Source: Krasilnikoviella flava (GTDB taxonomy: Bacteria; Actinomycetota; Actinomycetes; Actinomycetales; Cellulomonadaceae). From it: a DNA stretch of 64,000 nt. Positions 1-64,000 of this stretch are shown piece by piece (the first letter of the stretch is position 1; every line of letters starts with the position of its first letter). Under the pieces are notes generated by a model. It was not told the DNA's origin. It made no database searches and saw only the letters and a list, made by a program, of their open reading frames with translations. The position numbers and the translations under genes were made by a program. The stretch spans positions 62,001 through 126,000 of the forward strand of contig NZ_FUZQ01000006.1 of NCBI RefSeq assembly GCF_900167525.1. The letters are read 5' to 3'.

Positions 1-1589
<1,589 letters not shown>

Positions 1590-1703
1590 GTGCTGCTCCC
1601 TCACGAGCGGCGTTTCCTGCACCCCGTCGGTTGACGGCTACAGCCTGACCGCTACGACTCTATGCGCTCCCAACTCCCCGGCCCCCCTCGGTAAGCCCAT
1701 GTT

Positions 1704-1714
1704 CGCCAGGGGCG
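1704..1714. promoter_or_regulatory. Possible ClgR-type box upstream of clpC
   Basis: CGC-N5-GCG (CGCCAGGGGCG) lies about 115 bp upstream of the clpC start. The activator ClgR is known to control clp genes in actinomycetes through CGC-N5-GCG sites. The match is short and GC-rich DNA produces such strings by chance, so this is a weak call. Confidence 0.25.
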
Positions 1715-1806
1715 TGACGGCGTGCCGCGTTGCCACCCGCGGGAGGTGCGTCCACGCTCGGAGGAAGGCGGTCGTCGCCGCGGGGATCGCCACCGAGGGG
1801 GTACCG

Positions 1807-2505
1807 ATGGACGAGCTCGAGCAGCAGCCGGGAGCCACGGGCGGGGCGGGGCACGACGCGAGACCGCGGGCGTGGAACGGTGACGACGCGCGCCTGGCGC
1901 AGTTCTCCGGCGTCCTCGGCGAGGTGCACGACCCCCTGACCTGGGGGCTCGACCTGGAGGACGAGGCCCTCACCGGGCACTCGGACTCCGAGGACCCGAC
2001 GTGCGAGCGGTTCGTGCGCGCCTACCGCAGCTTCACCGGGGAGGCCCTGGAGGTCGAGACCCTGCGCACCCGGGTCCCGGACGACGACGTCGAGGACGTG
2101 GTGCGTGCCGCGTGCAGCGGCGCGCTCGCCGCGCCCCTGCACGCCGACATCGCCGCACCCGTCGAGCCGGACGGCGACGGCGGCCACGACGGCGGGTCCC
2201 CCGACTTCGCCGACTCCTTCCAGGACTACCGCAGCGCCATGCGTGCCCTGGTCGCCGAGGTGGACAAGGCCCCGCTGCGCACGGGGACGTTCGCTGTCGA
2301 CGGCGACGACGCCGAGTGCGTGCGCGTCACGGCCCGCGACACCACCGCCGTGTACGTGGCGGCGGTCGACCGCGCCCTGGTGGTCACCGGCCCGGCCGAC
2401 CTCGTCGACCGGGTGGAGGTGGTGACCCGGCACGTCGACGCCCTCCTGTCGGGGCCCGGTCGCAGCGATGGTGCGGAGGACGCGCCGCCGCCCACCGACA
2501 CCTGA
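1807..2505 (+). CDS. Hypothetical acidic protein
   Basis: A 232-residue acidic protein rich in Asp and Glu, with no recognised domain, signal peptide or membrane segment. The start ATG at 1807 follows a GAGGGGG ribosome site; longer in-frame extensions upstream run through the clpC promoter and look wrong. The C-terminal half (TFAVDGDDAECVRVTARDTT onward) has alternating hydrophobic strands, while the N-terminal part looks disordered. It is divergent from clpC and followed by the universal stress protein on the same strand. Coding potential is supported by strong third-position GC and the ribosome site. Function unknown. Confidence 0.7.
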   Translation: MDELEQQPGATGGAGHDARPRAWNGDDARLAQFSGVLGEVHDPLTWGLDLEDEALTGHSDSEDPTCERFVRAYRSFTGEALEVETLRTRVPDDDVEDVVRAACSGALAAPLHADIAAPVEPDGDGGHDGGSPDFADSFQDYRSAMRALVAEVDKAPLRTGTFAVDGDDAECVRVTARDTTAVYVAAVDRALVVTGPADLVDRVEVVTRHVDALLSGPGRSDGAEDAPPPTDT

Positions 2506-2651
2506 CGGCGGAGGGTGATCGATGGCGTGATCGATGCCCCGCCGCCTCGCCCTGACGGGCGCGGGGCGGCGACCTATCCTGCAGACCAAGGGACAGGTCG
2601 TCCGGCACGACGAGGACGACGGCACGCACGGCGAGAGAGTCGGGGTGAACG

Positions 2652-3530
2652 ATGCGCGGCATCGTGGTCGGGGTGAACGGGTCGGCCGAGTCGGACGAGG
2701 CCCTGGACTGGGCGATGCGGGAGGCCGCGTCGGCCGCCGTGCCGCTCACGCTGGTGATGGTCGCCGCGGGTGCCGGCAAGGGCGCGGACGCCGCCGCGCA
2801 CGAGGCAGCCCTGGCGCCCGAGCACGAGGAGGCGCAGGGGCTGCTCGACGCCGCGCGCGCCCGGACCGGGCTCGACGTCGAGGGGACGGTCACGGCGGCT
2901 CCCGGGCCGGCGGCGGACCGGCTGCTCGAGCTCGGCTCCGACGCCGACATGCTCGTCCTCGGCCGCCGCCGCCGCGGACGGCTCGGCCGGGCCGTGCTCG
3001 GCTCGGTGTCGACGACGGTCGTGGAGCACGCAGGCGTGCCCGTCACGGTGGTGCGCCACGGCGACCCGGACGGCGCCGCGGAGGACGACGTGCCCGCCGA
3101 GGCGACGCCGCGCATCGTCGTCGGCGTCGACACGTCGACCCCGAGCGTCGCCGCGCTGCGGCACGCCTGCCAGGTCGCGGCTCGGACGGGGGCGTCGATC
3201 GACGCCGTCTTCGCGTGGCAGATCACCACGCTGGCCCCGCTGCCCGGCTCCTGGGGCTGGGCGCCGCCCGTCGACGACTACGAGAAGTTCGCGGCCGACT
3301 CGCTCGCGGAGGCGGTGCGCTCCGCCGGCGTGACCCTGCCGCCCGAGCGGCTGACCCGCCGGGTCGTGCACGGCCAGGCCGCCAAGCAGCTCGTGGCCGC
3401 GGCGCACGGCGCCGAGCGGCTCGTCGTCGGCGCGCGCGGCCTCGGTGGCTTCGACCGGCTGCTGCTCGGGTCGGTGAGCCGGCAGGTGCTCGACTTCGCG
3501 CCCTGCCCCGTGACCGTCGTGCGCGGCTGA
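2652..3530 (+). CDS. Universal stress protein, tandem UspA domains
   Basis: A 292-residue protein with two UspA folds: residues about 1-137 and 149-292. Each half begins with a beta strand typical of the family (RGIVVGVNGS and RIVVGVDTST). Each ends with the ATP-binding G-2x-G-9x-G-S/T loop, seen as GRRRRGRLGRAVLGS and GARGLGGFDRLLLGS. This tandem ATP-binding type is common in actinobacteria and linked to stress or dormancy responses in other species. It stands alone, and its end almost abuts the convergent metB (20 bp apart) with no obvious terminator hairpin between. Confidence 0.93.
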   Translation: MRGIVVGVNGSAESDEALDWAMREAASAAVPLTLVMVAAGAGKGADAAAHEAALAPEHEEAQGLLDAARARTGLDVEGTVTAAPGPAADRLLELGSDADMLVLGRRRRGRLGRAVLGSVSTTVVEHAGVPVTVVRHGDPDGAAEDDVPAEATPRIVVGVDTSTPSVAALRHACQVAARTGASIDAVFAWQITTLAPLPGSWGWAPPVDDYEKFAADSLAEAVRSAGVTLPPERLTRRVVHGQAAKQLVAAAHGAERLVVGARGLGGFDRLLLGSVSRQVLDFAPCPVTVVRG

Positions 3531-3549
3531 CGCCGCCCCCCAAGGTCGG

Positions 3550-4785
3550 TCAGGCGAGCGCCTGCTCCAGGTCCGCGACCAGGTCCGTCACGTCCTCGAT
3601 CCCGACGGAGAGGCGCACGAGGTCGTCGGGCACCTCCAGGGAGGTGCCCGCCACCGAGCCGTGCGTCATGCGGCCCGGGTGCTCGATCAGCGACTCCACG
3701 CCGCCGAGCGACTCGGCGAGCGTGAAGACCTGCGTCTGCGCGCACACGGCCAGCGCCTTCTCCTCGCTGCCCGCACGGAACGACACCATGCCGCCGAACC
3801 CGCGCATCTGGCGGGCGGCGACGTCGTGCCCGGGGTGCGACGCGAGGCCCGGGTAGAGCACCGCGGTGACGGCCCGGTGCCCGGCGAGGAAGTCCGCGAC
3901 CGCGGCGGCGTTGGCCTGGTGGCGGTCCATGCGGACGGCGAGCGTCTTGAGCCCGCGCAGCGTGAGCCACGCGTCGAACGGTCCGGCGACGGCGCCCGAG
4001 GAGTTCTGGTGGAAGCCGACGGCGCCCGCCACGTCCGTGCCGCCCGCGGGCGACTCGAGACCGCCCGGCAGCCGGGCGCCCGCCGCGACCACGAGCGCTC
4101 CCCCGACCACGTCGCTGTGCCCGCCGATGTACTTGGTCGTCGAGTGCACGACGACGTCCGCGCCGAGCGCGAGCGGCTGCTGCAGGTAGGGGGTGGCGAA
4201 CGTGTTGTCGACGACGAGGAGCGCGCCGGCGTCGTGCGCCACCTCGGCGAGGGCCGCGACGTCGCTCACCCCGAGCAGCGGGTTGGTGGGCGTCTCCACC
4301 CAGACGACCCGGGTCTCGGGACGGATCGCCGCCCGGACCGCCTCGACGTCGCCGAGGTCGACCGGCGTGTGCTCCACGCCCCACGGCCCGAAGACCCGCG
4401 CGATGAGCCGGTAGGTGCCGCCGTACGCGTCGTCGGGCACGACCACGTGGTCGCCCGGGCGCAGCACCGCGCGCAGCAGCGTGTCCTCCGCGGCCAGCCC
4501 GGAGGCGAACGCGAACCCGCGCGCCGGGTCCAGGCCCCCGGACTCAGCGGCGGCGAGCGCCTCCTCGAGCGCGGTGCGCGTCGGGTTGGCGGAGCGGGAG
4601 TACTCGTACCCGCCCCGCAGCCCGCCCACGCCGTCCTGCTTGTAGGTGGACACCTGGTGGATGGGCGGCACGACGGCGCCCGTCGTCGGGTCCGGGTCCT
4701 GACCGGCATGGATGGCGCGGGTCGAGAAGCCGGTGCGGGTCCAGTCCGGGTGCTCGCTGCCGTGGTCGCTGCTCGTCGTGGTCAC
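3550..4785 (-). CDS. metB: Cystathionine gamma-synthase / gamma-lyase family PLP enzyme
   Basis: A 411-residue Cys/Met-metabolism PLP-dependent enzyme. The PLP lysine is in HSTTKYIGGHSD near residue 218; other family signatures are YEYSRSANPTR and the VVWVETPTNP strand. The GTG at 4783-4785 is the start. It lies 25 bp downstream of cbs on the same strand, so the two form a transsulfuration operon. The order cbs-metB means the enzyme could work in the reverse direction (cystathionine to cysteine, a gamma-lyase) or the forward direction (O-acyl-homoserine plus cysteine). Sequence alone does not separate these activities well. Confidence 0.92.
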   Translation of the reverse strand: MTTTSSDHGSEHPDWTRTGFSTRAIHAGQDPDPTTGAVVPPIHQVSTYKQDGVGGLRGGYEYSRSANPTRTALEEALAAAESGGLDPARGFAFASGLAAEDTLLRAVLRPGDHVVVPDDAYGGTYRLIARVFGPWGVEHTPVDLGDVEAVRAAIRPETRVVWVETPTNPLLGVSDVAALAEVAHDAGALLVVDNTFATPYLQQPLALGADVVVHSTTKYIGGHSDVVGGALVVAAGARLPGGLESPAGGTDVAGAVGFHQNSSGAVAGPFDAWLTLRGLKTLAVRMDRHQANAAAVADFLAGHRAVTAVLYPGLASHPGHDVAARQMRGFGGMVSFRAGSEEKALAVCAQTQVFTLAESLGGVESLIEHPGRMTHGSVAGTSLEVPDDLVRLSVGIEDVTDLVADLEQALA

Positions 4786-4810
4786 CCGGCCAGACTACGC
4801 ACGGGCGTGG

Positions 4811-6214
<1,404 letters not shown>

Positions 6215-6231
6215 GTCCCGATCATGCCGCG

Positions 6232-8268
6232 CTACCAGCGCTCGCGCGTGGTGCCGCGGAACGCGAGCACCAGCACGCGCACGGCGAGCACGGTGCCGAC
6301 GAACCCCAGCGCGGCCCCGAGCACCGTGAACCACGGCAACTGCGGAGCGAGCATCGGTCCGCCGTCGGCGACGAGCAGCACGACCGCGCCGACGACGGCA
6401 CCCACGGCGACGAGCGTCATGATGACCTGCTGCACCAGGCCGGAGAGGAAGGCCCTGTCGGCGGGGTCGGCGAACGCGCGGACGGCGACGGTGAACCGCC
6501 CCTCCTCCAGGTCGCGCACGAGCCGCGTGACCCGCCGCGGCAGGCGCTCCAGCTCCGGCGCGAAGCCGAGCAGCTGCTGCGTGGCCTTGCGGCGCACCGC
6601 CTCGGGGGTCATGAGCCGGCCGAGCAGCGGGCGGCCGTGGTCGCGGGCGCCCGAGACGAGGTCGTAGCCGGGGCTGAGCAGGCCGAGCGTGCCCTCCAGC
6701 GACGCGAACGTGCGGAACGCGGCCGCGACCTGCGGCGGCACCGCGATCCCCGACGACGTCACCAGGCGCACGAGCCCGGCGAACGCCGCACCCGCGCCGG
6801 CTCCCGCGCGGAACCGGAGCACGAGCTGCCCCACCTCGCGCTCGAGGCGCCGCGCGTCCAGGCCGGGCGGGGCGTCGAGCAGCTCGAGCAGCGCGTCGGT
6901 GGCGGCGATGGCGTCGTCGCCGTCGATCGCCAGCAGCAGTGCGCCGAGGGCGATGCGCTCGGGCTCGCCGAGCCTCCCGACCGACCCCATGTCCAGCAGG
7001 CCGAGGCCGCCGTCGGCCAGCACGAGCACGTTGCCCGGGTGCAGGTCGGCGTGGAACGTGCCCGCCACGAGCAGCTGGTCGAGCGCGGCGCTCAGCAGCC
7101 GGTCCGCGAGCGCCGTCCGCGTCCCCGCGTCGAGCCCCGCGAGCAGGGCCTGCGCCTGGCCGACGGGGACGCCGTCCAGCCGCTCCAGCACGAGCAGCGT
7201 GTCGCTCGACGGCCCGTCCACGACGTCGGGCACCACGACCAGGGGGCCCGACGACGCGCCGTCGTGCGTCGTGACGTCGAGGGCGGTGCGCAGCGCGCGC
7301 GTGTTCTCCGCCTCGACCGCGTAGTCGAGCTCCTCGCGCAGCGAGGCCGCGAAGCCGTCGGCCAGCGCGACGACGCCGAGGGTGCGCCCCCACGCGGTGT
7401 CCCTCTCCAGACGCCGGGCGAGCCTGCCGAGGATCGCGAGGTCCACCGCCACCTGCTCGCGTGCGCCCGGGCGCTGCACCTTCACCACCACGTCGCGCCC
7501 GTCGAGCAGACGCGCCGCGTGCACCTGGCCCACCGAAGCGGACGCGAGGGGCTCCGGGTCGAGGGCCTCGAAGACCTCGGCCGCGGGCCGGCCGAGCGAC
7601 TGCTCGACGACGGCCTCCACCTGGCCCCACGGCGCCGGGGGCACGTCGCTCTGCAGGGTCGCGAGCGTCTCCGTGACGGCGTCCGGCAGCAGGTCGCGGC
7701 GGGTGGACAGCATCTGGCCGAACTTCACGAACGTGACGCCCGCGTCGCTGAGGGTGTCGCGCAGGCTGACGGCGAGGCGGCGCGCGTCGGAGCGGGACGC
7801 CGCACGCGCGTCGTCCCGCCGGTTCCGGCCGAGGGCGCCGCCCAGGCCGTGCCGGACGGCGATCGCCACGACCTGCGCGTAGCGACGCGTCTCGCGCCGC
7901 CCCTGCCGCAGCCGCCGGACGGCGCGCCACGGCGTGGGCAGGGTGCCCGTGGGCACCAGCAGCTCCAGCACGAGCAGCACGCACAGGCCCAGCACGAACG
8001 CCCAGCAGAAGACGATGGTGATCCCCACCAGCGCCACCCACGGGTCCACCTCGAGCGTGCCGTCGCCGCTCCACCACCCGGCCGCGCGCAGCCCGCTCGT
8101 GAGCGCGCCCGACGCGCCCGAGATCGCGACCAGCGACACGAGCGCCGCGCGGATCCAGCCGACGGGCGCGCCCATCACGCGTCGCGACGTCCACGCGAGC
8201 AGCACCAGCATCGCCACCGTCGAGAGGAACGCGAAGATCGCGCCGACCACGCCGCCTACCACGTCCAC
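6232..8268 (-). CDS. ABC1/UbiB-family atypical kinase, membrane protein
   Basis: A 678-residue UbiB/ADCK-like protein. N-terminal membrane helices occupy about residues 1-100. The kinase-like core follows, with the family's KxGQ motif (VKFGQMLSTRRDLLP), the Ala-rich loop ASASVGQVHAA, VVVKVQRP, HADLHPGNVLV and LLDMGSVGR. Two more helices close the C-terminus. The family is linked to isoprenoid-quinone metabolism or lipid handling; the exact substrate is unknown. GTG at 8266-8268 was chosen because GGAG lies five bases upstream; longer in-frame readings cross the 8318-8375 palindrome and are not believable. It is 17 bp upstream of cbs on the same strand. Confidence 0.88.
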   Translation of the reverse strand: MDVVGGVVGAIFAFLSTVAMLVLLAWTSRRVMGAPVGWIRAALVSLVAISGASGALTSGLRAAGWWSGDGTLEVDPWVALVGITIVFCWAFVLGLCVLLVLELLVPTGTLPTPWRAVRRLRQGRRETRRYAQVVAIAVRHGLGGALGRNRRDDARAASRSDARRLAVSLRDTLSDAGVTFVKFGQMLSTRRDLLPDAVTETLATLQSDVPPAPWGQVEAVVEQSLGRPAAEVFEALDPEPLASASVGQVHAARLLDGRDVVVKVQRPGAREQVAVDLAILGRLARRLERDTAWGRTLGVVALADGFAASLREELDYAVEAENTRALRTALDVTTHDGASSGPLVVVPDVVDGPSSDTLLVLERLDGVPVGQAQALLAGLDAGTRTALADRLLSAALDQLLVAGTFHADLHPGNVLVLADGGLGLLDMGSVGRLGEPERIALGALLLAIDGDDAIAATDALLELLDAPPGLDARRLEREVGQLVLRFRAGAGAGAAFAGLVRLVTSSGIAVPPQVAAAFRTFASLEGTLGLLSPGYDLVSGARDHGRPLLGRLMTPEAVRRKATQQLLGFAPELERLPRRVTRLVRDLEEGRFTVAVRAFADPADRAFLSGLVQQVIMTLVAVGAVVGAVVLLVADGGPMLAPQLPWFTVLGAALGFVGTVLAVRVLVLAFRGTTRERW

Positions 8269-8317
8269 GTGAGCTCCATGGCGCCCACTCTCCCGGACAC
8301 GACCACCTGCCGTCGTG

Positions 8318-8375
8318 CCGAACATGCGGTTGCGCTCGTTATCGACGTCCAGAACGAGCGCAACTGCATGTTCGG
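8318..8375. repeat. Inverted repeat, 23-bp arms, 12-bp loop
   Basis: Arms 8318-8340 and 8353-8375 are complementary at 22 of 23 positions (one G/A difference); the loop is 8341-8352. The left arm begins CCGAACATGCGG and ends GCGCTCGTT. It sits between the DUF4126 gene and the UbiB gene, both on the minus strand, so it could be a terminator or attenuator, or a dispersed palindromic element. No T-run follows on either strand. Confidence 0.8.
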
Positions 8376-8389
8376 CCGTCGAGGCGGCG

Positions 8390-8860
8390 TCAGGCGCGGG
8401 TGGCCCAGGCCGCGAGGCCGAGGGCGACGACGTCCTCCGCGAGCGCCGCGGGCAGGTCCGGCCACCCCCGGCTCGCGACCACCGACCGCCAGGCCGCGCC
8501 CGTGAAGGTGCCGGCCGCCCCGCCCGCGGCGCCGGCGACCAGCGCGGCGACCGTGGACGCCGGGCCGACATGGTGCCGGCGCGCCAGAAGGAGGCCGCCG
8601 AGCGCCCCGCTCGCGGCCCGTGACTGCGGGCCGGGGCTGTCGAGGCGGCTCGGCGCGGTGGGCAGCTTGTCCCCGACGAGCTCACCGGCGACGGCGAGAC
8701 CCGCGAGCAGGCGCGGCATGCCGGCCGGACGGCGCAGGCGGTGGGTGGGCAGCCGGTGCGCCGGCACCGGGCCGAGCAGCGGGGCGGCGACGCCGAGCGA
8801 CGCGCGCGAGCCCGCGGCCACCCCCAGCGCCAGCGCGCGGACGACGAGCGGTGCGGTCAT
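8390..8860 (-). CDS. DUF4126-family membrane protein
   Basis: A 156-residue hydrophobic protein with the DUF4126 features: an N-terminal helix followed by GSRASLG, and glycine/alanine-rich helices near residues 75-125. Members of the family are uncharacterised integral membrane proteins. The start ATG is at 8858-8860. A palindromic element lies 15 bp beyond its stop. The neighbouring upstream gene (MFS transporter) is on the same strand but 75 bp away. The family call is fairly confident, function unknown. Confidence 0.8.
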   Translation of the reverse strand: MTAPLVVRALALGVAAGSRASLGVAAPLLGPVPAHRLPTHRLRRPAGMPRLLAGLAVAGELVGDKLPTAPSRLDSPGPQSRAASGALGGLLLARRHHVGPASTVAALVAGAAGGAAGTFTGAAWRSVVASRGWPDLPAALAEDVVALGLAAWATRA

Positions 8861-8935
8861 GCGCCCACCCTGGCACCGCTCGCCCCGATCCGCCGAGGTA
8901 GTCCGAGACCTGCCCCACGTGGCGCAGGGCGGCGG

Positions 8936-10261
8936 TCAGCGGTCGGGCACTGCCTCCGGAGCAGAACCGTCGGACAGCGCGTGACGGCGGTCGTCACGCA
9001 TCAGGACGCTCGCGACGACGGTCACCACGACCACGACGACGCCCATGACGATGTACGAGTTGCCGAAGCCGATCGTGTCGTAGGCGGCACCGAACGCCCA
9101 GGAGAAGATGACGATGCCGATCTGCTTGGCCATGTTGAAGCCGAGCATGTAGGCCGTGGCCGAGATCCGGACGTCGAACATGCGGGTCAGGTACTTCATC
9201 ACCGAGATGAGCATGAGCGGCATCTCGATCGCGGCGAGCAGCCGCCAGACGATGAGCATCTCGGTCGAGGTGAAGAATGCCGAGCCCAGCACACGCACGA
9301 CGAGGACCAACCCGAACAGGAGGAGCCCGTTCTTGGCGCCGATCCGGTTGATGAGGAACGGCGTCGCGATCATGACGACCGCTTCGAGCAGGATCTGCAC
9401 GAACACGACCCGGGAGAACAGCACCTGCGAGTCGATGCCGCCGGTGACGAACTGCGCGAAGTAGTTCGGGAACTGCTGGTCGAAGACGTCGTAGAGCGCC
9501 GCGGTGCCGAACATCAGCACCATGAAACCGACGAACGACCGGTTGGTGAGCAGCTGCCTGACGGTCGCGAGCGTGACCTTGGTCCGCGCCTCGCCGGCGG
9601 CGTCGCCGCTCGCCGCCGCGTAGCCGGGCTCACCGGGCTTCGGGGTGCGCGCCACGAAGAGCAGCACGCCGAGCACGATCGCGGAGAAGGTTCCGGCCCA
9701 CCAGATGTTGTCCGGGTTCGAGGCCCAGATGAAGCCGCCGACGAGGGACGCGGTGGCACCGGCGACGGACCCGAACAGGCGTACGTGCCCGTACTCGAAG
9801 CCGTTGGCGCGCGCGTTGCGCTCGTTGAACGTCTCGACGATCCCGACGCCCGCGTTGAGGGTCAGCGACAGGAAGACACCGCCGACGACGGCGCCGAGCA
9901 CCTGGTTCGCGTTCACGATCGGGGTGAACACGAACGCGAAGAACGGCCCCATCATGGCGCCGACGAGGACGACGAACGCGAAGAGGTTCTTGCGGAAGCC
10001 GAGCTTGTCCTGGATGAAGCCGTAGAACGGCTGCAGGCAGAACGCCGTGAAGGCCATCACCGAGTTGAGCAGACCGATGTTGCCGTGCGACATCCCGGCC
10101 TCGGTCTCCAGCCAGCGGCTGAGGAACGTGAACGCGAGCTGCCAGATGGCGAAGTAGAAGAAGAACAGCCCGCCGAAGTTCCAGAAGGCGAGCTTCTTCA
10201 GGGAGTCGCGGGCCCGGGGCTTGGCGGTGGCGCCGTCGGGGGTCGCGGTGGTGATGGACAT
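8936..10261 (-). CDS. MFS oligosaccharide:H+ symporter (LacY/OHS type)
   Basis: A 441-residue twelve-helix permease. The N-terminal FWNFGGLFFFYFAIWQLAF segment and the GFIQDKLGFRKNL loop between helices 2 and 3 are typical of the LacY/RafB/CscB oligosaccharide symporters. A long central loop (about residues 205-230) divides two six-helix halves. Its ATG shares one base with the stop codon of the upstream GH43 gene (TGATG at 10259-10263), so the two are translationally coupled. It most likely imports the sugar or oligosaccharide that the GH43 enzyme acts on, plausibly an arabinose- or xylose-containing oligosaccharide. Substrate is inferred from context. Confidence 0.9.
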   Translation of the reverse strand: MSITTATPDGATAKPRARDSLKKLAFWNFGGLFFFYFAIWQLAFTFLSRWLETEAGMSHGNIGLLNSVMAFTAFCLQPFYGFIQDKLGFRKNLFAFVVLVGAMMGPFFAFVFTPIVNANQVLGAVVGGVFLSLTLNAGVGIVETFNERNARANGFEYGHVRLFGSVAGATASLVGGFIWASNPDNIWWAGTFSAIVLGVLLFVARTPKPGEPGYAAASGDAAGEARTKVTLATVRQLLTNRSFVGFMVLMFGTAALYDVFDQQFPNYFAQFVTGGIDSQVLFSRVVFVQILLEAVVMIATPFLINRIGAKNGLLLFGLVLVVRVLGSAFFTSTEMLIVWRLLAAIEMPLMLISVMKYLTRMFDVRISATAYMLGFNMAKQIGIVIFSWAFGAAYDTIGFGNSYIVMGVVVVVVTVVASVLMRDDRRHALSDGSAPEAVPDR

Positions 10262-11277
10262 CAGAAGGCTCCGTCAGCGGGGAGGACCTCGGTCGAGGTG
10301 GGGGTGGGGCGGGTGTCGGGCACGGGCGTGCCCCACAGGGGGCTGCCGTCCGCGTCGAAGGGCAGCACCTGGGCGCGGGCGTGCCGGTTCGGGTCCCACA
10401 GCGGGTCGCCGGAGATCTCGGTGTACGTGCGGGCGTGGTAGACGAGGACGGCGTCACCGTCGGGCGTCTCGGTGAACGAGTTGTGGCCGGGGCCGTACTG
10501 GCCCACGGACGGGTCGGAGACGAAGACCGGCTGCGCGCTCTTGGTCCACGACGCGGGGTCGAGGAGGTCGGCGTCCGCGTCGGCGGTGAGCACGCCCATC
10601 GCGTAGTCGACGCCGGTGGCGGCGCCCGAGTACGTGAGGAAGACGCGCCCGCCGCGCACCAGGACCGACGGGCCCTCGTTGACCCAGAACCCCTCGATCT
10701 CCCAGTCGAACTCCGGTCGCGTCAGCTCGACGGCAGGCGTGGCGAGCGTCCAGGGGGTCGACATCCGGGCGATGTACAGGTTGGAGTGGCCGCGCACGGT
10801 GAGGTCCTGCTGCGCCCAGACCAGGTACTGCGCGCCGTCGATCACGACGCTGGTGGCGTCCAGGGCGAACGACTCCCAGCCGGTGTCGACCTGGCCACGC
10901 TCCACCCACTCGCCGTCGAACGGGTCCTCGGCGGTGTTCTCCAGCACGAAGATGCGATGGTTGAACGTCTCGTTCTCGCTCGGTGCGTCGACGGTGCCGT
11001 GGTCGACGGGGGCCGCGGCGTAGTAGATGTACCAGGCGCCGTCCACCCGGTGGATCTCCGGGGCCCAGATGAGCTGTGACTGCGGACCGGTGGCGTGCTT
11101 GGTCCAGACGGTCACCTCCTCGGCCGCCTGCAGGTCCTCGAGGCGGTCCGCGCGGCGAAGCACGATGCGGTCGTACCGCGGGTGGGAGCCGGTGAAGTAA
11201 TAGGTCCCCTCGTGCCGGAGCACGCACGGGTCGGCGCGCTGCAGCACGATCGGGTTGATCGTGACCTGGTCCGTCAT
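10261..11277 (-). CDS. Glycoside hydrolase family 43 (cytoplasmic, arabinofuranosidase/xylosidase-like)
   Basis: A 338-residue five-bladed beta-propeller glycosidase. The expected catalytic acids can be placed: base D16 in LQRADPCVL, a pKa-modulating Asp in LDATSVVIDG, and the acid Glu in VNEGPSVLVR. The GH43 signature IWAPEIHRVDG is present. There is no signal peptide, so it works inside the cell on imported oligosaccharides. ATG at 11275-11277 follows GGAGGAAGAG; the longer upstream reading crosses the promoter. It is the first gene of a two-gene operon with the MFS transporter. Exact specificity cannot be assigned from sequence. Confidence 0.92.
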   Translation of the reverse strand: MTDQVTINPIVLQRADPCVLRHEGTYYFTGSHPRYDRIVLRRADRLEDLQAAEEVTVWTKHATGPQSQLIWAPEIHRVDGAWYIYYAAAPVDHGTVDAPSENETFNHRIFVLENTAEDPFDGEWVERGQVDTGWESFALDATSVVIDGAQYLVWAQQDLTVRGHSNLYIARMSTPWTLATPAVELTRPEFDWEIEGFWVNEGPSVLVRGGRVFLTYSGAATGVDYAMGVLTADADADLLDPASWTKSAQPVFVSDPSVGQYGPGHNSFTETPDGDAVLVYHARTYTEISGDPLWDPNRHARAQVLPFDADGSPLWGTPVPDTRPTPTSTEVLPADGAF

Positions 11278-11344
11278 TGGTGTCTCTTCCTCCGGTGTCC
11301 TGCACTGGTCCGGCAGAGCGCATCGAGCGCTGCTCCACCGAAAA

Positions 11345-11360
11345 TGTAAACGATGTAAAC
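11345..11360. promoter_or_regulatory. TGTAAAC direct repeat, candidate sugar-regulator operator
   Basis: TGTAAACGATGTAAAC lies 68-83 bp upstream of the GH43 start in an AT-rich island within very GC-rich DNA. It holds two TGTAAAC heptamers nine bases apart. TGTAAAC is a half-site seen in LacI-family sugar-regulator operators, but there it is usually an inverted repeat. No regulator gene is adjacent. Confidence 0.45.
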
Positions 11361-11470
11361 CAGTGGTCGACGTGACGTCCACGACGTCCGCGCCCGGAGC
11401 GGCGCCATGACCAGGAACGAAGGCAGCACGGTGTGACGAGGCCCACGCGAGCCCCGTCACCACCCGGGCC

Positions 11471-12094
11471 TCAGGGCGTGACGACGAGCCCCAGCGACTC
11501 GGCGACGACGACCGCCTGCGCCGGGTCGACGACGGCGCCCGTCAGGCGGGCCGCGCGCGGGTCGAGCGCCGACAGGTCGGTGCCGCGCAGCACCGCCCCG
11601 CGCAGGTCGACGTCGGCCAGCTCAGCGCCGGACAGATCGACCCCGATCACCGTGGCCCCGGACAGCCGGGCGCCCACGAGGTCGGCCTCCCGCATCCGCA
11701 GCCCCTCGAGGTGCACGCCGTCCAGGGCCGCCCGGTGCAGCGTCACGAACGACCAGTCGCCGCGCTCGGCACGGAACAGGTCGAACCGACAGTCGTCGAA
11801 ACGGGAGCCCACGAGCTTGCAGCCCTCGAACGACGCGTCGAACAGATTGGCGCGGCTGAACGTGCACCCCGTGAACGCGGAGTCCCTCCACACCGACGCG
11901 TTGAACCGCACCCCGCGGAACGTGCACTCCTCGAACGTGGCGCCGATGGCCGTGACCTCGGTGAGGTCGACCTCCACGAGCTCCACGCGCTCCAGCGTCA
12001 CGCCGGACAGGTCCAGCCCGTACCAGTCCTCGCCCCGCACGCTGCTGCCCGGCTCGATGGCGCCCGGCCCGGAACCTCGCTCGACATCGCTCAT
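11471..12094 (-). CDS. Pentapeptide-repeat protein
   Basis: A 207-residue protein built of A(D/N)LXX-type pentapeptides, for example ADLVGARLSGATVIGVDLSG, running from about residue 30 to 170. Such repeats fold into a right-handed quadrilateral beta helix. Some members (MfpA, Qnr) mimic DNA and protect gyrase, but many have unknown roles. The start ATG at 12092-12094 has GGGAGG directly adjacent, which is unusually close, so the true start may be slightly different. It is divergent from the hydrolase at 12132. Not enough is visible to claim quinolone resistance. Confidence 0.85.
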   Translation of the reverse strand: MSDVERGSGPGAIEPGSSVRGEDWYGLDLSGVTLERVELVEVDLTEVTAIGATFEECTFRGVRFNASVWRDSAFTGCTFSRANLFDASFEGCKLVGSRFDDCRFDLFRAERGDWSFVTLHRAALDGVHLEGLRMREADLVGARLSGATVIGVDLSGAELADVDLRGAVLRGTDLSALDPRAARLTGAVVDPAQAVVVAESLGLVVTP

Positions 12095-12131
12095 CCTCCC
12101 GACGCTACCGGCGGCTTGCGACACTGGACCC

Positions 12132-12713
12132 GTGCCCGACACGACGACGCCCCGAGGCCTGATCCTGACCCCCGGCGCGGGGGCGAGCCGCGACCACCAC
12201 ACGCTCGTGGCGGTGGAGCGGCGGCTCGCGGCGCTGGACCCGCCGCTGGTCACCGAGCGGGTCGACTTCCCGTACCGGCTGGCGGGCAAGCGGATGCCGG
12301 ACCGCCCGCCCGTGGCGGTCGCGCACCTGCGCGCGGAGGCCGCCCGGTTCGCCGGCGAGCTCGGCGTGGGCACCGACGCGCTGCTGCTGGGCGGCCGGTC
12401 GTACGGCGGGCGGATGTGCTCGATGGCGGTGGCCGAGGGCCTGCCCGCGGCGGGGCTCGTGCTGCTCAGCTACCCGCTGCACCCGCCGGGGAAGCCCGAG
12501 CGGCTGCGCGTCGAGCACTTCCCGGACATCGCCGTGCCGGTGCTGTTCGTCGCCGGCGACCGCGACCCGTTCGGCAGCCCGGACGAGCTGGCCGAGCATG
12601 CGGCGGCCATCCCGGGCCCCGTCACGACGGTCACCCTGGCCGGCGCGCACGACGTGCGGGGCAAGGACGACGACGTCGCAGCCGCCGTCGCGGACTGGGT
12701 GCGCACGCTCTGA
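12132..12713 (+). CDS. Small alpha/beta-hydrolase (KANL3/Tex30-like)
   Basis: A 193-residue alpha/beta hydrolase. The nucleophile elbow is GGRSYGG, the acid is in VAGDRDPFG, and the histidine is in LAGAHDV; the oxyanion region LTPGAGASRDHH is near the N-terminus. This arrangement fits the dienelactone-hydrolase-like KANL3/Tex30 group. GTG at 12132 is the start, 37 bp from the divergent pentapeptide gene. Substrate unknown. The orphan binding protein follows 135 bp downstream and is probably a separate transcription unit. Confidence 0.85.
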   Translation: MPDTTTPRGLILTPGAGASRDHHTLVAVERRLAALDPPLVTERVDFPYRLAGKRMPDRPPVAVAHLRAEAARFAGELGVGTDALLLGGRSYGGRMCSMAVAEGLPAAGLVLLSYPLHPPGKPERLRVEHFPDIAVPVLFVAGDRDPFGSPDELAEHAAAIPGPVTTVTLAGAHDVRGKDDDVAAAVADWVRTL

Positions 12714-12848
12714 CCCACCGGCCGTGCCGGGTCCGCGTGTCCACCGAAGCGCGTTTTTGTCCGCTCGCGCTCGGCACGAGCGTCTTCCTGCCAGCATCTG
12801 TCCCGTCACGACCGTCGACCGACGGCACATGTGTGCAAGGAGGCCCTC

Positions 12849-14141
12849 ATGTCCACGAGAAAGCTCCGACGCCCTGGCGTCGCGATCCTCGCCGTCGGCG
12901 CCCTGGCGGCGCTCGGCGCCTGCAGCGGCGGCACCGGTGCGGGCGGGGGCGACGAGGACGTCACCCTCACGTTCGCGTGGTGGGGCGACGCGTCGCGCGC
13001 CGAGCGGTACGAGAAGGCGATCGACCTGTACGAGGACAAGAACCCGCACGTCACCGTCCAGTCGTCGTACGCGTCGTTCGCCGACTACTGGACGGCGCGG
13101 AACACGGAGGCGGCGAGCGGCAGCCTCCCGGACGTGTTCCAGATGGACGTGACCTATCTGTCGCAGTACGGCGGCACCGGACAGGTCGCCCCGCTCGACG
13201 AGTTCGTCGAGGACGGCACGATCGACATCTCCACGTTCCCGGAGACGGTGATGCCGGCCGCCAAGGTGGACGGCAAGCTCGTCGGTATCCCGACCAGCAC
13301 GGGCGGCATCGCGAACTTCTTCAACACGGGTCTGATGAAGGAGCTCGGGGTCGACGTGCCCGAGGGCGACCTCACCTGGGACGAGTACGACGCCGTCCTG
13401 TCGCAGGTCGGGAAGGCCGGCGCGGACCACGACCCGCAGGTGAGCGGCTCGACGCAGTACACGCAGATCTGGACGGTGTTCGAGATCTGGCTCGCGCAGC
13501 AGGGCAAGTCGCTCTACACCGCGGACGGCGCGCTCGGCTTCACCGAGGCCGACCTCACCGCGTGGTGGGAGCGCGCGACGCCGCTCTTCGAGGATGACGG
13601 GTTCATCGACCCGAAGCGCCAGGAGCAGCTCAACGGCGCGGACGTGCTGGGCTCCGGCGTCACCGCCAGCGAGCTCAGCTTCTACAACTTCCTGGTGCGC
13701 TTCTCGGAGGGCAGCGCGGGCGGCGAGTTCACCATGACGCTCCCGCCGGCCGACGACGCCGGCAACCGCGGCCTGTACCTCAAGCCGTCGCTCGAGCTGT
13801 CGATGTCGGCGAACTCGGAGCACCCCGAGGAGGCGGCGAAGTTCATCGACTTCATCGCCAACGACCCCGAGGTGAGCAAGGAGTTCGGTCTGTCGCGCGG
13901 CGCCCCGATCTCCCAGCCGGCGCTCGACGCTCTGGAGACGGAGGGCCTCGACCAGCAGATCCTCGAGTACTGGGAGCAGCTGTCCGAGGTGGCGGGCGAC
14001 ACTCCCCCGCCGCCGCCCGAGGGTGCCGGCGCCGTCGAGGTGGAGTTCACCCGCATCGCGCAGGACATCGGGTTCGGCTCGACGAGCCTCGACGACGGCG
14101 TCAGGGAGTTCTTCTCCATCGCGCCGGGGATGCTGGGCTGA
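12849..14141 (+). CDS. Sugar ABC transporter substrate-binding lipoprotein, without adjacent permeases
   Basis: A 430-residue extracellular solute-binding protein (family 1, CUT1 type). It has a lipoprotein signal peptide with lipobox LGAC near residue 20, followed by a Gly-rich linker, FAWWGDASRAERY, and the sugar-binding-protein SLPDVFQMD segment. The ATG at 12849 follows AAGGAGG at ideal spacing; a longer reading starting at 12831 is less likely. No permease or ATPase gene is next to it: the next gene is deformylase on the opposite strand. It must therefore use permeases encoded elsewhere or act as a sensor. A hairpin of the dispersed repeat family ends the transcript. Confidence 0.92.
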   Translation: MSTRKLRRPGVAILAVGALAALGACSGGTGAGGGDEDVTLTFAWWGDASRAERYEKAIDLYEDKNPHVTVQSSYASFADYWTARNTEAASGSLPDVFQMDVTYLSQYGGTGQVAPLDEFVEDGTIDISTFPETVMPAAKVDGKLVGIPTSTGGIANFFNTGLMKELGVDVPEGDLTWDEYDAVLSQVGKAGADHDPQVSGSTQYTQIWTVFEIWLAQQGKSLYTADGALGFTEADLTAWWERATPLFEDDGFIDPKRQEQLNGADVLGSGVTASELSFYNFLVRFSEGSAGGEFTMTLPPADDAGNRGLYLKPSLELSMSANSEHPEEAAKFIDFIANDPEVSKEFGLSRGAPISQPALDALETEGLDQQILEYWEQLSEVAGDTPPPPPEGAGAVEVEFTRIAQDIGFGSTSLDDGVREFFSIAPGMLG

Positions 14142-14167
14142 CGCACCGCTGATCACGTGCCGGTCGG

Positions 14168-14200
14168 GCCTGTCGCGACCCGTCCTGGGTTTCGACAGGC
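14168..14200. terminator. Hairpin copy of the dispersed GTTTCGACAGGCTCG repeat, probable bidirectional terminator
   Basis: Arms 14168-14181 (GCCTGTCGCGACCC) and 14187-14200 (GGGTTTCGACAGGC) pair with two mismatches around a five-base loop. It lies between the convergent binding-protein and deformylase genes. The right arm continues as CTCGACCAGCGG, the extended form of the repeat. Confidence 0.65.
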
Positions 14201-14247
14201 TCGACCAGCGGTGTGGTCACGGCGGGCTCGACCGTCGAGTCGGCGAC

Positions 14248-14934
14248 TCAGCGGCCGCCCGCGGGCTCGGCCGGGTAGGCGGCGGGCTTCTTGCCCAGCT
14301 CGACGGCCAGCTCGTGCCGCCCGGCGAGGATGTCCGGCCGCTCCTCGTCCCGCTGCCGCAGCGCGTCGGCCTGCAGCTCGGGTGACAGGTGGTCCCAGTA
14401 CAGGGTGCCGTCCAGGTGCTGCGCCTCGTGGATGAAGGCCCGCGCCAGGAACCCGCTCCCGGACAGCTGCACCGGGCCGCCGTGCTGGTCGACGCCGCGC
14501 ACGGTGGCGCCGCCGGGCCGCTCCAGCGGCTCGTAGGCGCCGGGCACGGACAGGCAGCCCTCGTCCTCCGTCTCGGGCTCGGCGTCGAGGTCCATCTCGA
14601 GCACGGGGTTGACGACGTGGCCCACGTGCCGGTCCCCGCGCTCGTCGGTGACGTCGTAGACGAACAGCCGGATCCCGACGCCGACCTGCGGCGCCGCGAG
14701 GCCCACGCCCTCGGCGTTCTCCATCGTGGCGAACATGTCGTCGATCAGGCGCGCGAGCTCGGGGGTGGAGAGCTCCTCGACCGTCGCGGCGGGGGCGTGC
14801 AGCACGGGCTCGCCGATCTCCGTGATCCGCAGCACGCGGCCGCGCGCCGCCTCGGGCGCCTGAGCCGGGTACGGGTCCACCGGCTCACCCAGCAGGTACG
14901 TGGTGGGCCGACGTCGACCGAAGCTCCAAGCCAT
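14248..14934 (-). CDS. def: Peptide deformylase
   Basis: A 228-residue Fe/Zn peptide deformylase that removes formyl groups from nascent proteins. All three motifs are present: GVGLAAPQVG, EGCLSVP (metal-binding Cys) and HEAQH with LDG (two metal His and the catalytic Glu). It carries an N-terminal extension of about 35 residues before the VLRITEIGEPVLH strand, and a C-terminal tail; both are common in actinobacterial deformylases. ATG at 14932-14934. It is convergent with the orphan binding protein, and the decayed uracil-DNA glycosylase lies in its upstream region. Confidence 0.96.
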   Translation of the reverse strand: MAWSFGRRRPTTYLLGEPVDPYPAQAPEAARGRVLRITEIGEPVLHAPAATVEELSTPELARLIDDMFATMENAEGVGLAAPQVGVGIRLFVYDVTDERGDRHVGHVVNPVLEMDLDAEPETEDEGCLSVPGAYEPLERPGGATVRGVDQHGGPVQLSGSGFLARAFIHEAQHLDGTLYWDHLSPELQADALRQRDEERPDILAGRHELAVELGKKPAAYPAEPAGGR

Positions 14935-14947
14935 GGGCGAAGCCTAG

Positions 14948-15160
14948 GTGAGCTCGGAGGTACCCGTGCCCCGCTCGCGCGATCGCCCCGCCGTCGCGTA
15001 CGTGCGCGTGCGCTGGCTGGAGGCCGAGCCAGCCGCGATGCGGCCCCGCGTCATCGTGGCCACCCACCCGTCGGCCCTGCTCCGCCTGCGCGACGCGCCG
15101 AGTGGGACGACGCCTTCGCCGCGTTCGTGGCGGACCTCGGCACCGCGGCGAGGGCCGCCC
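14948..15160 (+). pseudogene. Remnant of a uracil-DNA glycosylase superfamily gene (UdgX-like C-terminus)
   Basis: The frame from 14948 reads RWLEAEPAAMRPRVI and then VATHPSALLRLRDA. In intact uracil-DNA glycosylases the first motif precedes the CLGATAAQ-type block and the second is the catalytic HPS motif near the C-terminus. Here they are joined directly, so the middle of the domain is deleted. At about 15095-15097 the frame shifts, and the next frame reads AEWDDAFAAFVADLGTAARA, the usual C-terminal helix. No proper N-terminal domain is visible upstream. This is a gene fossil about 210 bp long. The interpretation rests on motif recognition, not alignment. Confidence 0.7.
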
Positions 15161-15216
15161 GCGCGCCGAGGCCCTCCGTGCGGGGGGCTGCCCGGTCCGG
15201 GGTGCCGCCGGGGACC

Positions 15217-16386
15217 TCAGCCGGCGGACGCGGCAGACGGGTCGCCGAACACCTCGGTGACGAGACGCTGCGTGGCCGCCTGGAACGCGGCCCCCAGGGA
15301 CTGCGCGGCGTCGTCCACGTAGTTCAGCCCGGCGGTCAGGGTCGTGGCGCCGTCGAGCGAGCTGTACATGAGCGCGCCGTGGCCGGCGATGCCGCCGTTG
15401 TGGAAGACGACGGCGCCATGGCCGGTCCCTTGGACGAACACCCCGAGCCCGTACCCGACCGGCGCGTGCGGCGTCAGCATCTCCGCGAGCAGGGGTGCGG
15501 GCAGGAGCCTGCCGCTCGTCAGGCCGGAGATGAAGAGGTGGAGGTCCCGGGTGGTGGAGATCATGTCGCCGCCGCTGGAGATCCAGGAGGGGTCCTGCGC
15601 GGTCACGTCGACCGTCGTCTGCTGGCCGCCGTCCTCGTACCGGTAGTAGGCGTGTGCGTGCGGCTCGGGGATCGAGGCGGTGTCCGGCACCTGGGTCTGC
15701 GTGAGCCCGAGCGGGGACAGGACGAGCCGGTGCATCTCCTCGGCGAGGGTGCGTCCGCTCACCGCCTCGATGATCAGCCGCGCCAGTGCGTAGTTGGTGT
15801 TGGAGTAGCTCCAGTCCGCGCCGGGCTCGAAGCGGGCCGGCCTGGACAGCGCCAGGCGGACCAGGTCCTCGGTCGCGTAGCGCGTGAACCGGGAGTCGAC
15901 CCACTCCCTGCCCTGCCAGGGAATCCCCGGCACAAGGATCATCCCGTTGAAAGGGACGCCCTCCACGTCGGCGTCCGGTCCATAGATCTCGCCGGTGAAG
16001 TTGAAGACGCCGCTGGTGTGCTGCAGCAGCATCCGTACCGTGATCCGGGGGTCGATCCCGAGGTCGGGCAGGTAGTCGGCGGCGGGAGCGTCGAGCACGA
16101 CGACGCCCTCGGCGACCAGCTGCAGCACCGTCGCCGCGACAAAGGTCTTCGTGTTGCTCCCGATCCGGATGTGTCCGTCCGGGGACGGTGGGGCTGGCTC
16201 GCCCAGCACGCTCGCCCCGGCGCTGGCGACCCATTCGCCTCGGGAATCGTTGACGCGCAGCTGAAAGCCGGTGAACCCGGCGTCGGCGATCTCATGGAGC
16301 GCGCGGCGCAGGGCGGGTCGGTCGTGCCCGGTGCCGTCTCCCCCGTGGTCGCTCGGCGCAAGGACCTGGTTCGTCGGGTTCGTCAT
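15217..16386 (-). CDS. Serine hydrolase, beta-lactamase/DD-peptidase fold (class C-like)
   Basis: A 389-residue enzyme of the serine beta-lactamase/R61 DD-peptidase superfamily. The SxxK nucleophile motif is SNTK, the YxN motif is in WSYSNTNYALARL, and the third box is HNGGIAGH. No signal peptide was seen, unlike the secreted R61 enzyme, so the substrate may be a cytoplasmic ester, amide or peptide. ATG at 16384-16386 has GAGGAG upstream and is preferred to an ATG 15 bases earlier. It follows the second serine hydrolase on the same strand by 53 bp, so the two may be co-transcribed. Confidence 0.88.
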   Translation of the reverse strand: MTNPTNQVLAPSDHGGDGTGHDRPALRRALHEIADAGFTGFQLRVNDSRGEWVASAGASVLGEPAPPSPDGHIRIGSNTKTFVAATVLQLVAEGVVVLDAPAADYLPDLGIDPRITVRMLLQHTSGVFNFTGEIYGPDADVEGVPFNGMILVPGIPWQGREWVDSRFTRYATEDLVRLALSRPARFEPGADWSYSNTNYALARLIIEAVSGRTLAEEMHRLVLSPLGLTQTQVPDTASIPEPHAHAYYRYEDGGQQTTVDVTAQDPSWISSGGDMISTTRDLHLFISGLTSGRLLPAPLLAEMLTPHAPVGYGLGVFVQGTGHGAVVFHNGGIAGHGALMYSSLDGATTLTAGLNYVDDAAQSLGAAFQAATQRLVTEVFGDPSAASAG

Positions 16387-16439
16387 GGTGATGCTCCTCA
16401 TCTGGTCGACGGAGGTGGTGGATGGCGGCGTGAGCCCGG

Positions 16440-17963
16440 CTAGGCGACGTCAGGTCGCGTCATGAGCGGCGACCGCAGGTGCAGCGCCAGGTCGGGCCCG
16501 GTCAGTGGGACGAGATTCCAGGTCGCGGTCGCGGTGCCGGCGTGGGCGTCGGCCACCACGCGCACCCGGTGGGGCGTGGTGATGACGTACAGGTCGGCGA
16601 CGAACATGTCCCCCTGCCAGGCCCCCGCCGCGACGACCGGGCGGCCGAGCGGCGCGCTCTCCCGCCACACGCTGTAGCCGACGTCGACGTCGACCTGGAC
16701 GCCGAGCGACGACCCGAGCCGCACGATCCAGCCTCCGCCCGCGGGCCGGACGACCACCGAGGCCCCCTCGGGCAGTGCCGAGCCCTCGGCGGAGGCGTCG
16801 AGCCGTGCCGTGGCCGTGCGCCCGGCGTCGACCGTGCCCGTCGGCGGGGCGAACGCGAGCCGGCGCAGACGCTCGGCGAGGGCGCCGTCGTCCTCGGGGC
16901 CGTCAGCCAGGTCCAGGCCGGGCAGGAGGCACTCCCAGATCGGGTCGAGCAGGGCCTCGCCTCCGTGCCCGAGGGCGCTGGTCACGACGACCACGAGATC
17001 GTGCGCCGGGACGACCAGGCACACCTGGCCGAAGGAGCCCTCGCCCCGGTACCCGTGGCGCGACATCCAGAACTGGTAGCCGTAGCCCTGCCGCGTGTCG
17101 GGGTTGTCCGACCAGCCTTCGACCTGATGCGTCTCGACGTGGCGTCGGGTCGCGAGGTCCACCCACTCGCGCGCGACGAGCTGACGGTCGCCCCAGCGGC
17201 CGCCACGCAGCAGCAGCTCACCGAAGGCGGCGACGGCCTCCGTCGTCAGGTGCAAGCCGTGGAACCCGAAGGCGGCACCGCTGGCCACCCGGTCCCACTC
17301 GGCATGCTCGATACCCATCGGTTCGAAGATGCGCTCGTCGAGGAGCTCGGGCAGGCCCCGGCCGGTGACGCGCTCGACCATTCGGGCCAGGACGTAGGTG
17401 GTGGCGTTGTCGTAGTCGTGCCGGGTTCCTTCGACGGCGACGAACGGCACACGCAGGAATCCCCTGGTCAGGTCGTCCGGCTCCAGTGCCCAGGCCTCGG
17501 CGAGACTGTCCCCTCCGTGCCCGGTCGTCATGGACAGCAGGTGGTGCACGGTGAGCCGGCGTCCCTGCTCGGTGACGCCGGTTGGCACGTGGTCGGGCAG
17601 CACGTCCACCAGCCGGTCGTCGAGGGAGAGCAACCCGTCGCCCACGGCGAGTCCCACGGCGATCGCGGTGAACGACTTGGTCAGCGAGTAGAGCAGGTGC
17701 GGCCGCTCGGCCGCATAGGGGGCCCACCAACCCTCGGCGACCACGCTGCCGTTGCGGACGACCATGAGCGAGTGGCACGCGACGGAGTCTCGCTCGAGCC
17801 GGTCTAGCAGGGCCGTCATCGCCTGGGAGGACACGCCTGCGGCGGCAGGTGTCGTCCGTGGCAGCACACCGACGGCGGCTTGGGACCGCCGGCTCGGCGT
17901 GGGCCGACCCTGCTCGGTGCCACCGCGCCGAGCAACGCTCGGAGCGTGGGCCTGATTCGTCAC
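16440..17963 (-). CDS. Serine hydrolase, beta-lactamase fold with C-terminal extension
   Basis: A 507-residue penicillin-binding-like hydrolase. The SxxK motif is SLTK in LLYSLTKSFTA; a YDN motif (HDYDNATTYVLARM) stands in the second-box position. The catalytic domain spans about 45-350, followed by a roughly 150-residue beta-rich C-terminal part that resembles the lipocalin-like domain of esterase EstB-type relatives. No signal peptide was seen. GTG at 17961-17963 follows AAGGAG. It is divergent from the TetR gene, with a palindromic operator between them, so it is probably repressed by that regulator. Substrate unknown. Confidence 0.87.
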   Translation of the reverse strand: MTNQAHAPSVARRGGTEQGRPTPSRRSQAAVGVLPRTTPAAAGVSSQAMTALLDRLERDSVACHSLMVVRNGSVVAEGWWAPYAAERPHLLYSLTKSFTAIAVGLAVGDGLLSLDDRLVDVLPDHVPTGVTEQGRRLTVHHLLSMTTGHGGDSLAEAWALEPDDLTRGFLRVPFVAVEGTRHDYDNATTYVLARMVERVTGRGLPELLDERIFEPMGIEHAEWDRVASGAAFGFHGLHLTTEAVAAFGELLLRGGRWGDRQLVAREWVDLATRRHVETHQVEGWSDNPDTRQGYGYQFWMSRHGYRGEGSFGQVCLVVPAHDLVVVVTSALGHGGEALLDPIWECLLPGLDLADGPEDDGALAERLRRLAFAPPTGTVDAGRTATARLDASAEGSALPEGASVVVRPAGGGWIVRLGSSLGVQVDVDVGYSVWRESAPLGRPVVAAGAWQGDMFVADLYVITTPHRVRVVADAHAGTATATWNLVPLTGPDLALHLRSPLMTRPDVA

Positions 17964-17995
17964 GATCGACTCCTTGCGTGGCACCGAGAGACCGA

Positions 17996-18015
17996 GAAAC
18001 GACACGACGCGTTTC
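17996..18015. promoter_or_regulatory. Palindromic operator GAAACG-N8-CGTTTC, likely TetR site
   Basis: A perfect 6-bp inverted repeat with 8-bp spacing lies in the 127-bp divergent region between the serine hydrolase (33 bp from its start) and the tetR gene. A further CGTTTC copy at 18068 is part of GTATCGTTTCCC. Position and symmetry fit autoregulation and control of the divergent hydrolases. Confidence 0.55.
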
Positions 18016-18090
18016 CATTGAGAGTGGAGTATCGTCCCGACGCGAGACGTTGTCAACACGCTCCGTATCGTTTCCCTTAGGATCGACGGC

Positions 18091-18699
18091 ATGCCCGACC
18101 AGAACGCACCGGCACAGCCCCCCCATCGACGGCGTAGCGAGTCGAGCCGCCGCGCGATCCTGGACGCGAGCCTGGACCTGTGCGCGCAGCACGGATACGG
18201 GCCCGTGACGGTGGAGGCGATCGCCGCGCGGGCCGGGGTCAGCAAGAAGACCATCTACCGGTGGTGGCCATCGAAGGGCGCGGTCGTGCTCGAGGCCCTC
18301 AATGACGCCGCGAACCCTGCGGCCGACTTCCCTGACAGCGGGGACCTGCGCGAGGACCTGGTCGTGCAGATGGGCGGACTCGTCCGCGGACTGCTGTCCG
18401 ACCGACGCGTCGGCCGGGCTCTCGTCGGGCTGATCGCCGACACGCACCACGACCCCCGGCTCGCGCACGGCCTCGTCGACGACCTGTTCGGCCCGCGGGT
18501 CGACGACGCACGCCGCCGGCTGCTCAAGGCCCGCGACGCGGGACAGATCCGCTCGGACGCCGACCCAGATCTGCTCATCGAGCTGCTCTACGCACCGCTC
18601 TACTACCGGCTCCTGCTTCACCAGGGGACGCTGCAGGACGCCGACGAGCTCCGGGTGCTCGTCGACCATGTCCTGCGATCCTTCGCTCCCCCGTCCTGA
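18091..18699 (+). CDS. TetR-family transcriptional regulator
   Basis: A 202-residue repressor. The N-terminal helix-turn-helix spans about residues 17-63, with the typical VEAIAARAGVSKKTIYRWWP recognition region. The C-terminal ligand domain resembles TetR_C_16-type proteins. It is divergently transcribed from the serine hydrolase genes, with a palindromic operator in the shared promoter. Likely job: controlling the two hydrolases and itself. The ligand is unknown. The end is followed by an inverted repeat at 18750-18776. Confidence 0.93.
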   Translation: MPDQNAPAQPPHRRRSESSRRAILDASLDLCAQHGYGPVTVEAIAARAGVSKKTIYRWWPSKGAVVLEALNDAANPAADFPDSGDLREDLVVQMGGLVRGLLSDRRVGRALVGLIADTHHDPRLAHGLVDDLFGPRVDDARRRLLKARDAGQIRSDADPDLLIELLYAPLYYRLLLHQGTLQDADELRVLVDHVLRSFAPPS

Positions 18700-18749
18700 C
18701 GCCATGATGGTGCTAGGCGCATCCCCTGCATCGCCTCGGCTCCAGTTCA

Positions 18750-18776
18750 CCCCTGAGCCGCGTCATACCTCAGGGG
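18750..18776. promoter_or_regulatory. Inverted repeat CCCCTGAG-N11-CTCAGGGG before the ABC/FtsX operon
   Basis: A perfect 8-bp inverted repeat lies 51 bp after the tetR stop and 71 bp before the ABC ATPase start. It could be the tetR terminator or an operator for the exporter operon. No T-run follows, which slightly favours an operator. Confidence 0.45.
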
Positions 18777-18846
18777 GACGTCCGCCCCCGGCGAATCCGC
18801 TCGTGGTCCGACGCGGGGCGCATGGCCGCACCGGCACGGTGGTGTC

Positions 18847-19572
18847 ATGACACCTCTGCTGAGCGCGCGTGGACTGACGATGCAGTACCCCGGCGGGGTC
18901 ACGCCCGCCCTGGACGCCGTGGACCTCGACATCGGCGCGGGCGAGTCGGTGGCGATCATGGGGGCCTCCGGCTCCGGCAAGACGACGCTGCTGCACTGCC
19001 TCGCGGGCATCCTGCGGCCCACCGCCGGCTTGGTGTCCTTCGCGTCGGTGCAGGGCCCGGTGCGGGTGGAGTCGCTCGACGACGGGGAGCGCTCGCGGCT
19101 GCGGCGCGAGGAGCTCGGCTTCGTGTTCCAGCAGGGCCTGCTGCTCGACGAGCTGACCGCGCTGGAGAACGTGGCCGTGGCCCGGATGCTCGCGGGGGTG
19201 CCGCGCGGCCAGGCCGAGGCCGAGGCCGCGCAGTGGCTGCAGCACCTGGGCCTGGCCGGGCTGGAGCAGCGCCGGCTCGGCGAGCTGTCCGGCGGCCAGG
19301 CGCAGCGCGTCGCGATCGCCCGCGCGCAGGTCACCGGCGCCCGGCTGATCTTCGCGGACGAGCCCACCGGGGCACTGGATTCCGCCACCTCCGTCGAGGT
19401 GCTGGACCTCCTGCTCGCCGCCACCCAGCAGGGCCGCACGCTGGTCGTCGTCACGCACGACGCCGACGTCGCGCGCCGCTGCGCCCGTACCGTCGTGCTG
19501 CGCGACGGGCGCGTCGTCTCCGACACGGCGGCCCCCGCGGCCGCCGCGAGCGCCGCCGAGGTGTCGCGATGA
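18847..19572 (+). CDS. ABC exporter ATPase (MacB/LolD type)
   Basis: A 241-residue ABC ATPase with Walker A GASGSGKTT, Q-loop VFQQGLLLDELTALENV, signature LSGGQ, Walker B LIFADEPTGALDS and the switch His in VVVTHDADVA. The sequence belongs to the MacB/LolD/BceA group that pairs with FtsX-like permeases. Its stop overlaps the permease start by four bases (ATGA at 19569-19572). The pair probably exports a peptide, antibiotic or lipid, or works as a mechanotransmission pump. No adjacent two-component system was found. Confidence 0.95.
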   Translation: MTPLLSARGLTMQYPGGVTPALDAVDLDIGAGESVAIMGASGSGKTTLLHCLAGILRPTAGLVSFASVQGPVRVESLDDGERSRLRREELGFVFQQGLLLDELTALENVAVARMLAGVPRGQAEAEAAQWLQHLGLAGLEQRRLGELSGGQAQRVAIARAQVTGARLIFADEPTGALDSATSVEVLDLLLAATQQGRTLVVVTHDADVARRCARTVVLRDGRVVSDTAAPAAAASAAEVSR

Positions 19573-20966
19573 GCATCACCGTGCCGGCCACCGTGGCCGG
19601 GTCGCGCCCCGCCGGAGCGCTGGCCACCGCCGTGCACCTGGCGCCCCTGTTCGCGCGCCGGCGCGACGGCGACCGCCTGGCGACCGCCCTGCCGGTGGCT
19701 GCGTTCGGCGTGGTCACCGCGCTGCTGCTCGTCGTCCTGGGCGGGGCTCAGGCCTTCTTCCAGTGGGACGACGAGCTCGCCTCCACCTACGCGACCCTCG
19801 CCGTCATCGCGGTGGTGCTGCTCCTCGTGCCGCTCGCCACCGTCGGGGCGTCGGCGGCGCGGCTCGCCGCCCGCCGGCGCGACGAGCGGCTGGCATCCCT
19901 GCGCCTGCTCGGCGCGACGACCGGCACGATCACCGCCCTCACCGTCCTCGAGGCGGCCGTGACGGCGCTGCTCGGCGCCGTCCTCGGCGTCGTGCTCTAC
20001 GCGGTGCTCGCGCCGCTCGTAGGGCTGCTGCACTTCCGCGGCGAGGCGCTGGGCGCGCAGATGTGGGTGCCGTGGTGGTGGCTGCCGCTCGCCGTCCTCG
20101 GGGTCGCGCTGCTGGCCGCGGCGAGCGCCGTCGTCGGGCTGCGCGCCGTGGTCGTGACGCCGCTGGGCGTGCGGACCCGCCAGCGCCCGGGCACCGCGCA
20201 CTGGGTGCGCGTCGTGATCGCCGTCGGCGTGCTCGTCGTCGGGCTGGGGCTCATGCAGGTGCTGGGCGTCCTCGGGGAGATGGGCGGCATCGTCGCGATC
20301 GTCGGCACGCTCGCGGCGATCTTCGGCGGCATGCTGCTCGCCCTGGACGCCCTCGGGCCCTGGTTCGTGCGGGTGCGCGCCCGCCGGCAGGCGCGCAAGG
20401 CTCAGACGGTGCCGAGGCTGCTCGCCGCCCGGATGGTGCTCGAGGACCCGAAGGTCGCGTGGCGGCAGGTGAGCGGCGTGGCGATGACGAGCTTCGTCGG
20501 CGTCTTCGGCGCTGTCGGCCTGGCCATGGCGGACATGACCTCGACCGAGGGTATGGACCCGGACGAACGGTGGCTCATGCAGGACATCTCCACCGGCGTC
20601 CTGGTCACCGTCGCGGTGTCGTTCCTCATGGTCGCCTGCTCGGTGGGCATCAACCAGGCCGCCTCGACCCTCGACCGGGCCGCGGTGCACGTCTCGCTCG
20701 ACCGGCTCGGCGTGCCGCGCGCCGTGATGGCCGAGGCCTCCCGGCGCGCGGTGATGTCGGCGCTGTGGATGGTGGCGGGCGGCTCGGCGCTGTGCGCGGC
20801 CGTGCTGCTCTTCCCGCTCGTCGGGATGGCGATCTTCATCCAGCCCGTCGCGATCGTGACCGCGCTGGCCGTCTTCGCGCTGGGCTTCCTCGCCGTGCGC
20901 GGCGCCGCAGCGCTCAGCGCCCGCCTCGTGCCGGGCATCCTCGCCCGGCCCGAGCGGGCGCTCTGA
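19569..20966 (+). CDS. FtsX-like ABC permease
   Basis: A 465-residue membrane protein with predicted helices at about 45-65, 75-95, 130-155, 175-200, 215-260 and four more near the C-terminus. This duplicated FtsX arrangement is typical of MacB/BceB-like permeases. No large extracellular BceB domain is evident; a shorter loop lies around residues 320-345. It is translationally coupled to the ATPase upstream and ends 37 bp from the convergent DUF3467 gene. Substrate unknown. Confidence 0.9.
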   Translation: MSITVPATVAGSRPAGALATAVHLAPLFARRRDGDRLATALPVAAFGVVTALLLVVLGGAQAFFQWDDELASTYATLAVIAVVLLLVPLATVGASAARLAARRRDERLASLRLLGATTGTITALTVLEAAVTALLGAVLGVVLYAVLAPLVGLLHFRGEALGAQMWVPWWWLPLAVLGVALLAAASAVVGLRAVVVTPLGVRTRQRPGTAHWVRVVIAVGVLVVGLGLMQVLGVLGEMGGIVAIVGTLAAIFGGMLLALDALGPWFVRVRARRQARKAQTVPRLLAARMVLEDPKVAWRQVSGVAMTSFVGVFGAVGLAMADMTSTEGMDPDERWLMQDISTGVLVTVAVSFLMVACSVGINQAASTLDRAAVHVSLDRLGVPRAVMAEASRRAVMSALWMVAGGSALCAAVLLFPLVGMAIFIQPVAIVTALAVFALGFLAVRGAAALSARLVPGILARPERAL

Positions 20967-20975
20967 GAGCGCCGA

Positions 20976-20989
20976 TCGAGCCTGTCGAG
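20976..20989. repeat. Half-copy of the dispersed repeat
   Basis: TCGAGCCTGTCGAG, one arm of the GTTTCGACAGGCTCGA family, lies in the 36-bp gap between two convergent genes, as for the other copies. The second arm is not preserved. Confidence 0.5.
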
Positions 20990-21002
20990 CGCCGGCGGGG
21001 GC

Positions 21003-21314
21003 TCAACCGGCAGAGCCTTCGGTCTTCTGACCGGTCTCGCGCTCCCAGGCGTCGAGCTGCTGGGTGAGCGCCCGCGCCAGCTCGAACACCTGCTGCGGCG
21101 GGATCCGCACCCGCGAGACCACCCGTCCCGGCACCACCCGGCCGGTGACCGCCCCCGTGTCGGGGTCGGTCACCGGCTGGGGCGGCTTCGTGGCCGCGAC
21201 GAAGTCGATGACGAACGACGTCGACGTGTGCCACAACGACGCGAAGTCCGCCGGGACCCCTCCCTCCAGCTCGGTGGGGACGTCGATCTTGAACTTCACC
21301 TCGTTGCTCGCCAT
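21003..21314 (-). CDS. DUF3467 domain protein
   Basis: A 103-residue protein. VPADFASLWHTSTSFVIDF and the VVSRVRIPPQQVFELARAL segment are typical of DUF3467. The family is widespread in bacteria, with no assigned function. The protein has no signal peptide or membrane segment. ATG at 21312-21314. It is divergent from the galactarate dehydratase gene, with 126 bp between. No link to that pathway is implied. Confidence 0.85.
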   Translation of the reverse strand: MASNEVKFKIDVPTELEGGVPADFASLWHTSTSFVIDFVAATKPPQPVTDPDTGAVTGRVVPGRVVSRVRIPPQQVFELARALTQQLDAWERETGQKTEGSAG

Positions 21315-21378
21315 GTGCCCACTCTCGCACCGTCGGGGGGCGCGGCGCCGTCCCTGTCCGACGACGCCCGTCAGCTAC

Positions 21379-21407
21379 TAGTCAGACAACTTCACGACTT
21401 GTATGCT
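21379..21407 (+). promoter_or_regulatory. FCD-GntR operator and promoter of the galactarate dehydratase operon
   Basis: TAGTCAGACAA (21379-21389) matches the FadR/FCD consensus TNGTNNNACNA. TATGCT (21402-21407) is a good -10 box, and the operator covers the -35 region. This fits repression by the GntR protein encoded downstream in the same operon. A second site of the same form lies at 30972-30982. Confidence 0.6.
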
Positions 21408-21440
21408 CACCTTCTCCGCAGGACGACGCGAAGGAGCGCC

Positions 21441-22574
21441 ATGCCCTACCAGCCCGACGCCATCCGGTCCGTGCAGCTCTCGACGCTCACGCTGCCGCTG
21501 GCCACCGCCATCTCCGACGCCAAGGTGTTCACCGGGCGACAGAAGCCCATGACGGAGGTGGTCTTCCTCGTCGCCGAGATCACCACCGAGCAGGGGCACG
21601 CGGGCCTCGGCTTCTCGTACTCCAAGCGCGCGGGCGGCCCGGCGCAGTACGCGCACGCGAAGGAGGTCGCCGGAGCGGCGATCGGCGAGGACCCCAGCGA
21701 CATCGCCAAGCTGTACACGAAGCTGCTCTGGGCCGGGGCGTCCGTCGGCCGCTCCGGCGTCGCCACGCAGGCCCTCGCCGCGATCGACATCGCGCTCTAC
21801 GACCTCAAGGCGAAGCGCGCGGGCCTGCCGCTGGCCAAGCTGCTCGGTGCGCACCGCGACTCGGTGCGCACCTACAACACCTCCGGCGGGTTCCTGCACG
21901 CGAGCATCGACGAGGTGAAGGACCGCGCGTCGCGTTCCCTCGCCGAGGGCATCGGCGGCATCAAGATCAAGGTCGGCCTGCCGGACACCCGCACCGACCT
22001 GGCCCGCGTCGAGGCGGTGCGTGAGCACCTCGGCCCCGACGTGCCGCTCATGGTCGACGCCAACCAGCAGTGGGACCGCACCACGGCGCTGCGCATGGGC
22101 CGCCGCCTCGAGCCCTACGACCTCGTGTGGATCGAGGAGCCGCTGGACGCCTACGACGCCGAGGGCCACGCCGCCCTCGCCGCCGCGCTGGACACGCCGA
22201 TCGCCACCGGGGAGATGCTCGCCTCGGTGGCCGAGCACGAGCGGCTCATCGCCGCCCGGGCGTGCGACATCATCCAGCCCGACGCCCCGCGCGTCGGCGG
22301 CATCACGCAGTTCCTGCGCCTGCTCACCCTGGCCGACCAGGCAGGGCTGGACCTCGCGCCGCACTTCGCGATGGAGATCCACCTGCACCTGGCCGCCACC
22401 TACCCCCGCGAGCCGTGGGTGGAGCACTTCGACTGGCTCGACCCCCTGTTCGAGGAGCGGCTGGAGACGAAGGACGGCCGGATGCTCGTGCCGGAACGCC
22501 CCGGGCTCGGCGTGACGCTCACCGAGCAGGCGCGGGCCTGGACCACGGACAGCGTGCTGGTCGGGGCGCGGTGA
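21441..22574 (+). CDS. L-talarate/galactarate dehydratase (enolase superfamily)
   Basis: A 377-residue mandelate-racemase-subgroup enzyme. Catalytic lysines K175/K177 are in GIKIKVG. Metal ligands are D206 (MVDANQQW), E232 (WIEEPLDAYD) and E258 (GEMLAS). The His/Asp dyad partner H308 lies in LAPHFAMEIHLHLAA, and D281 in QPDAPRVGG. The EEPLDAYDAEGHAAL and PREPWVEHF segments closely recall the characterised Salmonella talarate/galactarate dehydratase. It should convert galactarate or talarate to 5-keto-4-deoxyglucarate, the substrate of the enzyme at 31021. ATG at 21441 follows AAGGAG. Likely co-transcribed with the GntR gene 37 bp downstream. Confidence 0.88.
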   Translation: MPYQPDAIRSVQLSTLTLPLATAISDAKVFTGRQKPMTEVVFLVAEITTEQGHAGLGFSYSKRAGGPAQYAHAKEVAGAAIGEDPSDIAKLYTKLLWAGASVGRSGVATQALAAIDIALYDLKAKRAGLPLAKLLGAHRDSVRTYNTSGGFLHASIDEVKDRASRSLAEGIGGIKIKVGLPDTRTDLARVEAVREHLGPDVPLMVDANQQWDRTTALRMGRRLEPYDLVWIEEPLDAYDAEGHAALAAALDTPIATGEMLASVAEHERLIAARACDIIQPDAPRVGGITQFLRLLTLADQAGLDLAPHFAMEIHLHLAATYPREPWVEHFDWLDPLFEERLETKDGRMLVPERPGLGVTLTEQARAWTTDSVLVGAR

Positions 22575-22611
22575 GCCCGGGCCGGGGGCCGGCGGGTGGA
22601 AGCATGGGCCC

Positions 22612-23361
22612 ATGCCCCCGACCCTGAGCGGCGCCCTGGTCGCCGCGCTGCGGGCGCGGATCGTCGACGGCGACATCGCCCCCGGCGAGAAGCTGCCCAG
22701 CGAGACCGCGCTGGCCGCCGAGCACCAGGTCAGCCGCACGGTCGTGCGCGAGGCGATCGCCCGTCTCAACCTCGAGGGCCTGGTCCACACCCGGCGCGGC
22801 AGCGGCAGCTATGCGCTGGCGCCGCCCGCCGGGCCCGACGACGCCGTGCCGGTCGCGCGCTCGCTCGAGGACCGGCTCGGCCTCGTCGACTTCCGGCTGG
22901 GCGTCGAGACACAGGCGGCCGCCCTCGCCGCGGAGCGCCGCTCGGACGCCCACCTCGACGCGCTGGCGGCCCGGCTGCGGGACCTCGACGCCGCGCACGG
23001 ACACCCGGCGACGGCGATGCAGCACGACTTCGCCTTCCACCGGCTCGTCGCCGAGGCGGCCCGGAACCGGTACCTGCTGGAGGCCCTGGACCGGCTCGGC
23101 CCGCAGATGATCGCGATGCCGCGCGGCCGGCTGGACCGGCCCGGCGGAGGCTCGGCCGGCGGAGCGGCGGACGGTGTGACCGCCCCGTCACGCTTCGCCA
23201 CCGTCGTCCACGAGCACCGCGCACTCCTCGAAGCCCTGACGGCGCAGGACCCGCTCGCCGCCGCGGCGGCGATGCGCGTGCACCTCGCCGGTTCGCGACG
23301 CCGGCTCCTCGACGAGACCGGCGCGAGGCGTGAGAACGGGTCCGGCCACTCCCTCAGGTGA
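22612..23361 (+). CDS. GntR-family regulator, FCD subfamily
   Basis: A 249-residue regulator with an N-terminal winged helix (residues about 5-70, LPSETALAAEHQVSRTVVRE) and an all-helical FCD ligand domain. The FCD metal-site residues are visible as DFAFHRLV, VVHEHRALL and MRVHLAGS. FCD-GntR proteins often sense sugar acids. Its position behind the galactarate dehydratase suggests it senses an aldarate and represses this operon, and possibly the kdgD operon, through TNGTNNNACNA sites. ATG at 22612 is the start. Confidence 0.92.
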   Translation: MPPTLSGALVAALRARIVDGDIAPGEKLPSETALAAEHQVSRTVVREAIARLNLEGLVHTRRGSGSYALAPPAGPDDAVPVARSLEDRLGLVDFRLGVETQAAALAAERRSDAHLDALAARLRDLDAAHGHPATAMQHDFAFHRLVAEAARNRYLLEALDRLGPQMIAMPRGRLDRPGGGSAGGAADGVTAPSRFATVVHEHRALLEALTAQDPLAAAAAMRVHLAGSRRRLLDETGARRENGSGHSLR

Positions 23362-23379
23362 TGCATCTTCTGAATCAAT

Positions 23380-23425
23380 CGATGCCGAACCGGTTTTAGA
23401 CAGGTATCACCGGTCTCCCTAGGCT
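23380..23425 (+). promoter_or_regulatory. LysR-type activator site and promoter of the ABC importer operon
   Basis: The 31-bp element 23380-23410 starts CGATGCC and ends with GACAGGTATCAC. It overlaps a -35 box TTAGAC (23396-23401) and is followed after an 18-bp spacer by the -10 box TAGGCT (23420-23425). The same element, with the same -35 position and spacer, occurs at 29930-29960 (minus) and 30927-30957 (plus). The start codon of the binding protein is 56 bp downstream of the -10. Confidence 0.65.
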
Positions 23426-23481
23426 GACGGACGCTCGCCCCGGTACGGGGCTGGTTCCCAAACTCATGAACGACGGAGATC

Positions 23482-24807
23482 ATGGTGAGACGATTCGCCG
23501 CCTTCGTAGGCGCCGCGGCCGTTCTGGCGCTCTCTGCGTGCTCAGGCGCGAGTGCGGCCGTGGAGGTCGAGCAGGCACCAACCGACAAGCAGACCTTGGA
23601 GATCTGGCAGCGCAAGTCACCCGGGGGCCCCTCGGACAAGATCGGCCAGGAGCTCGTCGCGGCATTCACGAAGGCGACCGGCATTCCCGCGACCATGACC
23701 TCGATCTCGGACGAGTTCGAGGTCAAGCTGCAGCAGCGTGCGGTTCAGCGCAACCTGCCCGACGTCGTCATCAACGACACGGCTCAGCTCGGCAACATGC
23801 AGACCCAGGGCCTCCTGCGCCAGATCGATCGGGATGCCATCGAGGGTGCTGACGACGTCAACGAGCGTGCCTGGGACGGCGCCCGCGCCTACGACGGCGA
23901 CTACTACGGCGTCCCGGTGACCGCCCACACGGTGGCGCTCTTCAACCGCAAGGACTGGCGGCAGAACCTCGGTCTTGACGTACCCGAGGACTGGGACTCG
24001 CTCGTGTCGATGTGGAAGGCATACGCCGACGGCGATCCCACCGGGACGGGCGAGAAGGTGGCAGGTCTCGCCCTGCCGGGCACCACCCAGCGCGGGTACA
24101 TGTCCTGGAGCACCTCGACCTACTTCTGGTCGGGCGGCGGCGAGTACTTCGAGGAGACGCCGGACGGCTACCGCTCCGCGGTCGCGACCGACGAGTCCGT
24201 GCGCGCGGCCACGTGGATCCGCGACCTCTCGTGCAAGGCCGACGTGCTGCAGCCGGGGGCCAGCAGCTATGACTCGGGGACCACCAAGGACCTCTTCAAG
24301 TCCGGCGGCGCAGGGTCGTTCCTCGTGGCTCCGTACGAGCTGGCGTCCCTCAAGGAGGCATTGGGGAGCGACCTCGAGGTGCTCACCCCGCCACCGGGTC
24401 CCGCAGGGCTCGTGACACTCGCGGAGGGCAACAACGCGTACCTGATGGCCGGCTCGGCGAACGAGACCGCGCAGGAAGAGTTCGCCGAGTTCATGATCTC
24501 CGCCCAGGGACAGGAGATCGGCATGGCCGGCGACAGGGACGGCAACATCGTCCGGCTGCCCGTCAACTCGACGGTCGACATGGCCGACACACGTGACGAT
24601 CCGGACTGGAACCTGTTCCAGAAGCTCTTCGACGAAAACGGCCGCTACGTGCCCGCCGTCCCCAACTGGAACCCGTTCCTCAACGAGTCCGCCAAGACCC
24701 TCAACGCGCTCATCAGCGACTGCTCGCTCGACGTCCGATCCGAGATGGAGAAGCTCGACGACGTCTTCACGGCCGAGCTCGCCCACCAGGAGGTGCTTGC
24801 CCCGTGA
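23482..24807 (+). CDS. Carbohydrate/acid-sugar ABC importer, substrate-binding lipoprotein
   Basis: A 441-residue family-1 solute-binding lipoprotein. The signal peptide ends in lipobox LSAC near residue 20. The body has the usual ITGIPATMTS-like domain entry, LPDVVINDTAQL, and NAYLMAGSANETAQEEFAEF near the C-terminus, as in CUT1 binding proteins. ATG at 23482 follows ACGGAGA. It overlaps the first permease by four bases and starts an operon ending in an enolase-superfamily dehydratase. Context points to uptake of a uronate, aldarate or oligouronide, but the ligand is inferred. Confidence 0.92.
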   Translation: MVRRFAAFVGAAAVLALSACSGASAAVEVEQAPTDKQTLEIWQRKSPGGPSDKIGQELVAAFTKATGIPATMTSISDEFEVKLQQRAVQRNLPDVVINDTAQLGNMQTQGLLRQIDRDAIEGADDVNERAWDGARAYDGDYYGVPVTAHTVALFNRKDWRQNLGLDVPEDWDSLVSMWKAYADGDPTGTGEKVAGLALPGTTQRGYMSWSTSTYFWSGGGEYFEETPDGYRSAVATDESVRAATWIRDLSCKADVLQPGASSYDSGTTKDLFKSGGAGSFLVAPYELASLKEALGSDLEVLTPPPGPAGLVTLAEGNNAYLMAGSANETAQEEFAEFMISAQGQEIGMAGDRDGNIVRLPVNSTVDMADTRDDPDWNLFQKLFDENGRYVPAVPNWNPFLNESAKTLNALISDCSLDVRSEMEKLDDVFTAELAHQEVLAP

Positions 24808-25745
24808 CCGTCCTGACCCGACCGGAGACCCCGCCCGCGACGCGGCCGGCGTCACCGCCGACCCGTCGGCGGACGTCACGTCGCGAGGGAAAAGTCTGGG
24901 TGCCCTGGCTCTTCCTCGCCCCGGCGCTCGTGCTCTTCCTGTACTTCAAGTTCATCCCGATGGGTCAGGCCGTCGTGATGAGCTTCCAGGACGTCCAGCC
25001 CTACCTGGGCAACTCGTGGGTGGGCACGGCGAACTACAGGGACCTGTTCGCGACCGACGAGTTCGTCGCGGCCCTGTGGCACACCGCGGTCATCGCCGTC
25101 TTCCAGATCACCGGGGCCCTTGTGCTCGGGTTCGCGCTCGCTCTCCTGCTCGAGGGTCAGGCACGCCGGCTGTGGTTCGTCCGCTCCGCGGCGTTCCTAC
25201 CCGTCGTGGTGCCGGTCGCGGTGATCGCCGAGCTGTGGCGCATCATCTACTACCCGACCGAGGACGGGATCGCCAACCAGATCATCGGCGTCTTCCTCAT
25301 GGAGCCGTCCCAGTGGATCAACTCGCCGGACTCGTCGCTGCTCTCGGTGATCCTCGTCGGGATCTGGCGGGACGCCCCCTACAACATGATCATCATCATC
25401 GCCGGTCTGGTCAGCGTCGATCGCTCGCTCTACGAGGCGTCGTCGCTCGACGGGGCCGGGTGGGTGCGTCGAGTGCGGTACGTGACGCTCCCCGCTCTGC
25501 GGCCCGTCATGGTGATCCTTCTGACCCTGGCTGCCATCCGCGCCATGCGGATCTTCACGGAGGTGTTCCTGTTGACCAACGGCGGGCCGAACGGCTCGAG
25601 CGAGGTGCTGATGACGCTCGTGTACCAGCTCGGGTTCGCGCGCAACGAGCTCGGCGTGGCCGCCGCGGGCTCGGTCGTCCTGCTCGTGGCGACGATCGTC
25701 CTGACGCTCGCCGTGCGGGTCGGCTCGAAGAGGAGGAACGCATGA
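24804..25745 (+). CDS. ABC importer permease, MalF type
   Basis: A 313-residue permease with six predicted helices. The cytoplasmic EAA loop is YEASSLDGAGWVRRVRYVTLP-like, at about residues 205-225, and docks the ATPase. The first helix is WLFLAPALVLFLYF. Its GTG start overlaps the binding-protein stop (GTGA at 24804-24807). It pairs with the second permease. No ATPase gene is in the operon; actinobacterial CUT1 systems often share one multi-purpose MsiK-like ATPase encoded elsewhere. Confidence 0.93.
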   Translation: MTVLTRPETPPATRPASPPTRRRTSRREGKVWVPWLFLAPALVLFLYFKFIPMGQAVVMSFQDVQPYLGNSWVGTANYRDLFATDEFVAALWHTAVIAVFQITGALVLGFALALLLEGQARRLWFVRSAAFLPVVVPVAVIAELWRIIYYPTEDGIANQIIGVFLMEPSQWINSPDSSLLSVILVGIWRDAPYNMIIIIAGLVSVDRSLYEASSLDGAGWVRRVRYVTLPALRPVMVILLTLAAIRAMRIFTEVFLLTNGGPNGSSEVLMTLVYQLGFARNELGVAAAGSVVLLVATIVLTLAVRVGSKRRNA

Positions 25746-26608
25746 ACCGCAACCTCGACACCGCGCTCGGGCTCGGGTCGCAGAACCCGGTCTGGCTCAG
25801 GGCGCTCACGGCGCTCGCCTGTGCCGTCGTCGTCCTGCTCTTCGCCGGCCCGCTGGTCGCTCTGCTGGTCGGCGCGTTCTCCGGGTCGCACGACCCGTCG
25901 CACCTCTCGCTGTTCCCGACCGACCTCACGCTCGAGAACTGGAGAGCTGCGCTGGACCGCAACGTGCTGCGGTACCTCGCCAACTCCCTGATCGTCGTCG
26001 GGATCGGGCTCCTGCTCCAGATGGCGGTGTCGGTGCTCGCGGCCTACTCGTTGGCCCGCAAGAAGTTCCGTGGCGCGGGGATCGTTCTCCTCCTGATCAT
26101 GGCGACGATGATGCTGCCCGAGGAGATCCTGGCGATCCCGCTCACCATCGTCCTGTCGGACCTCCCGCTGCTGCACCTCAACATCACGGACTCGCTTCCG
26201 GGGATGATCGTGCCGCTCGTCGCCTGGGGATTCGGGATCATCGTGATGGTCGAGTTCATGAAGGAGGTTCCGCGCGAGCTCGAAGAGGCGGCCCGTCTCG
26301 ACGGGGCGGGCGAGTTCCGGGTGTTCTGGTCGGTGGTGCTCCCGGCGGTGACACCTGCCCTGGGGGTCATCGGGGTGTTCGGCTTCACCATGATCTGGGA
26401 CCAGTACATGCTGCCGCTGCTGGTCGCTTCCGACCCGGAGAACTACACGCTCCCGCTGGCGTTGCGCAGCCTGCGGGCCGACCCGGAAGTGGGCATCGGC
26501 ATCGTGCTGGTCGCCGCGACGCTGGCCATGCTGCCGTCGATCCTCGCCTTCCTCGGGTTCCAGCGTTCCTTCATGCGCGGTATCTCCTCGGGGGCGATCA
26601 AGGGATGA
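25742..26608 (+). CDS. ABC importer permease, MalG type
   Basis: A 288-residue permease. The EAA loop is EEAARLDGAGEFRVFWSVVLP-like, near residues 180-200, and there are six hydrophobic segments. The start ATG at 25742 overlaps the upstream permease stop by four bases, and its own stop overlaps the next gene's ATG (26605-26608). This tight chain of ATGA/GTGA overlaps shows a single, co-translated operon of SBP, two permeases and a dehydratase. Confidence 0.93.
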   Translation: MNRNLDTALGLGSQNPVWLRALTALACAVVVLLFAGPLVALLVGAFSGSHDPSHLSLFPTDLTLENWRAALDRNVLRYLANSLIVVGIGLLLQMAVSVLAAYSLARKKFRGAGIVLLLIMATMMLPEEILAIPLTIVLSDLPLLHLNITDSLPGMIVPLVAWGFGIIVMVEFMKEVPRELEEAARLDGAGEFRVFWSVVLPAVTPALGVIGVFGFTMIWDQYMLPLLVASDPENYTLPLALRSLRADPEVGIGIVLVAATLAMLPSILAFLGFQRSFMRGISSGAIKG

Positions 26609-27849
26609 CGATCATCGACAGCCGTATCACCGACCTGCAGGTCTACCCGCTCGCGTTCTCCGACCCGCCCCTGCTCAATGCTGCGGGCGTGCACGAGCCG
26701 CTGGCTCTGCGCACCCTCGTCCGGCTGCAGGCCGGCGACGTCGTGGCCTGGGGAGAGGGCCGCGGGGACGCGCTGCCGGCGGACGTCGTTCCCGCCCTGT
26801 GCGAGGCCGTGCTCGGCCTCGACGTGTTCGCGACGTCGCGGATCGAGGCCGCCGTCGACACGGTCCTGCGCCGGCTGCGCCCGGACCTCGGAGCACAGGC
26901 GCGGCTGGTGACGTTCGCGCCGATCGAGGTCGCGGCCCTCGACGCCCAGGGAAAGCTGCTCGAGCGGCCCGTGAGCGAGCTGCTCGGCGGTGCGCTCCGG
27001 GACCGCGTCGACTACAGCGCCTACCTCTTCTTCAAGTGGGCCGGGCACCTGGACGGCGAGCCGGACGAATGGGGCGAGGCGATGGACCCGGACGGGATCG
27101 TCGCGCAGGCGAAGCTGCTCGTCGACCGCTACGGGTTCCGGTCGTTCAAGCTCAAGGCGGGTGCGCTGCACCCCGACATCGAGGTGGAGTCGCTGCGTGC
27201 GCTCGCGGAGGCGTTCCCCGGCATGCCGCTGCGCATCGACCCCAACGGGGCGTGGACGCACCAGACCGCGCTCGAGGTGGCACACCGGACCGACGGCCTG
27301 CTCGAGTATCTCGAGGACCCGGTGCTGGGCATCGACGGGATGAGCAGGATCCACGCGGAGACCGGGGTGCCCCTCGCGACGAACATGTGCGTGGTGGAGA
27401 CGGCCCACCTGCGACCCGCCGTCCGGGCGGACGCCGTGCAGGTGCTGCTCAGCGACCACCACTACTGGGGCGGGCTACGCCGTACCAAGGAGCTCGCCGC
27501 CATCTGCGAGGCGATGGACATCGGGGTGTCGATGCACTCCAACTCCCACCTGGGCATCTCCCTCGCGGCGATGACCCACGTCGCGGCGGCGATCCCCAAC
27601 CTCAGCCACGCCTGCGACACCCACTTCCCCTGGAACCGTGCGGACGACGTGGTCACCGAAGGTGGGATCGAGATCGTGGACGGTGCGGTCACGGTGCCGA
27701 CCGGCCCGGGACTGGGCGTCGAGGTCAACCTGGACCGGGTGGCCGAGCTCCACGAGCGGTACGTCGAGTCCGGGCACCGCACGCGCGACGACGGGGGCTA
27801 CATGCGCCGGTGGGACCCGACGTTCACGGACGCGCGCCCGCGGTACTGA
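26605..27849 (+). CDS. Glucarate-dehydratase-like enolase-superfamily enzyme
   Basis: A 414-residue enzyme with the glucarate dehydratase active-site layout: K182/K184 in FKLKAG, D212/N214 in RIDPNGAW, E237 in EYLEDPV, N260 in ATNMCVV, D284 in LLSDHHYWGG and H311 in SMHSNSHLGISLA. The dyad and ligands are complete, so it should be active. It differs from the canonical glucarate dehydratase at 33626 in its N-terminal specificity loops and C-terminal tail. Coupling to an importer suggests it acts on the imported acid sugar or its derivative. Substrate could be glucarate, galactarate, a lactone or another aldonate. Confidence 0.88.
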   Translation: MTIIDSRITDLQVYPLAFSDPPLLNAAGVHEPLALRTLVRLQAGDVVAWGEGRGDALPADVVPALCEAVLGLDVFATSRIEAAVDTVLRRLRPDLGAQARLVTFAPIEVAALDAQGKLLERPVSELLGGALRDRVDYSAYLFFKWAGHLDGEPDEWGEAMDPDGIVAQAKLLVDRYGFRSFKLKAGALHPDIEVESLRALAEAFPGMPLRIDPNGAWTHQTALEVAHRTDGLLEYLEDPVLGIDGMSRIHAETGVPLATNMCVVETAHLRPAVRADAVQVLLSDHHYWGGLRRTKELAAICEAMDIGVSMHSNSHLGISLAAMTHVAAAIPNLSHACDTHFPWNRADDVVTEGGIEIVDGAVTVPTGPGLGVEVNLDRVAELHERYVESGHRTRDDGGYMRRWDPTFTDARPRY

Positions 27850-27862
27850 CGGGTCGTCGTGC

Positions 27863-27905
27863 GCGAAGGCCCCGCCCGGCCGTCATCTCCGGGCGGGGCC
27901 TTCGC
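27863..27905. terminator. Bidirectional terminator hairpin
   Basis: Perfect 17-bp stem: GCGAAGGCCCCGCCCGG (27863-27879) pairs with CCGGGCGGGGCCTTCGC (27889-27905) around a nine-base loop. It lies exactly between the convergent dehydratase and the barrel-like protein gene. Confidence 0.85.
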
Positions 27906-27914
27906 CGTGCCGGG

Positions 27915-29042
27915 TCAGTCGCGCCGGGTCAGCAGTGCCGAGGCCGCCGCCTCGAGCCGCGCCTCCGACAGCAGGCCGAGGTGGTAGACGTAGGCGTCGT
28001 CCACGCGGGCGAGGCCTGCCGGCCATGCGCGCCGGATCGAGTCGGGCGTGGCCGGCGGCATGGCCGAGAGGTACCCGCCAACGCGTCTGCCGGGCAGCCG
28101 ATCCCGCACCGCGCCGACCGTGCCGAGATCGTCCGTCACCAGATGACCGGGCAGGACGACCCCGTCGAACGCCGTGACCGCGTCGTCCAGCGCGGTGAAG
28201 GGGCCGGTCGCCCAGAGGTCGGGTTGGGCATGGACGACGACGCGCGGGACCTGGTCGCACGCGTCCTTCACGGCGGACGCGAGACCAGACCGGGCCTCCG
28301 CCCGGGCGGCGAGAACCGCGACGGACCGGCTGACGTGGTCCTCGGTGGCGCCGTGGTGGCCGGCCTGCTCGGCCGCCAGCCCGGCCCGGACCTCGAGCCG
28401 CAGACGCGGCACGTCGACGTCGTGGTCGGCCAGGAGCCCTTGACAGGCGTCGCAGAAGCAGATCGACAGCAAATTCTCCGCCACGGGGGTCCAGTCGGCG
28501 CCCTGGGTCTTCTCGTGCCGGCCGAGGTGGCTGACACCCAACGGACCCAGGGCTTCCAGCATCAGCCCGTCGACGTCGAAGGACCGCACGACGCCGGCGA
28601 CGAGCCGCCGTGCGTAGTCGCGGACGTCGGGTGCCGCCGGGCAGAGCGCGTACGGGTACCGCTCGCCGAGGACGTTCTGCACAGTGAGCTCGCGTGCGCG
28701 GTTACCAACGGGGGTGCTGTGCGTGAGCACCAGCCACGCCTCGACCCGGAGTCCCGCCTCGCGCGCGGCCCGGGCGGCGCGCAGGAAGGCTCCGGGACCG
28801 ACCCACGGGGCATCGGTGCGCGGCCGCAACGTCGAGCCCGACCAGACCTCGTCGTCGAGCGGCAGGTAGTAGGCAGCGCCGGCGTCGACGACAGCACGGC
28901 GCGGGTGGAGCGGGGTGGCGGCACGCACCGAGTGGTAGGCGGCCGCGATCGCCACGCCGTCGGCGCCGGCCTCGCGAACACGACCGGTGGCCCGGGGATC
29001 GTCGAGGAGGTCCCACGGGTACGTGCAGAACGTCGCGGTCAC
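27915..29042 (-). CDS. Uncharacterised protein coupled to uronate dehydrogenase, possible TIM-barrel enzyme
   Basis: A 375-residue protein of unknown function. It starts with TFCTYPWDLLDD and AYHSVRAATPLHPRR. Later come CPAAPDVRDYARRLV, DGLMLEALGPLG, a conserved-looking RHEKTQG and a CFCDACQ cysteine cluster; these alternating strands and helices look like a TIM barrel with glycosidase- or sugar-isomerase-like loops. No signal peptide. GTG at 29040-29042 overlaps the uronate dehydrogenase stop by four bases (GTGA), so the two proteins are made together. A role in the lactone or oligouronide step of the pathway is a guess. Similar hypothetical proteins exist, but I know of no assigned activity. 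Confidence 0.8.
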   Translation of the reverse strand: MTATFCTYPWDLLDDPRATGRVREAGADGVAIAAAYHSVRAATPLHPRRAVVDAGAAYYLPLDDEVWSGSTLRPRTDAPWVGPGAFLRAARAAREAGLRVEAWLVLTHSTPVGNRARELTVQNVLGERYPYALCPAAPDVRDYARRLVAGVVRSFDVDGLMLEALGPLGVSHLGRHEKTQGADWTPVAENLLSICFCDACQGLLADHDVDVPRLRLEVRAGLAAEQAGHHGATEDHVSRSVAVLAARAEARSGLASAVKDACDQVPRVVVHAQPDLWATGPFTALDDAVTAFDGVVLPGHLVTDDLGTVGAVRDRLPGRRVGGYLSAMPPATPDSIRRAWPAGLARVDDAYVYHLGLLSEARLEAAASALLTRRD

Positions 29043-29890
29043 CAGGCCACGCCGAGCGGACGCTCGCCGTCGGCGAAGGCACCGCCGATCAGCCCGTTGC
29101 CGACGTCGCCCGGGTCGGGGAACGCGTCGGCGTACCGCTCCGCGTCGTCCTGCGGCTCGTAGCCGACGGCCCGTCCCGGCGCGAGGGAGAACCAGCGTCG
29201 GGTGTTGTGCGAGACGGCCCACACAGGGTGAGCCCCCGGGGCGGCGTGCACGGCCGCGGCTTCGATCAGGCGCACGAGGTCGGGCAACGAGAGCCAGGTC
29301 GCCAACGACCGCGGCGAGGTGGGGAGCGGTTCGACGGTGCCGATGCGGGCCACCGTCAGTACCAGATCGTGCCGGTCGGCGTACGCCGAGGCCATGGCCT
29401 CCATCGCGACCTTGCTCACGCCGTAGAGGGAGTCCGGGCGTGGCGGGAGGGTCTCGACCGGCTCGTCGGGAACCGGCCAGAATCCCACCACGTGCGTCGA
29501 GCTCGCGATCAGGCCGTTCCGTACCCGCTCGTCGACCATTGCCTGCAGCAGCGTCCGAGTGCCCTCCACGTTGGCACGCGCGACGTCGGACCACGGGCGT
29601 TCACGGCTGAAGCCACCGAGGTGAACCACCATGTCCACGCCACAGACCGCGCGCCGCACCGCGTCGGCGTCGGTCAGGTCGGCCTGGACCGCGGTCTCCC
29701 CCGGTTGCGGGTCGCTCGGGACCACGTCGAGGAGGACGAGGTCTACCCCTCGATCGCGCAGCAGCGGTCGGATCCCTCGGGCCGCGGCGCCCGCCCCGCC
29801 GGTGATCAGGTACCGCGGTCGTGACGTCGTCCGGCGGTCGGCAGGTGTGATGTCAGCGCTCCTCGTCGGATGGTCCTGTGCGGCGCCCAC
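29039..29890 (-). CDS. udh: NAD-dependent uronate dehydrogenase
   Basis: A 283-residue short-chain extended dehydrogenase oxidising D-glucuronate or D-galacturonate to the aldaro-lactone. The Rossmann loop is TGGAGAAARG (about residues 30-39). The catalytic triad region has S130/S131 in IASSTHVVG and Y156-x3-K160 in LYGVSK. The C-terminal GRAVGYEPQDDAERYAD segment is highly typical of uronate dehydrogenases. GTG at 29888-29890. Transcribed with the downstream uncharacterised gene from a promoter bearing the shared 31-bp element, divergent from lysR. Its product feeds the dehydratases at 21441, 26605 and 33626. Confidence 0.92.
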   Translation of the reverse strand: MGAAQDHPTRSADITPADRRTTSRPRYLITGGAGAAARGIRPLLRDRGVDLVLLDVVPSDPQPGETAVQADLTDADAVRRAVCGVDMVVHLGGFSRERPWSDVARANVEGTRTLLQAMVDERVRNGLIASSTHVVGFWPVPDEPVETLPPRPDSLYGVSKVAMEAMASAYADRHDLVLTVARIGTVEPLPTSPRSLATWLSLPDLVRLIEAAAVHAAPGAHPVWAVSHNTRRWFSLAPGRAVGYEPQDDAERYADAFPDPGDVGNGLIGGAFADGERPLGVAW

Positions 29891-29914
29891 GCCCCGCAGG
29901 CCGCTCGAGGATCG

Positions 29915-29960
29915 ACTCTAGGGATGCGTACCATGCCTGTCCAAGGCTCGAAGGGCATCG
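29915..29960 (-). promoter_or_regulatory. LysR-type site and promoter of the udh operon (divergent with lysR)
   Basis: Read on the minus strand, the 31-bp element (29960 down to 29930) begins CGATGCC and ends TTGGACAGGCATGGT. It contains -35 TTGGAC (29939-29944), then an 18-bp spacer, then -10 TAGAGT (29915-29920). The lysR start is only 45 bp on the other side, the classic arrangement for a LysR regulator and its divergent target. Confidence 0.7.
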
Positions 29961-30004
29961 ACTGATCCAGGGAAAGCATCGAGCAAGGGATCGTGGGGAG
30001 CCGC

Positions 30005-30889
30005 ATGTACACGCTCGAACAGGTTCGGTGCTTCGTCACCGTGGCGGAGGAGCTGCACTTCGGCCGGGCGGCCGAGCGGCTGAGCATGACCCAGCCCCCG
30101 CTGAGCCGCCAGGTGCAGAAGCTCGAGCACGCCGTCGGTGTCGCCCTGCTCGAGCGTGACAACCGGCACGTCGAGCTCACGACGGCGGGCGCGGTGTTCC
30201 TCGGGGAGGCGCGCCGGCTGCTCACTGCGGCCGATGCCGCCCCGGCGCTGGCGCGGCGCATCGCCGCAGGCCGGGCGGGGGTGCTGCGCCTGGGATTCAC
30301 GGCGGCTACCGGCTTCAGCCTGCTAGGCCCCCTGGTGCAGCAGGTCGGCGAGTTGATGCCCGACGTCGACCTGGACCTGCAGGAGCTCGTCACGGTCGAG
30401 CAGATCGAGGCGATCAGGCGCGGAGAGCTGGACCTGGCGCTCGGCCGTCCGCCGTTCGACGACGCGACGTTCGCGTCCCGGCTCCTGCTGTCCGAGGATC
30501 TCGTGCTGGTGGTTCCCGACGGGCACCCGCTCGCCGGGCTCCGGCGTCCCGTCGGCACCGCCGACCTCCGCGATGTACCCCTCATCGGCCACCACCCCAC
30601 GAAGGCCCGGTACTTCTACGACATGGTCGTGCGGTACGTCGACGTCGAGCACGTCAACGTGGTGCACGTCGTGAGCCAGATCCTCACGATGTGCTCCCTC
30701 GTGGCCGCGGGTCGCGGGGTGGCGTTTGTGCCGGAGTCCTCCCGGCTGCTCGGCCTGCCCGGCGTGACGTTCGTCGAGCTCGCGGACGTTCCGCACGGCG
30801 TCGTCGAGCTGCACGCCATCTGGGACCGGGGTTCCAAGAACCCCGCGCTGCACGAGTTCCTGCGCCACCTGCGGGCCGTGCACGACTGA
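30005..30889 (+). CDS. LysR-family transcriptional regulator of the aldarate island
   Basis: A 294-residue LysR regulator. The N-terminal winged helix (residues 1-60) reads LEQVRCFVTVAEELHFGRAA and QPPLSRQVQKLE. A periplasmic-binding-like effector domain follows, with VLRLGFTAATGFSLL at the first strand. ATG at 30005 has GGGAG five bases upstream; a GTG 12 bases earlier is less likely. The shared 31-bp sites in front of udh, the ABC importer operon and kdgD make it the probable activator of all three. The co-inducer is likely a uronate or aldarate (inference). Confidence 0.93.
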   Translation: MYTLEQVRCFVTVAEELHFGRAAERLSMTQPPLSRQVQKLEHAVGVALLERDNRHVELTTAGAVFLGEARRLLTAADAAPALARRIAAGRAGVLRLGFTAATGFSLLGPLVQQVGELMPDVDLDLQELVTVEQIEAIRRGELDLALGRPPFDDATFASRLLLSEDLVLVVPDGHPLAGLRRPVGTADLRDVPLIGHHPTKARYFYDMVVRYVDVEHVNVVHVVSQILTMCSLVAAGRGVAFVPESSRLLGLPGVTFVELADVPHGVVELHAIWDRGSKNPALHEFLRHLRAVHD

Positions 30890-30926
30890 CCCCGCATCGG
30901 GGACTCGATACCCGTCGAGCATGATC

Positions 30927-30972
30927 CGATGCCATTCCGGGCTTGGACAGGCATCGTGAACCCTTCTTAAGT
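30927..30972 (+). promoter_or_regulatory. LysR-type site and promoter of the kdgD operon
   Basis: The element 30927-30957 contains GATGCC-N16-GGCATC, the most symmetric of the three copies. It overlaps -35 TTGGAC (30943-30948), followed by an 18-bp spacer and -10 TTAAGT (30967-30972). Layout is identical to the sites at 23380 and 29960. Confidence 0.7.
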
Positions 30973-30982
30973 TGTCCGACGA
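30972..30982. promoter_or_regulatory. FCD-GntR operator at the kdgD promoter
   Basis: TTGTCCGACGA fits TNGTNNNACNA and starts at the last base of the -10 box, where a bound repressor would block initiation. It matches the TAGTCAGACAA site in front of the galactarate dehydratase. This promoter would then integrate LysR activation and GntR repression. Confidence 0.55.
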
Positions 30983-31020
30983 ACTGTCACCGCCGACGTC
31001 TGTCACCAGGAGGGGCCATC

Positions 31021-31965
31021 GTGGCCACGTACTCACCCTCGGAGCTCGCCGCCACCCTCAAGGAGGGTCTGCTGTCGTTCCCGGTCACCCCGTTCACCGC
31101 GGACGGCGAGGTCGACGACGCCCGGTACGCGGAGCACATCGCGTGGCAGACGAGCTTCGGGATCGGCGGGCTCTTCGCCGCCGGCGGCACGGGCGAGGGA
31201 TTCAGCCTCACGCCGGCCGAGTCCGCACGGGTGGTGGCGCTGGCTGTCGAGGCGGCGGAGGGCGCCACCCCGGTGCTCGGCAGCGCCTCCGGCAACACCG
31301 CTCAGGCCGTCGAGAACGCGCGGGCCGCCGAGGCGGCGGGGGCCGAGGGCGTCCTGCTGCTGCCCCCGTACCTCACCGACTGCGACCAGGACGGACTGCT
31401 CGAGCACGCCTCCGCGGTGTGCGCCGCGACGAGCGTCGGCGTCATCGTCTACAACCGCGCCAACGCCGTCTACTCCGCACGGACCGTGGCCCGGCTCGCC
31501 GACCGGCACCCGAACTTCATCGGCTTCAAGGACGCCCTCGGAGACATCGAGCAGCTCACGCGCGTGGTCGCGACGAACGGCGACCGCCTCTTCTACCTCG
31601 GCGGGCTGCCCACCGCGGAGACCTTCGCGCTGCCGCTGCTGCAGCTCGGCATGAGCACCTACTCCTCGGCGATGTACAACTTCGTGCCCGAGTTCGCGCT
31701 CGAGTTCTACCGGGACGTGCGGAAGCTCGACGGTGCCGCCGTCACCGAGAAGCTCACGCGGTTCGTGCTGCCCTACCTCGACATCCGCGACCGGGCCAAG
31801 GGCTACGGCGTCTCCATCGTCAAGGGCGGCCTGCGGGCCGTCGACCGCGACCTGGGCGGCGTGCGCCCCCCGCTGCAGGACCTCACCGCCCGCGACGTCG
31901 ACGACCTGCGCGCGCTCGTCGACGCCGCCGGCATCCGCCCGGCCGACGCCACCCTCGCCCGCTGA
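31021..31965 (+). CDS. kdgD: 5-dehydro-4-deoxyglucarate dehydratase (decarboxylating)
   Basis: A 314-residue DapA/NAL-superfamily TIM barrel. The Schiff-base lysine is K170 in IGFKDALGD and the catalytic tyrosine Y144 in [21 protein letters not shown] is the carboxylate-binding loop. The KdgD-typical N-terminus reads [13 protein letters not shown]. It removes water and CO2 from 5-keto-4-deoxyglucarate, giving 2,5-dioxopentanoate (alpha-ketoglutarate semialdehyde). GTG at 31021 follows AGGAGG. First gene of an operon with the semialdehyde dehydrogenase and glucarate dehydratase. Confidence 0.95.
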
Positions 31966-32006
31966 CCGCCGACGCCCGCCACCCGCGCACCCCGGAGGGA
32001 AACCCC

Positions 32007-33629
32007 ATGACCGTCACCGCCGTCCTCGCCGGGCACTCGATCGTCGCCGGGGAGCCGTTGGTCGGCGCCGCCGGCACGGCCGTCGCCCACGACCCCGCCA
32101 CCGACGAGCCGCTGGAGCCCGCCTACTCGCTGCTCGCCGTCGACCAGCTCGCCCACGCCACGGCCGCCGCCGAGGAGGCCTTCGCGTCGTTCTCCGCCCT
32201 CGCCCCCGAGCCGCACGCCCGCTTCCTCGAGCGCGCCGCCGAGAACCTCGAGGCCGCCGGCTCCGCGATCGTCGCGCGCGCGATGCAGGAGACGGGCCTG
32301 CCCGAGGCCCGGCTCACGGGCGAGCTCGCACGCACCACGGGTCAGCTGCGCCTGTTCGCCGCCGTCGTGCGCCAGGGGGACCACCGCGGCGTCCGCGTCG
32401 ACCCTGCCCGGCCCGACCGCGCTCCCCTGCCCCGCGCGGACATCCGCCAGCGCCAGGTCCCCGTCGGCCCCGTCGCCGTGTTCGGCGCCAGCAACTTCCC
32501 GCTCGCGTTCTCCGTGGCCGGCGGCGACACCGCCTCGGCCCTCGCGGCCGGGTGCCCGGTGGTCGTCAAGGCGCACGGCGCCCACCCGGGCACCGGCGAG
32601 CTCGTCGGGCGCGCCGTCGCCGACGCCGTCGCCGCCGAGGGACTGCACCCCGGCGTCTTCTCGCTGGTCTACGGCCCCGGGGCCCAGGTGGGGCGGGCGC
32701 TGGTGACCGACCCGGCCATCCGGGCGGTCGGGTTCACCGGCTCCCGCTCGGGCGGCCTCGCGCTCGTCGCCGCGGCCGCCGCCCGCCCCGTGCCGATCCC
32801 CGTCTACGCCGAGATGAGCTCGGTCAACCCGGTGGTCGTGCTGCCGGGGGCGCTCGACCCGGACGAGGGCGCCGACGTCGACGCCCTCGCCGCGGCGTAC
32901 CTGGCGTCGGTGACCGGCTCGTCCGGCCAGCTCTGCACTGCCCCCGGGATCCTGCTGGCGCCGCGGTCCGAGCGCGGCGACGCGTTCGTCGACGCCGTCC
33001 GCCGCGCCGCCGAGGCGGCCACGGGGCAGACCATGCTCACCGCCGGCATCGCGCGGGCGTGGCACGACGGCGTGGACGCGCTCGGGGCCCAGGACGGCGT
33101 CGAGGCCGCCGGCACCGGGACCCCGGGCGCCACCCGCAACGCGCCCGCGCCGTCCGTCTTCGTCGCCGACGTCGCCACCTTCCTCGCCAACCCCGTGCTG
33201 GAGGCCGAGATCTTCGGCGCCGCGTCCCTGGTCGTGCGGTACTCGGGCGACGACGAGCTCCTCGCCGCCGTCGGCCGCCTCGAGGGGCAGCTCACCGCGA
33301 CCCTCCACCTCACCGAGGCGGACGCGGCCACGGCCCGCCGCCTGCTGCCCGTGCTGGAGCGCAAGGCCGGTCGCATCCTCGCGAACGGCTGGCCGACCGG
33401 CGTCGAGGTCGGCCACGCGATGGTGCACGGCGGCCCTTTCCCCGCGACGTCGGACGGGCGGACCACGTCCGTCGGGACGCTGGCGATCGACCGGTTCCTG
33501 CGGCCCGTCGCCTACCAGGGCCTGCCGGACTACCTGCTGCCGGAGCCGGTGCGCCCGGACAACCCGTGGCGCCTCACCCGGCGCGTGGACGGCGTGCTCC
33601 GGGCGGCGGAGACGGAGGCGGCACGGTGA
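32007..33629 (+). CDS. Alpha-ketoglutarate semialdehyde dehydrogenase
   Basis: A 540-residue aldehyde dehydrogenase. Catalytic C310 is in [10 protein letters not shown], the general base E269 in [10 protein letters not shown]163 in [10 protein letters not shown], and K188 in [11 protein letters not shown]. The KAHGAHPGT and [13 protein letters not shown] strings are typical of the semialdehyde dehydrogenases that end the glucarate pathway. It oxidises the KdgD product to 2-oxoglutarate, joining the TCA cycle. ATG at 32007 follows GGAGGGA, 41 bp after kdgD. Its stop overlaps the next gene's GTG by four bases. Confidence 0.94.
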
Positions 33630-34951
33630 GCGCCCCGACCGTCGCCCGGGTGCAGGTCGTCCCTGTCGCGGGGCACGACTCGATGCTGCTCAACCTGTCC
33701 GGCGCGCACGCGCCGTTCTTCACCCGCAACATCGTGGTCGTCGAGGACTCCGACGGCCGTACCGGGCTGGGCGAGGTGCCGGGCGGGGAGAAGATCCGCG
33801 CGACGATCGAGGAGGCCGCGACCCTCGTGGTCGGGCAGCCGGTCCCGCGGCTCCGGTCCGTGCTGCGCGGGGTCTCGGCCCGGTTCGCCGGCCGGGACGC
33901 GGGCGGGCGCGGGAACCAGACCTTCGACCTGCGCACCACGGTGCACGCCGTGACCGGGCTCGAGTCCGCGCTGCTCGACCTGCACGGGCAGGACCTCGGC
34001 GTGCCGGTGGCCGAGCTGCTCGGCGAGGGCCAGCAGCGCGACGCCGTGCCGATGCTCGGCTACCTCTTCTACGTCGGCGACCCGGACGCCACCGACCTGC
34101 CGTACCTGCGCGAGCCCGACGCGCCCGACGCCTGGTCCCGGCTGCGCCGCGAGGCCGCGACGACGCCCGACGCCGTCGTCCGCCTCGCCGACGCCGCGCG
34201 GGAGCGCTACGGCTTCCGCGACTTCAAGCTCAAGGGCGGCGTGCAGGCGGGCGACCTCGAGGTGGACGCCGTCGTCGCGCTCAAGGAGCGGTTCCCCGAC
34301 GCACGCATCACGCTCGACCCCAACGGCGGCTGGCTGCTCGACGACGCCGTCCGGCTCGGGCGCCGGATGCGGGGCGTCGTGGCGTACGCCGAGGACCCGT
34401 GCGGGGCCGAGGGCCGGTTCTCCGGCCGCGAGGTGATGGCCGAGTTCCGCCGGGCGACAGGGCTGCCCACCGCGACCAACATGATCGCCACGGACTGGCG
34501 CGAGCTCGGGCACGCGATCCGGTCGGACGCCGTCGACATCCCGCTGGCCGACCCGCACTTCTGGACCATGGCCGGCTCCGTCCGCGTCGCGCAGCTGTGC
34601 CACGAGCTCGGCCTCACCTGGGGCTCGCACTCCAACAACCATTTCGACGTCTCGCTCGCCATGTTCACGCACGTGGGCGCCGCCGCCCCGGGGGAGATCA
34701 CCGCGCTCGACACGCACTGGATCTGGCAGGACGGGCAGGGCCTCACCACCCGGCCGCTCGAGATCTCCGGCGGCGAGATCCGGGTGCCGACCGCGCCCGG
34801 GCTCGGCGTCGAGCTCGACCCCGACCGCCTCGCCGAGGCGCACGAGCTGTACCTGGAGCACGGCCTCGGCTCGCGGGACGACGCCGTCGCGATGCAGTAC
34901 CTCGTGCCCGGCTGGGAGTTCGACCCGAAGCGCCCCTGCCTGGTCCGGTAG
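33626..34951 (+). CDS. gudD: Glucarate dehydratase
   Basis: A 441-residue canonical glucarate dehydratase. Active-site residues: K201/K203 in FKLKGG, D231/N233 in TLDPNGGW, E256 in YAEDPCG, N285 in [10 protein letters not shown]309 in LADPHFW and H335 in [14 protein letters not shown]. The N-terminal [12 protein letters not shown] and C-terminal [20 protein letters not shown] strings are characteristic of the GudD isofunctional group. It makes 5-keto-4-deoxyglucarate, the KdgD substrate. GTG at 33626 overlaps the dehydrogenase stop (GTGA). It is the last gene of the kdgD operon. Confidence 0.96.
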
Positions 34952-35005
34952 CCCGGGGGGCGCTGCCGGGTCCGACGCCGACCGTCGCCGCGCGCACCCG
35001 CCCTG

Positions 35006-35215
35006 TCAGGCGCGCGCCTCGCACTCGGGGCACTGCTCGACGAACTCCTCGAGTGCCCCGTCGTGCCCGCGACACTCGAGGTGCCACCCCACGTTGGCGA
35101 TCGTCATGTGGTCGGGCGGACCACCCTGTCCCCCCACCACATGGACCATCGCCGCCGCGATCCTCTGACCGCAGACCTCGCACCTGGTCGACGCCAGGTA
35201 CCTGACCGTGACCAT
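35006..35215 (-). CDS. Small zinc-ribbon-like protein
   Basis: A 69-residue protein with two cysteine pairs (CEVCGQ and CPECEA) and an intervening HLECRGHDG, which together could bind zinc. No family was recognised. ATG at 35213-35215. It lies between the convergent gudD operon end and an upstream 314-bp region without clear genes. The cysteine spacing and clean start and stop make it a plausible real gene, but evidence is modest. Confidence 0.6.
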   Translation of the reverse strand: MVTVRYLASTRCEVCGQRIAAAMVHVVGGQGGPPDHMTIANVGWHLECRGHDGALEEFVEQCPECEARA

Positions 35216-35242
35216 GGCCTCACGTTTGCGCTGACGCCGGAT

Positions 35243-35276
35243 GCACGCACGGCGGGTTCACCCGCGCCGTGCGTGC
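35243..35276. repeat. Hairpin in the gap between the zinc-ribbon gene and tRNA-Thr
   Basis: GCACGCACGGC (35243-35253) pairs perfectly with GCCGTGCGTGC (35266-35276). The 35216-35529 gap is otherwise without a convincing reading frame. The hairpin may end a short transcript or sit in the zinc-ribbon gene's leader. Confidence 0.45.
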
Positions 35277-35473
35277 CGGCCGGGGACGTCGAGGGGCATG
35301 TGCAAGGTGACGTCCGCCCGCGCCGTGGGCGCCATCGCGACCTCGGCCCGCTCCAGGTGCGCAGGACGTCGGCGGCGGGTAGGGCGTGGCGCGACGGCGC
35401 CCCGGTGGTGCGCGCGTCGCTGGCACGGTCGGCGGGGGTGCGCAAGATGGCCGCAAGGGTGCCTGAGACGCGA

Positions 35474-35521
35474 GAAACCCCCACCGACTCCGGACTGTGC
35501 GTCCAGGTCAGCAGGGGTTTC
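35474..35521 (-). terminator. Possible terminator of the tRNA-Thr transcript
   Basis: On the minus strand GAAACCCC (35521-35514) can pair with GGGGTTTC (35481-35474), about ten bases after the tRNA 3' end. The loop is long (32 nt), so the call is moderate. Confidence 0.4.
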
Positions 35522-35529
35522 CGTGCTGG

Positions 35530-35602
35530 AGCCGCCTATCGGAATCGAACCGATGACCTATTCATTACGAGTGAATCGCTCTACCGACTGAGCTAAGGCG
35601 GC
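35530..35602 (-). tRNA. tRNA-Thr (CGT)
   Basis: A 73-nt cloverleaf on the minus strand. Acceptor GCCGCC pairs with GGCGGC, the D arm is GCTCAGTCGGTAGAGC, and the anticodon stem ATTCA/TGAAT encloses loop CTCGTAA with anticodon CGT. The T arm contains GGTTCGATTCC. CCA is not encoded. It reads ACG threonine codons, common in GC-rich genomes. Confidence 0.95.
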
Positions 35603-35739
35603 GCGCCGTCCACCGGCGTGCAGCCGGATCAACGAGCGCGCCCACAGTACCTGACGCGCGGGGCGGTCTCCAAAACCGCTGCCCACCTGCGGGACGCTTC
35701 CGCGCGACAGGGCGCGCTGACCTCCGCATACTCGTGCCC

Positions 35740-36633
35740 ATGCAGCCCACCACGTCGCAGAGCACGGTCATCACCACGGGCCGAGGGTGGTGGTGGAAGA
35801 CGCTCGTCCTCGGCGTGCTGTTGTGGGCGGTCACCGCCGCCGTCACGTTCGGCACGCAGAACTCGAACCTCATCCCGACCGTGATCCTGCTCGGCAGCTT
35901 CCTGGTGCCGTTCAGCGTGGTGCTGTTCGTCGTGGAGAAGGCGCACGGCTCGATCGACATCATGCTGCTGCTGGCGGCGTTCTTCTTCGGCGGCATCTTC
36001 GGCGTGCTGGGTGCGTCGATCCTGGAGTCGCACCTGTCGCCGTCGCTGTGGATCTACGTGGGCGTGGGCGCGATCGAGGAGGCCGTGAAGATCGCCGTGT
36101 TCCTGGTGGTCGGCGCCCGTGTGGCCGAGAAGACGGGGCTCAAGGGCGCGCTGCTCGGCGCGACCGTCGGTGCCGGGTTCGCGGCGTTCGAGTCCGCCGG
36201 CTACGCGTTCAACGCGAGCCTCACCCGCCTGGGGCAGATCGACCTCAACGCCCTGCTGCAGACCGAGGCGGTGCGCGGCCTGCTCACACCGGTCGGGCAC
36301 GTGCTGTGGACCGCGATCCTGGGTGCGGCGATCTTCGGCGCGGCGTCGGCCGCCGGCAAGTACCGGTTCACCGGCGGGGTGGTGCTCGCCTATCTCACGG
36401 TGGTCGCGCTGCACGCCCTGTGGGACTCGATGGGCTTCATCTCCGCCTACCTCGCGCTCAAGGTCACGGGCGGCGTGCACTACGAGCTCGCCTACGGCCA
36501 GCTGCTGCCCGTCGCGTCCGACAACGCCTCCACCTGGTCCACCGTGTTCTACGTCGGCGGGCTGATCGTCATCTCCGTGCTGGGCGTGCTCGCCCTGCGG
36601 CACTGGTCACGCGTGCGTCGCCCCGTCGGCTGA
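35740..36633 (+). CDS. PrsW-family intramembrane metalloprotease
   Basis: A 297-residue membrane protein with about eight helices. The PrsW signatures are present: EEAVK in GAIEEAVKIAVFL, AAFESAGYAF, TPVGHVLWTAI and ALHALWDS, which supply metal-binding Glu and His residues within the membrane. PrsW of Bacillus starts cleavage of an anti-sigma factor; targets here are unknown. ATG at 35740 was chosen over GTG at 35734; neither has a strong ribosome site. The stop codon overlaps the start of a dispersed-repeat hairpin shared with the convergent peptidase gene. Confidence 0.88.
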   Translation: MQPTTSQSTVITTGRGWWWKTLVLGVLLWAVTAAVTFGTQNSNLIPTVILLGSFLVPFSVVLFVVEKAHGSIDIMLLLAAFFFGGIFGVLGASILESHLSPSLWIYVGVGAIEEAVKIAVFLVVGARVAEKTGLKGALLGATVGAGFAAFESAGYAFNASLTRLGQIDLNALLQTEAVRGLLTPVGHVLWTAILGAAIFGAASAAGKYRFTGGVVLAYLTVVALHALWDSMGFISAYLALKVTGGVHYELAYGQLLPVASDNASTWSTVFYVGGLIVISVLGVLALRHWSRVRRPVG

Positions 36634-36669
36634 GCCTGCCGAGACCTTCTCGCTGGTCTCGACAGGCTC
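36632..36669. terminator. Hairpin copy of the dispersed repeat between convergent genes
   Basis: GAGCCTGCCGAGACC (36632-36646) pairs with GGTCTCGACAGGCTC (36655-36669) with one G-T wobble and an eight-base loop. It begins inside the PrsW stop codon and ends 16 bp before the convergent peptidase stop, so it can terminate both. Confidence 0.7.
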
Positions 36670-36684
36670 GACCGGCGACGTCGC

Positions 36685-38286
36685 TCAGCAGGTAGCGCCG
36701 TCCTCCGGCACGTCCCCGTCCACGAGGTAGGACTCGACGGCGTCCGCCACGCACGACCGCGACGGCTGGTACGCCGTGTGCCCCTCGCCCTGGTAGGTGA
36801 GCAGCACGCCGGAGTCCAGCGTCTTCGCCAGGCCCTCGGCCCACACGTACGGGGTGGCCGGGTCGTTCGTGGTGCCGACGACGACGATGGGCGGCGCGCC
36901 CTTCGCGTGCACGTCGAACTCCCGCTCCACCTGCGGGTACTCGGCGCCGTCGCAGGTCAGCCCGCCGTAGCCGAAGAACGAGCCCATGGTCGGGGCGTCC
37001 TTCTCGATCGCGGCGGCGTCGGCCCGCATCTGGTCGACGTCAGTGGTGGCACGGTCGTCGAGGCAGTTCACCCCGCGCATCGCCTCCTCCGAGTTCGAGG
37101 AGTAGCTGCCGTCCGCGTTCCGGTCGAAGTACTGGTCGGAGAGGTAGAGCAGCACGTCGCCGGTGCCCTGGTTGATCGCCTCGTCCAGGCCCTGGGTGAG
37201 GGCCGGCCAGCTCCCCTGGTTGTAGAGCGTGACGGCGATCCCGTAGAACGCGAGGCTCTGCGTGACCGTGCGGCCGGAGCTCGACGTCTCGTACGGCCGC
37301 TCGTAGGCGTGGTCGAGCACCTGCCGGATCTGGCGCATCCCGTCGTCGACCGACCCGGTCAGCGGGCAGCTCCCGCCCGCCTGGCAGTCCTTCACGTACG
37401 CCCGCAGCGCGTTCTCGAAACCGACGGCCTGCCCGTGGGAGACCTCCTCCGAGGTGAGCGTCGTGTCGATCGCGCCGTCCAGCACGAGGCGGCCGGCGCG
37501 GTCCGGGAACAGCCCGGCGTACGTGGCGCCGAGCTGGGTGCCGTAGGAGAAGCCGAGGTAGTGCAGCGTGTCGTCGCCGAGCACCGCGCGCAGCATGTCC
37601 ATGTCGCGCGCCGCGCTCTGCGTGTCCACGTGGCCGAGGACGTCGCCGGAGTTCTCCGCGCAGGCCGCGTTCCACGCCTCGTACTCGTCCGCCATCGCCT
37701 CGAGGCCGGCGTCCGTGCTCCGGTCGAAGTCCTTGGCGAGCGACTCGCCCTTGCGGGCGTCGTCGAAGCACTTGAGCGGGGTCGAGCGCTGCACGCCCCG
37801 CGGGTCGAACCCGACGATGTCGAACGCGTCCTGCAGCCGCTTGCCGAACGTCGAGCCGCCGCCCTGGGCGTCACCGCGGACGAAGTCGACGCCCGACGCG
37901 CCCGGCCCGCCGGGGTTCACCAGCAGCGAGCCCTCCGGGTCCTTGCCGTCGGCCGGGTTGCGCACCAGCGCCAGCTCGATGCTGCCCGCGTCCGCGTCCT
38001 GCCAGGACAGCGGCGCCGACGCCGTCGCGCACTGCAACCCGTCCTCGCAGTCCTCCCACTCGAGCGTCTGCCCGTAGTACTGCGCGAACCCGTCCGGAGC
38101 CTGCGACGCGGCCGGCCCGGACGCGGAACCCACGGGCGACTGCTCCTTGGCGGGCGCGGTGCACCCGGCGAGGAGGACCACCCCGGCGACGACGACGGCG
38201 GCCGCCCTGCGCAGGGTGGCGCGACGCGGCGTCGGGCGGAGGGAGGGCGTGCGGCGGGCGGTCGATCGGCGCTCGTCGGGAATCAC
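36685..38286 (-). CDS. Secreted lipoprotein tripeptidyl aminopeptidase (SlpD/TAP-type alpha/beta-hydrolase)
   Basis: A 533-residue alpha/beta hydrolase with a lipoprotein signal (lipobox LAGC near residue 42, after a twin-Arg-rich N-terminus). The catalytic serine is in LGFSYGTQLG, the aspartate in NDPATPY and the histidine in GEGHTAY; LVNPGGPGASG forms the oxyanion region. This layout matches the Streptomyces SlpD/SlpE and tripeptidyl aminopeptidases, which trim N-terminal tripeptides outside the cell. The C-terminal TAP-like cap (about 420-533) is complete. It is a standalone gene, convergent with prsW. Confidence 0.92.
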   Translation of the reverse strand: MIPDERRSTARRTPSLRPTPRRATLRRAAAVVVAGVVLLAGCTAPAKEQSPVGSASGPAASQAPDGFAQYYGQTLEWEDCEDGLQCATASAPLSWQDADAGSIELALVRNPADGKDPEGSLLVNPGGPGASGVDFVRGDAQGGGSTFGKRLQDAFDIVGFDPRGVQRSTPLKCFDDARKGESLAKDFDRSTDAGLEAMADEYEAWNAACAENSGDVLGHVDTQSAARDMDMLRAVLGDDTLHYLGFSYGTQLGATYAGLFPDRAGRLVLDGAIDTTLTSEEVSHGQAVGFENALRAYVKDCQAGGSCPLTGSVDDGMRQIRQVLDHAYERPYETSSSGRTVTQSLAFYGIAVTLYNQGSWPALTQGLDEAINQGTGDVLLYLSDQYFDRNADGSYSSNSEEAMRGVNCLDDRATTDVDQMRADAAAIEKDAPTMGSFFGYGGLTCDGAEYPQVEREFDVHAKGAPPIVVVGTTNDPATPYVWAEGLAKTLDSGVLLTYQGEGHTAYQPSRSCVADAVESYLVDGDVPEDGATC

Positions 38287-38349
38287 CAGCCCAACCTACC
38301 GTCGCTCAGAACCCGAGTCGGACGTGGCACCGGCGAGCGCGACCCACGG

Positions 38350-38919
38350 TCAGGGGGCGACCCAGGCCAGAGGGCCCGCCTCGCCGTCGGCCGCACGCGG
38401 CGCCACCTCGACCTTGCCGATGTCGCCCAGCCGCACCGTCACCCCCGACCCCGCGTCCGCGTCGGGCGGCACCGCGACCGCGCTCGTGGTCGGCACGTAG
38501 TCCATCGTGCAGGGGCCCGGGTCCGGGTCGACGAGCCCGACGTCGATCGCCTCGTGCCTGCCGCCCCAGCCGGCCTCGGCCTCGGCGAGGCGCGGGCAGG
38601 TGCTCGACCCGTACGTCACGACCAGCAGCACCCCGGGCGTCGGCGACCAGCCGGCGCCGGCAGGGCTGTCGAACGTCCCCTCCGCGCCGTCGGGCAGGCC
38701 GCGCACGTGCTCCCCCGGACCGGGCACACCGGTCACCTCTCCGGACGGGGAGGCCGGGGCCGACGGCTCCGGGGACGCCGACGGCGAGGCCGCCGTCGGC
38801 TCCGACGACCCGCCGCCCGACGGCGCGGGCGACGCGCACGCCGCCACGACGAGCGCGAGAGCGCCGGCGACGCCGGCGAGGGCGACGCCGCGGACCAGGG
38901 TGCGTACGGAGGTCGTCAC
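38350..38919 (-). CDS. Small secreted lipoprotein, coupled to hypX
   Basis: A 189-residue lipoprotein: signal peptide ending in lipobox VAAC near residue 28, then a Ser/Pro/Glu-rich linker to about residue 65, then a compact domain with two cysteines (SSTCPRL and GPCTMDY) and VTVRLGDIGKVEV at the end. Domain not recognised. GTG at 38917-38919 overlaps the hypX stop by four bases (GTGA), showing co-translation. Whether it shares hypX's job is unknown. Confidence 0.8.
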   Translation of the reverse strand: MTTSVRTLVRGVALAGVAGALALVVAACASPAPSGGGSSEPTAASPSASPEPSAPASPSGEVTGVPGPGEHVRGLPDGAEGTFDSPAGAGWSPTPGVLLVVTYGSSTCPRLAEAEAGWGGRHEAIDVGLVDPDPGPCTMDYVPTTSAVAVPPDADAGSGVTVRLGDIGKVEVAPRAADGEAGPLAWVAP

Positions 38920-40601
38920 CGGCCGACCGTCTCGCGGACGTCCGCGAACCGCAACCGCTCCGGCGTCTCCTGCGAGGCGACCTTGCCAAGGAAGTCGCGC
39001 CGCTTGGCCGCGAACCCGCGCCGGTCGTCGAAGAGGTCGCGTGCCATCTCCGCCAGCTCGATCGTGCGGTAGTAGGACAGCGGGCGGCGCGGCGCGCGCA
39101 CCCGGGCCACGGCGGCGGTCTCCGCCCGCCCGTCGGGCGTCGCCAGCGCGGCGGCGCGGTCGGCCAGCCACGCGGCGAACCGCTCCGGGTCGCGCGGGCC
39201 GACGGCGTCCACGAGGCCGATCGTCGCCGCCTCCGCGACCGACACCGGCAGCTTGGCGCTCAGCAACCGGTCGGCGTCGACCTCGCCCAGCCGGGACGCG
39301 ACCGTCCACGTGTGCAGCTCGGAGCCGAAGATGCCCATGTCGTAGTAGGGGTTCAGCACCACCCCGTCGCGCGCCACGACGACGTCGGCGCACAGCCCCG
39401 CCATCACGCCGCCCGCGCCGGCGTTCGCCGTGAAGGCGGCCACGGTGACCTGGTCGGCGGCGGCGATCGCCGCGCACAGGTCGTCGATGGCCTGGATGTT
39501 GGCCCACGCCTCCGCCGCCGGGTCGTCGGCCGCCTCGATCGCGCCCAGGTGGATGCCGTTGGAGAACGCGTGCTCGGTGCCGCGCACCACGAGCACCCGG
39601 GTGTCCTCGGTGAGCGCCTTCTCCACGGCCGTCGTCAGGCGGCGGCACTGCTCGGTGTGCATGGCGCCGCTGTACGACCGGATCGTCAGGTAGCCGACGT
39701 CGCCGTCGCGCTCGTACACCGACTCCGCGAGCGCGGCGGGCGCCGGGCGGAACGGGACCCCGGCGACGTCGAGCACCCACGACGCGGGCAGCTTGGTGCC
39801 GCGCTTGTCGGCCAGCGTCGCGGCGTACCCGACCCACAGGGTGCCGTCGCCGGTGGCGATCGCCACGGCGTCCTCGTCGCGCCCCACCACCATGCCGGGG
39901 GCGGCCAGCGAGTCCACCGGCTCGGGGTCGGCCACGGCATCGAACAGGCAGAAGCGCGCGCCCTGCAGGGTCGCGGGGGCGCCGGGCGCGCCGTCGGCCG
40001 CGGCGATCGTGCGCGCCAGCTCGGCGGCGGGGCGGGACAGGTCCAGCTCGAACGCGGCCCGGCGCAGCAGCGGCAGCTCACCGGTGCCCGGCACCTCCCG
40101 CTCGGCCCGGTCGGCCGGCGTCGGCTCCTCGCCGGCCGCGACCTTGCGCAGCACCTCCTCGACGCACGCCATCGCCGCGTCGGCCACGAGCCCGTTGTAG
40201 AGGGCGCTCTTGGCGATCAGGTCCGCGGGCATGGCGAACGTCGACGTCGCCCACACCGGGCCGGCGTCCATCTCCTCCACCGTGGACAGGGCCGTCACGC
40301 CCCAGCGCTCCCGGCCGTCGAGGATGGCGTGGTCCAGCGACGACGGGCCGCGGTCGCCGACGGGGCCGGGGTGCACGACGACGGTGGTCCACCGCCGCCA
40401 CACGTCCTCGGGCACCCGGTGCTTGAGGAACGGCGCCAGGATCAGGTCGGGGCCGATCTCCTCGACGCGCGCGGTGAGCTCCTCCGGCGACGCGAAGGTG
40501 GGTGCCAGCTCGACGCCCACGTCGTGGCCCCGGTCCGCCAGGTGCCCCCACACACGCTGCGTGAGCCCGTTGAACGCCGAGACGAGCAGCAGGATCCTCA
40601 T
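38916..40601 (-). CDS. hypX: HypX/HoxX, CO-ligand synthesis enzyme for [NiFe]-hydrogenase
   Basis: A 561-residue two-domain protein. The N-terminal formyl-tetrahydrofolate-transferase-like domain (about 1-200) has H77 and D90 in HPGPVGDRGPSSLD, the HypX version of the family's catalytic loop. The C-terminal enoyl-CoA-hydratase-like domain (about 300-540) has FSNGIHL (346-352), NAGAGGVM (393-400) and DMGIFGSE. In studied organisms HypX makes CO from formyl-THF via formyl-CoA for the Ni-Fe site under aerobic conditions. No hyp or hydrogenase structural gene is within the window, so its partner must lie elsewhere or the role differs. ATG at 40599-40601. Confidence 0.88.
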   Translation of the reverse strand: MRILLLVSAFNGLTQRVWGHLADRGHDVGVELAPTFASPEELTARVEEIGPDLILAPFLKHRVPEDVWRRWTTVVVHPGPVGDRGPSSLDHAILDGRERWGVTALSTVEEMDAGPVWATSTFAMPADLIAKSALYNGLVADAAMACVEEVLRKVAAGEEPTPADRAEREVPGTGELPLLRRAAFELDLSRPAAELARTIAAADGAPGAPATLQGARFCLFDAVADPEPVDSLAAPGMVVGRDEDAVAIATGDGTLWVGYAATLADKRGTKLPASWVLDVAGVPFRPAPAALAESVYERDGDVGYLTIRSYSGAMHTEQCRRLTTAVEKALTEDTRVLVVRGTEHAFSNGIHLGAIEAADDPAAEAWANIQAIDDLCAAIAAADQVTVAAFTANAGAGGVMAGLCADVVVARDGVVLNPYYDMGIFGSELHTWTVASRLGEVDADRLLSAKLPVSVAEAATIGLVDAVGPRDPERFAAWLADRAAALATPDGRAETAAVARVRAPRRPLSYYRTIELAEMARDLFDDRRGFAAKRRDFLGKVASQETPERLRFADVRETVGR

Positions 40602-40705
40602 GCCAACCCCCAGTCAAGTCACGGAGGCCACCGTGGCCCCCGCCGCGGAACACCTCACCGCATGAAGGGGCGATGAGGCAACTGTCGCCCGTGAGGGGGT
40701 CGGGC

Positions 40706-40725
40706 CCGGCAGGCTCGACCACCGA
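40706..40725. repeat. Half-copy of the dispersed repeat after holB
   Basis: CCGGCAGGCTCGACCACCGA is one arm of the repeat with its usual right flank, six bases past the holB stop. Confidence 0.5.
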
Positions 40726-40730
40726 GAGGG

Positions 40731-41882
40731 TCAGCCCTGCGGGCGCAGCGCCACGGTCATCGCCTCGAGCGCCAGCAGCGGCGCCACGTTGCCCTCGAGG
40801 CGCTCGCGCGCGACGCCGATCGCGTCCATCCGGCGGATCGTCTGCTCCGGCGTCGAGTCCGCCGCCAGGGCGCGCACGGTCCCGTCGTGCTCGGCGTTCA
40901 CCAGGTCGACGCTCGCGCCGAGCTGCACCACGAGCACGTCCCGGTACAGGGACAGCAGGTCGACCATCGACCGGTCGAGGACGTCGCGCTGACGGCGCGT
41001 GGCGCGCCGCTTCTGGTCGTCCTCGAGCTGCTTGAGCTGCGAGCGCAGCCGGGGCGGCAGCGTGTCGCCCTCCTGCACGCCGAGCGCACGCAGCAGCTCG
41101 GCCTTCTCGACGGCGTCGCGCTCCGTGGTGGCCGCCAGGGCCTCCGCCTTCGCGACGTCGACCAGCTCCCCCGCCGCGAGCACGGCGTCGCCCACGCCCC
41201 GGATGCGACGTGCGATCTCGAGCACCGCGTCCCGGCGCTCCCGGGCGTCGGCGTCGCGGGCGAGCCTGCGCGCGAGCCCGACGTGCGACTGCGCCGCCCG
41301 CGCCGCGGTCAGGGCCACCGCCGGGTCGATGTCGTCGCGACGCACCAGCAGCTCCGCCACGTCCTGCGCCGGCGGTACGCGCAGCACGACGCCGCGGCAG
41401 CGGGAACGGATGGTCGGCAGCACGTCCTGCGCGCTCGGGGCGCACAGCACCCAGACGGTGTGCGGCGGCGGCTCCTCGATGGCTTTGAGCAGCACGTTGG
41501 TGGTGCGCTCGGCCATCCGGTCGGCGTCCTCGACGACGATCACTCGGAAGCGGCCCGACGACGGCGTGCGGGACGCCGTCATGATGAGGTCGCGCACCTC
41601 GTCGATGGTGATGACGACCTTGTCCGTCGCCACGACCGTGAGGTCCGGGTGGGTGCCGGCCAGCGTCGTCGTGCACGCGCGACAACGCCCGCAGCCGCCG
41701 GTCTCGCCGTCCGTCCCGGTGCACTGCAGCGCCGCCGCGAACGCGCGCGCGGCCACCGACCGGCCCGAGCCGGGCGGGCCGGTGAGCAGCCAGGCGTGCG
41801 TCATCGCGGCCGGGTCGGTCGCGGCGCGGCGCAGCACGGCGACCGCGTCCGGCTGCCCGACGACGTCGTCCCACACGCTCAT
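40731..41882 (-). CDS. holB: DNA polymerase III subunit delta'
   Basis: A 383-residue clamp-loader subunit. The N-terminal region has a P-loop TGPPGSGRS in which the lysine is replaced by arginine, as expected for a non-hydrolysing delta' subunit. The Cys-rich zinc module (CGRCRACTT) and [12 protein letters not shown] with SRCRGV (SRC motif) follow. ATG at 41880-41882 has GGGGAGG upstream. It overlaps the tmk stop by four bases; tmk-holB pairing is conserved across many bacteria. A shorter C-terminal collar domain reaches to residue 383. Confidence 0.94.
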
Positions 41883-42574
41883 TCGAGGTCCTCCCCTACC
41901 GATGGTCGAGCCTGTCGAAACCAGGTTTCGACGGGCTCGACCACCGAGGGCGTCAGGTCCAGGCGTGCGGCCACGTCCACACGCACCTGCGCCTGCACGT
42001 CGTCGAGGTTCGCGGACGCGTCGACCACGACCCACCGCTCCGGGTCGGCCGCGGCACGGCGCAAGAACGTCTCGCGCGTGCGCCGGTGGAACTCGTCACC
42101 CGCCCGCTCGAGGCGGTCCGGCTCGCCCGACAGCCGGGCGGCCCCGACGACGGGGTCGAGGTCCAGCAGCACCGTGACGTCGGGCAGCAGGTCGGCGGTG
42201 GCCCACAGGGACAGCGCCTCGATCTCCTCCTCCGACAGCTCGCGGCCGCCGGCCTGGTACGCCACCGAGGAGTCGAGGTAGCGGTCCGTGACCACCACGG
42301 CACCGCGCGCGAGCGCCGGCCTGATCACGGTGGCGACATGGTGGGCGCGGTCGGCCGCGTACAGCAGGGCCTCGGTGCGGGGGTCCATGTCCTCCCCGTG
42401 CAGCACCTCCCGGCGCAGCGTGGCGCCCAGGTCCGTGCCGCCCGGCTCCCGCGTCACGACGACCTCGCGCCCCGTCACCTCGTGCAGCCAGTCACCCAGC
42501 AGGCGCACGTGCGTGGTCTTGCCGACGCCGTCGCCGCCCTCGAACGAGACGAAGTACCCGGGTGCGCTGCTCAC
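41879..42574 (-). CDS. tmk: Thymidylate kinase with a repeat-derived C-terminal tail
   Basis: A 231-residue dTMP kinase: P-loop [33 protein letters not shown] and the LID region. GTG at 42572-42574 gives the typical short lead into [11 protein letters not shown] codons at 42583 and 42598 are alternatives. The last 20 or so residues ([20 protein letters not shown]) are encoded by a full copy of the dispersed palindrome (41904-41942), which has been absorbed into the frame beyond the normal C-terminus of the enzyme. Translation still couples to holB through an ATGA overlap. Confidence 0.93.
41904..41942. repeat. Full dispersed palindrome inside tmk
   Basis: Arms 41904-41922 and 41924-41942 (19 bp, one G-T wobble) meet at a single-base loop. 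This is the tightest copy of the family with core GGTTTCGACGGGCTCGACC. Unlike the others it is within a coding sequence and mid-operon, encoding the tmk tail. Confidence 0.85.
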
Positions 42575-42687
42575 TCCGGACACCCTAACGGTGACCACTC
42601 ACACACCCGCCCCGGGTTCGCAGACCCGGCCGCCTGGGGCGACGATGGGAAGACGAAGGGCCACTCCCACGTCCTGCAGGAGGATCG

Positions 42688-43104
42688 ATGTCCACCCAGC
42701 CCCAGCCTTCCCAGACCGTGCTCGCCGAGGAAGAGTGCTGGGAGCTGCTCGCAGGGCAGAAGATCGGCCGGCTGGCCACGTCGGTGGCCGGCGAGCCCGA
42801 GATCTTCCCCGTCAGCTTCGCGGCCGCCGACCAGCGCATCTTCCTGCGCACCAAGCCCGGCACCAAGCTCGCGGAGGTGACGATCAGCCCGCGGGTCGCG
42901 TTCGAGGTCGACGAGATCGGCGACACCTCTTCGTGGAGCGTCGTGGTGAAGGGCCGCGCACAGGTCCTCGAGCGGGACGCCGACCTCGACGAGGCGCGCG
43001 CGACCGGACTCGTCAGCTACCTCGAGGACGGCAAGACGGTGTGGGTCCGCATCACGCCGAGCGAGGTCTCCGGGCGCCGCCTGGTGCCGGGCGAGCAGCG
43101 CTGA
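42688..43104 (+). CDS. Pyridoxamine 5'-phosphate oxidase-fold flavin protein
   Basis: A 138-residue split-barrel protein of the PPOX group found widely in actinobacteria. Strands read GRLATSVAGEPEIFPVSF, with SSWSVVVKGRAQVL matching the FMN/F420 binding half. It is likely a cofactor-binding reductase or nitroreductase-like protein; the Mycobacterium relatives of this length bind FMN or F420. ATG at 42688 follows CAGGAGG. It is divergent from tmk and convergent with the oxidoreductase gene. Confidence 0.88.
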   Translation: MSTQPQPSQTVLAEEECWELLAGQKIGRLATSVAGEPEIFPVSFAAADQRIFLRTKPGTKLAEVTISPRVAFEVDEIGDTSSWSVVVKGRAQVLERDADLDEARATGLVSYLEDGKTVWVRITPSEVSGRRLVPGEQR

Positions 43105-43114
43105 CCCGACCCGG

Positions 43115-44176
43115 TCACTCCCCCGGGTAGACGACCCCCGCCTGACGGCGGACGGCGTCCAGGGTGTCCATCACCTCGATCGTGCCGTCCCACGACATGC
43201 GGGGGCTCTGCGTCTCGCCTGCCGCGAGCAGTCGCGCCACCTCGGCGGCCTGGTACTGCTTGCCCTCGCCGCGGAACCCGTCGTAGTCCCACGTGGCGCC
43301 GTCGTGCCGCTCCACGCGGAACGACGTCGGGGCGTAGAACGTGCGCGCCACCTCGATGCGCCCCTGCGTGCCGGAGATCACCGCGGTGTTGGCCGTGCGC
43401 GCCCACAGCGTGGTCGAGAGGGTGGCCTGGACGCCGCCGGGGTACCCCAGCACCATGCCGATCTGGCCGTCGACCCCGGTCTCGGTGAGCGCGCCCACGG
43501 CCGTGACGGACTCGGGGGCGCCCAGCAGGTCCTGCGCGAAGGACACCGGGTAGACGCCGAGGTCCAGCAACGCGCCGCCGGCCAGCCCGGGCGCGTACAG
43601 CCGGTGCGCCGGGTCGAGGGGGAACTGCTGGCCGTGGTCGGCGACCACGCTGACGACCCGCCCGATCTCCCCGCGCGCGAGGACGCCGCGCAGCGCCGCC
43701 ACGTGCGGCAGGAAGCGGGTCCACATCGCCTCCATGACGAAGACGCCGGCCTCGCGGGCGGCGTCGAGCACCTCGCGCGCCTGGGCCGCGTCCTGCGTGA
43801 ACGCCTTCTCCACCAGCACGTGCTTGCCGGCGCGGATCGCCAGCAACGCGTGCTCGTGGTGGTGGGAGTGCGGCGTCGCGACGTACACGACGTCGACCTC
43901 CGGGTCGGACACGAGCGCCTCGTAGTCGCCGTGCGCCCGCGCGCCCGGCGCGTGCGCGGCGGCGAACGTCTCCGCCTTGGCCAGGTCGCGCGACCCGACG
44001 GCGACGACCGACGCGGCGGTGTGCTCCCGGACGCCGTCGGAGAACGAGCCGGCGATGTTGCCGGCGCCGAGCACGCCCCAGCGCACCGCGGGCGCGGTCC
44101 GCGGGTCGGGGACCGTCCCCGCGAGGTCGTCGGTGGTCAGTCCGGGCGCGAACGAGGCAGGTGTGACGTCGGTCAT
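43115..44176 (-). CDS. Gfo/Idh/MocA-family oxidoreductase
   Basis: A 353-residue NAD(P)-dependent sugar or cyclitol dehydrogenase. The Rossmann motif is WGVLGAGNIAGSF, the conserved EKA loop is VLVEKAFTQ, and the C-terminal domain begins near MEAMWTRFLPH, typical of trans-1,2-dihydrobenzenediol dehydrogenase/Gfo-like members. ATG at 44174-44176. Stands alone; substrate unknown. It ends ten bases from the convergent PPOX gene. Confidence 0.92.
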   Translation of the reverse strand: MTDVTPASFAPGLTTDDLAGTVPDPRTAPAVRWGVLGAGNIAGSFSDGVREHTAASVVAVGSRDLAKAETFAAAHAPGARAHGDYEALVSDPEVDVVYVATPHSHHHEHALLAIRAGKHVLVEKAFTQDAAQAREVLDAAREAGVFVMEAMWTRFLPHVAALRGVLARGEIGRVVSVVADHGQQFPLDPAHRLYAPGLAGGALLDLGVYPVSFAQDLLGAPESVTAVGALTETGVDGQIGMVLGYPGGVQATLSTTLWARTANTAVISGTQGRIEVARTFYAPTSFRVERHDGATWDYDGFRGEGKQYQAAEVARLLAAGETQSPRMSWDGTIEVMDTLDAVRRQAGVVYPGE

Positions 44177-44247
44177 GGCCGCCACCGTACCCGCCGGAGC
44201 GCACGGGAACGGGGCGTAGTTGCCCGGGGCTCTCTCTGGGGGACGCC

Positions 44248-44706
44248 TCAGGCGAGCGTGCCGAGCGACGCCACGACCACGCGGTTCGCGACGTCGCGCA
44301 CCTGCTCCAGCTCGGCCAGGCTCAGCCCGCTCGCCGAGACGACCTTCGCCGGGACCTTCTCCGCCTCGTCCCGCAGCGCCCGCCCCGCGGCCGTGAGGTG
44401 CAGCTCGACGACACGCGCGTCGCCGGTGCCGCGGCGGCGCTCCAGCAGCCCCTGCCGCTCCAGCCGCTTCAGCAGCGGCGACAGCGTGCCGGGGTCGAGC
44501 AGGAGCCGGGCGCTCAGCCCGGTGACCGTCGTCGTCGCGCCGGAGCGCTCGTCCTGCCACAGCCCGAGCATGACGAGGTACTGCGGGTGCGTGAGACCGA
44601 GCGGCTCCAGGATCGGGCGGTAGATCGACACCATCGCCCGGGCGGCCGCCGAGAGCGAGAAGCACACCTGCGCCTCGAGGCGCAGCGGGTCGGCGGGCAG
44701 GTCCAT
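44248..44706 (-). CDS. MarR-family regulator, OhrR-like
   Basis: A 152-residue winged-helix regulator. The N-terminal VCFSLSAAARAMVSIYRPIL, with a cysteine at residue 15, and GLTHPQYLVMLGLW match OhrR repressors, where that cysteine senses organic peroxides. The recognition helix is in PGTLSPLLKRLERQGLLERR. No ohr reductase is adjacent; the divergent neighbour is a 68-residue protein. Two TTGG-N4-CCAA palindromes lie in the shared promoter. Sensing of organic hydroperoxide is likely by homology only. Confidence 0.9.
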   Translation of the reverse strand: MDLPADPLRLEAQVCFSLSAAARAMVSIYRPILEPLGLTHPQYLVMLGLWQDERSGATTTVTGLSARLLLDPGTLSPLLKRLERQGLLERRRGTGDARVVELHLTAAGRALRDEAEKVPAKVVSASGLSLAELEQVRDVANRVVVASLGTLA

Positions 44707-44733
44707 GCGCCCACCCTACGAGTCGGCCTATAG

Positions 44734-44760
44734 TTGGCGCACCAATGGTTGGCCCACCAA
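44734..44760. promoter_or_regulatory. Tandem MarR operators, TTGG-N4-CCAA twice
   Basis: TTGGCGCACCAA (44734-44745) and TTGGCCCACCAA (44749-44760) are two 12-bp palindromes, 15 bp centre to centre. TATAGT (44729-44734) is a -10-like box at their left edge. They lie between the divergent marR gene and the 68-residue gene, which the regulator should therefore control. Confidence 0.75.
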
Positions 44761-44780
44761 GTGTTTGACGAGGGAGTGTC

Positions 44781-44987
44781 ATGGCACGCCGCGAGGACGA
44801 CGACCGGACCTGGGGCATGAAGGTGACGGAGAGCCTGCTGAGGTTCTTCGGGCCCGCATCGATCCGCCGCACCCCGCCGATCCCGCCCAGCGCGGAGGAC
44901 CTCGCCCGGGACGCCGCCCTGCGCCGCTCGCTGCAGCGCGTCACGAGGGCCGACGGGCACGTGTACCTCGTCGAGCGCAAGGACTGA
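44781..44987 (+). CDS. Small basic hypothetical protein, likely MarR target
   Basis: A 68-residue protein rich in Arg and Asp, with a short hydrophobic-basic core (SLLRFFGPASIRRTPP). ATG at 44781 follows GAGGGAG. Its start is 20 bp from the tandem MarR operators, so it is the likely regulated gene. No family was recognised. A dispersed-repeat hairpin follows its stop and separates it from the convergent topA. Confidence 0.7.
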   Translation: MARREDDDRTWGMKVTESLLRFFGPASIRRTPPIPPSAEDLARDAALRRSLQRVTRADGHVYLVERKD

Positions 44988-44996
44988 CCGCCCCTT

Positions 44997-45036
44997 CGAG
45001 CCTGTCGAGACCACGTCCTCGGTTTCGACAGGCTCG
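44997..45036. terminator. Hairpin copy of the dispersed repeat between convergent genes
   Basis: CGAGCCTGTCGAGACC (44997-45012) pairs with GGTTTCGACAGGCTCG (45021-45036) with one mismatch around an eight-base loop. It lies between the small protein gene and topA stop codons. Confidence 0.7.
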
Positions 45037-45065
45037 GCCACCGGGGGCTCGACCACCCCGTCGCG

Positions 45066-47813
45066 CTACTTCTTGGTGGTGGTCTTCCGCGTCGTCGTCT
45101 TCTTCGCCGGCGCCTTCGTCGTCGTGCGGCGCTTCTTGGCCGGGCCCGCCGCACGCTTCTCCGCCAGCAGCTCGACGGCGCGCTCGGGCGTGATGCTCTC
45201 CGGCGTGAGGTCGCGCGGCAGCGTCCGGTTGGTCTCGCCGTCCGTGACGTACGCGCCGAAGCGGCCGTCCTTCACGACGATCGGCTTGCCGCTGGTCGGG
45301 TCGTCGCCCAGCTCGCGCAGCGGCGGCGTGGCCGCCCGGGCGCCCCGGCCGCGCTTGGGCTCGGCGTAGATCTTCAGCGCCTCGTCCAGCGTGATCGTGA
45401 AGAGCTGCTCCTCCGACGCGATCGTCCGCGAGTCGGTGCCCTTCTTGAGGTACGGGCCGTAGCGCCCGTTCTGCGCCGTGATCTCATCGCCCGACTCGGG
45501 GTCGGTGCCCACGACGCGCGGCAGCGACAGCAGCTTGAGCGCGTCCTCCAGCGTCACGGTCTCCAGCGACATGTCCTTGAACAGCGACGCGGTGCGCGGC
45601 TTCGGCTGGGCGGCCTTCGCCTTCTTCTGCGCCGCGGCGGACAGGCTCGGGTCGATCTCCGGCAGGTCGAGCACCTCGGTCACGTAGGGGCCGTAGCGAC
45701 CGTTCTTCGCGATGATCTCGTTGCCCGACACCGGGTCGGTGCCGAGCACCTTGCCGTCCTCGGCCCCGGCGGCCAGCAGCTCGCGCGCCTTCGCCACGGT
45801 GAGCTCGTCCGGGGCGACCTCCTCCGGGATGGACGCGCGCGGCGGGTTCTCCCCCTCGGCCACCTCGGCGCCGAGGTCCTCGACGTACGGGCCGTACCGG
45901 CCCACGCGCACGCGGATGCCCTCACCGATCTGCACCGAGTTGATCGCCACGGGGTCGATCTCGCCGAGGTTCTCCACCAGCTCGTGCAGGCCCCAGCCCG
46001 TGCTCTCGCCCGAACCGTCGCCGAAGTAGAAGCGCGTCAGCCAGGCCACACGGTCCCGGCTGCCCGACGCGATCTGGTCGAGGTCGGCCTCCATCTCGGC
46101 CGTGAAGTCGTAGTCCACCAGCCAGCGGAAGTGCTCCTCGAGCAGCTTCACGACGGCGAACGCGAGCCAGGTGGGGGTCAGCGCCTGGCCCTTGGTGCGC
46201 ACGTAGCCCCGGTCCTGGACGGTCGAGATCGTCGCGGCATACGTCGACGGGCGGCCGATGCCGAGCTCCTCGAGCGCCTTGACCAGCGACGCCTCCGTGT
46301 ACCGGGCCGGCGGCGTGGTGGCGTGGCCCTCGGCCGTGAGGCCGTCGCCGCTCAGCGGGTCGCCCTCGCCCATGCGCGGCAGGCGCGCCTCCTTGGCGGA
46401 CGCGTCCGCGCCCTCGGCGACGTCCGTGCCCTCCTCGTAGGCGGCGAGGAAACCGCGGAAGGTGATGACGGTGCCGGACGCCGAGAAGACGGCGTCCCGG
46501 CCCGCGAGGTCCCCCGCCGCGCCCGCGAGCGAGGCGGCGACGCGCACCGACGCCGTCGACCCCTTGGCGTCGGCCATCTGGGACGCCACGGTGCGCTTCC
46601 AGATCAGCTCGTACAGCTTGAACTGGTCGCCGGAGATCTCGCGCGCCACCTGGGCCGGGGTACGGAACGAGTCGCCCGCGGGACGGATGGCCTCGTGCGC
46701 CTCCTGCGCGCCCTTGTTCTTGGAGGTGTACAGGCGCGGTGCGCCCGGCACGTACTCGGGGCCGTACAGCTCCGCCGCCTGCCGGCGGGCGGCGTCCGTC
46801 GCCTCCGCGGACAGCGACGGTGAGTCCGTACGCATGTAGGTGATGTAGCCGTTCTCGTACAGGGCCTGCGCCGTGCGCATCGCCTGGCGCGAGCTCATCC
46901 GCAGCTTGCGGCCCGCCTCCTGCTGCATCGTGGAGGTGGTGAACGGCGCCGCGGGCTTGCGGGAGTACGGCTTGGTCTCGAGCGAGCGCACGGCGAAGGA
47001 CGCGTCCGCGAGCCCCGCGACGACGGCGTTCGCGGACGCCTCGTCGAGCTGCACCACGCCGGTGCGGACCTTGAGGCGGCCCCGGTCGTCGAAGTCGCGG
47101 CCCGAGGCGACGCGCTCCGTCCCGAGCCCGGTGAGGCGGGCGCGGAACGCCTGCCCGGCGTCGTCGCCCGTCGTCGGCGCGAACTGCCCGGTGACGTCCC
47201 AGTAGCCCGCGGAGACGAACGCCATCCGCTCGCGCTCACGCTCCACGACGAGCCGCGTCGCGACGGACTGCACGCGGCCCGCGGACAGGCCCTGGCGCAC
47301 CTTGCGCCACAGCACCGGCGAGACCTCGTAGCCGTAGAGCCGGTCGAGGATGCGGCGCGTCTCCTGCGCGTCGACGAGGTCCTCGTCGAGCTCACGGGTG
47401 TTCTCCAGGGCCCGCAGGATCGCCTCGCGGGTGATCTCGTGGAACACCATCCGCTTGACCGGGACCTTGGGCTTGAGCTCCTGGATCAGGTGCCAGGCGA
47501 TGGCCTCGCCCTCGCGGTCCTCGTCGGTGGCGAGGTAGAGCTCGTCGGCCTCCTTGAGGGCCTTCTTCAGCTCGCGGACCTTCTGCTTCTTGTCCGCGTG
47601 GACCTCGTAGTAGGGGTCGAACCCGTTGTCGACGTCGACGGCGAACTTGCCGTACGGGCCCTTCTTCATGTCCGCCGGCAGGTCGCGCGGCTGCGGCAGG
47701 TCGCGGATGTGCCCCACGCTCGCCTCGACCTCGAAGTCGTCGCCGAGGTAGCCCTGGATCTTGCGAGCCTTGGTGGGCGACTCGACGATCACGAGCTTGC
47801 GTGGCTGGGGCAT
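45066..47813 (-). CDS. topA: DNA topoisomerase I
   Basis: A 915-residue type IA topoisomerase relaxing negative supercoils. The Toprim domain opens with KLVIVESPTKARKI and holds TDEDREGEAIAWH; the cleaving Tyr is near residue 326 in YITYMRTDS. The C-terminus has several Topo_C repeats (GRYGPYV and GRYGPYLKKG strings) instead of zinc ribbons, and a Lys/Thr-rich tail. This tail is typical of actinobacterial TopA and gives processivity. ATG at 47811-47813 is the start (MPQPRKLVIV); upstream in-frame sequence is not believable. Confidence 0.97.
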   Translation of the reverse strand: MPQPRKLVIVESPTKARKIQGYLGDDFEVEASVGHIRDLPQPRDLPADMKKGPYGKFAVDVDNGFDPYYEVHADKKQKVRELKKALKEADELYLATDEDREGEAIAWHLIQELKPKVPVKRMVFHEITREAILRALENTRELDEDLVDAQETRRILDRLYGYEVSPVLWRKVRQGLSAGRVQSVATRLVVERERERMAFVSAGYWDVTGQFAPTTGDDAGQAFRARLTGLGTERVASGRDFDDRGRLKVRTGVVQLDEASANAVVAGLADASFAVRSLETKPYSRKPAAPFTTSTMQQEAGRKLRMSSRQAMRTAQALYENGYITYMRTDSPSLSAEATDAARRQAAELYGPEYVPGAPRLYTSKNKGAQEAHEAIRPAGDSFRTPAQVAREISGDQFKLYELIWKRTVASQMADAKGSTASVRVAASLAGAAGDLAGRDAVFSASGTVITFRGFLAAYEEGTDVAEGADASAKEARLPRMGEGDPLSGDGLTAEGHATTPPARYTEASLVKALEELGIGRPSTYAATISTVQDRGYVRTKGQALTPTWLAFAVVKLLEEHFRWLVDYDFTAEMEADLDQIASGSRDRVAWLTRFYFGDGSGESTGWGLHELVENLGEIDPVAINSVQIGEGIRVRVGRYGPYVEDLGAEVAEGENPPRASIPEEVAPDELTVAKARELLAAGAEDGKVLGTDPVSGNEIIAKNGRYGPYVTEVLDLPEIDPSLSAAAQKKAKAAQPKPRTASLFKDMSLETVTLEDALKLLSLPRVVGTDPESGDEITAQNGRYGPYLKKGTDSRTIASEEQLFTITLDEALKIYAEPKRGRGARAATPPLRELGDDPTSGKPIVVKDGRFGAYVTDGETNRTLPRDLTPESITPERAVELLAEKRAAGPAKKRRTTTKAPAKKTTTRKTTTKK

Positions 47814-47936
47814 CCGTTCCTGCTTTCCCTGTTGCTGCGGCGGTGCCGGGCATGTGCGGACGGCGACCGGCCGACCGGTCATGTCACGGTACGACATCCG
47901 CTCGTCACTTCCCCGACACGGCCGCCGGGCGGCACT

Positions 47937-48920
47937 CTACCGAGACGTGAGGCGCGGCTGCGCAGTGAGCTGACGCAGCACGAGGAGGGCGGCGAACGCC
48001 CCCGCGGTCACCGCGAGCACCCCCAGGGCCCCCGCCGCGTACGCGGTGAGGTCCGGCGAGAGGGGCACCGGGTCGCCGTTCGTGACCAGGCCCACGAGGG
48101 TGGCGCCGGAGACGAGGACGCCGGCCACCGACGCGAGCAGCAGCAGACCCGCGACGACGTACGACCCGGGCGCCGCGTACGACGCGCCGGGCCGGCGCAG
48201 CTCGTCCGTCGACGACGCCGGCGTGAGCGCGCAGACCGCGGCGCCCCAGACCAGGACGACGAGCACGGCGGCGACGACGTCCGACGGCCGGTGCCACTGG
48301 CCCACGAGCGTCGAGACCCCGGTGGCCCCCGTGTACGCGGCCCCGAGGACCGCGACGACCGGCCGCCACGCCCGCGGCGTGACGAGCAGCAGCGCGACCG
48401 ACACCGAGGCCGCGACGGTGGTGTGACCGCTGGGCAGCGTGTTGGGCCCGGTCCACCCGGACAGCAGCTCCGGCCGGTCGAGGACCCCGTGCTTGAGCAC
48501 CTGGGTGGTCACGTTCGCGCCGCCCACGAGCACCGCGACCTGCAGCGCCAGCACCCAGCGACGCCGCACCAGGGCGACGAGCATCGCCACCCCGACCCCC
48601 GCGACGACGAACGCGACGGACACGACGTCGAGCACCGGCTCGGCGACCTGCCACAGGCGGCCCTGGCCGTGCGTGGCGCCGAGGAACGCGAGCTCGTCGA
48701 CGCGCTGGCCGGCGGCCGTGTCGACGAAGAACCGCCAGGTCAGCCAGACGCCGAGCACCGCCAGCACCGCCACGACGGCGGCGACGACGCGCGGGGCGGT
48801 CCTCGCCCGCGGGACCGGACGGGCGCCCCGCCACGCGCCGACCGGCAGGATCGGCGCGCCGACGCCCGACGTCCCCCTCGAGGGGGTCGGCGGCGGCACG
48901 GGGCGCGTCTCGGTGAGCAC
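47937..48920 (-). CDS. PAP2-family membrane phosphatase
   Basis: A 327-residue membrane phosphatase with six predicted helices. The three PAP2 motifs can be placed: KHGVLDRP, PSGHT and GQWHRPSDV, giving the catalytic His residues. The middle portion (TLPSGHTTVAASVSVALLLV) fits phosphatidic acid or undecaprenyl-pyrophosphate phosphatases. An N-terminal proline-rich cytoplasmic tail of about 40 residues precedes the first helix. GTG at 48918-48920. It is upstream of topA on the same strand but 123 bp away. Confidence 0.88.
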   Translation of the reverse strand: MLTETRPVPPPTPSRGTSGVGAPILPVGAWRGARPVPRARTAPRVVAAVVAVLAVLGVWLTWRFFVDTAAGQRVDELAFLGATHGQGRLWQVAEPVLDVVSVAFVVAGVGVAMLVALVRRRWVLALQVAVLVGGANVTTQVLKHGVLDRPELLSGWTGPNTLPSGHTTVAASVSVALLLVTPRAWRPVVAVLGAAYTGATGVSTLVGQWHRPSDVVAAVLVVLVWGAAVCALTPASSTDELRRPGASYAAPGSYVVAGLLLLASVAGVLVSGATLVGLVTNGDPVPLSPDLTAYAAGALGVLAVTAGAFAALLVLRQLTAQPRLTSR

Positions 48921-49030
48921 GGGATCACGCTACCGACTCGGTGTGACGGAAACGTACGCGCTGCGTGGGGACCTCTCCCCTTCCCGCGCACCCTCGACCT
49001 GCCCGGCCGCCGACGACGGGCGGGGGCATG

Positions 49031-49066
49031 ACGACGGGCGTGGACCCCGGGGTCCCCGCCCGTCGT
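49031..49066 (-). terminator. Strong hairpin after the secreted protease
   Basis: ACGACGGGCG at 49031-49040 pairs with CGCCCGTCGT at 49057-49066, and the inner GGACCCC/GGGGTCC pairs too, leaving almost no loop. It starts 15 bp past the protease stop on the minus strand. Confidence 0.7.
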
Positions 49067-49080
49067 CCGTGCCGGCGCGA

Positions 49081-50238
49081 CTACGCGCCGTCGGTGACCA
49101 GGGTGAGGCCGTAGGCGTCGAGGATCTCGCCCACCGGCTGGAAGAACGTCGTGCCGCCGGAGGTGCAGTCCCCGGACCCGCCGGACGTCACGCCCTGCGC
49201 CTGGTCGCCCGCGAGCAGCGACCCGCCGGAGTCGCCGGGCTCCGCGCACACGTCGGCGCGGATGAGCCCGTCGACCGTGCCCTCGGCGTAGGAGACCGAC
49301 ACGTCCAGCGCCTCGACGGTGCCACAGTGCCATCCTGTCGTGGAGCCGGAGCGGCAGACCTGGGCGCCCACGGGCGCTGGCTCGGCGCCGGCCACCGCGA
49401 CCTGGCCGCCGGCCCAGTCGTTCACCGCGCCCACCGGGGTGCTGTCGAGCCCCACCTGGACGTACCCGTAGTCGTCGCCCGGGAAGCTCGACCCGGCGAA
49501 CGTCCCCGCCGGCTGCGACGTCGTGTCCCCCGCGGAGCCGCAGTGCCCCGCGGTGACGAAGCCGTCGGTCACGGCGAACCCGACCGAGCAGCGTGCGCCC
49601 GAGCCGATGTAGTACGCGTTGCCGCCGACGATGTCGTCGAGCAGCCGGGGCCGCTCCGCCGTCGTGGCCACGGTGACGGCGGAACCCGGTACGTCGGCCG
49701 CGGCCAGCGCGTCGTCCAGTGCCGCCCGCGCGGCCGGGGCCGCGCCGGCCAGCGTCTCCACCACCAGCGCGTTGTCCCGCACGTCGACGTGCCAGCCCGT
49801 CACTGCGCGGCCGGCGGCGTCGCCGAGCCCGTCCGCAAGGTCGGCGGACCACCCCTCGAGCTGGTCCAGCGAGTACCGGGCGTCGACCGCGCTGGCCCCG
49901 GCGGCGCGCACCGCGGCGTCGTCGTCGCCCGTCGTGGCCACGTAGAGGCGGTCGTGCCGCGGGTCGAGCCACGCGCCGGCGAAGTCGTCGCCGAGCCGCT
50001 CGCGCAGCCGGTCCTGCGCCGCCGCGGCGGCGTCCTGGAAGCCGAGGCGTTCGACGGCGCGCTCGGGGGACACGCCGAGGTCGTCCTGCATGGCCCGCAG
50101 GAGCCCGGCCGGATATCGGTCTGCGCCCACGACGTCGTCGTCGGGGGCCGGGCCGGCGGCCTGGGCCGTCGCCGCGGTCGCTGCGAGCGTGAGCCCTGCG
50201 GCCGTGGCGGCCATCGCCCTGAAGGTCGTGCGTCTCAT
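49081..50238 (-). CDS. Secreted chymotrypsin-like serine protease (streptogrisin/alpha-lytic type)
   Basis: A 385-residue preproprotease. An Ala-rich signal peptide (about 1-28) is followed by an alpha-lytic-type pro-domain (about 40-175) and the mature protease. The triad is H in VTAGHCGS, an Asp in the DDYGYVQV stretch and S in EPGDSGGS; the cysteines GHC and CRSGSTTGWHC fit streptogrisin disulfides. The mature form begins near DIVGGNAYYI. ATG at 50236-50238 follows AAGGAGAG. It works outside the cell as a broad endopeptidase. Divergent from the K+ transporter, with 127 bp between. Confidence 0.94.
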   Translation of the reverse strand: MRRTTFRAMAATAAGLTLAATAATAQAAGPAPDDDVVGADRYPAGLLRAMQDDLGVSPERAVERLGFQDAAAAAQDRLRERLGDDFAGAWLDPRHDRLYVATTGDDDAAVRAAGASAVDARYSLDQLEGWSADLADGLGDAAGRAVTGWHVDVRDNALVVETLAGAAPAARAALDDALAAADVPGSAVTVATTAERPRLLDDIVGGNAYYIGSGARCSVGFAVTDGFVTAGHCGSAGDTTSQPAGTFAGSSFPGDDYGYVQVGLDSTPVGAVNDWAGGQVAVAGAEPAPVGAQVCRSGSTTGWHCGTVEALDVSVSYAEGTVDGLIRADVCAEPGDSGGSLLAGDQAQGVTSGGSGDCTSGGTTFFQPVGEILDAYGLTLVTDGA

Positions 50239-50365
50239 CGGAGCTCTCCTTCCGTCAGGTACCGGACGGTTGCCCGGCGCACCACACGCTACGGGGGCGG
50301 CCAGCCCGCGGCCAGGGCGCGTCCAGGCCGCGCGACGGGCCCGGCGGGTGCCACACTCATCCTTC

Positions 50366-51790
50366 GTGCGCACGATCCCGTGGCTCCGCCCGCACCGGGC
50401 ACCCACGTCCGACACCGCCTCGCCCGCGAGCCTGCGGCGCCGGCCCGCCCAGCTCGTCACGCTGGGCTTCCTCGCCACGATCGCGGCCGGAACGGCCCTG
50501 CTGAGCCTCCCCGTCAGCGCCACCGGCCGGAACGCGAGCTTCGTCGAGGCCCTGTTCACGGCGACGTCCGCGACGTGCGTGACCGGGCTCGCCGTCGTGG
50601 ACACCGAGACGTTCTGGACGCCGTTCGGGCAGGTCGTGATCCTGCTGCTGATCCAGGTGGGCGGGTTCGGGGTGATGACGCTCGCGTCGCTGCTCGGCCT
50701 GCTGCTGACCCGCCGCCTCGGGCTCGGCACCCGCCTCGTGGCCACCGAGTCGACACGCTCGGTCGGGATGGGCGACGTGCGCCGGGTGCTGCTCGGCGTG
50801 CTGCGGTTCACCGTGGTCGCCGAGCTCGTGGTCGCCACGGTCCTGACGGCCCGGTTCGCCTCGGCCTACGACGAGCCGCTCGGCCACGCCGCGTGGTCGG
50901 GCGTGTTCCACGCCGTGTCCGCGTTCAACAACGCGGGCTTCTCCATCTACAGCCAGAACCTGGTGCCGTTCGTCGCCGACCCGTGGGTCTGCCTGCCGAT
51001 CTGCGCCGCCGTCATCGTCGGCGGCCTCGGGTTCCCCGTGCTGCTCGAGCTGTGGCGGCTGCACCGCACGCGCCGCTCCGAGGACGGCCCCACCGACCTG
51101 CGACGGCTGTCGCGCTGGAGCGTGCACACTCGCCTCACCGTGCTGATGACGACGACGCTGCTCGCGGTCGGCACGGTGTTCTTCCTCGCGGCCGAGTGGG
51201 GCAACCCCGGAACGTTCGGCCCGCTGGACCCGCCCGCGAAGGTGCTGGCCGCGTTCACGCAGGCGGTCATGCCGCGCACCGCCGGCTTCAACTCCGTGGA
51301 CCTGTCGCAGGCCAACAACGGCACCTGGTTCTTCACCGACATGCTCATGTTCATCGGCGCCGGGTCGGGCGGCACCGCCGGCGGCATCAAGGTGACGACC
51401 TTCGCCGTGCTCGCCGTCGCCATCTGGTCGGAGCTGCGCGGTGACCCCGACGCCGCGCTCTGGGACCGCCGCCTGACGCCGGGCACGCAGCGGCAGGCGC
51501 TCACCGTGGCGCTCGTGGGGGTGGCGGCCGTGGTGCTGCCGACCCTCGCGATCACCCTCTCCACCAGCCTCTTCACCCTCGACCAGGTGCTGTACGAGGT
51601 GATCTCGGCGTTCAGCACGACCGGCCTGTCCACCGGCATCACCGCCGACATGCAGGCGTGGCACCAGCTCGTGCTCGTCGCCCTGATGTTCCTCGGCCGC
51701 CTCGGCCCCATCACCCTCGGCACCGGCCTCGCCATGCGGGACCGCCAGCGGCTCTACCGGCGCCCGGAGGCCGCCGTCGTCATCGGCTGA
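50366..51790 (+). CDS. TrkH/KtrB-family potassium transporter
   Basis: A 474-residue membrane subunit of a Ktr/Trk K+ uptake system. The four-fold M1-P-M2 repeats show filter-like loops: TSATCVTGLAVVDT, VSAFNNAGFSIYS, MPRTAGFNSVD and ISAFSTTGLSTG, each with the conserved glycine. GSGGTAGGIKVTT is another family mark. GTG at 50366 is the likely start. No KtrA/TrkA regulatory subunit is next to it, so it must be encoded elsewhere. A perfect 18-bp hairpin terminates the gene. Confidence 0.93.
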   Translation: MRTIPWLRPHRAPTSDTASPASLRRRPAQLVTLGFLATIAAGTALLSLPVSATGRNASFVEALFTATSATCVTGLAVVDTETFWTPFGQVVILLLIQVGGFGVMTLASLLGLLLTRRLGLGTRLVATESTRSVGMGDVRRVLLGVLRFTVVAELVVATVLTARFASAYDEPLGHAAWSGVFHAVSAFNNAGFSIYSQNLVPFVADPWVCLPICAAVIVGGLGFPVLLELWRLHRTRRSEDGPTDLRRLSRWSVHTRLTVLMTTTLLAVGTVFFLAAEWGNPGTFGPLDPPAKVLAAFTQAVMPRTAGFNSVDLSQANNGTWFFTDMLMFIGAGSGGTAGGIKVTTFAVLAVAIWSELRGDPDAALWDRRLTPGTQRQALTVALVGVAAVVLPTLAITLSTSLFTLDQVLYEVISAFSTTGLSTGITADMQAWHQLVLVALMFLGRLGPITLGTGLAMRDRQRLYRRPEAAVVIG

Positions 51791-51802
51791 GGACCGTGGC
51801 AC

Positions 51803-51840
51803 GACGAGGCCCCGCCGAGCGTGCTCGGCGGGGCCTCGTC
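51803..51840. terminator. Bidirectional terminator hairpin
   Basis: GACGAGGCCCCGCCGAGC (51803-51820) pairs perfectly with GCTCGGCGGGGCCTCGTC (51823-51840) around a GT loop, between the K+ transporter and the convergent lipoprotein gene. Confidence 0.88.
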
Positions 51841-51853
51841 ATGGTCCGGTGGG

Positions 51854-52402
51854 TCAGCAGTGGGTGCCGGCGTACGTCCCGACGCCCTGCACGGCGTCCT
51901 GGAACTCCTGGCCGGTCATGGTGGACATGGCGTCGTTGACCTTGGTCATGGCGTCGGTGGCGGTCGGGTCCTCCGCCGCCTCGCTGAGCCCGTCGGTCAC
52001 CGACCGGAACGACGTGGTGAGGGTGCCCCAGTCGTCCGCGATCTCGGCCGGCGGCTCGCTGACACCCTCGAGGGTGGTGGTGAGCTCCTCGAGCTTGTCG
52101 AGCGTGGGCTGCAGGTCGGCCGGGTCGGCGCTGCTCAGCGCCGACGAGGCGCTGGTGAGCGAGTCGAAGGCCGCGCAGACGTCGCCGTCCGCCCCCTCCT
52201 CGGCCGGCGCCTCCTCCTGCGGGCTCTCCTCGGCCAGCGCCTCCTCGGTGGGCTGCTCCTCGGCGGCGGTGCCCGCGTCGGACGACGACCTTTCCTGGGA
52301 GTCGCCCGCACCGCTGCAGGCGGCCAGGCCGAGGGTGAGCAGGGCTCCGGCGGCCACCGCGGTGGCACGGGTCAGGGACATTCGGTTGCGCATAAGGTCC
52401 AT
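51854..52402 (-). CDS. Secreted lipoprotein, helical domain (paralogue A)
   Basis: A 182-residue lipoprotein. A signal peptide with lipobox LAAC near residue 29 precedes an acidic linker rich in Glu, Ala and Pro and a helical domain of about 110 residues. The domain starts with DVCAAF, contains EPPAEIADDWGTLTTSF and ends with a Cys at THC. Two other genes in the window (54930 and 55611) have the same domain plan. ATG codons at 52402, 52393 and 52381 are all possible starts; none has a strong ribosome site. Function unknown. Confidence 0.8.
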   Translation of the reverse strand: MDLMRNRMSLTRATAVAAGALLTLGLAACSGAGDSQERSSSDAGTAAEEQPTEEALAEESPQEEAPAEEGADGDVCAAFDSLTSASSALSSADPADLQPTLDKLEELTTTLEGVSEPPAEIADDWGTLTTSFRSVTDGLSEAAEDPTATDAMTKVNDAMSTMTGQEFQDAVQGVGTYAGTHC

Positions 52403-52565
52403 GGTGACCGACCGCCCCCGATCACGCGCCCCGACCGGCAGGGGAGCACTCCCCATGTGGCGGGGGTCACGACGCCCCCGTGGCAGACTCGTCGCGCGCC
52501 GGACCGGCGCCCGGCGACCCGCAGGACGAGGGCCCGGACGCGTCGACGCACGAGGAGGGCGGGCC

Positions 52566-53339
52566 GTGGCGGAGCGGGTGACGTTCGCGAGCAGCACGGG
52601 GCCCCGGCTCGCGGGCATCGTCGACCGGCCCGAGGGCGAGGTGCGCGGCTGGGGCGTGTTCGCCCACGGGTTCACGCTCGGCAAGGACTCCCCCGCCGCG
52701 GCGCGCATCTGCAAGCAGCTCGCGTCCGAGGGGATCGGCATGCTGCGGTTCGACAACCTCGGGCTGGGCGACTCCGAGGGCGACTGGGGCGACGGCTCGT
52801 TCACGGTGAAGGTCGCCGACACGGTGCTCGCGGCGCGGTTCGTGGCCGAGCACCTCACCGGGGACGAGGCCGGGCCCGACCTGCTCGTCGGTCACTCCTG
52901 GGGCGGGGCCGCCGCGATCGCCGCGGCGCCCGAGGCCGGGGTGCGCGCCGTCGTGTCCGTGTGCGCGCCGTTCGACCCCAGCCACGCCGAGCACCAGTAC
53001 GACGACCTGGTGGACCAGGTGCTCGCCGAGGGGAACGCCGTGTGGCAGGTGGGCGGAAAGCGGCTCAACCTCAAGCGCGGGATGGTCGAGGACGTGCGCG
53101 ACGCCGACCTGGACCACCGCATCGCCGACCTCGGGCTGCCCCTGCTGATCATGCACGCGCCCACGGACACCGTGGTCGGGATCGAGAACGCCAGCCAGAT
53201 CTTCGCGGCGGCCCGCCACCCGCGCAGCTTCGTCGCGCTCGAGGGCAGCGACCACCTGCTCACGGCCCCCGGCCAGGCCCAGCGCGCCGCGCGGATCGTC
53301 AGCGCGTGGGCCGACCCGTACCTCGCTACGCCGCGCTAG
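52566..53339 (+). CDS. Alpha/beta-hydrolase (OsmC-fusion-like esterase)
   Basis: A 257-residue alpha/beta hydrolase. The nucleophile elbow is VGHSWGGAA, the acid is in HAPTDTVVG and the His in GSDHLLT. FAHGFTLGKDSPAA forms the oxyanion hole; the FDNLGLGDSEG loop is the one usually seen in YfhR/OsmC-fused hydrolases. GTG at 52566 follows GAGGAGGG. Its last 14 bases overlap the convergent methyltransferase gene. Substrate unknown. Confidence 0.87.
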   Translation: MAERVTFASSTGPRLAGIVDRPEGEVRGWGVFAHGFTLGKDSPAAARICKQLASEGIGMLRFDNLGLGDSEGDWGDGSFTVKVADTVLAARFVAEHLTGDEAGPDLLVGHSWGGAAAIAAAPEAGVRAVVSVCAPFDPSHAEHQYDDLVDQVLAEGNAVWQVGGKRLNLKRGMVEDVRDADLDHRIADLGLPLLIMHAPTDTVVGIENASQIFAAARHPRSFVALEGSDHLLTAPGQAQRAARIVSAWADPYLATPR

Positions 53340-54933
53340 CGGGGCGCAGGAAGCCGTCGCGCACCAGGCCGCGGACGGCGGGCAGCAGCTCCGCGCGCAG
53401 GTCCTCGACGGGGACGTCGAGCAGGGCGCCCAGGGCGCCGACGATCTGGCCGACGGCGAGCTCGCCGTCGCACACCCCGACGAACGCGGCGAGCCCGGTC
53501 GACGCGTGCACGCCGCGCCCCAGGCCGTCGCCCTGCCGGATCACGATGACGTTCGGGTCCGCCTCGCCCGGCGTGTGGAACCGCTCCTCGGAGACGTCGT
53601 CCGCCACGACGAGGTGCGCGGCCGCGAGCGCCGCGTCGTCCCGTGCGGCGAGCCAGTCGTGCGCGGCCAGGGACGCGGCGACGTGTGCGCCGAGCGGCTG
53701 GTGCACCGACCCGGTGTGCTCCTCGAGGCGCCGCAGCGTGGGGCGCGCGCCGTCGGCGGGCCGGCGCAGCGTGACGATGCCGAAGCCGACCGCCTCGACG
53801 TCGCGCGACGCGAAGTCGTCGAGCCACGCCCCGTAGGCCGCGGACCAGGCACCCGGCTCGCGCTCCGCCGTGGTGCCGCCGTCGCGGATCCACGTCTCCG
53901 CGTACTCGGCCGGGTCCAGCACCTCGCGCTGGATCACCCACCCGTCGAGGCCGGACGCGTCGAGCCACGTCCCCACGCGCTCGTCCCACGCCTCGCCGCG
54001 CCGGTGCTCCCAGTTGCCCAGCAGCTGTGCCACGCCGCCCGGGGCGAGCACGCGGCCGACGTCCTGCACGAGGTCGCGCACCAGGTCGTCGCCCGAGCGG
54101 CCGCCGTCGCGGTACTCGTAGTCGCCCAGCGCCTCGGCCACCGCGGCGCCCGCCGCGCCCGCGTGCGGGGTGATGACGAACGGCGGGTTGGACACGACGA
54201 GATCGAAGCTCTCGCCCGCCACCGGCTCCAGCATCGAGCCGTGCCGCAGCCCGACCTCCGTGCCCGGCGAGGGCGCGTTGAGGGCCAGGTTGAACCGGGC
54301 GAACCCGAGCGCGCGTCGCGACAGGTCGGTGGCCACCACCTGGCGCGAGTGCCGCGCGGCGTGCAGCGCCTGGATGCCGCAGCCCGTGCCGAGGTCGAGC
54401 ACGCGACCCACCGGTGTGCGGGCCGTCACCTGCGCCAGCGTCGTGGAGGCGCCGCCGGCGCCCAGCACGTGGTCGGTGGCGAGGCGGCCGCCGGTCGCCA
54501 GCTCGGCGAGGTCGCTCGAGAGCCACCACGACGCCTCGCCACCGGCGTCGACCGCCCCGTACGGACGCAGGTCGACGACGGCGCGCACCGTGTCGTCGTC
54601 CCCCTCCCCGGAGGCGGCCACGAGGCCGAGGCGGGCGGCGCCCGCGGTGCCGAGGCCCGGGAGCGCGCGGTCGAGCGCCGCCCGCGGGACGTCGTCGCCG
54701 AGCAGGAAGAGGCTGGCGAGCGCGGCGCGCGGCTCGTGCGCGCCGGACGCCCCCGCGAGCGCGCGGCGGGCGGGCACCGTTTGCTCGCGGTGCAGCGCCG
54801 CCGACGCGACGTCGCCCAGCGCCTCCTCGACGCCGTCCACGGTGTAGCCCGCGGCGTCGAGCCCCGCCCGCAGCGCGTCCAGGAGAGGCGCGGCGGCGGC
54901 GTCCGGCACGGGCGTCGTCCCGGCAGCGCTCAT
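53326..54933 (-). CDS. SAM-dependent methyltransferase (PrmC-like core with extra domains)
   Basis: A 535-residue class I methyltransferase. The SAM-binding core sits in the middle: VLDLGTGCGIQALHAARH (motif I) and VSNPPFVITP, the NPPF motif that marks N-methylation of glutamine, adenine or a related amide. The N-terminal 150 residues look like a substrate-binding DUF and the C-terminal 150 form a separate domain found in actinobacterial relatives. Its ATG at 54931-54933 overlaps the upstream lipoprotein stop by four bases. Target unknown. Confidence 0.85.
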   Translation of the reverse strand: MSAAGTTPVPDAAAAPLLDALRAGLDAAGYTVDGVEEALGDVASAALHREQTVPARRALAGASGAHEPRAALASLFLLGDDVPRAALDRALPGLGTAGAARLGLVAASGEGDDDTVRAVVDLRPYGAVDAGGEASWWLSSDLAELATGGRLATDHVLGAGGASTTLAQVTARTPVGRVLDLGTGCGIQALHAARHSRQVVATDLSRRALGFARFNLALNAPSPGTEVGLRHGSMLEPVAGESFDLVVSNPPFVITPHAGAAGAAVAEALGDYEYRDGGRSGDDLVRDLVQDVGRVLAPGGVAQLLGNWEHRRGEAWDERVGTWLDASGLDGWVIQREVLDPAEYAETWIRDGGTTAEREPGAWSAAYGAWLDDFASRDVEAVGFGIVTLRRPADGARPTLRRLEEHTGSVHQPLGAHVAASLAAHDWLAARDDAALAAAHLVVADDVSEERFHTPGEADPNVIVIRQGDGLGRGVHASTGLAAFVGVCDGELAVGQIVGALGALLDVPVEDLRAELLPAVRGLVRDGFLRPASAA

Positions 54934-55532
54934 CGGCCCGCGCACGACGTCGACAGGAAGGCGGTGATGTCCTTGGCGGCCGTCGTCGCGTCCGCCGTGT
55001 CGTCCGCGGTGATCGCGTCCGCGACCGCGGAGCTGACCGCGGACGCGTCGTCCTCGTCGACGTCCTGGAACGCCGTCACCGCACTGCCCAGGTAGTCCGC
55101 CATCGCGCCCCAGGGCTCCGCCAGGTCCTCGGGCGGCTCCGCCGCGGCCATCGCCTTGTCCGCGGTGCGGAAGCTCTGCACCAGCGCGCGGGGGTGCTCC
55201 GGGCTCAGGTCGACGAGCGCACGGTTGGTGGCGGACCAGGCCTGCTGGAGCTCGACGCACGTCTCGTGGTCGACCGCGGAGGCGTCTGCGTCGGCGTTGT
55301 CCTCGCTGCCGTCGTCGTCCGCGCCGGGCGAGGACGACGCGTCCCTCGAGCGGCTGGGCTCGCCCTCGACGCCCATGTCGAGGTCGCCGGGGATCGAGAC
55401 CGCCGGGGCGGGCTCCGCGACCGGCTCCTCGTCGGTGCCGGCCTGCCCGCAGCCGGCCAGCGCCGCCCCCGTGACGAGCATTCCCACGACGACGACCGGG
55501 AGCTGACGGGGCAGAAGGCGGGCACGACGCAT
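54930..55532 (-). CDS. Secreted lipoprotein, helical domain (paralogue B)
   Basis: A 200-residue lipoprotein. Signal peptide with lipobox LAGC near residue 28, an acidic Asp/Ser-rich linker, then the same domain as paralogues A and C: ETCVELQQAW at its start, EPPEDLAEPWGAMADYL mid-domain and a terminal Cys. The start ATG at 55530-55532 has AGGGGG directly adjacent; GTG at 55550 is an alternative. It is coupled to the methyltransferase by an ATGA overlap. The function of the domain is unknown. Confidence 0.8.
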   Translation of the reverse strand: MRRARLLPRQLPVVVVGMLVTGAALAGCGQAGTDEEPVAEPAPAVSIPGDLDMGVEGEPSRSRDASSSPGADDDGSEDNADADASAVDHETCVELQQAWSATNRALVDLSPEHPRALVQSFRTADKAMAAAEPPEDLAEPWGAMADYLGSAVTAFQDVDEDDASAVSSAVADAITADDTADATTAAKDITAFLSTSCAGR

Positions 55533-55610
55533 CCCCCTATGGTGCGTCACCGCTCGCGCGCGCGAGAAATCCCCCGCCGCGGTGCGGCGGCCTCGAGGCG
55601 CCCGGCGCGC

Positions 55611-56171
55611 TCAGCCCGTGGGCTCGTCCGACGCGCCGGCCTCGGCGCAACCCTCCTTGAGGAACGTCGTGACCCGGTTCGACGCCGCCGTCATCGCGGC
55701 GGTGTCCAGGCCGGCCAGCGCCTCGGCGACCGCCGACGACACGTCGTCCTCGTCGGCGAGCTCGATCTCGTCGGCGACCGTGCCGACGTAGGCCGTGACC
55801 GTGCGCCAGTCGTCCTGCACCGCCGTGGGCGGACGCACGTCGACGAGGGCGTCGCGGGCGCCGACGAACCCCCGGCGCAGGGTGGCCGGGTCGTCGGCCG
55901 ACATCCCGAGCTGCAGCGTCGCCGACCGCGACCACGCCGCCTGCACCACCGCGCACTCGTCGGCCGGGCCCGCCAGGGCGGCGCCCTGGGCCGACACGCC
56001 GTCGTCCGCCAGGAGGTCCGACGCGACGCCGGCGCCGAGTCCCGTCAGCAGCGCGACCGCCCCCACCGCGGCGAGGGAGGAGGGGCGGCGCCACGCCCCC
56101 GGCACCGGTCGCCTCAGGCGACCGACCAGGCCGCCCGACGGCCCGGAGGCTCGTCTCCCGCTGGCCCTCAT
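55611..56171 (-). CDS. Membrane-anchored helical-domain protein (paralogue C)
   Basis: A 186-residue protein with a hydrophobic N-terminal helix (SSLAAVGAVALLTGLGAGVAS) but no lipobox cysteine, so it is anchored or secreted rather than lipidated. The domain matches the other two paralogues: DECAVVQAAWSRSA, RPPTAVQDDWRTVTAYVG and a late Cys in KEGCAEAG. ATG at 56169-56171. It is upstream of paralogue B on the same strand, 78 bp apart, and probably arose by tandem duplication. Confidence 0.77.
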   Translation of the reverse strand: MRASGRRASGPSGGLVGRLRRPVPGAWRRPSSLAAVGAVALLTGLGAGVASDLLADDGVSAQGAALAGPADECAVVQAAWSRSATLQLGMSADDPATLRRGFVGARDALVDVRPPTAVQDDWRTVTAYVGTVADEIELADEDDVSSAVAEALAGLDTAAMTAASNRVTTFLKEGCAEAGASDEPTG

Positions 56172-56270
56172 GCTGCCGAAGGCTACCGGGACCTCCCGCG
56201 CCTCCGGAACGTCGTCGCAGGTGGGAGGGGGCCGCTTGACCCGAGGCGGCCGTTCGGCCAGATTACGCGC

Positions 56271-56813
56271 GTGACCTCTACCACGCCCGGCCTGTGGGTG
56301 CATCCCGAGAACGACCCGCGCGCGACGGGCGTCGACCCGGTCGGCGAGAAGGAGACGCTCTGGGAGTACCTCTGCCGGTACCGCATGACGCTGGTCATGA
56401 AGTGCGAGGGCCTGGACGCCTCGCAGCTCGCCCGCCGCTCCGTGCCGCCGTCGACCCTCTCGCTGCTCGGGCTGGTGCGGCACCTCGCGAACGTCGAGCA
56501 CCACTGGTTCCGCCGCGTGCTCCAGGGCCAGGACGAGCGCGGCCCGTTCGAGCTGCCCGGCTACCCCGACGTCGACTTCGACGGCGCCCTGCCGGACGCG
56601 ACCTGCGTCGACGAGGCCTGGGACGCCTGGCACCGCGCCGTCGAGGTCGCGGACGACTGGTTCGCCGGCGAGGACATGAACCGCGAGGTGGCGTACGACG
56701 GCGGCACCGTCGAGGCGCGCGACGTGCTGCTGCACGTGCTGGAGGAGTACGCCCGGCACATGGGGCACGTGGACCTGCTGCGCGAGTGCCTCGACGGGCG
56801 CACCGGGCTGTAG
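56271..56813 (+). CDS. DinB-superfamily DUF664 protein (mycothiol-transferase-like), copy 1
   Basis: A 180-residue four-helix DinB-fold protein. Signature pieces are MKCEGLDASQLARRSVPPST, LLGLVRHLANVEHHWFRR and EYARHMGHVDLLRE, with the His residues expected to bind a metal. DUF664/DinB proteins in actinobacteria include mycothiol-dependent S-transferases. GTG at 56271. Closely related to the gene at 61009, and the DNA matches are long and frequent, so the pair are recent paralogues. Confidence 0.85.
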   Translation: MTSTTPGLWVHPENDPRATGVDPVGEKETLWEYLCRYRMTLVMKCEGLDASQLARRSVPPSTLSLLGLVRHLANVEHHWFRRVLQGQDERGPFELPGYPDVDFDGALPDATCVDEAWDAWHRAVEVADDWFAGEDMNREVAYDGGTVEARDVLLHVLEEYARHMGHVDLLRECLDGRTGL

Positions 56814-56843
56814 CCCGCGCGGAGGCCGCGTAGCGTGCCGATC

Positions 56844-57716
56844 ATGTCGGTCGCGCGGAGCCTCCTCAGCGGAGTCCTGGTCCTGCTCGCCGTCCTCGCG
56901 GCGGTGCTCACCGTCCCCGCGCGGTACGTCGAGGGCACGCTCCTCGACACGGACGCCTTTGTGGCCGCCACCGCACCGCTCGCGGACGAGATCAGCACGC
57001 AGGACGCCGTCGCCGAGGCCCTGACGGACACGGTGGTCGGCCAGGTCGACTCGGGGCTGGTGGCCGGGGCGCTACGGCCCGTGATCGGCGAGGTGGCCGA
57101 CGTCTTCGTGCGGTCCGACGCCTTCGCGCCCGCGTGGGAGGAGGCCAGCCGGCAGGGGCACGCCGCCACGGTGGCCGTGCTCCGGGACGACAGCGACGTG
57201 GTCGACGCCGACGGCGGCGTGGTGACCCTGCCCCTCGACCCGTTCCTGGAAGCGGTCGGGCAGGCGCTGCGCGACCGCGGGCTGCCCGTCCCGGAGGGCT
57301 TCGCGCAGACCGGCGCGGACGTCGTCCTGTACGCGTCGGACGACCTGTCGACGGCGCAGTCGGCCGTCGCGGTGCTCGACCGGTGGACCCCGTGGGCGCT
57401 GCCGGCGACCGTGCTGCTCGCCGTCCTGGCCGCCCTCGTCGCCCGGCCCGGACGGCGTCTGCCCACGGTGGCCGTCACGGGCGGGCTGGTCGCGGTGGCG
57501 ATGCTGCTGTTGCTCGTGCTGCTGCCGGAGGCCGTGCACGCGGGCTTCGCCGGGCTCGACGTCGGCGCGTCGGGGCGGCAGGTGCTGGACGACGCCGTGG
57601 ACGCGCTGCTCGTGCCGCTGCGCACCCGGCTGTGGTGGGCCTTCGGCGTCGGGGCCCTGGTGGGCGTCGGGTCGGCGGTCGCGGCCGGGATGGTCCGCCG
57701 GGCCCGCGCCTCCTGA
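56844..57716 (+). CDS. Membrane protein of unknown function
   Basis: A 290-residue protein with a hydrophobic N-terminal helix (residues about 8-25), an extracytoplasmic stretch to about 178, then three more helices in the C-terminal third. The FVAATAPLADEISTQDAVAEAL segment looks like the two-pass integral membrane proteins found next to redox or cell-wall genes in actinobacteria. ATG at 56844 was preferred over GTG at 56835. No family was recognised with confidence. Confidence 0.7.
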   Translation: MSVARSLLSGVLVLLAVLAAVLTVPARYVEGTLLDTDAFVAATAPLADEISTQDAVAEALTDTVVGQVDSGLVAGALRPVIGEVADVFVRSDAFAPAWEEASRQGHAATVAVLRDDSDVVDADGGVVTLPLDPFLEAVGQALRDRGLPVPEGFAQTGADVVLYASDDLSTAQSAVAVLDRWTPWALPATVLLAVLAALVARPGRRLPTVAVTGGLVAVAMLLLLVLLPEAVHAGFAGLDVGASGRQVLDDAVDALLVPLRTRLWWAFGVGALVGVGSAVAAGMVRRARAS

Positions 57717-57723
57717 CGACGCT

Positions 57724-57755
57724 CCTGCCGCCCGGGTCCGGCCCCGGGCGGCAGG
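57724..57755. terminator. Bidirectional terminator hairpin
   Basis: CCTGCCGCCCGGG (57724-57736) pairs perfectly with CCCGGGCGGCAGG (57743-57755) around a six-base loop, between the membrane protein and the convergent carboxypeptidase gene. Confidence 0.85.
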
Positions 57756-57763
57756 TTGGCGGG

Positions 57764-60409
57764 TCAGGTGCCGGAGGCCGCCCAGAAGAGAGCCTGGGCA
57801 GCCTGGCCCAGGCCGCCCTTCGGGTGGGTGCGGAAGAACACCGACGTGCCGAAGACGACGGCCCGCGCCCCCGACTCCGCCTCGCCGGAGACCACGGCCG
57901 CCTGACCGGCCGCCGCGTCCGGCCCGTCCGACCCCGCGCCCGACGGCGCCCAGTGCCCCGCGAGGAGCGGCTCGACCGCGTCGTAGGACTGCTCGGCCGT
58001 GGTGCCCTCGCCGAGGTCCGTGAACCAGGTCGCCGGATAGACGAACGCCTGGTCCTGCGGGTGCGCGGAAAGGAACGACGAGCCCGCCGTGTCGACGTCG
58101 ACGATCCCGTTGCCCAGCACGTTGCCCGTGACCGCCGAGCCCTCGACGATCCCGTAGGTCTCCGCCACGGCGAACGCGGCTGCGGTGCGGCCGACGACCG
58201 AGCCGCCGTCGTCCACCCACTCCTGCACCGCGGAACGACCCGCGCCGCCGGCGGGCAGCGCCAGGGACGAGCCCACCCAGAGCACGTCGGCGTCCTCGAG
58301 CCCTGTCGTCCCGGTCGTCGCCCCCGCCTCGATGCCTGCCGCCGTGACCCGCACCAGGTCGTCGAACCCCAGCTCCGTGAGGGACAGCAGGTCGTCCTGG
58401 TTGCCCGCGTACGCGACCGTGAGGTCGTCGAGCTCCGCCGCCTCGTCCAGCCGGCGCAGCTCCTGCCGGGTCGCGGCCTCGAACGGGACGTCGTGCTCGC
58501 GCGCGACCTCCCGGACGGTCCGGCCGTCCCCGCGCCCGACGACGGCGCGACCGTCGTCCAGGAGCCAGACCGGGACGTCCTCCTCGAGCAGCGCGTTGAG
58601 GGCGCGGTAGTCCTCGACCCCCGCGACGTCGAAGGCGACGTGGCGGGCGCCGTGCGGCACGCGCGCGTCCGACGGCTCGCCGCGGAGCGGCACGACCTTC
58701 CCGACCGGCCGGTCCGTGGTCGACCCGACACGGTCGACCGTCGCCCCCCACAGGGACGACAGGCTCCACGCCGAGATGTCGTACATCGACGGCACCTTCG
58801 CCGAGATGTCGGTGCCCAGGTCGAGCAGGGCGTTCGCCAGACCCCGCAACGGCTGGTGCAGGTCGACGACGAACGAGCCCCGCGGGTACGTCGTGCCGTC
58901 GACACGGGTGCTGCGCGACAGCGTGCCCACCTCCACGCCGTGGAACAGGAGCTGGTCCACCAGCGCCTCGGCGTCCGCGGCCGATCGCTGCCCGTCGCCG
59001 ACCGGGATGACGTACGCCCGCGGCAGGTCGACCGGGTCCTGGTCGTCGACCACGTCCCAGTGCTGCTTCCACTCGTCCGGGCCGGGCACGGCCGCCACGT
59101 CGTCGACCGTCAGCGCGTCCTTCGGCTCCCCCGCCACGCCCCGGCGGAACGCCTCGATCTGGTCGGCCAGCATCGCGTCGTGGTGGCCGGCCACGTAGTC
59201 GATCATCGAGGTCATCGTCTGCTTCGCCACCGCCGTGTTGATCGCGGCGTCCTCGGGCGTGGTGGCCGGGCCGGTGCGTCCCTTCGGCAGCTCGACGGTG
59301 CTGGTCGTGGCGCCGTGGTACGCCGCGTACTGGGCGGTGAAGACCGGCGGGTAGTCGTCCCACCCGGAAGGTGTGTCGCGGTACGGGATCTTGATGAACC
59401 CGGTGTTCTCGTCGACGGCCTCGTCCGTGGCCGGGTCGTAGTAGGTGTTCCCGGGGATCTCGGCCGCGACCACGTCGTCCTCCACCTGGCGCGCGATCGC
59501 GTACCCGTGCGGGATGAACAGGTCGTACTCGTAGTTCTCGCCGTGCGGCGGGCCGCACGGCTCCACCTGCAGCACCTCGGTGTACCCGTGGAAGTCGGCC
59601 GCGTAGAGCGGCTGCAGCGCCTGCGCGGTCGCGACGAAGGACCGCGACTCCGGCGTCGCCCCGGTGATCATGTCGCGGTTGGCGTCGAGGCTCAGGCTCG
59701 TCGCCCGGGTGCCGAGGGTGCGGCCGTCGGGGTTGAGCGTCAGCGAGAAGTACAGCCGGTGGTCCTCGAGCAGGGACGCGGTGGCCGGGTCGTCGGACGT
59801 CGCCAGGTCCTCGATGACCTGCATCGCGGCGTCGGTGCCCTCCCACTCGTTGCCGTGGATGTTGGCGCTGATCCACAGCGGGGTCTTGTAGCCCGCCTCG
59901 AGGCGGCGATCGGACGCCGCCCGCTCCGGGGCGGTGCGGATCTCCTCCCGCCACCGGGTCTGCTGCGTCGTCTCGCGGCGGGACTCCGGCGCCGTCACGG
60001 TCACCAGGTACAGGTCGCGGCCCGCCGTGGAGCGACCCACCACCTGCGTCGACACGCGGTCGCTCGACGCCATGAGGGCCGTCAGCCGCGGGGCGATCTC
60101 GGCGTGGCTGATCGTGCCGTTGAGGTCGGTCGCGTCGTCGTCGTCCGGCGGGAACACGGTCAGGTCGGGCTGGGACGGGTAGGCGCGGGGCAGGTCGATC
60201 GCGCCGCTCGTCGTGCCCCCGCCGTGGCCGGGCCCGGAGCGCTGTGCCGTGCGCGCGAGCTCGGCGAACGACGCGGCGCCGGCCGACGCCGCGTCCCGCT
60301 CGGGCCCGCGCCCGGGCCGGTCCGGGCCGTCGGCGGCGGCGGTGCCGACGAGGGTCGTCGCCACGAGGGTGAGGGTGCCGAGCACCGCGACGGTGCGTGG
60401 GAGCTGCAT
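57764..60409 (-). CDS. Large secreted M14-family zinc carboxypeptidase
   Basis: An 881-residue secreted metallopeptidase. Signal peptide about 1-26. The zinc-binding HxxE is in NIHGNEWEG and the third ligand His in AADFHGYTE; catalytic Glu is in STVELPKGR, with SLDANRDM as the substrate loop. The catalytic domain (about 85-430) is followed by roughly 450 extra residues with Rossmann-like or glutamine-amidotransferase-like strands, as in some actinobacterial M14 proteins. ATG at 60407-60409 follows GAAGGAG. It removes C-terminal residues from extracellular peptides. Confidence 0.92.
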   Translation of the reverse strand: MQLPRTVAVLGTLTLVATTLVGTAAADGPDRPGRGPERDAASAGAASFAELARTAQRSGPGHGGGTTSGAIDLPRAYPSQPDLTVFPPDDDDATDLNGTISHAEIAPRLTALMASSDRVSTQVVGRSTAGRDLYLVTVTAPESRRETTQQTRWREEIRTAPERAASDRRLEAGYKTPLWISANIHGNEWEGTDAAMQVIEDLATSDDPATASLLEDHRLYFSLTLNPDGRTLGTRATSLSLDANRDMITGATPESRSFVATAQALQPLYAADFHGYTEVLQVEPCGPPHGENYEYDLFIPHGYAIARQVEDDVVAAEIPGNTYYDPATDEAVDENTGFIKIPYRDTPSGWDDYPPVFTAQYAAYHGATTSTVELPKGRTGPATTPEDAAINTAVAKQTMTSMIDYVAGHHDAMLADQIEAFRRGVAGEPKDALTVDDVAAVPGPDEWKQHWDVVDDQDPVDLPRAYVIPVGDGQRSAADAEALVDQLLFHGVEVGTLSRSTRVDGTTYPRGSFVVDLHQPLRGLANALLDLGTDISAKVPSMYDISAWSLSSLWGATVDRVGSTTDRPVGKVVPLRGEPSDARVPHGARHVAFDVAGVEDYRALNALLEEDVPVWLLDDGRAVVGRGDGRTVREVAREHDVPFEAATRQELRRLDEAAELDDLTVAYAGNQDDLLSLTELGFDDLVRVTAAGIEAGATTGTTGLEDADVLWVGSSLALPAGGAGRSAVQEWVDDGGSVVGRTAAAFAVAETYGIVEGSAVTGNVLGNGIVDVDTAGSSFLSAHPQDQAFVYPATWFTDLGEGTTAEQSYDAVEPLLAGHWAPSGAGSDGPDAAAGQAAVVSGEAESGARAVVFGTSVFFRTHPKGGLGQAAQALFWAASGT

Positions 60410-60555
60410 GGGTCTCCTTCTCGTCGTCGTCGGCGTGGACTCCGTCGTCCCGCCGGGGACCGCACCCGGAGGTCGTCCCGCGCCCCCAGCATGGCGTGCC
60501 GCGGGCAACTCGGCACGGCCGGAAACACAGAGTTCACCGGGCCGGCGCCCGCGCG

Positions 60556-60933
60556 TCACGACGCCCCGGAGGCCCCGTCGAGCCGTGCCACGAGCCGTGC
60601 GGGCGCCACCTGCCGGTAGGCGTCCTCGACGATCCCCGCCAGCTCGTCCCCGTCGACGTCGACGTCGAGCCGCACGCCGAGCCACCCGCGCACCCCCACG
60701 TACGGCGGGCGGAAGAACCGCTGCGGCTCCCTGTCGACCTGCTCCTCGAGCACGCCCGGTGCGGCAGCGCACCAGATGGCCCGCGGGCCGCCGTGGTGGT
60801 GGTCGGAGTACATGACGAACGACCGCCGCACGAACCAGGTGGGCTCGCCGTGGCTCAGCCGCTCGGTCGTCCCGGGCAGGGCGAGGCACAGCGCGCGCAC
60901 GCGTTCCAGCGGGTCGACGTCGTCGTCGGGCAC
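60556..60933 (-). CDS. MmcQ/YjbR-family protein
   Basis: A 125-residue protein of the MmcQ/YjbR fold: RALCLALPGTTERLSHGEPTW, then PYVGVRGWLGVRLDV, a CyaY-like alpha/beta DNA-binding shape. Members are widespread and mostly unassigned. GTG at 60931-60933. It sits between the carboxypeptidase and the second DinB gene, divergent from the latter by 75 bp. Confidence 0.88.
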   Translation of the reverse strand: MPDDDVDPLERVRALCLALPGTTERLSHGEPTWFVRRSFVMYSDHHHGGPRAIWCAAAPGVLEEQVDREPQRFFRPPYVGVRGWLGVRLDVDVDGDELAGIVEDAYRQVAPARLVARLDGASGAS

Positions 60934-61008
60934 ATCGTGACGCTAGCCCACCCCGGCGGCCGACGCGCCCGGGCAATTCCCTTGCGCACCCGCCGCAGGA
61001 GGAGTCGG

Positions 61009-61596
61009 ATGACCGCCATGACAGACCCCGTGACCACGTCCGAGCCACGCCGGTTCCCCGACATGTGGGTGGACCCCGAGGCCGATCCCCGCGAGCAGTG
61101 GGCCGACCCGGTGGGCGAGCTGCAGACCCACTGGTTCTACCTCAAGGCCTACCGGCACACGATCGCCATGAAGTGCGAGGGGCTCGACGCTGAGCAGATG
61201 GCCCGCCGCTCCGTCCCGCCGTCCACGCTGTCCCTGCTCGGGCTGGTGCGGCACCTGGCGAAGGTGGAGCACACCTGGTTCCGGCGGCGGCTCCAGGGGC
61301 AGCCCGACCTGCCGCCGCTCTACACCGCCGACGGCGGCCCGGACGCGGACTTCGACGGCGCCGTCGCCGACCCCGCCGTCGTCGAGGAGGCGTGGGCCAC
61401 CTGGCGTCGTGAGACCGAGGCCGCCGACGCCTGGCTCGCCACCCAGACGGACGCCGACATGGCTCGCACCGTCGAGCGCGACGGCGAGCTGCTGCCCGTC
61501 CGCGACGTCCTCGAGCACCTCGTCGAGGAGTACGCCCGCCACGCCGGGCACGCCGACCTGCTGCGCGAGTGCATCGACGGCCGCACCGGCCAGTAG
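61009..61596 (+). CDS. DinB-superfamily DUF664 protein (mycothiol-transferase-like), copy 2
   Basis: A 195-residue DinB-fold protein, paralogous to the gene at 56271: MKCEGLDAEQMARRSVPPST, LLGLVRHLAKVEHTWFRRRL and EYARHAGHADLLRECIDGRT. The metal-binding His residues are preserved. ATG at 61009 follows AGGAGGAG at good spacing; a later ATG at 61018 is possible. A long perfect palindrome lies between its stop and the convergent hppA stop. Confidence 0.87.
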   Translation: MTAMTDPVTTSEPRRFPDMWVDPEADPREQWADPVGELQTHWFYLKAYRHTIAMKCEGLDAEQMARRSVPPSTLSLLGLVRHLAKVEHTWFRRRLQGQPDLPPLYTADGGPDADFDGAVADPAVVEEAWATWRRETEAADAWLATQTDADMARTVERDGELLPVRDVLEHLVEEYARHAGHADLLRECIDGRTGQ

Positions 61597-61605
61597 CCCG
61601 GCCCG

Positions 61606-61697
61606 AGAGAACCCCGAGTCGCGAGAGAGAAGCTCGGACAGGACCGCACCCACGTACGGTCCTGTCCGAGCTTCTCTCTCGCGACTCGGGGTTCTCT
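61606..61697. repeat. Perfect inverted repeat, 41-bp arms, 10-bp loop, at the hppA 3' end
   Basis: Arms 61606-61646 and 61657-61697 are complementary at all 41 positions; loop 61647-61656. The left arm begins AGAGAACCCCGAG and ends GGACAGGACCG. It lies between convergent genes and overlaps the last two bases of the hppA stop codon. It is probably a bidirectional terminator, but the arm length is far beyond what termination needs. Confidence 0.92.
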
Positions 61698-63984
61698 ATC
61701 TCGCGGGGACGCCCGCCGTCTCGTCGGCCTGCTCGCGGTCGACGCGGGCCGCGCGCAGCCGGGACATGATGACCGCGCCGAAGGCGATCCCCGCCGCGAC
61801 GAGGGCGATGCCGATGCGCCACGCCTGGTTCGCGTCGGCGGGGACGCTCAGCATCACCACGGCGGGCGCGATGAGCAGCGACACCAGGTTCATCACCTTG
61901 ATGAGCGGGTTGATCGCCGGCCCGGCGGTGTCCTTGAAGGGGTCGCCGACGGTGTCGCCGATGACGGTGGCGGCGTGCGCCTCGGAGCCCTTGCCGCCGA
62001 ACGCACCGTCCTCGACGATCTTCTTCGCGTTGTCCCACGCGCCGCCGGAGTTGGCGAGGAAGACGGCCATCAGCACGCCCGCGCCGATCGCGCCGCCGAG
62101 GAAGCCGGCCAGCGGACCCACCCCGAGGCCGAAGCCCACGGCGATGGGCGCGAACGCGGCCAGGAGGCCCGGGGTGGCGAGCTCGCGCAGCGAGTCACGG
62201 GTGCAGATGTCCACTACCCGGCCGTACTCGGGCCGCTCCTCGTAGGTCATGATCCCGGGGTGCTCGCGGAACTGGCGGCGCACCTCGAAGACGATCGCCC
62301 CGGCGGCGCGGGTCACGGCGTCGATGGCGAGGCCGGAGAAGAGGAACACGGTGGCGGCGCCGAGGATCACCCCCACGAGCGTCACGGGCGACACGATCTC
62401 GAAGCTGAGCATGGCCGGGACCAGCCCTGCCCCCCGCTCGGCGACCTCGCCCAGGGCGGTCGACACGGCGTCGGCGTACGAGCCGAAGAGCGCGGTCGCG
62501 GCGAGCACCGCCGTCGCGATCGCGATGCCCTTGGTGATGGCCTTGGTGGTGTTGCCGACCGCGTCGAGGTCCGTGAGGATCTGCGCGGCCTCCTCGTCGA
62601 CCTCGCCCGACATCTCGGCGATGCCCTGCGCGTTGTCGCTCACGGGCCCGAAGGTGTCCATCGCGACGATCACGCCGACCGTGGTGAGCAGGCCACAGCC
62701 GGCAAGCGCCACGAGGAAGAGCGAGAGCCAGAGCGACCCGCCCGCGAGCAGGAAGACGCCGCAGATCGCGGCGGCGATCACACCCGCGGTGTAGACGGCG
62801 GACTCGAAGCCCACCCCGATGCCGGACAGCACCACGGTGGCCGCGCCGGTGCGCGACGTCGCCGCCACGTGCAGCGTGGGCTTCGATGTCGTGCCCGTGA
62901 AGTAGCCGGTGATCCACAGGATGATGCCCGCCAGGACGACGCCGATGACGACGGCCAGCGAGGCGACGACGCGCGGGTCGGCGGTGGCGTCGCCGAGCTC
63001 GGCGGTGCCGGACAGCTCGGCGAAGGAGGACGGCAGGTACACGAAGGCGGCGACCGCGGCCAGCAGGGCGCCGACGACCGCGGAGATGTAGAACCCGCGG
63101 TTGATCGCGGCGAGCCCGTTCTCGCTGCCGCGCACCCGGGTCACGAGCACGCCCAGCAGCGCGACGAAGGCGCCGACGGCGGTGACGATCAGCGGGAAGA
63201 CGAGGCCCTGCTCCCCCATCACGGCCTTGCCGAGGATGAGCGCCGCGACCAGCGTCACCGCGTAGGACTCGAAAAGGTCGGCGGCCATGCCGGCGCAGTC
63301 GCCGACGTTGTCGCCCACGTTGTCGGCGATGGTGGCGGCGTTGCGCGGGTCGTCCTCCGGGATGCCCTGCTCGACCTTGCCGACCAGGTCGGCGCCGACG
63401 TCGGCCGCCTTGGTGAAGATGCCCCCGCCGACGCGCATGAACATGGCCAGCAGCGCGGCGCCGAAGCCGAAGCCCTCCAGCACGGCGGGCGCGTCCGTGC
63501 GGTAGACCAGCACGACGAGCGCAGCCCCCAGCAGGCCCAGCCCCACCACGGACATGCCCACGACGCCGCCGGTGCGGAACGCGATCCGCGCGCCGTCGGC
63601 GCGCCCGTCGGGCCGGGTCGCGGCCGCGGCGACGCGCACGTTGGCACGCACCGCGAGCCACATGCCGAGGTATCCGATGGCGGCGGAGAAGCCTGCACCG
63701 ACGAGGAACGCGATGGACCGCCCCACCCGCACCCCGCCGTCTCCCGGCAGGAGGAACAGCAGCGCGAACACCACGACGGCGAAGAGCGCGAGGGTCCGGA
63801 ACTGGCGGCTCAGGTACGCCGAGGCGCCCTCCTGGACGCCCTGGGCGATCTCCTGCATGCCCGGCGTGCCCTCGGGGGCGGCCAGCACCTGTCTGCGCAG
63901 GGCCGCCGCGCACACGAGGGCGGCCAGCCCGATGACCGCGATGACCGCGACGATCGTGATGCTGCTGGATCCGAACGTGAGCAT
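61696..63984 (-). CDS. hppA: Membrane-bound proton-pumping pyrophosphatase, K+-independent type
   Basis: A 762-residue, about 16-helix H+-translocating pyrophosphatase that uses PPi to pump protons. The substrate loops DVGADLVGKVEQGIPEDDPR and DNVGDNVGDCAGMAADLFES are complete. In the diagnostic GNTTKA motif the K (instead of A) marks the K+-independent subgroup. The first residues are MLTFGSSSITIVAVIAVIG. ATG at 63982-63984 follows AAGGAGG. Complete within the window; the repeat at 61606 ends its transcript. Confidence 0.96.
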   Translation of the reverse strand: MLTFGSSSITIVAVIAVIGLAALVCAAALRRQVLAAPEGTPGMQEIAQGVQEGASAYLSRQFRTLALFAVVVFALLFLLPGDGGVRVGRSIAFLVGAGFSAAIGYLGMWLAVRANVRVAAAATRPDGRADGARIAFRTGGVVGMSVVGLGLLGAALVVLVYRTDAPAVLEGFGFGAALLAMFMRVGGGIFTKAADVGADLVGKVEQGIPEDDPRNAATIADNVGDNVGDCAGMAADLFESYAVTLVAALILGKAVMGEQGLVFPLIVTAVGAFVALLGVLVTRVRGSENGLAAINRGFYISAVVGALLAAVAAFVYLPSSFAELSGTAELGDATADPRVVASLAVVIGVVLAGIILWITGYFTGTTSKPTLHVAATSRTGAATVVLSGIGVGFESAVYTAGVIAAAICGVFLLAGGSLWLSLFLVALAGCGLLTTVGVIVAMDTFGPVSDNAQGIAEMSGEVDEEAAQILTDLDAVGNTTKAITKGIAIATAVLAATALFGSYADAVSTALGEVAERGAGLVPAMLSFEIVSPVTLVGVILGAATVFLFSGLAIDAVTRAAGAIVFEVRRQFREHPGIMTYEERPEYGRVVDICTRDSLRELATPGLLAAFAPIAVGFGLGVGPLAGFLGGAIGAGVLMAVFLANSGGAWDNAKKIVEDGAFGGKGSEAHAATVIGDTVGDPFKDTAGPAINPLIKVMNLVSLLIAPAVVMLSVPADANQAWRIGIALVAAGIAFGAVIMSRLRAARVDREQADETAGVPAR

Positions 63985-64000
63985 CCGTCCTCCTTGACGT

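What the first reader, a model, noticed from the sequence alone, without database searches (positions are those of the whole stretch)
23380..30982. A shared 31-bp promoter element marks a LysR regulon of three operons
Three promoters in the aldarate island carry the same 31-bp element (CGATGCC-N..-GACAGGYAT): in front of the ABC importer operon (23380-23410), udh (29930-29960, minus) and kdgD (30927-30957). In each it overlaps a -35 box (TTAGAC, TTGGAC, TTGGAC) followed after exactly 18 bp by a -10 box (TAGGCT, TAGAGT, TTAAGT). One copy sits between lysR and its divergent neighbour. Identical geometry in three places is strong evidence for one activator, most likely the LysR protein at 30005.
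Basis: partly seen in the sequence, partly recalled or inferred. Interest (0 to 1): 0.85.

Follow-up and report, generated by a model that had tools for sequence, protein, structure and literature searches.

The report
LysR-controlled promoters for sugar-diacid breakdown
Three promoters in this bacterium carry the same control sequence, which comparison with relatives shows to be the inner part of a probable binding site for the neighbouring LysR-type switch protein: a well-supported but textbook-type gene switch for breaking down sugar diacids.

Summary
In detail: CGATGCC-N12-GACAGGYAT occurs at the three stated places and nowhere else in the 4.85-Mb genome with 0 or 1 mismatch.

Aligning 69 non-redundant sites reveals, outside the pattern used to pick them, a nearly invariant ATRC-N7-GYAT dyad upstream: the LysR-type T-N11-A spacing, near -65 of the predicted start. 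The better -35 is TRGACA, one base on; all 69 sites have TANNNT 18 or 19 bp after TTRGAC. The full 48-bp pattern finds the three sites without mismatch and one place with three.

Of 70 LysR loci (13 supplied training sites), 64 carry a site, 57 beside lysR; reversed controls none. The rival GntR has its own palindrome, and 13 genomes have LysR and sites but no GntR match. In relatives sites mostly precede kdgD or a TctC-type receptor; here udh fills the slot beside lysR. Binding, activation and inducer are inferred. New regulon, known kind of mechanism.

The parts
23361..23375 (+). Recognition dyad (RBS) of the ABC-importer promoter, ATGC-N7-GAAT (T-N11-A)
   Evidence: position; conserved ATRC-N7-GYAT in 69 sites
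23382..23407 (+).
   Evidence: sequence; inference from the 5/6 match
23420..23425 (+). -10 box TAGGCT
   Evidence: TANNNT at 18 or 19 bp in 69 of 69 sites
23482..26608 (+). ABC importer: binding protein 23482-24807, permeases 24804-25745 and 25742-26608
   Evidence: Pfam, for the binding protein and first permease; the second permease was not scanned, named from its place and its match in one relative (L165)
26605..27849 (+). Enolase-superfamily protein (glucarate dehydratase-like, far below the NCBIfam cut-off), last gene of the ABC operon
29965..29979 (-). Recognition dyad (RBS) of the udh promoter, ATGC-N7-GGAT; 25 bp before the lysR ATG on the other strand
29933..29958 (-).
29938..29943 (-). 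-35 box TGGACA
   Evidence: inference
29915..29920 (-). -10 box TAGAGT
30005..30889 (+). LysR-type regulator, BenM/CatM/AlsR-like
   Evidence: HTH_1 and LysR_substrate; NCBIfam AlsR best but below cut-off; BenM match 1.3e-35
30908..30922 (+). Recognition dyad (RBS) of the kdgD promoter, ATAC-N7-GCAT
30929..30954 (+).
30944..30949 (+). -35 box TGGACA
   Evidence: inference
30968..30973 (+). -10 box TAAGTT (reader: TTAAGT 30967-30972)
31021..34951 (+). kdgD 31021-31965, aldehyde dehydrogenase 32007-33629, gudD 33626-34951
   Evidence: for kdgD (subfamily cut-off passed, equivalog just under) and gudD (793.9 bits, cut-off 828.7); the aldehyde dehydrogenase was not scanned, name from context
21382..21406 (+). 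Separate GntR-type palindrome before the talGalD-gntR operon (not part of the LysR regulon)
22612..23361 (+). GntR/FCD regulator: rival regulator, judged not to own the element

Best explanation
The three promoters form one regulon of the LysR-type protein at 30005-30889. A tetramer holds a recognition dyad ATRC-N7-GYAT centred near -65 and, further downstream, a three-half-site activation region (ATRC, GKCT, GYAT at 11-bp steps) that runs to about -26. Without inducer the second dimer probably sits on the lower pair (GKCT/GYAT), covering the -35 box TRGACA. With inducer it would step one half-site (11 bp) upstream to ATRC/GKCT, freeing the -35 box and helping RNA polymerase. The inducer is most likely an aldarate or its dehydration product. 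At the udh promoter the same dyad lies just upstream of lysR on the other strand, so LysR probably limits its own synthesis. Shown: sequences, positions, genome-wide specificity, cross-species conservation, association with LysR. Inferred: binding, the step, activation, inducer, autoregulation.
For: Only three sites in the genome. 69 non-redundant sites were picked with a pattern covering positions 0 to 27; outside it, so not by construction, the upstream dyad has T 99% and A 100% at the T-N11-A positions, and TANNNT stands 18 or 19 bp after TTRGAC in 69 of 69. A matrix trained on 17 sites of L031-L043 without the window scores the window's three at 58.1, 50.7 and 48.8, next best 6.1, reversed window at best 15.3; over 70 LysR loci (13 of them the training loci) 64 have a site of at least 20, 57 within 300 bp of lysR, 106 sites in all, 0 on the same loci reversed. 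Held-out test: 50 of 57 other LysR loci with a site, 43 beside lysR, 80 sites against 1 on reversed loci. All 14 of 221 family genomes with the strict motif are among the 16 of 221 with the LysR orthologue. 60 of 61 LysR loci with kdgD or gudD in the fetched stretch have a site, 4 of 9 without. The recognition-helix segment QPPLSRQ is shared with BenM, whose Site 1 is T-N11-A within ATAC-N7-GTAT and which shifts from Sites 1+3 to Sites 1+2 on induction (PMC6628147, passages). Five of the six loci without a site read QPPLSRL there.
Against: No binding, expression or effector data. In the family the island travels as a unit: motif, LysR, GntR and kdgD occur in almost the same genomes, so co-occurrence there cannot single out LysR. 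The right half of the dyad is imperfect in two of the three window sites (GAAT, GGAT). The conservation of positions 0 to 27 is partly built in by the picking pattern (up to 3 mismatches). The middle half-site GKCT is a poor match to either half of the dyad, so the 11-bp step is a model. 6 of 70 LysR loci have no site at the threshold, and in 7 of the 64 with one it is not within 300 bp of lysR. The QPPLSRL loci are all of one genus, hence perhaps one event. Loci from two collections overlap, so 70 is not 70 independent genomes.
Confidence: 0.82

Rival explanations
1. The GntR/FCD protein at 22612-23361, encoded immediately upstream of the ABC operon, binds the element and represses the three promoters.
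For: It lies next to one of the sites, and in the family its genomes (14 of 221 at 1e-40) are exactly the 14 with the strict motif. The element covers the -35 box, as a repressor site could.
Against: G021 and G112 have LysR and sites of one to three mismatches but no GntR match at 1e-30. Of 14 further genomes, chosen because no gntR showed in their fetched stretch, 11 have no GntR match at 1e-30 anywhere and 3 have one elsewhere; all 11 have a site. Before talGalD there is a different palindrome, TCATACARGT-N5-ACTTGTATGA: at most 5 of 20 mismatches in 19 of 25 loci with gntR, 0 of 11 without, none of the single shuffles. The element carries a LysR-type T-N11-A dyad.
Confidence: 0.06
2. LysR binds the sites but mainly as a repressor relieved by the inducer, with little positive activation.
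For: The lower half-site pair covers the -35 box TRGACA, which at 5 of 6 (by eye) is not a poor -35. For PbenA the authors of PMC6628147 suggest that de-repression may be a significant part of activation (passages).
Against: The dyad near -65 with a second region reaching the -35 is the usual activator layout (general knowledge and PMC12609908, passages).
Confidence: 0.2
3. The element is a repeated promoter or mobile sequence, shared by recent copying and not because of a regulator.
For: Three copies within 7.6 kb of one island.
Against: The spacers differ between copies while the half-sites are kept, and the same half-sites are kept in 69 non-redundant sites from several families; within the 125 positions examined little beyond about -23 to +45 is conserved.
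Confidence: 0.02

Closest known systems
BenM/CatM operators of Acinetobacter (benA, catB), LysR type
   Same: Site 1 is T-N11-A inside ATAC-N7-GTAT; three sites; repression with Sites 1+3, activation with Sites 1+2 (PMC6628147, passages). The window protein aligns with BenM over residues 4-270 and shares the QPPLSRQ segment.
   Different: Here the lower two sites would share one degenerate half-site; in the PbenA model it is Site 2 that overlaps the -35, here Site 2 ends beside it and Site 3 covers it. The genes are for aldarate breakdown and the host is an actinobacterium. Whether Sites 2 and 3 overlap in benA was not checked.
AlsR and CbnR (LysR type)
   Same: AlsR is the best NCBIfam match of the protein (219.7 bits, cut-off 430); CbnR (1ixc) matches at 4e-24.
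   Different: Below the AlsR cut-off; neither is known to control aldarate genes (recalled).
GguR regulon of Halomonas (galactarate/glucarate, TctABC, Udh)
   Same: Same kinds of genes in one regulon: aldarate enzymes, a TTT-family transporter, and in one strain an extra operon with Udh (PMC5507952, passages).
   Different: GguR is called a GntR-family factor there; here the regulator is LysR type and a GntR protein has its own likely operator.

Membership tests
LysR-type transcriptional regulator (LTTR) | N-terminal HTH_1 and C-terminal LysR_substrate domains | tested here: met
   78.1 and 141.5 bits against cut-offs 26.6 and 28
LysR-type transcriptional regulator (LTTR) | Recognition site with T-N11-A in a dyad | tested here: met
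   T at -20 in 99%, A at -8 in 100% of 69 sites, outside the picking pattern; present in all three window sites
LysR-type transcriptional regulator (LTTR) | Recognition site near -65 and second site reaching the -35 box | tested here: met
   with a start assumed 7 bases after the -10 box; no mapped start
LysR-type transcriptional regulator (LTTR) | Divergent target gene sharing the regulator's upstream region | tested here: met
   udh/lysR in the window; 40 divergent sites within 300 bp of the lysR start in the 70 loci
LysR-type transcriptional regulator (LTTR) | Small-molecule inducer alters DNA binding | not testable with these tools
   needs purified protein
BenM/CatM/CbnR-type operator | ATAC-N7-GTAT-like dyad at Site 1 | tested here: met
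   as ATRC-N7-GYAT in the 69 sites; in the window only kdgD fits fully (ATAC-N7-GCAT), the others end in GAAT and GGAT
BenM/CatM/CbnR-type operator | Sites 2 and 3 with inducer-dependent shift | tested here: inconclusive
   half-sites at 0, 11 and 22 allow it, the middle one is degenerate; the shift itself is not testable here
AlsR (NCBIfam NF045775) | Score above the curated cut-off | tested here: not met
   219.7 against 430
GguR-type aldarate regulator (GntR family) | The regulator is a GntR-family protein | tested here: not met
   the regulator assigned here is LysR type

The most novel reading that the evidence does not exclude
The operator is a five-half-site ladder (starts at -21, -10, 0, +11, +22) in which the second LysR dimer moves by exactly one half-site, 11 bp or about one helical turn, using the middle GKCT in both states, so that one conserved sequence encodes both the repressing and the activating position; and this switch, kept across several actinobacterial families, has been re-used by exchanging the operon behind it (TctC transporter in relatives, udh in this genome).
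Probability: 0.35. Interest if true: 0.6.

Novelty: new member of a known kind. Interest (0 to 1): 0.42.

Why it matters
It gives a precise, testable operator for aldarate use in a large group of actinobacteria, with base-level predictions for both states of a LysR-type switch, and names the regulator, its probable targets and its probable inducer class. An alignment of 69 non-redundant natural operators gives more comparative weight to the sliding-dimer layout than a single promoter does. It could also serve as a glucarate-type sensor in the laboratory.

Tried and rejected
A first motif string had one base too many and two gene frames were wrong; mended. The 31-bp element alone looked like a dyad ATGC-N18-GCAT or GYAT-N6-ATRC, neither with T-N11-A; the likely recognition dyad appeared only when 50 bp upstream was aligned. 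Family-level co-occurrence was considered as proof of LysR and rejected, because GntR and kdgD occur in almost the same genomes. The loose motif (up to 1 mismatch) matched 39 of 221 genomes; 35 of its 50 listed places lack TTRGACA and I take them for chance. The automatic first-gene picker often took a wrong frame and is replaced, which names the best-scoring reference match on the same strand in about 1.5 kb downstream (107 distinct sites at score 20 or more: kdgD 53, TctC 34, unassigned 7, enol2 3, gudD 3, SBP 2, garR-like 2, udh 1, lysR 1, talGalD 1). Four matches were dropped by hand before the 88-site and 69-site counts (one each in L171, L190, L206; in L186 the other-strand reading of a kept site), because they showed no promoter layout; 88 became 69 by leaving out near-duplicates (38 or more of 42 bases alike) and any site too near the end of a stretch. 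The PDB search for the neighbour of udh gave no match better than E = 0.28. Paper searches showed in their listings no actinobacterial LysR regulon for glucarate; subscription papers and RegPrecise were not searched.
Full report
1. Observation. The element CGATGCC-N12-GACAGGYAT is at the three stated places; the expected number by shuffling is 0.01. In the whole genome (4,846,016 bases in 10 contigs) there are three exact matches, none with one mismatch, and five with two, one of which is the kdgD site read from the other strand. Three tighter patterns give only these three sites at up to 2 mismatches, only these three at up to 3, and the three plus one place with 3 mismatches; the reversed-pattern controls gave 2, 0 and 0.

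2. Surroundings.

3. Relatives. LysR relatives were found in named genomes (24 loci, of which 19 are actinobacterial by record title: Isoptericola, Promicromonospora, Kocuria, Zafaria, Saccharothrix, Streptomyces, Janibacter, Kibdelosporangium), in 16 of 221 genomes of the family at 1e-50 and in 47 of 396 of the order at 1e-70. I fetched 52 stretches: all 47 order matches outside the window's genome, four family genomes and one stretch with only the ABC operon. With the 19 named actinobacterial loci this makes 70 LysR loci; the five distant loci L050-L054 were left out of the matrix scans. The two collections overlap (for instance one Janibacter record comes twice), so loci are not independent; sites were therefore made non-redundant before conservation was counted.

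4. The real element. Sites were picked with ATGCN10TTRGACANGYATCR at up to 3 mismatches, so conservation at positions 0 to 27 is partly built in; what lies outside is not. The blocks are YGATRC-N7-GYATCA, then ATRC, then GKCT, then TTRGACA-N-GYATCR, then TANNNT. ATRC-N7-GYAT at -21..-7, wholly outside the picking pattern, is the T-N11-A dyad of LysR-type recognition sites; T is 99% and A is 100%. The half-sites begin at -21, -10, 0, 11 and 22. All 69 sites have TANNNT 19 bp (56) or 18 bp (13) after TTRGAC, again outside the pattern. Reading the -35 box as TRGACA (5 of 6 to the sigma-70 consensus, by eye) the spacers are 18 or 17. With a start 7 bases after the -10 box (assumption) the dyad is centred near -65.

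5. Tests. A matrix from 17 sites of L031-L043 only, without the window, scores the window's sites 58.1, 50.7 and 48.8; the next place in 64 kb scores 6.1 and the reversed window at best 15.3. Over 70 LysR loci it finds 106 sites at 20 or more in 64 loci, 57 with one within 300 bp of lysR, and none on the reversed loci; 13 of the 70 loci supplied the training sites. A shorter matrix trained on 13 sites and tested on 57 other LysR loci found at least one site (15 or more) in 50, within 250 bp of lysR in 43, with 80 sites against 1 on the reversed loci. Where kdgD or gudD lies in the fetched stretch, 60 of 61 loci have a site; where neither does, 4 of 9.

6. LysR or GntR. In the family the two cannot be told apart by presence: strict motif 14 of 221, GntR the same 14, LysR 16, kdgD 14 of which 13 are among the motif genomes. 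The two extra LysR genomes, G021 and G112, have sites of one to three mismatches and no GntR match at 1e-30. Of 14 further genomes, chosen because no gntR showed in their fetched stretch, 11 have no GntR match at 1e-30 and 3 have one elsewhere; all 11 have a site, some only at three mismatches from the strict pattern. A conserved palindrome stands before talGalD in 19 of 25 loci with gntR (at most 5 of 20 mismatches) and 0 of 11 without; in the window this is at 21382-21406 with 3 mismatches. In the window no place outside the three scores above 6.1, so none precedes talGalD. The LysR recognition-helix segment is QPPLSRQ as in BenM; among loci with a site the 12 commonest variants (51 of 64 loci; the rest were not printed) read QPPLSR followed by Q or, once, H, while five of the six loci without a site read QPPLSRL, all in one genus.

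7. Mechanism. BenM and CatM bind Sites 1 and 3 without effector and repress, and Sites 1 and 2 with effector (PMC6628147, passages seen); the general RBS/ABS shift is described in PMC12609908 (passages), which also notes that not all LysR proteins keep T-N11-A. The layout here allows the same: the dyad at -21..-7 as Site 1, 0..14 as Site 2, 11..25 as Site 3, the last covering the -35 box. The middle half-site is degenerate, so this step is inference. The genes behind 107 distinct sites are mainly kdgD (53) and TctC (34), with 7 unassigned (TctC identified by Pfam in 9 of 10 proteins tested, the tenth being a garR-like dehydrogenase). The common substrate class is thus aldarates, and udh under a site is seen in the window only. 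In the eight relatives whose lysR-divergent protein was tested it is TctC; in this genome that slot holds udh, and the ABC importer has its own site, as it does in one other family genome, G187 (L165).

8. What it is. The protein is a LysR-type regulator by domains; it is not an AlsR by the curated cut-off. The regulon resembles the GguR regulon of Halomonas in content, but GguR is called a GntR-family factor (PMC5507952, passages). In the paper searches named under Tried and rejected I saw, in listings, no report of this regulon. I file it as a new member of a known kind.

Noticed in passing
window 27915-29043, minus: ORF of about 376 aa directly after udh without any Pfam or NCBIfam match at 1e-3 and with no PDB sequence match better than E = 0.28; none shown by tblastn at 1e-15 in the LysR loci of relatives.
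   Followed up: partly
window 21382-21406: Conserved GntR-type palindrome TCATACARGT-N5-ACTTGTATGA before talGalD-gntR, in 19 of 25 loci that have gntR near talGalD.
   Followed up: partly
L031, L040, L161, L164, L168, L193, L202, L205, gene divergent from lysR: In these relatives the slot that holds udh in the window holds a TctC-type solute receptor under the same site. Whether the window's genome has TctC elsewhere was not searched.
   Followed up: partly
L177, L178, L184, L187, L189: LysR homologues of one genus, with no site and no kdgD/gudD in the stretch; five of the six no-site loci read QPPLSRL in the recognition helix: perhaps a change of specificity.
   Followed up: no
L032-L034 and other LysR loci, lysR start: The recognition dyad ends one base before the lysR start codon (placed by homology) in 22 of 40 divergent sites (23 bp from the ATRC at 0), which suggests a leaderless, self-limited lysR message. 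In the window the gap is 25 bp.
   Followed up: no
G000:C2:96693-96740: The only other place in the genome within 3 mismatches of the 48-bp pattern; not examined, perhaps chance.
   Followed up: no
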